From assembly GCA_030631125.1 (NCBI GenBank), contig DAOVLS010000010.1:1-17297 (forward strand): 17,297 nucleotides of DNA, read 5' to 3'. Below, one piece after another: positions 1-17,297 of the stretch. A program made the position numbers and the translations under genes. Each line of letters opens with the position of its first letter. The first letter of the stretch is position 1. This DNA comes from Planctomycetales bacterium (lineage in GTDB: Bacteria > Planctomycetota > Phycisphaerae > SM23-33). The notes beneath the pieces are model-generated. The model saw only the letters and a program-made list of their open reading frames with translations. It did not search any database and had not been told where the DNA came from.

Positions 1-239
1 CCCGACGCCCGCATGATCTCCGAAAGGGCTATCAGCACGGCGATAATGACGGCCAGGGCGATAGTACCGGGAGAAACCACGCCGGCGAGCACCGCATGGG
101 CGATACCACCGGCCCCCTTATCGAAAAACACGCCAATGGCCACCGCGCCGACGAATATCGCCAAAGACAACGGCGCTTTCAGCCGAGCCAAAATCAGTAT
201 CAGCCCAAAGGCACCCAGAGTGTACAACAATGCAGGCAT
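1..239 (-). CDS. DUF401-type integral membrane protein, 5' part only
   Basis: The first 79 codons of a gene that runs off the left edge. Reading down from ATG 237-239 the protein starts MPALLYTLGAFGLILI and is almost wholly hydrophobic. A first membrane span covers about residues 3-18, a short basic stretch (ARLKAPL) follows, and then come two further hydrophobic stretches. The order of a hydrophobic N-terminus, R-L-K-x-P-L and a long hydrophobic run resembles the DUF401 family of putative transport-like membrane proteins, whose substrate is not established. It is divergent from rarA. The start has no Shine-Dalgarno sequence: a TTGACT-N17-TACAAC promoter ends only 7 nt before the ATG, which suggests a leaderless mRNA. 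Family assignment is from memory of the N-terminal pattern. That this is a real membrane protein gene is fairly sure. Confidence 0.6.
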   Translation of the reverse strand, partial: MPALLYTLGAFGLILILARLKAPLSLAIFVGAVAIGVFFDKGAGGIAHAVLAGVVSPGTIALAVIIAVLIALSEIMRAS

Positions 240-246
240 GGCGAAG

Positions 247-275
247 GTTGTAGCGACCTGTACGAAGCGAGTCAA
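247..275 (-). promoter_or_regulatory. Candidate sigma70-like promoter for the DUF401-type gene
   Basis: On the minus strand TTGACT (270-275) is followed after 17 nt by TACAAC (247-252). The expected transcription start falls at or beside the ATG at 239, leaving no room for a leader. Seen in the sequence; promoter activity is inferred. Confidence 0.4.
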
Positions 276-287
276 ATCCTATCGCGC

Positions 288-332
288 TGCGAAGCGGCAA
301 GCCGAGTCTGAAAATCGGCTTGCCGCTTCGCA
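288..332. repeat. Palindromic intergenic repeat, 18-bp perfect arms
   Basis: Arms 288-305 and 315-332 are exact reverse complements separated by a 9-nt loop. The core GCGAAGCGGCAAGCCG is nearly the same as the core of the palindrome at 6620-6667 (GCGAAACGGCAAGCCG). It lies between two divergent genes, so it is not placed to be an ordinary terminator. Two related copies in one window suggest a dispersed REP-like family. Confidence 0.75.
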
Positions 333-356
333 ACGCAACCCGAATAATCGGTTATC

Positions 357-385
357 TTGTCCGAGGGGCGGACTGACGGTATCAT
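357..385 (+). promoter_or_regulatory. Candidate sigma70-like promoter for rarA
   Basis: TTGTCC (357-362), a 17-nt spacer, then TATCAT (380-385). The predicted start near 392 gives a leader of about 20 nt that contains a GGAG ribosome-binding site at 398-401. Confidence 0.45.
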
Positions 386-412
386 GGAAACTTCTGTGGA
401 GTCCAAACCCGA

Positions 413-1759
413 ATGACGGACCTGTTCAAATCATCCGAAGACGAAGCCATCGCCCGCAATGCCCCGCTGGCGGTGCGGATGAGGCCGAGGACCATCGACG
501 AGATCGTCGGGCAGGACGAATTCATCGCGCCGGGTAAACTGCTCCGGCGGATGCTGTCGGCCGGGCGGCTTACAAGCCTGATTTTCCACGGACCTCCGGG
601 GACCGGAAAAACCACACTGGCCTACGTCATCGCCCGACAAAGCGACTGCAAATTTCACGGCCTGGACGCCGCAAGCACGTCGGTCGCACAGGTAAGGAAA
701 ATCTCCAAAGAGGCAAGATCGCTACTGGCATCGGCTGAAAAACGGACCGTCGTGTTCATCGACGAACTGCACCGCTTCAACCGCGCTCAGCAGGACGTAC
801 TGCTCAAAGACGTCGAAAGCGGAGTAATCATCCTTATCGGCGCAACTACGGAGAATCCATTCTTCGTCATAAACTCTCCCCTGCTGAGCCGCTCGACGAT
901 CTTCCGCTTCAATACGCTGACTGAAGCAGACATCATCGACCTGTGCCGACGGGCTTTGGCTGACAGGGAGCGGGGACTGGGTAAATACAACGTCCGCGCC
1001 GATGAAGATGCACTGGCACACCTGGCGAAGATAAGCGACGGTGACGCCCGCAGGGCGCTGACCGCACTGGAAATCGGCGTGCTAAGCCAGTCCGAACGCA
1101 CCGACGACGACGAAATCGTCTTCGACTTACACACTGCACAGGAGTCCATCCAGCAGAAGGCCATCCGGTACGACCGGGCCGGCGATGAGCATTACGACGC
1201 CGCAAGCGCGCTGATAAAGTCCATGCGGGGCAGCGACCCGGACGCGACGGTCTATTGGCTTGCCAAAATGATCGTCGCCGGCGAAGACCCCCGCTTCATC
1301 GCCCGGCGGATCGCAATCCTCGCCAGCGAGGACATCGGAAACGCCGACCCACGCGCGATCTCAGTCGCAGCCGCCGCCTTCGAAATAACCGAACGCATAG
1401 GCCTGCCGGAGTGTCAACTCACACTCGCACAGGCGGCGATATACATGGCCTGCGCGCCCAAGTCAAACGCCTCTGCCATGGCAATATGGTCGGCAATGTC
1501 CGACGTGAAGGAAAACCGCACCGTCCCGGTCCCCTACCACCTCCGCAACGCGCCGCATCCGAAGATGAAGGAACTCTACGGCCACTCCGAGGGCTACCAG
1601 TACAGCCACAAATACAAAGGCGGAATCAGCCCCGACCAGGACTACCTCGGCGTGGACAAGAATTATTACACCCCGACCGACCGAGGCTACGAAAAGCACA
1701 TCACCGCATACCTCGAATGGGCAAAAAAACTGCGCGAAGAAGCAAAGACAGATTCATAA
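413..1759 (+). CDS. rarA: Replication-associated recombination protein A (RarA/MgsA), AAA+ ATPase
   Basis: A 448-residue clamp-loader-like AAA+ ATPase, a normal length for the family. RarA acts in the cytoplasm at stalled or gapped replication forks, working with single-strand binding protein. Walker A GPPGTGKT is at residues 60-67, Walker B VVFIDE at 113-118, sensor 1 GATTENP around 143-149, and an arginine-finger-like SPLLSRS just after. The C-terminal half has the RarA/WRNIP1 signature region (IAILASEDIGNADPRA) and ends with the typical HPKMKELYGHSEGYQYSH block. GGAG at 398-401 lies 11 nt before the ATG, which is modest but acceptable. It heads a plus-strand run with the cysteine-cluster gene and mutS, giving a genome-maintenance context. 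All key ATPase motifs are intact. Confidence 0.96.
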   Translation: MTDLFKSSEDEAIARNAPLAVRMRPRTIDEIVGQDEFIAPGKLLRRMLSAGRLTSLIFHGPPGTGKTTLAYVIARQSDCKFHGLDAASTSVAQVRKISKEARSLLASAEKRTVVFIDELHRFNRAQQDVLLKDVESGVIILIGATTENPFFVINSPLLSRSTIFRFNTLTEADIIDLCRRALADRERGLGKYNVRADEDALAHLAKISDGDARRALTALEIGVLSQSERTDDDEIVFDLHTAQESIQQKAIRYDRAGDEHYDAASALIKSMRGSDPDATVYWLAKMIVAGEDPRFIARRIAILASEDIGNADPRAISVAAAAFEITERIGLPECQLTLAQAAIYMACAPKSNASAMAIWSAMSDVKENRTVPVPYHLRNAPHPKMKELYGHSEGYQYSHKYKGGISPDQDYLGVDKNYYTPTDRGYEKHITAYLEWAKKLREEAKTDS

Positions 1760-1788
1760 CCTGGGAGGTGCCGGGTGGCGCCTTCAAG

Positions 1789-1860
1789 CGTAGCGAAGCG
1801 GAGCTTGTGGATGCTCTACCTCGCTGTCCATCCGATACCCACAACCTCCGCTTCGCTACG
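1789..1860. repeat. Inverted repeat downstream of rarA
   Basis: Arms 1789-1803 and 1846-1860 are perfect 15-bp reverse complements (CGTAGCGAAGCGGAG). After one mismatch, six more inner pairs form between 1805-1810 and 1839-1844, leaving a 28-nt loop. There is no T-run after it, so it is not a classical terminator. It shares the GCGAAGCGG string with the palindrome at 288-332. The surrounding gap 1760-1984 holds nothing else I can name except a short 6-bp stem at 1901-1917. Confidence 0.65.
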
Positions 1861-1984
1861 GATCATCCTGCAAACTCGATAACAAATCCGTCTTGTAAAT
1901 AATCCCGCCGGGGGATTCTTCCGATATACAGCATGTCCGGTTACGAAAGGAACGGTGTTTGCACGTATCAGGAGGACATTACTA

Positions 1985-2833
1985 ATGTTGCAGGGGCCGG
2001 TGGCATCTCTGATAATTGGCGGGGGCGATAGGCTGGGGCAAATCGCAGCGGAGTCCCGGCGGATTGCTGTCGCCATTGACGTCAACCTTGAAATCTTCGA
2101 CGAACCGCTCACGGGCCAAATCCTTGTCGCCGACCGCCCTGCCGGACTGGCCGAGGTCGTCCCCGTAGCCCGCTCGCTGTCAGATGAAATCGTCCGCCGA
2201 GTGATTAAACATCGGAAACGTACAGGCCTGAATGTTACCTGCAAAAAGGACTGCGCCGCCTGCTGCCGATACCTCGTGCCGCTGTCGGTCCCTGAGGTGT
2301 TCTGCATGTGGGATGAACTCCAGGCCGCCCCGCCGACACAGCAGCAACAGGTCATATCTGCGTTTGTGAACGCCTCACAACAGATACTTCAGGCAGGCCC
2401 TCCCCCCGTCCCGCAAACCCGGATTACTTTGGGCGAAAATCCGCAGGATTCTCAAAAAGTCCTCAATCGCTGGTATGCCGGGATCGGCGTCGATTGTCCG
2501 TTCCTTGAGCGGGCAGTCTGCACGGCATATTCGTCCCGCCCTATCGCCTGCCGGGAACACATGGTTACCTCGTCTGCCGAACACTGCCTGCCCGAAAAGG
2601 ACAACCAGGCACGCCGGTTGGAATTGCCCTTCAGCATAGTCGAGGCACTGGGCATACTGTCCGCCGAAGTCGAAGACGTCGATCTTGAATCTGTGATGCT
2701 TCCTTTTGCGCCGGCATGGCGTCAGATTAATCACGGCCGCGCCCGGCGCACCTGGCCTGCGCCGGACCTTTTCGAGCATTTCGCTGCGATTGTCCACGAC
2801 CTTGCCTCCCGTCGCCGATCCGCCGCCGCCTGA
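1985..2833 (+). CDS. YkgJ-family cysteine-cluster protein (putative metal-binding)
   Basis: A 282-residue protein carrying the CxxxCxxCC cluster of the YkgJ/UPF0153 family. Cysteines 86, 90, 93 and 94 form [10 protein letters not shown] second group, C171, C179 and C189, lies in CPFLERAVC...RPIACREH, and C201 follows. Members are thought to chelate zinc or iron, but no reaction is established. The ~80-residue N-terminal extension before the cluster and the tail after residue 210 are not recognised. ATG 1985 is preferred because GGAGG at 1971-1975 sits 9 nt upstream; an in-frame GTG at 1955 would add 10 residues but has no clear ribosome-binding site. The gene ends 70 nt before mutS and is probably co-transcribed with it. 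Confidence 0.85.
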
Positions 2834-2903
2834 AACGCCGGACGCGGACGACAGGGTGGGGGCTTGCTCCGACTCTCCGTGTTGTCTATTATCGTTCCCC
2901 GTC

Positions 2904-5576
2904 GTGAGCGCCGAAAAACCCCAACAACTCGACACGCCGGCGATGAGGCAGTACCGGCAGTTCAAGGACAAGTACCCGGATTACATCCTGCTGTTTCGGA
3001 TGGGCGATTTCTACGAGATGTTTTACGAGGACGCCAAAATCGCCAGCCGGGTGCTGGGCATCGCCCTGACCAGCCGGTCCAAAGGCCCGTCGGCCATTCC
3101 GCTTGCGGGGATCCCGTATCACGCCCTCGATTCGTACCTTGCCAAGATGGTCCGGGCGGGCCGGCGCGTCGCTATTTGTGAGCAGGTTGAAGACCCAAAG
3201 CAGGCCAAGGGCGTCGTAAAGCGGGATGTTGTCCGCCTCGTTACGCCCGGAACGCTGACCGAAGAGAATCTCCTGGAGCAGCGCGAGGGTAATTACCTCG
3301 CGGCGGTGTTCGATCCGGAAGACCGCGGACAGAACCCACGCAGCGCAGTGCGTGGGCCTGGGGGGACATCAAAGAGTCAAGGGGCGCACCAGGTTGGTAT
3401 TGCGTGGGTGGAGGTCTCTTCGGGCGCGTTTGAGGCGATGCTCGCGCCGGCCGACCACGTTATGGACGAGTTGGTTCGGATCAGACCGGCCGAGGTGATC
3501 GTCCCGGAGTCCTCGGCGATGGACGAGAGAGGTTTTCGCGATTCGCTGCGTCAGTACGTCGGGGCGGCGGTAACTGCCTGTCCGCCGTGGGCGTTCGAGG
3601 CGCACTCCGCCCAGGAACTGCTGAAGGAGCACTTCGGCACGGTTGCGCTGGCGGGCTTCGGCTTCGAGGAATACGACGCCTCGCTTTCGGCGGCAGGGGC
3701 TGTCATAGACTACCTGCGGCAGACGCAGAAGACCGCCCTTGCCCACATCGGCTCGCTCCGCCGGTTCGACCGGCTTGACCGTGTAATAATGGACGGCAAT
3801 ACCATTCGCTGCCTGGAAATCCTCCGCACGCTGCGGACGGGCAGACGGGCGGGGACGCTGCTTGAGAGCATCGACGCGACCGCCACCGGAATGGGCGCTC
3901 GGATGCTTGAGCGATGGCTGACCTGGCCGATGCGGTCGTACTCGTCCATCGTCGCCCGCCAGGACGCCGTCGAGGAACTTGCCTCCGACGGGTCGCGTCT
4001 CGTCCGCTTGCGGGCAGTGCTCGACGGTATGAGCCAGATCGACCGGGTCGCGTCCAATATCGCCCTCGCCCGCATCCGCCCGCGCGAACTGCTGGGCCTG
4101 GGCCAGACGCTAAGCCGGCTACCGGAGGTCTGCGAACTCCTGGCTGGGTGCAAGAGCGACCTTATCGCCTCTATCCCAGCCAAACTCACAGGTCTGGACG
4201 TCCCCGCCGACCTGATTGTCCGTGCGATCGATCCCGACTGCCCGCCGGTCATCCGCGACGGCGGGGTCATCGCCGAGGGGTTCGACGAGGAGTTGGACCA
4301 CCTCCGACGAATCGGAACCGACGGGCGGAACTGGCTGGCCGATTACCAGGCGCGCGAGGCCGGCCGGACCGGCATAGCGAACCTGAAAGTCGGATACAAC
4401 AAGGTCTTCGGCTACTACCTCGAAGTCAGCCACACCAACACCCCGAAGGTTCCCGCCGATTTCGTTCGCAAACAGACGCTCAAGAACGCCGAGCGCTACA
4501 TTACCGACGAGTTGAAGCGTTTCGAGTCCGAGGCCCTGACCGCCGCCGAACGCGCCGCCGCGATGGAGGCGAGACTGTTCGAGCAGGTCCGGGTCGAACT
4601 TGCCGGTTACGTCGGGCAGTTCCAGGCCGCCGCCGAGGCGATAGCGACGCTGGACGTGCTGTCGGCCTTTGCGCACCTCGCCGTCGATCGGAACTACCGC
4701 AGGCCGACCATTACGCAGGAAAACGTCCTGCACATCGTCGGTGGAAAGCATCCGGTCCTGGCCGAGACGCTCGGCGACCAATTCGTCCCGAACGACGTGC
4801 ACATGGACGCCGGCGATAATCGTCTTTTGATAATCACAGGCCCGAACATGTCCGGAAAGAGCACCTACATCCGCCAGACCGCGATCCTCGTGCTGATGGC
4901 GCAGACGGGCTGCTTCATCCCCGCCGACGAGGCTGTTATCGGAATCGTCGATAGGATATTCACCCGCGTCGGAGCCGCCGACGAACTTACCGCCGGGCTA
5001 TCGACCTTCATGGTCGAGATGATAGAGACCGCCAACATCCTCAACAACGCCACGAGCCGATCGCTGGTCATTCTCGACGAGGTCGGGCGCGGCACGAGCA
5101 CCTGCGACGGCCTGGCGCTGGCGTGGGCGATAAGCGAGCACATCGCCCTGCGAATCAAGTGCCGCACGCTGTTCGCCACGCACTACCACGAACTGACCGA
5201 ACTGGAAAGCCTTCTGGACGACACAGCCAACCTCAATGTTTCAGTCCGCGAATGGGCCGACGAGGTCGTCTTCCTTCACAAGATTATTCCGGGCGGGACG
5301 GACCGCTCCTACGGCGTGCACGTAGCGCGTCTCGCCGGCGTGCCGAAAGACGTAATCGACCGCGCCAGGACCATCCTGCCTCAACTCCAGGCGCACCTGG
5401 CCGAGGGACTGGACATGCCCGAACTGGCCGAACGCGCCAAGGCCGCCGCCGCTCAAATGAACCTCTTCGCCGACCCGGCCTCACGCGTCGCACGCGAAAT
5501 CAAGTCCGCCGACCTGAACGACATGACCCCGCTGGAAGCCCTCGACCTGCTGCGGAAACTAAAAAGCGAATTGTAA
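2904..5576 (+). CDS. mutS: DNA mismatch repair protein MutS
   Basis: MutS recognises mispairs and small loops and, with ATP, recruits MutL. About 890 residues from GTG 2904. With this start the mismatch-wedge Phe-x-Glu falls at F36 and E38, the same numbers as in E. coli, which supports the choice despite a weak ribosome-binding site. Alternatives are GTG 2856 and ATG 2943; the long open frame back to 2706 overlaps the upstream gene and is unlikely to be translated. Walker [10 protein letters not shown] is at 646-654 and Walker [10 protein letters not shown] from 725, followed by the [10 protein letters not shown] block. The C-terminus is the usual helical tail ending LLRKLKSEL. One oddity is an insertion of about 25 Gly/Ser/Arg-rich residues (about 139-163) encoded by a palindrome. 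A diverged copy of the last 83 nt occurs again at 6537-6619. Confidence 0.97.
3335..3356. repeat. Palindrome inside the mutS reading frame
   Basis: CCCACGCA (3335-3342) and TGCGTGGG (3349-3356) are perfect reverse complements around a 6-nt loop. The palindrome and its flanks are read in frame as part of a segment that E. coli MutS lacks, before the GIAWVE strand. This looks like an inserted palindromic element tolerated in a surface loop of the connector domain. Confidence 0.6.
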
Positions 5577-5755
5577 CAATTGCGGACTTGTCACGGCGCA
5601 GCCTTGGCGAAGCCGGATTGCGAATGACGGATTGACTGACTCACTATATTAAAATTGACAATCGTCAATTGACGCTGATAATTAAGAGCAGGTTCCATCT
5701 CAGGGTAAAATGGCATGTCAACAATCACGACTCTAACCCATGAAAGGAAACAGCC

Positions 5756-6517
5756 ATGAAAAGTAAAATGTTTTCCACGCTGTGCGCTATGCTTCTGGTT
5801 ACAGGACTGATTCTCGCAGGATGCGGGAAGGAAGAGGACACAAAAACACCCACCAAGCAAGACGAGAAGACCACCGTCAAGCCAGAAACCAAACCAGAGG
5901 TAAAACCCGAAGTCAAGCCTGAGGTCAAGCCTGAGGTAAAGCCTGAGGTAAAGCCTGAGGTAAAGCCTGAGGTCAAACCTGAGGTCAAACCTGAAGTCAA
6001 GCCTGAGGTAAAGCCCGAAGTCAAACCTGAGGTCAAGCCCGAAGTCAAGCCTGAGGTAAAGCCCGAAGTCAAACCTGTGGCCAAGCAGAAGACGCCATGG
6101 TCAGACGCCAAGGCCGGCGACACGCTCAAGTACAAGATGATCAACAACATGACCCAGACGCAGGTGGTTACAAAGGTTGACGAGCAATTCGCTTATGTGA
6201 AGATGATAACGGAAATGAACGGGAAAGAGTTGAACACGCTGGAGATTCAGATGCCCCGCTTCGTCCAGCCCGGCAAAGCCCCCGTCACCGGAACTAAACC
6301 CGAAATAAAAGACCTCGGAACCGAAACGCTTACCATCGCCGGAAAGAAGATTAAGTGCAAGGTAACAAAAATTAAGGTGAAGATGGGCGACAGGACGATT
6401 ACTTCCAAAACCTGGACCTCCAATGAAGTTCTCGGCGGAATGGTCAAAACCATGTCGGACGCTTTGGGTTCAATGCAGGTGATGATGGAACTGGTCGAAT
6501 TCAAAAAAGGCGGATGA
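5756..6517 (+). CDS. Lipoprotein with a tandem PEVK repeat
   Basis: A 253-residue predicted lipoprotein. The signal peptide has a basic MKSK start, a hydrophobic core and the lipobox LAGC with Cys23. After a short acidic/Lys linker comes PETK, fifteen exact PEVK tetrads (nt 5894-6073) and a closing PVAK. This highly charged, Pro-rich stretch of about 68 residues is probably an extended spacer that lifts the C-terminal domain off the membrane. The C-terminal ~145 residues, from TPWSDAKAGDTLKYKM, look like a small beta-rich soluble domain that I cannot name. Codons vary between repeats (gag/gaa, gta/gtc, aag/aaa), so the array is not brand new. AAAGGA lies just before the ATG. Base composition is less GC-rich than mutS, and the gene sits between mutS and a relic mutS tail, so acquisition by recombination is likely. 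Function unknown. Confidence 0.85.
   Translation: MKSKMFSTLCAMLLVTGLILAGCGKEEDTKTPTKQDEKTTVKPETKPEVKPEVKPEVKPEVKPEVKPEVKPEVKPEVKPEVKPEVKPEVKPEVKPEVKPEVKPEVKPVAKQKTPWSDAKAGDTLKYKMINNMTQTQVVTKVDEQFAYVKMITEMNGKELNTLEIQMPRFVQPGKAPVTGTKPEIKDLGTETLTIAGKKIKCKVTKIKVKMGDRTITSKTWTSNEVLGGMVKTMSDALGSMQVMMELVEFKKGG
5894..6073 (+). repeat. Fifteen tandem 12-nt units encoding PEVK
   Basis: Each 12-nt unit reads CCN-GAR-GTN-AAR. All fifteen keep the residues P-E-V-K while third positions drift, so the protein sequence is held constant. Copy number may vary between strains by slippage or unequal exchange. Confidence 0.95.
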
Positions 6518-6536
6518 GGTATCCATGCAATAGTAT

Positions 6537-6619
6537 GCGAAATCAAGTCCGCCGACCTGAACGACATGATGCTGCTGAAGGTACTCGACCTGTTACGAAA
6601 GTTAAAAAACGAGTTATAG
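6537..6619 (+). pseudogene. Relic copy of the 3' end of mutS
   Basis: These 83 nt align without gaps to 5494-5576, the last codons and stop of mutS. The first 33 nt are identical. The remaining 50 nt have 16 differences, many of them synonymous (CTG to TTA, CGG to CGA, AAA to AAG, CTA to TTA). The peptide [10 protein letters not shown] is kept, followed by a similar tail ending LLRKLKNEL and a stop. That pattern means the copy diverged while still part of a working mutS, so it probably came from another strain or species. It has no start or ribosome-binding site and should not be translated on its own. Confidence 0.8.
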
Positions 6620-6667
6620 AACAGATGCGAAACGGCAAGCCGTCCGGCTTGCCGTTTCGCATCTGTT
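6620..6667. repeat. Palindromic intergenic repeat, 23-bp perfect arms
   Basis: Arms 6620-6642 and 6645-6667 are exact reverse complements with a 2-nt centre. The core is a close relative of the palindrome at 288-332. It follows directly on the relic mutS stop codon and is followed by a short T-rich stretch (TCTTTT at 6671-6676), so it could also end transcripts. Confidence 0.75.
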
Positions 6668-6732
6668 GGTTCTTTTAATAGCGTGCGCCTCTTACAATTT
6701 ACGTGTTACATATTACCAGGAAGGTTTCAAAC

Positions 6733-8052
6733 GTGCCTGATTCAACGATGGTACAATCTACCGGACTAAGCCCCGCCCAGCGGCGGCGCGGGATGCGGTA
6801 TATCTACCTCGGTTCGTCGGCTGGGGCCGTCCTGATGATGCTGCTTATCCGGTCGGGTTTCGGAACGCTGTTTATCAAGCACCTGGGCGGTTCGGACCGT
6901 CTGGCGATGCTGCTTGGGGCAACAGTCGGATTTGCACGTATTTTTCAGATTCCCGTTTCGCTGCGGGTACATCCGGCGAACGGTAAAAAATTCATGCTCC
7001 GCTGCTGGACGGCGTATGCGCTGACCATGGCGGCGGTGGCTTTTCTCCCCACCATTATGGGAATCGGAGCATCAACTGCCCGGGCGGTCGTGTTGATCGT
7101 TTTTGTCGCCGTCGCAGTCGGGCAGTGCGGTTTCACTTTCTGGTTCCCGATTCTCCACGACGTCATTCCGGCTGACAAGCGTGGACGGTTCATCGGAAGG
7201 ATGCGTGCGTGGTGGAGCACCTCGGTATTTGTCGCGATCATCGCGGCAGGCCTGTTTCTCGGGAAGTCGCCGGCGATCTGGCGATTCCAGGTCGTCATCG
7301 TCATTGCTGCCTCGCTGGTGCTGCTCCGTAATTTTTTCGTTTCCAGGATTCCCGTCGCCGCCGAATCCCTCGCGCAGCAGGACGATTTCGGCGACTGGAG
7401 AAAGCACGTTTCAAACCTCCTTCGCCGCAACGACGTCCTTATCTTTTGCGGGTATTTCGCCGTTGTGGGGCTTTGCATCGGTTTCCTTGGCCAACCGCTG
7501 GTGCTTTACATGAAGCATATGGGATTTCCGACGAACGAGAACATTGTCATCACCGGTTTTACGATGCTGGGGACGATCCTGGCGCTTCTGATTGGTGGGC
7601 GACTCGTTGATCGCATAGGAACAAAGCGGGTCTTTGCCGCCACTCATCTGCTGTTGTGCGTAGTATGCTTTTCGGTTGTCGGTATCGGGATGTTGTCTCG
7701 CAGTCAGGCGAGGTTCTTCATGCCCGCCGCGTTGATTCTGGCCGGGGCTGCCCGGGCGGCCGGTTTCCTCGCCTGTACGACCCAACTGTTCCACCTGACG
7801 CCGGACAGGGGAAGAGCATTCTTCCTGTGCCTGGCGAATATACTGATATTCGTCGGGCCATCGGCAGCGCCGCTTGTGGCAGGGGTCGTCCTGTCGGCTG
7901 TACCGGCCGACTGGTCCACAACCGTAGCCGGGGTGGAACTGAACGTCTTCCAGGTCATGCTCGGTTTGAGCGGCGCAACGCTCCTGGCGGTGCTCGGACT
8001 GCTGCGGTTTGTAAAGGATATCCGCCCCGGGACGGATAAAGATGAATATTGA
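6733..8052 (+). CDS. MFS-type membrane transporter
   Basis: A 439-residue protein with about 12 hydrophobic spans in two halves and a polar central loop around the sequence QQDDFGDWRKHVSNLLRRND. In the second half GGRLVDRIGTKR (residues 288-299) matches the MFS motif A loop between spans; the equivalent loop of the first half is degenerate. Substrate unknown. GTG 6733 is chosen because AGGAAGG at 6718-6724 lies 8 nt upstream; the frame extends to a GTG at 6703 without such support, and ATG 6748 is another option. The last codons and the TGA stop (8050-8052) lie inside the foldback repeat at 8044-8160, so the C-terminus may have been rewritten by that element. Confidence 0.85.
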   Translation: MPDSTMVQSTGLSPAQRRRGMRYIYLGSSAGAVLMMLLIRSGFGTLFIKHLGGSDRLAMLLGATVGFARIFQIPVSLRVHPANGKKFMLRCWTAYALTMAAVAFLPTIMGIGASTARAVVLIVFVAVAVGQCGFTFWFPILHDVIPADKRGRFIGRMRAWWSTSVFVAIIAAGLFLGKSPAIWRFQVVIVIAASLVLLRNFFVSRIPVAAESLAQQDDFGDWRKHVSNLLRRNDVLIFCGYFAVVGLCIGFLGQPLVLYMKHMGFPTNENIVITGFTMLGTILALLIGGRLVDRIGTKRVFAATHLLLCVVCFSVVGIGMLSRSQARFFMPAALILAGAARAAGFLACTTQLFHLTPDRGRAFFLCLANILIFVGPSAAPLVAGVVLSAVPADWSTTVAGVELNVFQVMLGLSGATLLAVLGLLRFVKDIRPGTDKDEY

Positions 8053-8160
8053 ATAATGAACAAAGAATTTTGAATTACGAAGTGAAAAAACTCCTCTTAC
8101 AAAGGCGGCTTGTTTCTTTTACTTCAAAATTCGACATTCCCTGTTCAATATTCAATATTC
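8044..8160. repeat. Foldback repeat of about 117 bp between convergent genes
   Basis: Left arm 8044-8093 and right arm 8111-8160 are about 50 nt each and pair with roughly eight or nine mismatches. Both begin GAATATTGAAT when read inwards. It is AT-rich, unlike its neighbours. It may end transcription of the MFS gene from the left and of the vWA gene from the right. The rest of the gap, 8161-8216, holds a short AACGT/ACGTT stem and a GGCTAC-rich stretch. Confidence 0.65.
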
Positions 8161-8216
8161 TCTTATAACGTCGGGACGTTTTCCCAGGCTACCGGCTACT
8201 GACTACAGGCTACTAC

Positions 8217-9941
8217 TCATCTCGCCTGCGGGTCAGTCCATTTTCCGCCGCCGCCGCCGCTGGGACGCCAGGGGCCGAACGGGTAACGCTTCTCCTTCAT
8301 CGGCGCTTCGACGTATTCCATCAGCACATCGACGAACGGTCCCACCCGGTCGCGGTAGCCCTCTTCGAGCAAGGCCTTGAGCACCTCGCGGAGCACTATC
8401 CGGTCGGAGTCCTTGTCGTCCTGGGGCGGGGCTACGCCCATCCATCGCGAACCGCGGTACCGCCCCCGGAAATCGACCCACATACTCCGGCCTTTGCCCA
8501 GTTCGGCGATCTTGTCGAAGGACGCCAGGGCACGGTCGTAATTGGGCAGTTTTGTGCGGTATCGGTGGCGAGTGCGGACTTTGATACAGAAGAACCGGAA
8601 GCGTTTGTCCACAGACTTCGTTACCAATTTCTCGATTTTTTCCAGGCTCTTCTTTTGCGGCGGGGCGTCGCCGACGAGAACGACGATCTTACGTGCGGTT
8701 GAACTTTTCGACCACTTCTGCTTTCTGACGATGGTGTAGAGCGCCTCATAGACGGCTTCGGGGATGTCCCCTCCGCCCTTTGCGCCGGCGTTGCGGAGAG
8801 AATAGGCGAGTTTCTCGCCGCTGCCAAGAAGGGGAACCCCCTGCACGATATAGGCGTCCCCGTGGTCGCGATACAGCAGCACGCTTATCCGAGGCTCCCT
8901 GCTGATAAGTTCAAACGCCCGCATCATCCTGACCACGTCGCGCTTTATCCACTGAACGACGCTCCCCATCGACCCGGTGCTATCGACGGCAAATCCCACC
9001 TCCAGATTCTTCAGCCGAAGCCGCTTCAGTTCCAGGTCCTTGCTCCATTTTTTATCGCGAATGTTCGTGATTTTTTCGCCCTTCGGCATGACCCTCGACA
9101 GGCCGGCGTAAGGTGCGCCCGCGCCGATGTCGATTTCGTCGAATTTGGTTTTCTTAAACCACTTTACCCATCGCCGCTGAGTCGTAGCCCACATTTCGTC
9201 GGAACTCTTCTTGTTCAGCGTGGACGAAGGCTCGATGCCGCCGTGGACGCGCCGGAGAATAAACTCGGCGCGATAGGCGTAATCCAGTTCGCTCATCATG
9301 CTGATCAGCCCCTTGATAAGATCCGGGCTTTGCCATTCCCTCAACGCGTCGCCCATCGCTTCGAGCGTTCGGATGTCGCCTGGATTCAGCGAACTGGTGT
9401 TTTCGAAGAGCCACTTGAACAGTTGTTTATTCCTTGCCGTAGGCCCGGTGGCTCGCATCAGCCCGACCAGCCCCAGACGCAAATCGCCCCTGAAGGAGTT
9501 CTTCTTGGCGAGTTTGAACGCTCCGGAGACCCATCGTCCTCGCTGTTCGGGCGTCAGACGGTCCTGCCGGGCATGAAGGGCCTCCCATGCATATATCCGC
9601 ACGATGCGCGTCTTGTCGGTCTCCATCACCACCATCAGCCTCTCGGTAGTCCGCGGGTCGTCTATCTGCGCCAGGCTGATAACAGCCATTGTCCGCGCCA
9701 TCCAGTCCTTGCTCTTAAGGTGCTTGCCGTACATCTCGAGGTAATAATTGATGAACCGCTCAATCTTGGCGGCGTTTTGAGCGGCTTTCCCCGTAGTCGG
9801 TTGACTTGTCGCCGGGGCGGTGGCGGGAGTCGGCGCTCCAGAGGATGAAGAAAGAAAAACCAGCGCACACGCAAGGACCAGAAGCACGCCGACAATACTT
9901 TTGCGCAACGAAGAAATCTGCTGCATAACCTCGATCTCCAT
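8217..9941 (-). CDS. Exported HEAT-repeat / von Willebrand factor A domain protein
   Basis: A 574-residue protein. An N-terminal signal sequence or anchor (about residues 15-31) is followed by an Ala/Thr/Pro/Ser linker typical of secreted planctomycete proteins. Residues about 60-230 are helical with HEAT-like repeats. From about residue 312 a vWA domain begins: the MIDAS-like DSTGSM is at 320-325 (Thr in place of the second Ser of DxSxS), GGGDIPEAV at 389-397 and VLVGDAPP at 421-428. The C-terminal tail is Gly-rich. vWA domains with such sites bind a metal ion and protein partners; the partner is unknown. An alternative start is ATG 9924-9926 (569 residues), with GGAG 9 nt upstream, and I cannot decide between the two. 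It lies downstream of the GYF_2 gene on the same strand but has its own candidate promoter. Confidence 0.85.
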   Translation of the reverse strand: MEIEVMQQISSLRKSIVGVLLVLACALVFLSSSSGAPTPATAPATSQPTTGKAAQNAAKIERFINYYLEMYGKHLKSKDWMARTMAVISLAQIDDPRTTERLMVVMETDKTRIVRIYAWEALHARQDRLTPEQRGRWVSGAFKLAKKNSFRGDLRLGLVGLMRATGPTARNKQLFKWLFENTSSLNPGDIRTLEAMGDALREWQSPDLIKGLISMMSELDYAYRAEFILRRVHGGIEPSSTLNKKSSDEMWATTQRRWVKWFKKTKFDEIDIGAGAPYAGLSRVMPKGEKITNIRDKKWSKDLELKRLRLKNLEVGFAVDSTGSMGSVVQWIKRDVVRMMRAFELISREPRISVLLYRDHGDAYIVQGVPLLGSGEKLAYSLRNAGAKGGGDIPEAVYEALYTIVRKQKWSKSSTARKIVVLVGDAPPQKKSLEKIEKLVTKSVDKRFRFFCIKVRTRHRYRTKLPNYDRALASFDKIAELGKGRSMWVDFRGRYRGSRWMGVAPPQDDKDSDRIVLREVLKALLEEGYRDRVGPFVDVLMEYVEAPMKEKRYPFGPWRPSGGGGGKWTDPQAR

Positions 9942-9969
9942 CCCAATCCCTGTTTCCGGCGGGAAATAT

Positions 9970-9998
9970 AGTACAACTTAATTATACCCGGTTGTCAA
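9970..9998 (-). promoter_or_regulatory. Candidate promoter for the vWA gene
   Basis: On the minus strand TTGACA (9993-9998) is followed after 17 nt by TGTACT (9970-9975). The -35 lies within the last codons of the upstream GYF_2 gene. The predicted leader is about 20 nt. Confidence 0.5.
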
Positions 9999-10977
9999 GG
10001 CGTTGTTCAGGGTTGGATTCCCGCCGGCTTATCGACTGGAGATCGTCGTAAAACCGCGCATAGCCGACGCTCATGTACGGCACAAGGAAAATTAAACCTA
10101 TCCCGATGGTCAATACGCACAACAAGACCCAGCAGGCATACCGCAGCCCCAGGCAGAAGAGTTTTCCCTTGTAGCCTGCCATTATATCCCTGCTTCTGCG
10201 GATGGCGTCCATAGCGCCGATGGACGGGTTGTCGGCCAGCACGTAAAACGTCTGATAATACGCCAGTTGCGCTATAATGGCTGCAACATATCCCGGAATA
10301 CCCCCTGCTATCATGCCAACTACGAGTCCCGCCTCCGGATCCGTCGTAACGCCGACGATAATGCCCAGGATGATCCCCGGCATTGCAATCCCGAAAAACC
10401 AGAGCATCACAAACAATGCCACCAGCAGATGAGCCGCCAGGGCGCTACCGAAGTTCCTGAACCCGGCGAAGAGCATTCCGATCTCGGGCCGACCGGCGCG
10501 AATAAACGTCAGGAAGAAGATCACAGCCCCTAGTTGCAGAGGACCGGTAATGATCAGACTGGCGACGCCGCCGAGGTAGGGGATTAACTGGACGCCTATT
10601 TGGACCAGGATCATCAGCACGCAGAATCCGATCGCCAGACCCCACCGCCCCCGCAGAATTTCCCTGGCCTGTGTGTTCAGTTCCCAGTTCGGCGTCTGCC
10701 CGCCCGTCCCGACCCATATCGGGAAGCCTGTCCCGAGCTGTGTCGAGGGGCCTGTCCCGCCCGCCGGGGACGCATACACGTTGTCGGCCTGCACGGGAAC
10801 AGACCCGCCGCCGCCGAACAACCCGGGCACGGACCCTGCCGCTGCCCACTCGCTCATGCCGTCGGTCCACACCAGGTCCGCCGGCTTGATCCTGCCCTGG
10901 CGAATCCACGCCCGAAGGTCGTCTTCAGATACAGGCCCGTATTGTTGGCCGCCGATAAAACAGTACCACTGTCCCAT
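9982..10977 (-). CDS. GYF_2 domain / DUF975-type membrane protein
   Basis: A 331-residue protein. Residues 1-54 form a GYF_2 domain: MGQWYCFIGGQQYGPV opens it, and L-R-A-W-I-R-Q-G-R-I, the D-x-V-W and the M-S-E-W follow. GYF domains bind Pro-rich peptides in eukaryotes; the bacterial GYF_2 role is not established. A Gly/Pro-rich linker (55-98) leads to about five membrane spans between 113 and 302. The segment DAIRRSRDIMAGYKGKLF (257-274) and the PY...FYDDL ending resemble DUF975 integral membrane proteins. ATG 10977 is preferred, with a purine-rich GGGGGATAGG upstream; a GTG at 10995 would add six residues. The Pro-rich linker of the exported vWA neighbour could in principle be a GYF ligand, but the two are on opposite sides of the membrane if the GYF domain is cytoplasmic. 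Confidence 0.8.
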   Translation of the reverse strand: MGQWYCFIGGQQYGPVSEDDLRAWIRQGRIKPADLVWTDGMSEWAAAGSVPGLFGGGGSVPVQADNVYASPAGGTGPSTQLGTGFPIWVGTGGQTPNWELNTQAREILRGRWGLAIGFCVLMILVQIGVQLIPYLGGVASLIITGPLQLGAVIFFLTFIRAGRPEIGMLFAGFRNFGSALAAHLLVALFVMLWFFGIAMPGIILGIIVGVTTDPEAGLVVGMIAGGIPGYVAAIIAQLAYYQTFYVLADNPSIGAMDAIRRSRDIMAGYKGKLFCLGLRYACWVLLCVLTIGIGLIFLVPYMSVGYARFYDDLQSISRRESNPEQRLDNRV

Positions 10978-11038
10978 TTTTGACCTATCCCCCACGCCGC
11001 CGGAAGGTTACAGCATACCGGCGGCGATGTCAATTATT

Positions 11039-11046
11039 CAAATTAC
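11039..11046. repeat. Left 8-bp target-site duplication of the MITE-like element
   Basis: CAAATTAC at 11039-11046 abuts the left terminal inverted repeat and is repeated exactly at 11308-11315, abutting the right one. Confidence 0.75.
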
Positions 11047-11307
11047 GGCCTGGTTCAATTCAGGGTAACACTATGATGCAAAAGATTCTCATTCGTTGTT
11101 TTGTAACAGGCCCCCGCTTCAGCGGGGGTGCAAGGCGGTCATTCATTAACCCCCATTCCCTTTTCCTCCTCGTCCCTTGGGGACGAGGAGGAAAAGGGAA
11201 TGGGGGAATGCAAAAGACCCTTATATACCCCCGCTGAAGCGGGGGCCTGTTACAAAACAACATCAGGAACGACTGTTACCCAAAATAGATTGTTTTTGAA
11301 CCAGGCC
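11047..11307. mobile_element. MITE-like non-autonomous element (261 bp)
   Basis: Perfect 12-bp terminal inverted repeats GGCCTGGTTCAA (11047-11058) and TTGAACCAGGCC (11296-11307) are flanked directly by 8-bp direct repeats CAAATTAC. Inside are nested inverted repeats: GGGTAACA (11063-11070) with 11274-11281, a 35-bp perfect pair (11095-11129 with 11227-11261), and a 27-bp perfect pair around a 3-nt centre (11150-11176 with 11180-11206). No open frame inside is convincing, so movement would need a transposase supplied in trans. 8-bp duplications fit several IS families (for example ISL3 or IS1595) and I cannot say which. It occupies most of the gene-free stretch between two divergent genes. 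Confidence 0.8.
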
Positions 11308-11315
11308 CAAATTAC
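11308..11315. repeat. Right 8-bp target-site duplication of the MITE-like element
   Basis: CAAATTAC at 11308-11315, identical to 11039-11046 and directly adjacent to the right terminal inverted repeat. Confidence 0.75.
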
Positions 11316-11383
11316 CGGCTTATCCCCGATTTTATCTCGGTTCCCACAATAACTTTTTCCAATAACCGAGAGCAAAATGCGGG

Positions 11384-11412
11384 TTGACAGATTTGAAGAT
11401 TTGCCGCACAAT
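11384..11412 (+). promoter_or_regulatory. Candidate promoter for the PEP-CTERM gene
   Basis: A perfect -35 TTGACA (11384-11389), a 17-nt spacer, and CACAAT (11407-11412). The expected start is about 11419, right at the base of the leader helix described at 11420-11472. Confidence 0.55.
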
Positions 11413-11419
11413 AGCTCGT

Positions 11420-11472
11420 GTTTGCCTGGACTGAAAAAGGTCGATTGCGGAAAATCGACTCCGAAGGCAAAC
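11420..11472 (+). promoter_or_regulatory. Structured 5' leader of the PEP-CTERM gene
   Basis: GTTTGCCT (11420-11427) pairs with AGGCAAAC (11465-11472) as an outer helix. GTCGATT (11440-11446) pairs with AATCGAC (11453-11459) as an inner hairpin. A purine-rich internal loop lies between them on the 5' side. The structure begins at the predicted first nucleotide of the mRNA and ends 11 nt before the AAGGAGG ribosome-binding site (11484-11490). It could stabilise the mRNA or be a small regulatory RNA element. I do not recognise a known riboswitch class. Confidence 0.45.
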
Positions 11473-11496
11473 CTTAAAACTTAAAGGAGGAGTACT

Positions 11497-12360
11497 ATGA
11501 CTCGCAACCTGTTTTGTATTGTAATCCTTGCGCTTTGCCTGTTGGTCCTGGCCTCGCCGGTAAAGGCTGATGACGTCGAATTCGAAATCTTCAGTACGGA
11601 TTCCACCCACGGCGGGACAGCCGACACGTACTATGCCGAAATTGGCATATGGGGCGACGGTATCACAAAGGTCCGGCTGCACGACGGTTCTGACTGGACG
11701 GATTTCTACAAAGAAGGTTTCGGCGAGTTTTGGCTGGAAACAAACGCCTTCACCAACTTGGGCACCCTGATTGCCGACATCGAAGGTGCAGGCCAAAAAC
11801 TTGAGATTACCCACGGCGCCGGTGTAAGCGTCTATTCGTTCACCATCAAAGGCGGCGCCAGTGCGGAGTTAACCGCCATCGAAGCCAAAATGCCTGCTCC
11901 GACGCCTATCATCACAAGCGTTGTGCCCATAGGCCCGCAGGAGCAAAGGCTCTCGTGGACGTGGGGCGGAGACATTGCTGATGTTACCTGCCTGTGCGCG
12001 GGTGCAGAGGCTAAGGTCGGCGGGATATGGGAAGATGTGTGCGACAAATGTTCGGACGACGACCCGGCCGAGATTGACATAACAGACCTCTCGGTCGATA
12101 TTGACTTCTCCGGACATCCCGGCCCCTACCAGGAAATCGTGTACTGGGCGGGATACGGAAACCTGAATGATATCAGTGGCGGCGCCGGCACTCTAATCTC
12201 CGGCTGGACGCTTGATTCGGGCGACGAACTTTTCGACGGCGTGGACGACGAAGTGCTTGAAGTGTTCGAAGCGGAAGGCTTTGTAGTCATTCCCGAACCG
12301 ATGACGCTTTCGCTTCTGGCGATAGGCGGACTGGCCGTCCTGATTCGTCGCAAACGGTAA
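11497..12360 (+). CDS. PEP-CTERM sorting domain exported protein
   Basis: A 287-residue secreted protein. A signal peptide covers residues 1-24 (hydrophobic core, then SPVKA before DD). The mature part is acidic and apparently beta-rich. The C-terminus is a classic PEP-CTERM signal: the PEP tripeptide at 266-268, a hydrophobic helix and RRKR at the very end, which exosortase recognises and cleaves at the membrane. No exosortase is in the window. Four cysteines form C165-x-C167 and C182-x-x-C185, flanking a short loop, which may hold a metal or two disulfides. The consensus ribosome-binding site AAGGAGG lies 6 nt from the ATG, so strong translation is likely. Function unknown. A terminator follows directly. 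Confidence 0.9.
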   Translation: MTRNLFCIVILALCLLVLASPVKADDVEFEIFSTDSTHGGTADTYYAEIGIWGDGITKVRLHDGSDWTDFYKEGFGEFWLETNAFTNLGTLIADIEGAGQKLEITHGAGVSVYSFTIKGGASAELTAIEAKMPAPTPIITSVVPIGPQEQRLSWTWGGDIADVTCLCAGAEAKVGGIWEDVCDKCSDDDPAEIDITDLSVDIDFSGHPGPYQEIVYWAGYGNLNDISGGAGTLISGWTLDSGDELFDGVDDEVLEVFEAEGFVVIPEPMTLSLLAIGGLAVLIRRKR

Positions 12361-12382
12361 GAAAACCAGACTGTTAAAATTT

Positions 12383-12414
12383 CAGGGGACGCCATGTCAA
12401 CATGGCGTCCCCTG
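12383..12414. terminator. Bidirectional intrinsic terminator
   Basis: CAGGGGACGCCATG (12383-12396) pairs perfectly with 12401-12414 around a TCAA loop. TTCTTT follows on the plus strand and AAATTTT on the minus strand, so it can end both the PEP-CTERM gene and the convergent small gene. Confidence 0.85.
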
Positions 12415-12445
12415 TTCTTTAAACCGTTCAGGCCCGAAGGTCGTG

Positions 12446-12901
12446 CTAATGGGCGATTCCATCCGTTGTTATGTGAATGGTTCGCGGTTCGCCCCGGCTT
12501 GGAATTCGCGCCACCTCAAGAACCTTTTTACCGTTCTTGAACTCCAGGAGTAACACAATCGCCTCAAACTGAACGTAGTCCCGTTCTCTTCCGAGAGGCG
12601 AATTCTTCCAGCTGCATTGGACGTCAACGGTAAAGGAATCGCCGTCTAATTCCGGGACATCTTTGAAGTCAAATGCCGTAGCAGGGTCACTGGAACGTTG
12701 AATGAAGTCCCTTGCCACGGCCTCATTTGGCATGACGGCGTAAGCGACTTTAGTGAGCGGAGTCGTGGCGGTGGACTTAACAATCACCGTAACCGGGAAC
12801 CGCCCGTCGCACATAGCCACCGTGCCGAATTCATAAAGTAAGAATCCGCCGACTACAAGCAACACGATAACAGCAACAAACTTGCCTGTGATGAACCTCA
12901 T
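12446..12901 (-). CDS. Small membrane-anchored hypothetical protein
   Basis: A 151-residue protein with one N-terminal hydrophobic segment (about residues 8-26) and a soluble remainder of about 125 residues, probably outside the cytoplasm. No family recognised. The soluble part begins with an alternating beta-like run (RFPVTVIVKS). GGAG lies 9 nt before the ATG. It follows pckG on the same strand after 56 nt with no terminator between, so it may be co-transcribed with it, though no functional link is evident. Confidence 0.7.
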   Translation of the reverse strand: MRFITGKFVAVIVLLVVGGFLLYEFGTVAMCDGRFPVTVIVKSTATTPLTKVAYAVMPNEAVARDFIQRSSDPATAFDFKDVPELDGDSFTVDVQCSWKNSPLGRERDYVQFEAIVLLLEFKNGKKVLEVARIPSRGEPRTIHITTDGIAH

Positions 12902-12957
12902 CGGTGAATACTCCGTACAGGCAAATCATACTCACCAGATAAAGTTGCTGCCAACAG

Positions 12958-14832
12958 TTAAATGTCCATCGGGCTGACGTAATCACCCTTTTCGGCACGG
13001 ACGGCCTCCAGACGCCGGCGCTGGGCGGCGAAAGTCTCGAAGACCACCTGCGGCGTGTCGTCAATGTCCCGATAAATCTTCTCGATGCGCTCCAGTTTGG
13101 CGAGGTTCTCGCCGATGCGGAGTTTGAACTGCTCGGCGTAATCGGCCTCGGTGTAATCTTTATCGAGCACCTCGGCGAACAGCCGCTTGATGTCCTCATA
13201 TTTCGGGATAAGCCCGGTCGGCGTCTCGATGACATCGACGTCGCCGTTGGCTCGAAGTTCAGCCCACTTGACCCATACGGCCTTGTCGAGCATACCGTTG
13301 AGGTATTTCCCGTCAGCGTCCCTGAGGAAGTAGTTGACGCCGAAGATCGGTGGAACCGCTTTCAACGACTCGCCGAAGTCGAGGTTGTTCTGGATGTACT
13401 TGCCCAGCGGGACGGCTACGAAGTCCATATTGCTCATCAGGTTGAACTTTCGGACGCCTTCTGCCCCAAGTGTCGCCGAGGTCGTCTCGCTTTCAAGCGA
13501 GGCAGCGATCGTGATGATGCCGTGTGTCCAGTCGAACGCCTGCTGGACGGGAACGCAGGTGTCGCTGTCGCGCCCGCCGTAGATTATTCCGCCGACGACC
13601 ACGCCGGCAGGGTCGTCCAGCGCCTCATCGACATTTTCCAGCCTCGCAAGGTTGACCGTATATCGAGCGTTCATGTGCGAGGCGGTGATTTCCTTACCGT
13701 CGGCGTCCCTGGCCCCTGCGGCCCAGTCGCCGCTGTGGTTGAAACCTGATTTCGGCAATTCGCCGCCCATCCCAAGCCAGTACGGTTTCTTATCCGTGAT
13801 AAGGACGTTGGAGAAAATCACCTCGCCCGGCTTGGTCAGAACGTCGTGAATGACAGGGTCGTCGGTCGGGTTGACGTCGCGGATGATTCCGAAGATACCG
13901 GCTTCGACGTTGACGGCGCGGGCTTGGCCATCAACTTTGCGGAAGTAGGCGATGTCGTCGCCGACGATGCTCTCGCCCGGCAGCATTGCCGTGGAGGTCT
14001 TCCCGCAGGCGGACGGAAACGCGCCGGTGAAGTAGGTTTTTCTGCCGCCGGGGCCGTGGACGCCCATGACGAACATGTGCTCCGCCAGCCATCCTTCGCG
14101 GTCGGCCTTGCGAATCGCCAGGCGGAGGGCGAGTTTCTTCAGACCTATGGTGTTTCCGGCATATTGCGAGTTGGAGGTATAGACCGTCTCGTCCTCGATG
14201 TCGATATAGACCCGCCGATTGTCGATGTCGGATGACGTATTGTTGTCGGCCAGCCGTCCTGCACTATGCAGAAAGTGGAAGAACTCGCTGCTGTCGCCGA
14301 TCCGACTGAACTGCTCGTATCCGTGGCGATACAGCAAATCCTCGCTGTGAGCGACGTAAGACGAATCGGTAACCTGCACGCACGGGATACTGAACTCGGA
14401 ATTGACGGGACCGAGGCAGAAGAACCGCACCATCGCGACCTTTCCGGTCATTGCACCGTCCAGGAAGCCGCGAATTTCCGCCAGACCCTCTGTGCGGTCG
14501 ATGCTGTTGAGCCGCTCGCCGAGGTCCACGCCCTTCGGCAGGAGATACTTCGTCCGGGCAACGTCGCGGGCCTGGTCGTGGTAGCCGTCGAAGTGGATCG
14601 TGTGGCCTTCAATCGCAAGGGCAGTCTCTTCATTCCTGTCCAGCGCCAACTGACGGATATAGGCGATGTCTTCGGGCGAATCTGTGCTGACGAAGACCTT
14701 CTCCGGCTTGCACAGGTCAATAGCCTCGGCTACGAAACGGTGCATCGCCGGATTCTTCAGCGCCAGCAGTTTCGCCAGGTTGGTCTCGTCCAGTCTTTCA
14801 GCCAGAATGTTTGCGTACTCATCGCTACTCAT
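12958..14832 (-). CDS. pckG: Phosphoenolpyruvate carboxykinase (GTP)
   Basis: A 624-residue enzyme that interconverts oxaloacetate + GTP with PEP + GDP + CO2 in the cytoplasm, the entry step of gluconeogenesis or, in reverse, anaplerosis. The P-loop GAFPSACGKTS lies at about 270-280, with the PEPCK-specific cysteine, and the metal-binding VGDDIAYF at 290-297. The substrate-loop block LGPVNSEFSIPCVQVTDSSY precedes them. The length and the FPSACGK motif indicate the GTP, not the ATP, class. The P-loop is followed by STAML where many bacterial and animal enzymes have NLAM. ATG 14832 is chosen because CGGAG lies just upstream; an in-frame ATG at 14865 would add 11 residues but lies in a hairpin loop. 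It is divergent from the PPDK gene. Confidence 0.95.
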   Translation of the reverse strand: MSSDEYANILAERLDETNLAKLLALKNPAMHRFVAEAIDLCKPEKVFVSTDSPEDIAYIRQLALDRNEETALAIEGHTIHFDGYHDQARDVARTKYLLPKGVDLGERLNSIDRTEGLAEIRGFLDGAMTGKVAMVRFFCLGPVNSEFSIPCVQVTDSSYVAHSEDLLYRHGYEQFSRIGDSSEFFHFLHSAGRLADNNTSSDIDNRRVYIDIEDETVYTSNSQYAGNTIGLKKLALRLAIRKADREGWLAEHMFVMGVHGPGGRKTYFTGAFPSACGKTSTAMLPGESIVGDDIAYFRKVDGQARAVNVEAGIFGIIRDVNPTDDPVIHDVLTKPGEVIFSNVLITDKKPYWLGMGGELPKSGFNHSGDWAAGARDADGKEITASHMNARYTVNLARLENVDEALDDPAGVVVGGIIYGGRDSDTCVPVQQAFDWTHGIITIAASLESETTSATLGAEGVRKFNLMSNMDFVAVPLGKYIQNNLDFGESLKAVPPIFGVNYFLRDADGKYLNGMLDKAVWVKWAELRANGDVDVIETPTGLIPKYEDIKRLFAEVLDKDYTEADYAEQFKLRIGENLAKLERIEKIYRDIDDTPQVVFETFAAQRRRLEAVRAEKGDYVSPMDI

Positions 14833-14886
14833 TGGTAACTCCGGGAATTTCGCCGGGAATCGCATCCCGGCACTATGTACTCCACA

Positions 14887-14906
14887 CCTGCCTGACGATA
14901 GGCAGG
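14887..14906. repeat. Short hairpin in the pckG leader
   Basis: CCTGCC (14887-14892) pairs with GGCAGG (14901-14906). A second stem, GCCGGGA (14852-14858) with TCCCGGC (14865-14871), lies between it and the pckG start. Both would be in the roughly 80-nt leader and could affect translation. Confidence 0.4.
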
Positions 14907-14917
14907 AACGAGGCTGA

Positions 14918-14947
14918 ACTTTACACCGATTCGCGCCCGTCTGTCAA
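14918..14947 (-). promoter_or_regulatory. Candidate promoter for pckG
   Basis: On the minus strand a perfect TTGACA (14942-14947), an 18-nt spacer, and TAAAGT (14918-14923). The predicted leader is about 80 nt. Confidence 0.55.
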
Positions 14948-14987
14948 GGATATTGACCGGAAAAAGTTCCTGTCAAAGCGAAATTCG

Positions 14988-15016
14988 TTGACAAGGCCGC
15001 CGAAGGAAATTAGATT
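14988..15016 (+). promoter_or_regulatory. Candidate promoter for ppdK
   Basis: A perfect TTGACA (14988-14993), a 17-nt spacer, and TAGATT (15011-15016). Its -35 is only 40 nt from the -35 of the opposing pckG promoter, so one bound regulator could influence both. Confidence 0.6.
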
Positions 15017-15092
15017 TATCCGCTCGTTGTGTGAAACCGCAGGCGGGGGCGGAAAATACCAAAAAATCAAACCTGATTGGAGAAATGCAGTA

Positions 15093-17297
15093 ATGGCAAA
15101 GAAATCAAAGAAGTACGTCTATTTCTTCGGCGGCAAAGGCACTGAAGGCAAAGCCGCGATGAAGCAACTTCTGGGCGGCAAGGGCGCGAACATGGCCGAG
15201 ATGTGCAGACTGGGACTGCCCGTTCCCGCCGGTTTCACCATCACAACCGAAACATGCGATGCGTTCTATAAACTCGGACGCAAATATCCGCCGGAACTCG
15301 ACGGGCAAATCGCCGCGAATATCAAAAAACTCGAAAAACTCACCGGCAAGACCTTCGGACGAGGGCCTAACCCCCTGCTGGTATCGGTCCGCTCAGGTGC
15401 GGCAGTCTCCATGCCAGGAATGATGGACACCGTCCTGAACCTCGGGCTGAACGACGAAACGCTCCAGGCAATGATCGACCTGACCGGAAACGAGCGATTC
15501 GTCTGGGACGCATACCGCCGATTCATGCAGATGTTCGGCGACGTTGTCCTGGGTATGGAACACCACGACTTCGAGCACGCACTCCAGACAGTCAAGACCC
15601 GCCGAAAAGCCAAACTCGACACCGACCTGGACGTCGCAGGACTCAAGGACGTCGTAGCCGAGTATAAGAAGGTCTATAAAAAGGCCCGCAAGACTTTCCC
15701 GCAGGATGCGCGTAAGCAACTAATCGCTTCGATGGACGCGGTCTTCGGCTCGTGGAACAACTACCGTGCGGTTAAGTATCGCCAGTTGAACGACATTCGA
15801 GGCCTCATCGGCACAGCCGTCAACGTTCAGGCGATGGTATTCGGCAATATGGGCGCGACCAGCGGCACAGGCGTCGCCTTCACGCGTAACCCCGCCACCG
15901 GCGAAAACAAGTTCTACGGCGAATACCTCATGGACGCCCAAGGCGAAGACGTCGTAGCCGGTATCCGAACGCCACACCCAATCGCCAATCTCGCCAAAGT
16001 GGACGGCAAATCCTATCGGCAACTGATGAAAATCCGAAGCCAACTGGAAAAACACTACCGCGACATCCAGGACGTTGAGTTCACCATCGAACGCGGAAAG
16101 TTGTACATGCTCCAGACGCGCTCCGGCAAACGCACAGCCGCTGCTGCCGTCAAAATCGCCATCGATATGATGAAAGAAGGCCTCATCAGCGAAAAAGAGG
16201 CCGTCCTGCGAGTCGATCCGAAATCGCTCGACCAACTCCTGCACCCGACCTTCGACCCCGCCGTTGAAAAGAAAGCCAACAAAATCGCCGAAGGACTGCC
16301 CGCAAGCCCCGGAGCAGCAGCAGGAAAAATCGTCTTCAACGCCCACGAAGCCGAAATACAGGCAGAGATGGGCGAGCCGGTTATTCTCTGCCGGATCGAG
16401 ACCTCACCCGAAGACATCGGCGGAATGGACGCTGCCCGCGGAATCCTCACCAGCCGGGGCGGAATGACCAGCCACGCGGCTGTCGTCGCTCGCGGAATGG
16501 GCAAATGCTGCGTAGCCGGAGCCGGCGACGTAGTGATGAACTACGCCAAAAAGACACTCACAGCCAACGGAAAAACGCTCCGCGAAGGCGACTGGATCAG
16601 CCTCAACGGCTCGATCGGCGCAATCTACGCCGGCAAGGTCGCCTCCGTCGAGCCGAAACTATCAGGCGCGTTTTCTGCGATAATGAAACTTGCTGACAAG
16701 TACCGCACGCTCGGCGTCCGCACAAACGCCGACACGCCGCATGATACACAGGTGGCTGTCAAGTTCGGAGCCGAGGGCATCGGCCTGACGCGGACGGAGC
16801 ACATGTTCTTCGAGGGCGACCGTATTATCGCTATGCGCGAGATGATCCTCGCCGAAGATGAGGCTGGGCGTAAGAAAGCCCTCGCCAAACTCCTGCCGCT
16901 GCAGCGGCGCGATTTTATCGGCATATTCAGGGCTTTGAAGGGTAGGCCGGCGACGATCCGCCTGCTGGACCCGCCGCTGCACGAGTTCCTCCCGCACGAC
17001 CAGGCCGGGCAGGCCGAAATGGCCAAAGTCATGGGCGTGTCGGCTGCGAAAATCAAGGCCGCCGTCGAAGCGCTCCACGAGTTCAACCCGATGCTCGGAT
17101 TCCGAGGCTGCCGACTGGGAACCATCTATCCCGAAATCACCGCCACGCAGGCCCGCGCGATATTCGAAGCCGCCTTCGAGGTCCGTGGCGCACAGCCGGA
17201 AATAATGGTCCCGCTCGTCGGGCACGTAAAGGAACTGGCTGGGCAAAAGCAGATTATCCTCGACACGCTGGCCGATGTCCTGGCCGAGCGAGGGAAG
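15093..17297 (+). CDS. ppdK: Pyruvate, phosphate dikinase, 3' end missing
   Basis: 735 residues of an enzyme usually about 880-910 long; the frame is open to the right edge. PPDK interconverts pyruvate + ATP + Pi with PEP + AMP + PPi. The N-terminal nucleotide-binding domain starts with the FFGGKG...GGKGANMAEM block and includes SVRSGAAVSMPGMMDTVLNL (about 94-113). The phosphohistidine domain has GGMTSHAAVVARG with catalytic His at 461, close to His455 of the Clostridium symbiosum enzyme. The C-terminal PEP/pyruvate barrel is present up to the VPLVGHVKEL strand; its catalytic Cys lies beyond the window. GGAG at 15079-15082 is 10 nt before the ATG. A sigma70-like promoter lies upstream. Confidence 0.96.
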   Translation, partial: MAKKSKKYVYFFGGKGTEGKAAMKQLLGGKGANMAEMCRLGLPVPAGFTITTETCDAFYKLGRKYPPELDGQIAANIKKLEKLTGKTFGRGPNPLLVSVRSGAAVSMPGMMDTVLNLGLNDETLQAMIDLTGNERFVWDAYRRFMQMFGDVVLGMEHHDFEHALQTVKTRRKAKLDTDLDVAGLKDVVAEYKKVYKKARKTFPQDARKQLIASMDAVFGSWNNYRAVKYRQLNDIRGLIGTAVNVQAMVFGNMGATSGTGVAFTRNPATGENKFYGEYLMDAQGEDVVAGIRTPHPIANLAKVDGKSYRQLMKIRSQLEKHYRDIQDVEFTIERGKLYMLQTRSGKRTAAAAVKIAIDMMKEGLISEKEAVLRVDPKSLDQLLHPTFDPAVEKKANKIAEGLPASPGAAAGKIVFNAHEAEIQAEMGEPVILCRIETSPEDIGGMDAARGILTSRGGMTSHAAVVARGMGKCCVAGAGDVVMNYAKKTLTANGKTLREGDWISLNGSIGAIYAGKVASVEPKLSGAFSAIMKLADKYRTLGVRTNADTPHDTQVAVKFGAEGIGLTRTEHMFFEGDRIIAMREMILAEDEAGRKKALAKLLPLQRRDFIGIFRALKGRPATIRLLDPPLHEFLPHDQAGQAEMAKVMGVSAAKIKAAVEALHEFNPMLGFRGCRLGTIYPEITATQARAIFEAAFEVRGAQPEIMVPLVGHVKELAGQKQIILDTLADVLAERGK

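What the first reader, a model, noticed from the sequence alone, without database searches (positions are those of the whole stretch)
11039..11315. A complete MITE-like element with terminal repeats and target duplication
Perfect 12-bp terminal inverted repeats are bounded exactly by identical 8-bp direct repeats (CAAATTAC). This is the mark of transposition, in an element of 261 bp with no credible coding frame. It sits between two divergent genes and just upstream of the PEP-CTERM promoter, so it may have reshaped control of both.
Basis: partly seen in the sequence, partly recalled or inferred. Interest (0 to 1): 0.75.

Follow-up and report, generated by a model that had tools for sequence, protein, structure and literature searches.

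The report
Jumping DNA hairpin between two genes
A 261-base mobile DNA element without genes of its own landed between two genes of a planctomycete bacterium; its ends match a large, poorly catalogued family of transposable elements, while its hairpin-shaped middle looks as if it came from a different kind of mobile repeat.

Summary
Window 11047-11307 is a 261-bp element with perfect 12-bp inverted ends between 8-bp direct repeats CAAATTAC. A close relative (CSMAG_3057, L002) has a clean empty site with one copy, CAGATTGC, and five related genomes hold related copies. It is a MITE.

Its parent is an insertion-sequence family whose 491-503-aa transposase reaches no Pfam or NCBIfam cut-off in the two members tested; 6,682 of 8,000 scored candidates are relatives. 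IS and MITE share an asymmetric end layout: about GGCNTGGTTCAA, then GGTAACA after 5 nt at one end and 15 nt at the other. One planctomycete IS copy has an exact 8-bp duplication. The predicted fold is RNase-H/DDE, nearest ISCth4.

The interior is an inverted pair of GTAACAGG-tagged palindromes. The same unit sits in elements with other ends and, at one locus of genome G023, flanks a Y1 (RAYT-like) gene on both sides. So the element is probably a chimera: DDE ends around a REP-like doublet.

Both putative core promoters are intact; an effect on either gene is untested.

The parts
11039..11046 (.). left copy of the 8-bp target-site duplication CAAATTAC
   Evidence: single copy CAGATTGC in empty site of L002
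11047..11058 (+). left terminal inverted repeat GGCCTGGTTCAA
   Evidence: near-identical in parent IS ends
11064..11070 (+). subterminal motif GGTAACA, 5 nt inside the left TIR (L-type end)
   Evidence: same offset in 7 of 7 IS L ends compared
11103..11128 (+). left REP-like unit GTAACAGGCCCCCGCTTCAGCGGGGG (tag plus palindrome)
   Evidence: same 26-mer in loci from G009, G016 and G023
11150..11206 (+). central perfect hairpin, 27-bp pyrimidine/purine arms, loop TTG
11228..11253 (-). right REP-like unit, inverted copy of the left one
11274..11280 (-). subterminal motif GGTAACA, 15 nt inside the right TIR (R-type end)
   Evidence: same offset in 5 of 6 IS R ends compared (16 in the sixth), motif with one change in four of the six
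11296..11307 (-). right terminal inverted repeat
11308..11315 (.). right copy of the 8-bp target-site duplication
11028..11033 (-). putative -35 hexamer TTGACA of the divergent GYF_2/DUF975 gene, 13 bp outside the element
   Evidence: conserved in L002, L004, L005; promoter role inferred, not reported by the scan
11384..11412 (+). putative promoter of the PEP-CTERM gene, TTGACA-17-CACAAT
   Evidence: conserved in L001 and L002
9982..10977 (-). flanking gene, GYF_2 plus DUF975 protein
11497..12360 (+). flanking gene, PEP-CTERM protein

Best explanation
The element is a non-autonomous transposon (MITE). Its two outer ends are the left and right ends of a poorly catalogued, IS256-like DDE insertion-sequence family, and its middle is a foldback built on an inverted pair of REP-like palindromes of the kind that flank Y1 (RAYT/TIRYT-type) transposase genes. 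Shown: transposition ends, 8-bp duplication, empty site, copies in relatives, IS elements with the same end layout. Inferred: a transposase supplied in trans, perhaps no longer present in the genus, bound the TIR and the inner GGTAACA motif, cut the element out as double-stranded DNA and joined it to an 8-bp staggered target. The interior travelled as cargo and was not what moved this copy, because the duplication abuts the DDE ends and the empty site lacks the whole unit. The foldback may help by bringing the two ends together.
Against: No transposase of this family was found in G001-G005: 0 of 5, and none of them among the matching genomes (G003's row not printed). The window's own genome is not held. 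Of the five full-length related copies only L093 has a near-exact duplication, 7 of 8. Of five IS copies with both ends readable only L160 has one; L082, L157, L162 and L203 do not. The Y1 link rests on one locus: core units were seen in 2 of 30 Y1 loci, both in G023, and the Y1 gene of the second (L231) has a different inverted repeat of its own. The exact 26-mer was not in the fetched loci of G001-G005, which carry variants. The window tag is GTAA, not the GTAG of published REPs. Foldseek TM-scores for ISCth4 are low (0.32/0.39).
Confidence: 0.8

Rival explanations
1. An ordinary MITE only: an internal deletion of the IS whose interior became palindromic by template switching; the REP-like core is just another hairpin with no second origin.
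For: Central hairpin arms match within copies (0.92-1.0) while many differ between copies (0.40-0.96; three type B copies share one arm), as template-switch correction would give. Interiors of other elements with these ends look unrelated by eye (L107/L155, L144, L146). Only one Y1 locus has the core on both sides.
Against: The 26-mer is identical in elements with unrelated ends in G009, G016 and G023, and 34 nt including the inner flank in one G023 element (L183). Convergence cannot easily give that.
Confidence: 0.22
2. The interior was the active part: a Y1-mobilised REP doublet jumped into an older MITE at this site.
For: Core units flank a Y1 gene in L239.
Against: The 8-bp duplication abuts the DDE ends and the empty site lacks arms and core together, so for this copy the whole unit moved at once. 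Nesting in an earlier copy is not excluded.
Confidence: 0.08
3. A regulatory insertion kept because it alters the PEP-CTERM or GYF_2/DUF975 promoter (can be true beside the others).
For: It lies between divergent genes, 13 bp from a conserved -35-like hexamer.
Against: Both putative core promoters are intact and the scan found no promoter in the element. The element was absent from the aligned site of L002.
Confidence: 0.1

Closest known systems
MITEs derived from DDE insertion sequences (Correia, RUP; named in a passage of PMC2817692)
   Same: short, non-coding, TIRs, target duplication, parent IS with matching ends, hairpin potential
   Different: ends belong to an IS family whose tested members reach no Pfam or NCBIfam cut-off; interior is a REP-like doublet shared with elements of other ends
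IS256 family (ISCth4 transposase; that ISCth4 is IS256 is recalled)
   Same: predicted fold: RNase-H core with helical insertion; 8-bp duplication (IS256 duplication length recalled)
   Different: NCBIfam IS256 model gives 15.5 bits against a cut-off of 150; weak DDE_Tnp_ISL3 matches in 9 of 67 members at E 0.1
REPtrons / TIRtrons and REP doublets (RAYT, TIRYT; passages, abstract included, of PMC3733652 and PMC2817692)
   Same: palindromic units in inverted pairs; units flank a Y1 gene; many copies in some genomes; PMC3733652 reports such repeats in Planctomycetes
   Different: here the doublet is inside an element with DDE ends and an 8-bp duplication; tag GTAA in the window, GTAG in some copies (L184, L113)
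MITE of Porphyromonas gingivalis carrying a minisatellite (PMC4596501; title and start of abstract in a listing, one passage)
   Same: a MITE that carries a repeat as cargo
   Different: cargo there is a minisatellite, not a REP-like doublet linked to another transposase class

Membership tests
MITE | short non-coding element with TIRs | tested here: met
MITE | target-site duplication and empty site | tested here: met
MITE | multiple copies | tested here: met
   in related genomes; own genome not held
MITE | parent element with the same ends and a transposase | tested here: met
   not found in G001-G005
IS256 family (parent IS) | transposase reaches the NCBIfam IS256 cut-off | tested here: not met
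   P0001 15.5 bits, cut-off 150; P0121 no match at E 0.1
IS256 family (parent IS) | DDE RNase-H fold with helical insertion | tested here: met
   candidate D156, D210, E433 invariant or nearly so in A4, roles inferred
ISL3 family (parent IS) | transposase reaches the Pfam DDE_Tnp_ISL3 cut-off | tested here: not met
   P0001 14.4 bits, cut-off 23; best E 0.0012 among 9 of 67 members (cut-offs not shown there)
REP doublet (interior) | inverted pair of palindromic units | tested here: met
REP doublet (interior) | GTAG or GTGG tag beside the palindrome | tested here: not met
   window has GTAA; GTAG in some relatives' copies
REP doublet (interior) | same kind of unit flanks a RAYT/Y1 gene | tested here: met
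   L239 in G023, both sides, variant of the window unit; 1 of 30 Y1 loci, none of the fetched loci of the genus
REP doublet (interior) | moved by the Y1 transposase | not testable with these tools
   needs biochemistry

The most novel reading that the evidence does not exclude
REP-like doublets of a Y1 (single-strand) transposase system spread as cargo inside MITEs of at least two unrelated DDE (double-strand) IS families, with 8-bp (type A) and about 9-bp (type C) duplications: a mobile element built from two classes of transposition at once, in planctomycetes, its outer system being a very large IS family without a Pfam or NCBIfam model that its tested members reach.
Probability: 0.45. Interest if true: 0.72.

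Novelty: new variant of a known kind. Interest (0 to 1): 0.55.

Why it matters
It names the parent of a MITE group through an end layout that can be searched, and points to an IS family with thousands of relatives that sources mostly leave unnamed or call hypothetical. If the chimera is right, the spread of REP-like palindromes need not depend only on RAYTs: DDE elements can carry them, which would bear on how such palindromes scatter in genomes whose own RAYT is absent or decayed.

Tried and rejected
Own-genome search: not held. Rfam at gathering threshold: no match. A viral-contig pattern scan gave one hit, L081; by eye it looks like coding sequence without a second end, and I set it aside as chance. 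Phages: no match for the element or for P0001. PHROGs: no match better than E 0.0027, none of known function. An Acaryochloris transposase fragment found nothing in 10 genomes. The first structure model had a poor core (pLDDT 70, pTM 0.43), so a second was made with 67 rows. No viral fold library was searched.

Type B elements (ends GTAACCGTTCAGGC, G003) carry variants of the core, but their duplication is unclear. A 9-bp duplication for type C is my reading of flanks printed, not the automatic result: of nine end pairs read (L183, L186, L188, L189, L192, L194, L196, L197, L231), L192 has 9 of 9, L231 7 of 9, L194 6 of 9, the other six nothing clear.

Ends not put into: partial ends of L159, L164, L166 and L204 (printed); by eye they fit the same offsets. 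Without the 12-nt TIR, MITE-L against IS-L is weak (1, 38, 55, 51, 174, 53 and 284 of 1,000 shuffles as good, L082 first), and some cross comparisons do as well.

Literature searches on MITE, ISNCY, ISL3, foldback, REPIN/RAYT and chimeric REP-MITE elements listed no paper whose title or abstract start describes this IS family or a REP doublet inside DDE MITE ends. ISfinder could not be searched, so the IS may have a name there. PMC4853749 was seen in passages only.

Full report
THE OBSERVATION. Beyond the 12-bp TIR and the 8-bp repeat, the element is a foldback: 82-nt arms, 84% complementary, folding far below shuffles as DNA (z -18). It has three layers: outer arms of about 55 nt; an inverted pair of the 26-nt unit GTAACAGGCCCCCGCTTCAGCGGGGG (a tag plus a palindrome); and a central perfect 27-bp hairpin rich in pyrimidines on one strand.

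EMPTY SITE. A PEPCK scan gave five close relatives with 84-90% identical PEPCK (L001-L005). In L002 (CSMAG_3057) the flanks align across the site with a single CAGATTGC where the window has CAAATTAC, element, CAAATTAC. None of the five loci matches 11047-11307. L004 and L005 align up to the insertion point but then diverge, L001 lacks the GYF_2/DUF975 gene, and L003 does not cover the site. So there is one clean empty site among five loci.

COPIES. BLAST of the element against the five genomes finds matches in 5 of 5 (E limit 10; best hit per genome 1.5e-28 to 3.8e-6). Scanning 54 fetched loci (L083-L109 and L130-L156; many overlap) for a TIR with up to 3 mismatches plus the GGTAACA motif gave 26 distinct ends. 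Three of them look like core or coding matches (L085, L105, L097) and L132 is doubtful; they are in the 26. Five loci hold a complete pair, always one L and one R end: 165 bp (L088), 310 bp (L093), 293 bp (L101), 347 bp (L130) and 277 bp (L135). Only L093 has a near-exact duplication (CAATTACA/CAATTACC, 7 of 8). A 67-bp element in G002 (L084/L112) corresponds to the left arm alone, using GACCTGTTACAA, the counterpart of the core's GGCCTGTTACAA, as its second end, with an exact 8-bp duplication CACCACAG.

PARENT IS. A 35-nt match in an Acaryochloris marina plasmid (E 0.02) proved to be the end of a decayed IS (L082 1370-3034). Its intact relative encodes P0001 (491 aa), annotated as hypothetical protein in the plasmid record and as Transposase by UniRef. 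G014, whose protein P0121 is listed as from a Phycisphaerae bacterium, holds an intact 1,714-bp copy with an exact 8-bp duplication CGAATTTG (L160); G601 holds an intact copy without one (L203). In the ends compared, each begins with GGCNTGGTTCAA or close to it. GGTAACA follows after 5 nt at the transposase-5' end in 7 of 7 and, with one change in four of them, after 15 nt at the 3' end in 5 of 6 (16 in the sixth). The window MITE has exactly 5 and 15. With the TIR removed, the MITE right end still matches the right ends of L082, L157 and L203 better than any of 1,000 shuffles; the left end is weaker (1 to 284 of 1,000 as good). The ends were found by their likeness to the TIR, so the TIR itself is not independent evidence; the offsets are.

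DISTRIBUTION. 6,682 of 8,000 scored candidates are relatives of P0001 at E 1e-3, and 6,337 of 7,998 of P0121. Both candidate lists were capped. Of the 120 listed in each, none has a precomputed Pfam domain, and the names given by sources are hypothetical protein apart from the UniRef one. The family was found in 2 of 60, 5 of 392 and 6 of 298 genomes drawn around G002 and G014, some of these as fragments. None of G001-G005 matched; none is among the matching genomes, though G003's row is not printed.

THE INTERIOR. Against 60 relatives, 9 genomes match the element at E 0.001. In G007, G009, G016 and G023 the matches lie in the core units, often in pairs 150-240 bp apart, in G016 also singly. 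Eleven G023 copies align as elements of about 280 bp with other ends (GTGAGCGACC..., type C). G003 also has type B copies with ends GTAACCGTTCAGGC and core variants. The exact 26-mer is in the window and in loci of G009, G016 and G023, not in the fetched loci of G001-G005; 34 nt (core plus inner flank) are shared with one G023 place, L183. All 9 genomes carry Y1_Tnp genes, 73 matches in all; the family also rings in 5 of 14 control genomes, so its presence alone means little. Of the 30 Y1 loci fetched, two contain core units. In L239 a 140-aa Y1 protein gene has an inverted 35-nt core unit on each side, 94% identical. In L231 a type C element stands near a Y1 gene, but that gene has a different 35-nt inverted repeat of its own, so I do not count it. 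23 of 30 Y1 loci have some inverted repeat across the gene. RAYT genes flanked by two inverted REPs, or by long TIRs, are the published arrangement (PMC2817692 and PMC3733652; passages read). L130 and L135, which have the same DDE ends as the window MITE, carry a different REP pair (small palindrome, 9-17 nt, TAGCC palindrome) with the layout found beside Y1 genes; 7 of 30 Y1 loci have such units inverted on both sides.

MECHANISM. Shown by anatomy: the DDE ends made this insertion, since the duplication abuts them and the empty site lacks everything between. Inferred: trans mobilisation by a transposase of this family, not found in the genus; the TIR and GGTAACA as two parts of the transposase binding site; the interior as passenger. 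Targets seen: CAAATTAC, CGAATTTG and CAATTAC- are AT-rich, CACCACAG of the 67-bp element is not.

GENES. Both putative promoters lie outside the element and are conserved in relatives. The element replaces DNA upstream of about -48 of the divergent gene. Any effect on expression is open.

Noticed in passing
L183-L194, L196, L197, L231: Type C elements of about 280 bp with ends GTGAGCGACCT.TG.TTCTGGC, many in G023 and some in G009, carrying the same core; a 9-bp duplication by my reading in L192 (9 of 9) and perhaps L231 (7 of 9).
   Followed up: partly
L113, L115, L117, L118, L120, L126, L128 (G003): Type B elements with ends GTAACCGTTCAGGC and variants of the same core; L120 has an 11-nt direct repeat TAATTTTTTTA.
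   Followed up: partly
L107 (G002:C207) and L155 (G002:C251): Two contig ends that look like halves of one element with these DDE ends and a giant GAGCCGCGAC hairpin; the assembly seems to break inside the palindrome.
   Followed up: no
L084/L112: A 67-bp single-arm element with an exact 8-bp duplication, using a core-derived sequence as its second end.
   Followed up: partly
L241 (G057): A Y1 gene related to that of L239, with an AGCCCGCTTCAGCGGGCT palindrome near it.
   Followed up: partly
window 5756-6517: An ORF with a long EVKP repeat; the repeat also hits the relatives out of register.
   Followed up: no
L005 10036-13446: The VWA/HEAT gene next to the GYF_2/DUF975 gene is present twice in tandem in this relative, once in the window.
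   Followed up: no
L159: A Burkholderia latens plasmid carries a truncated transposase of the same family beside an IS66 element.
   Followed up: no
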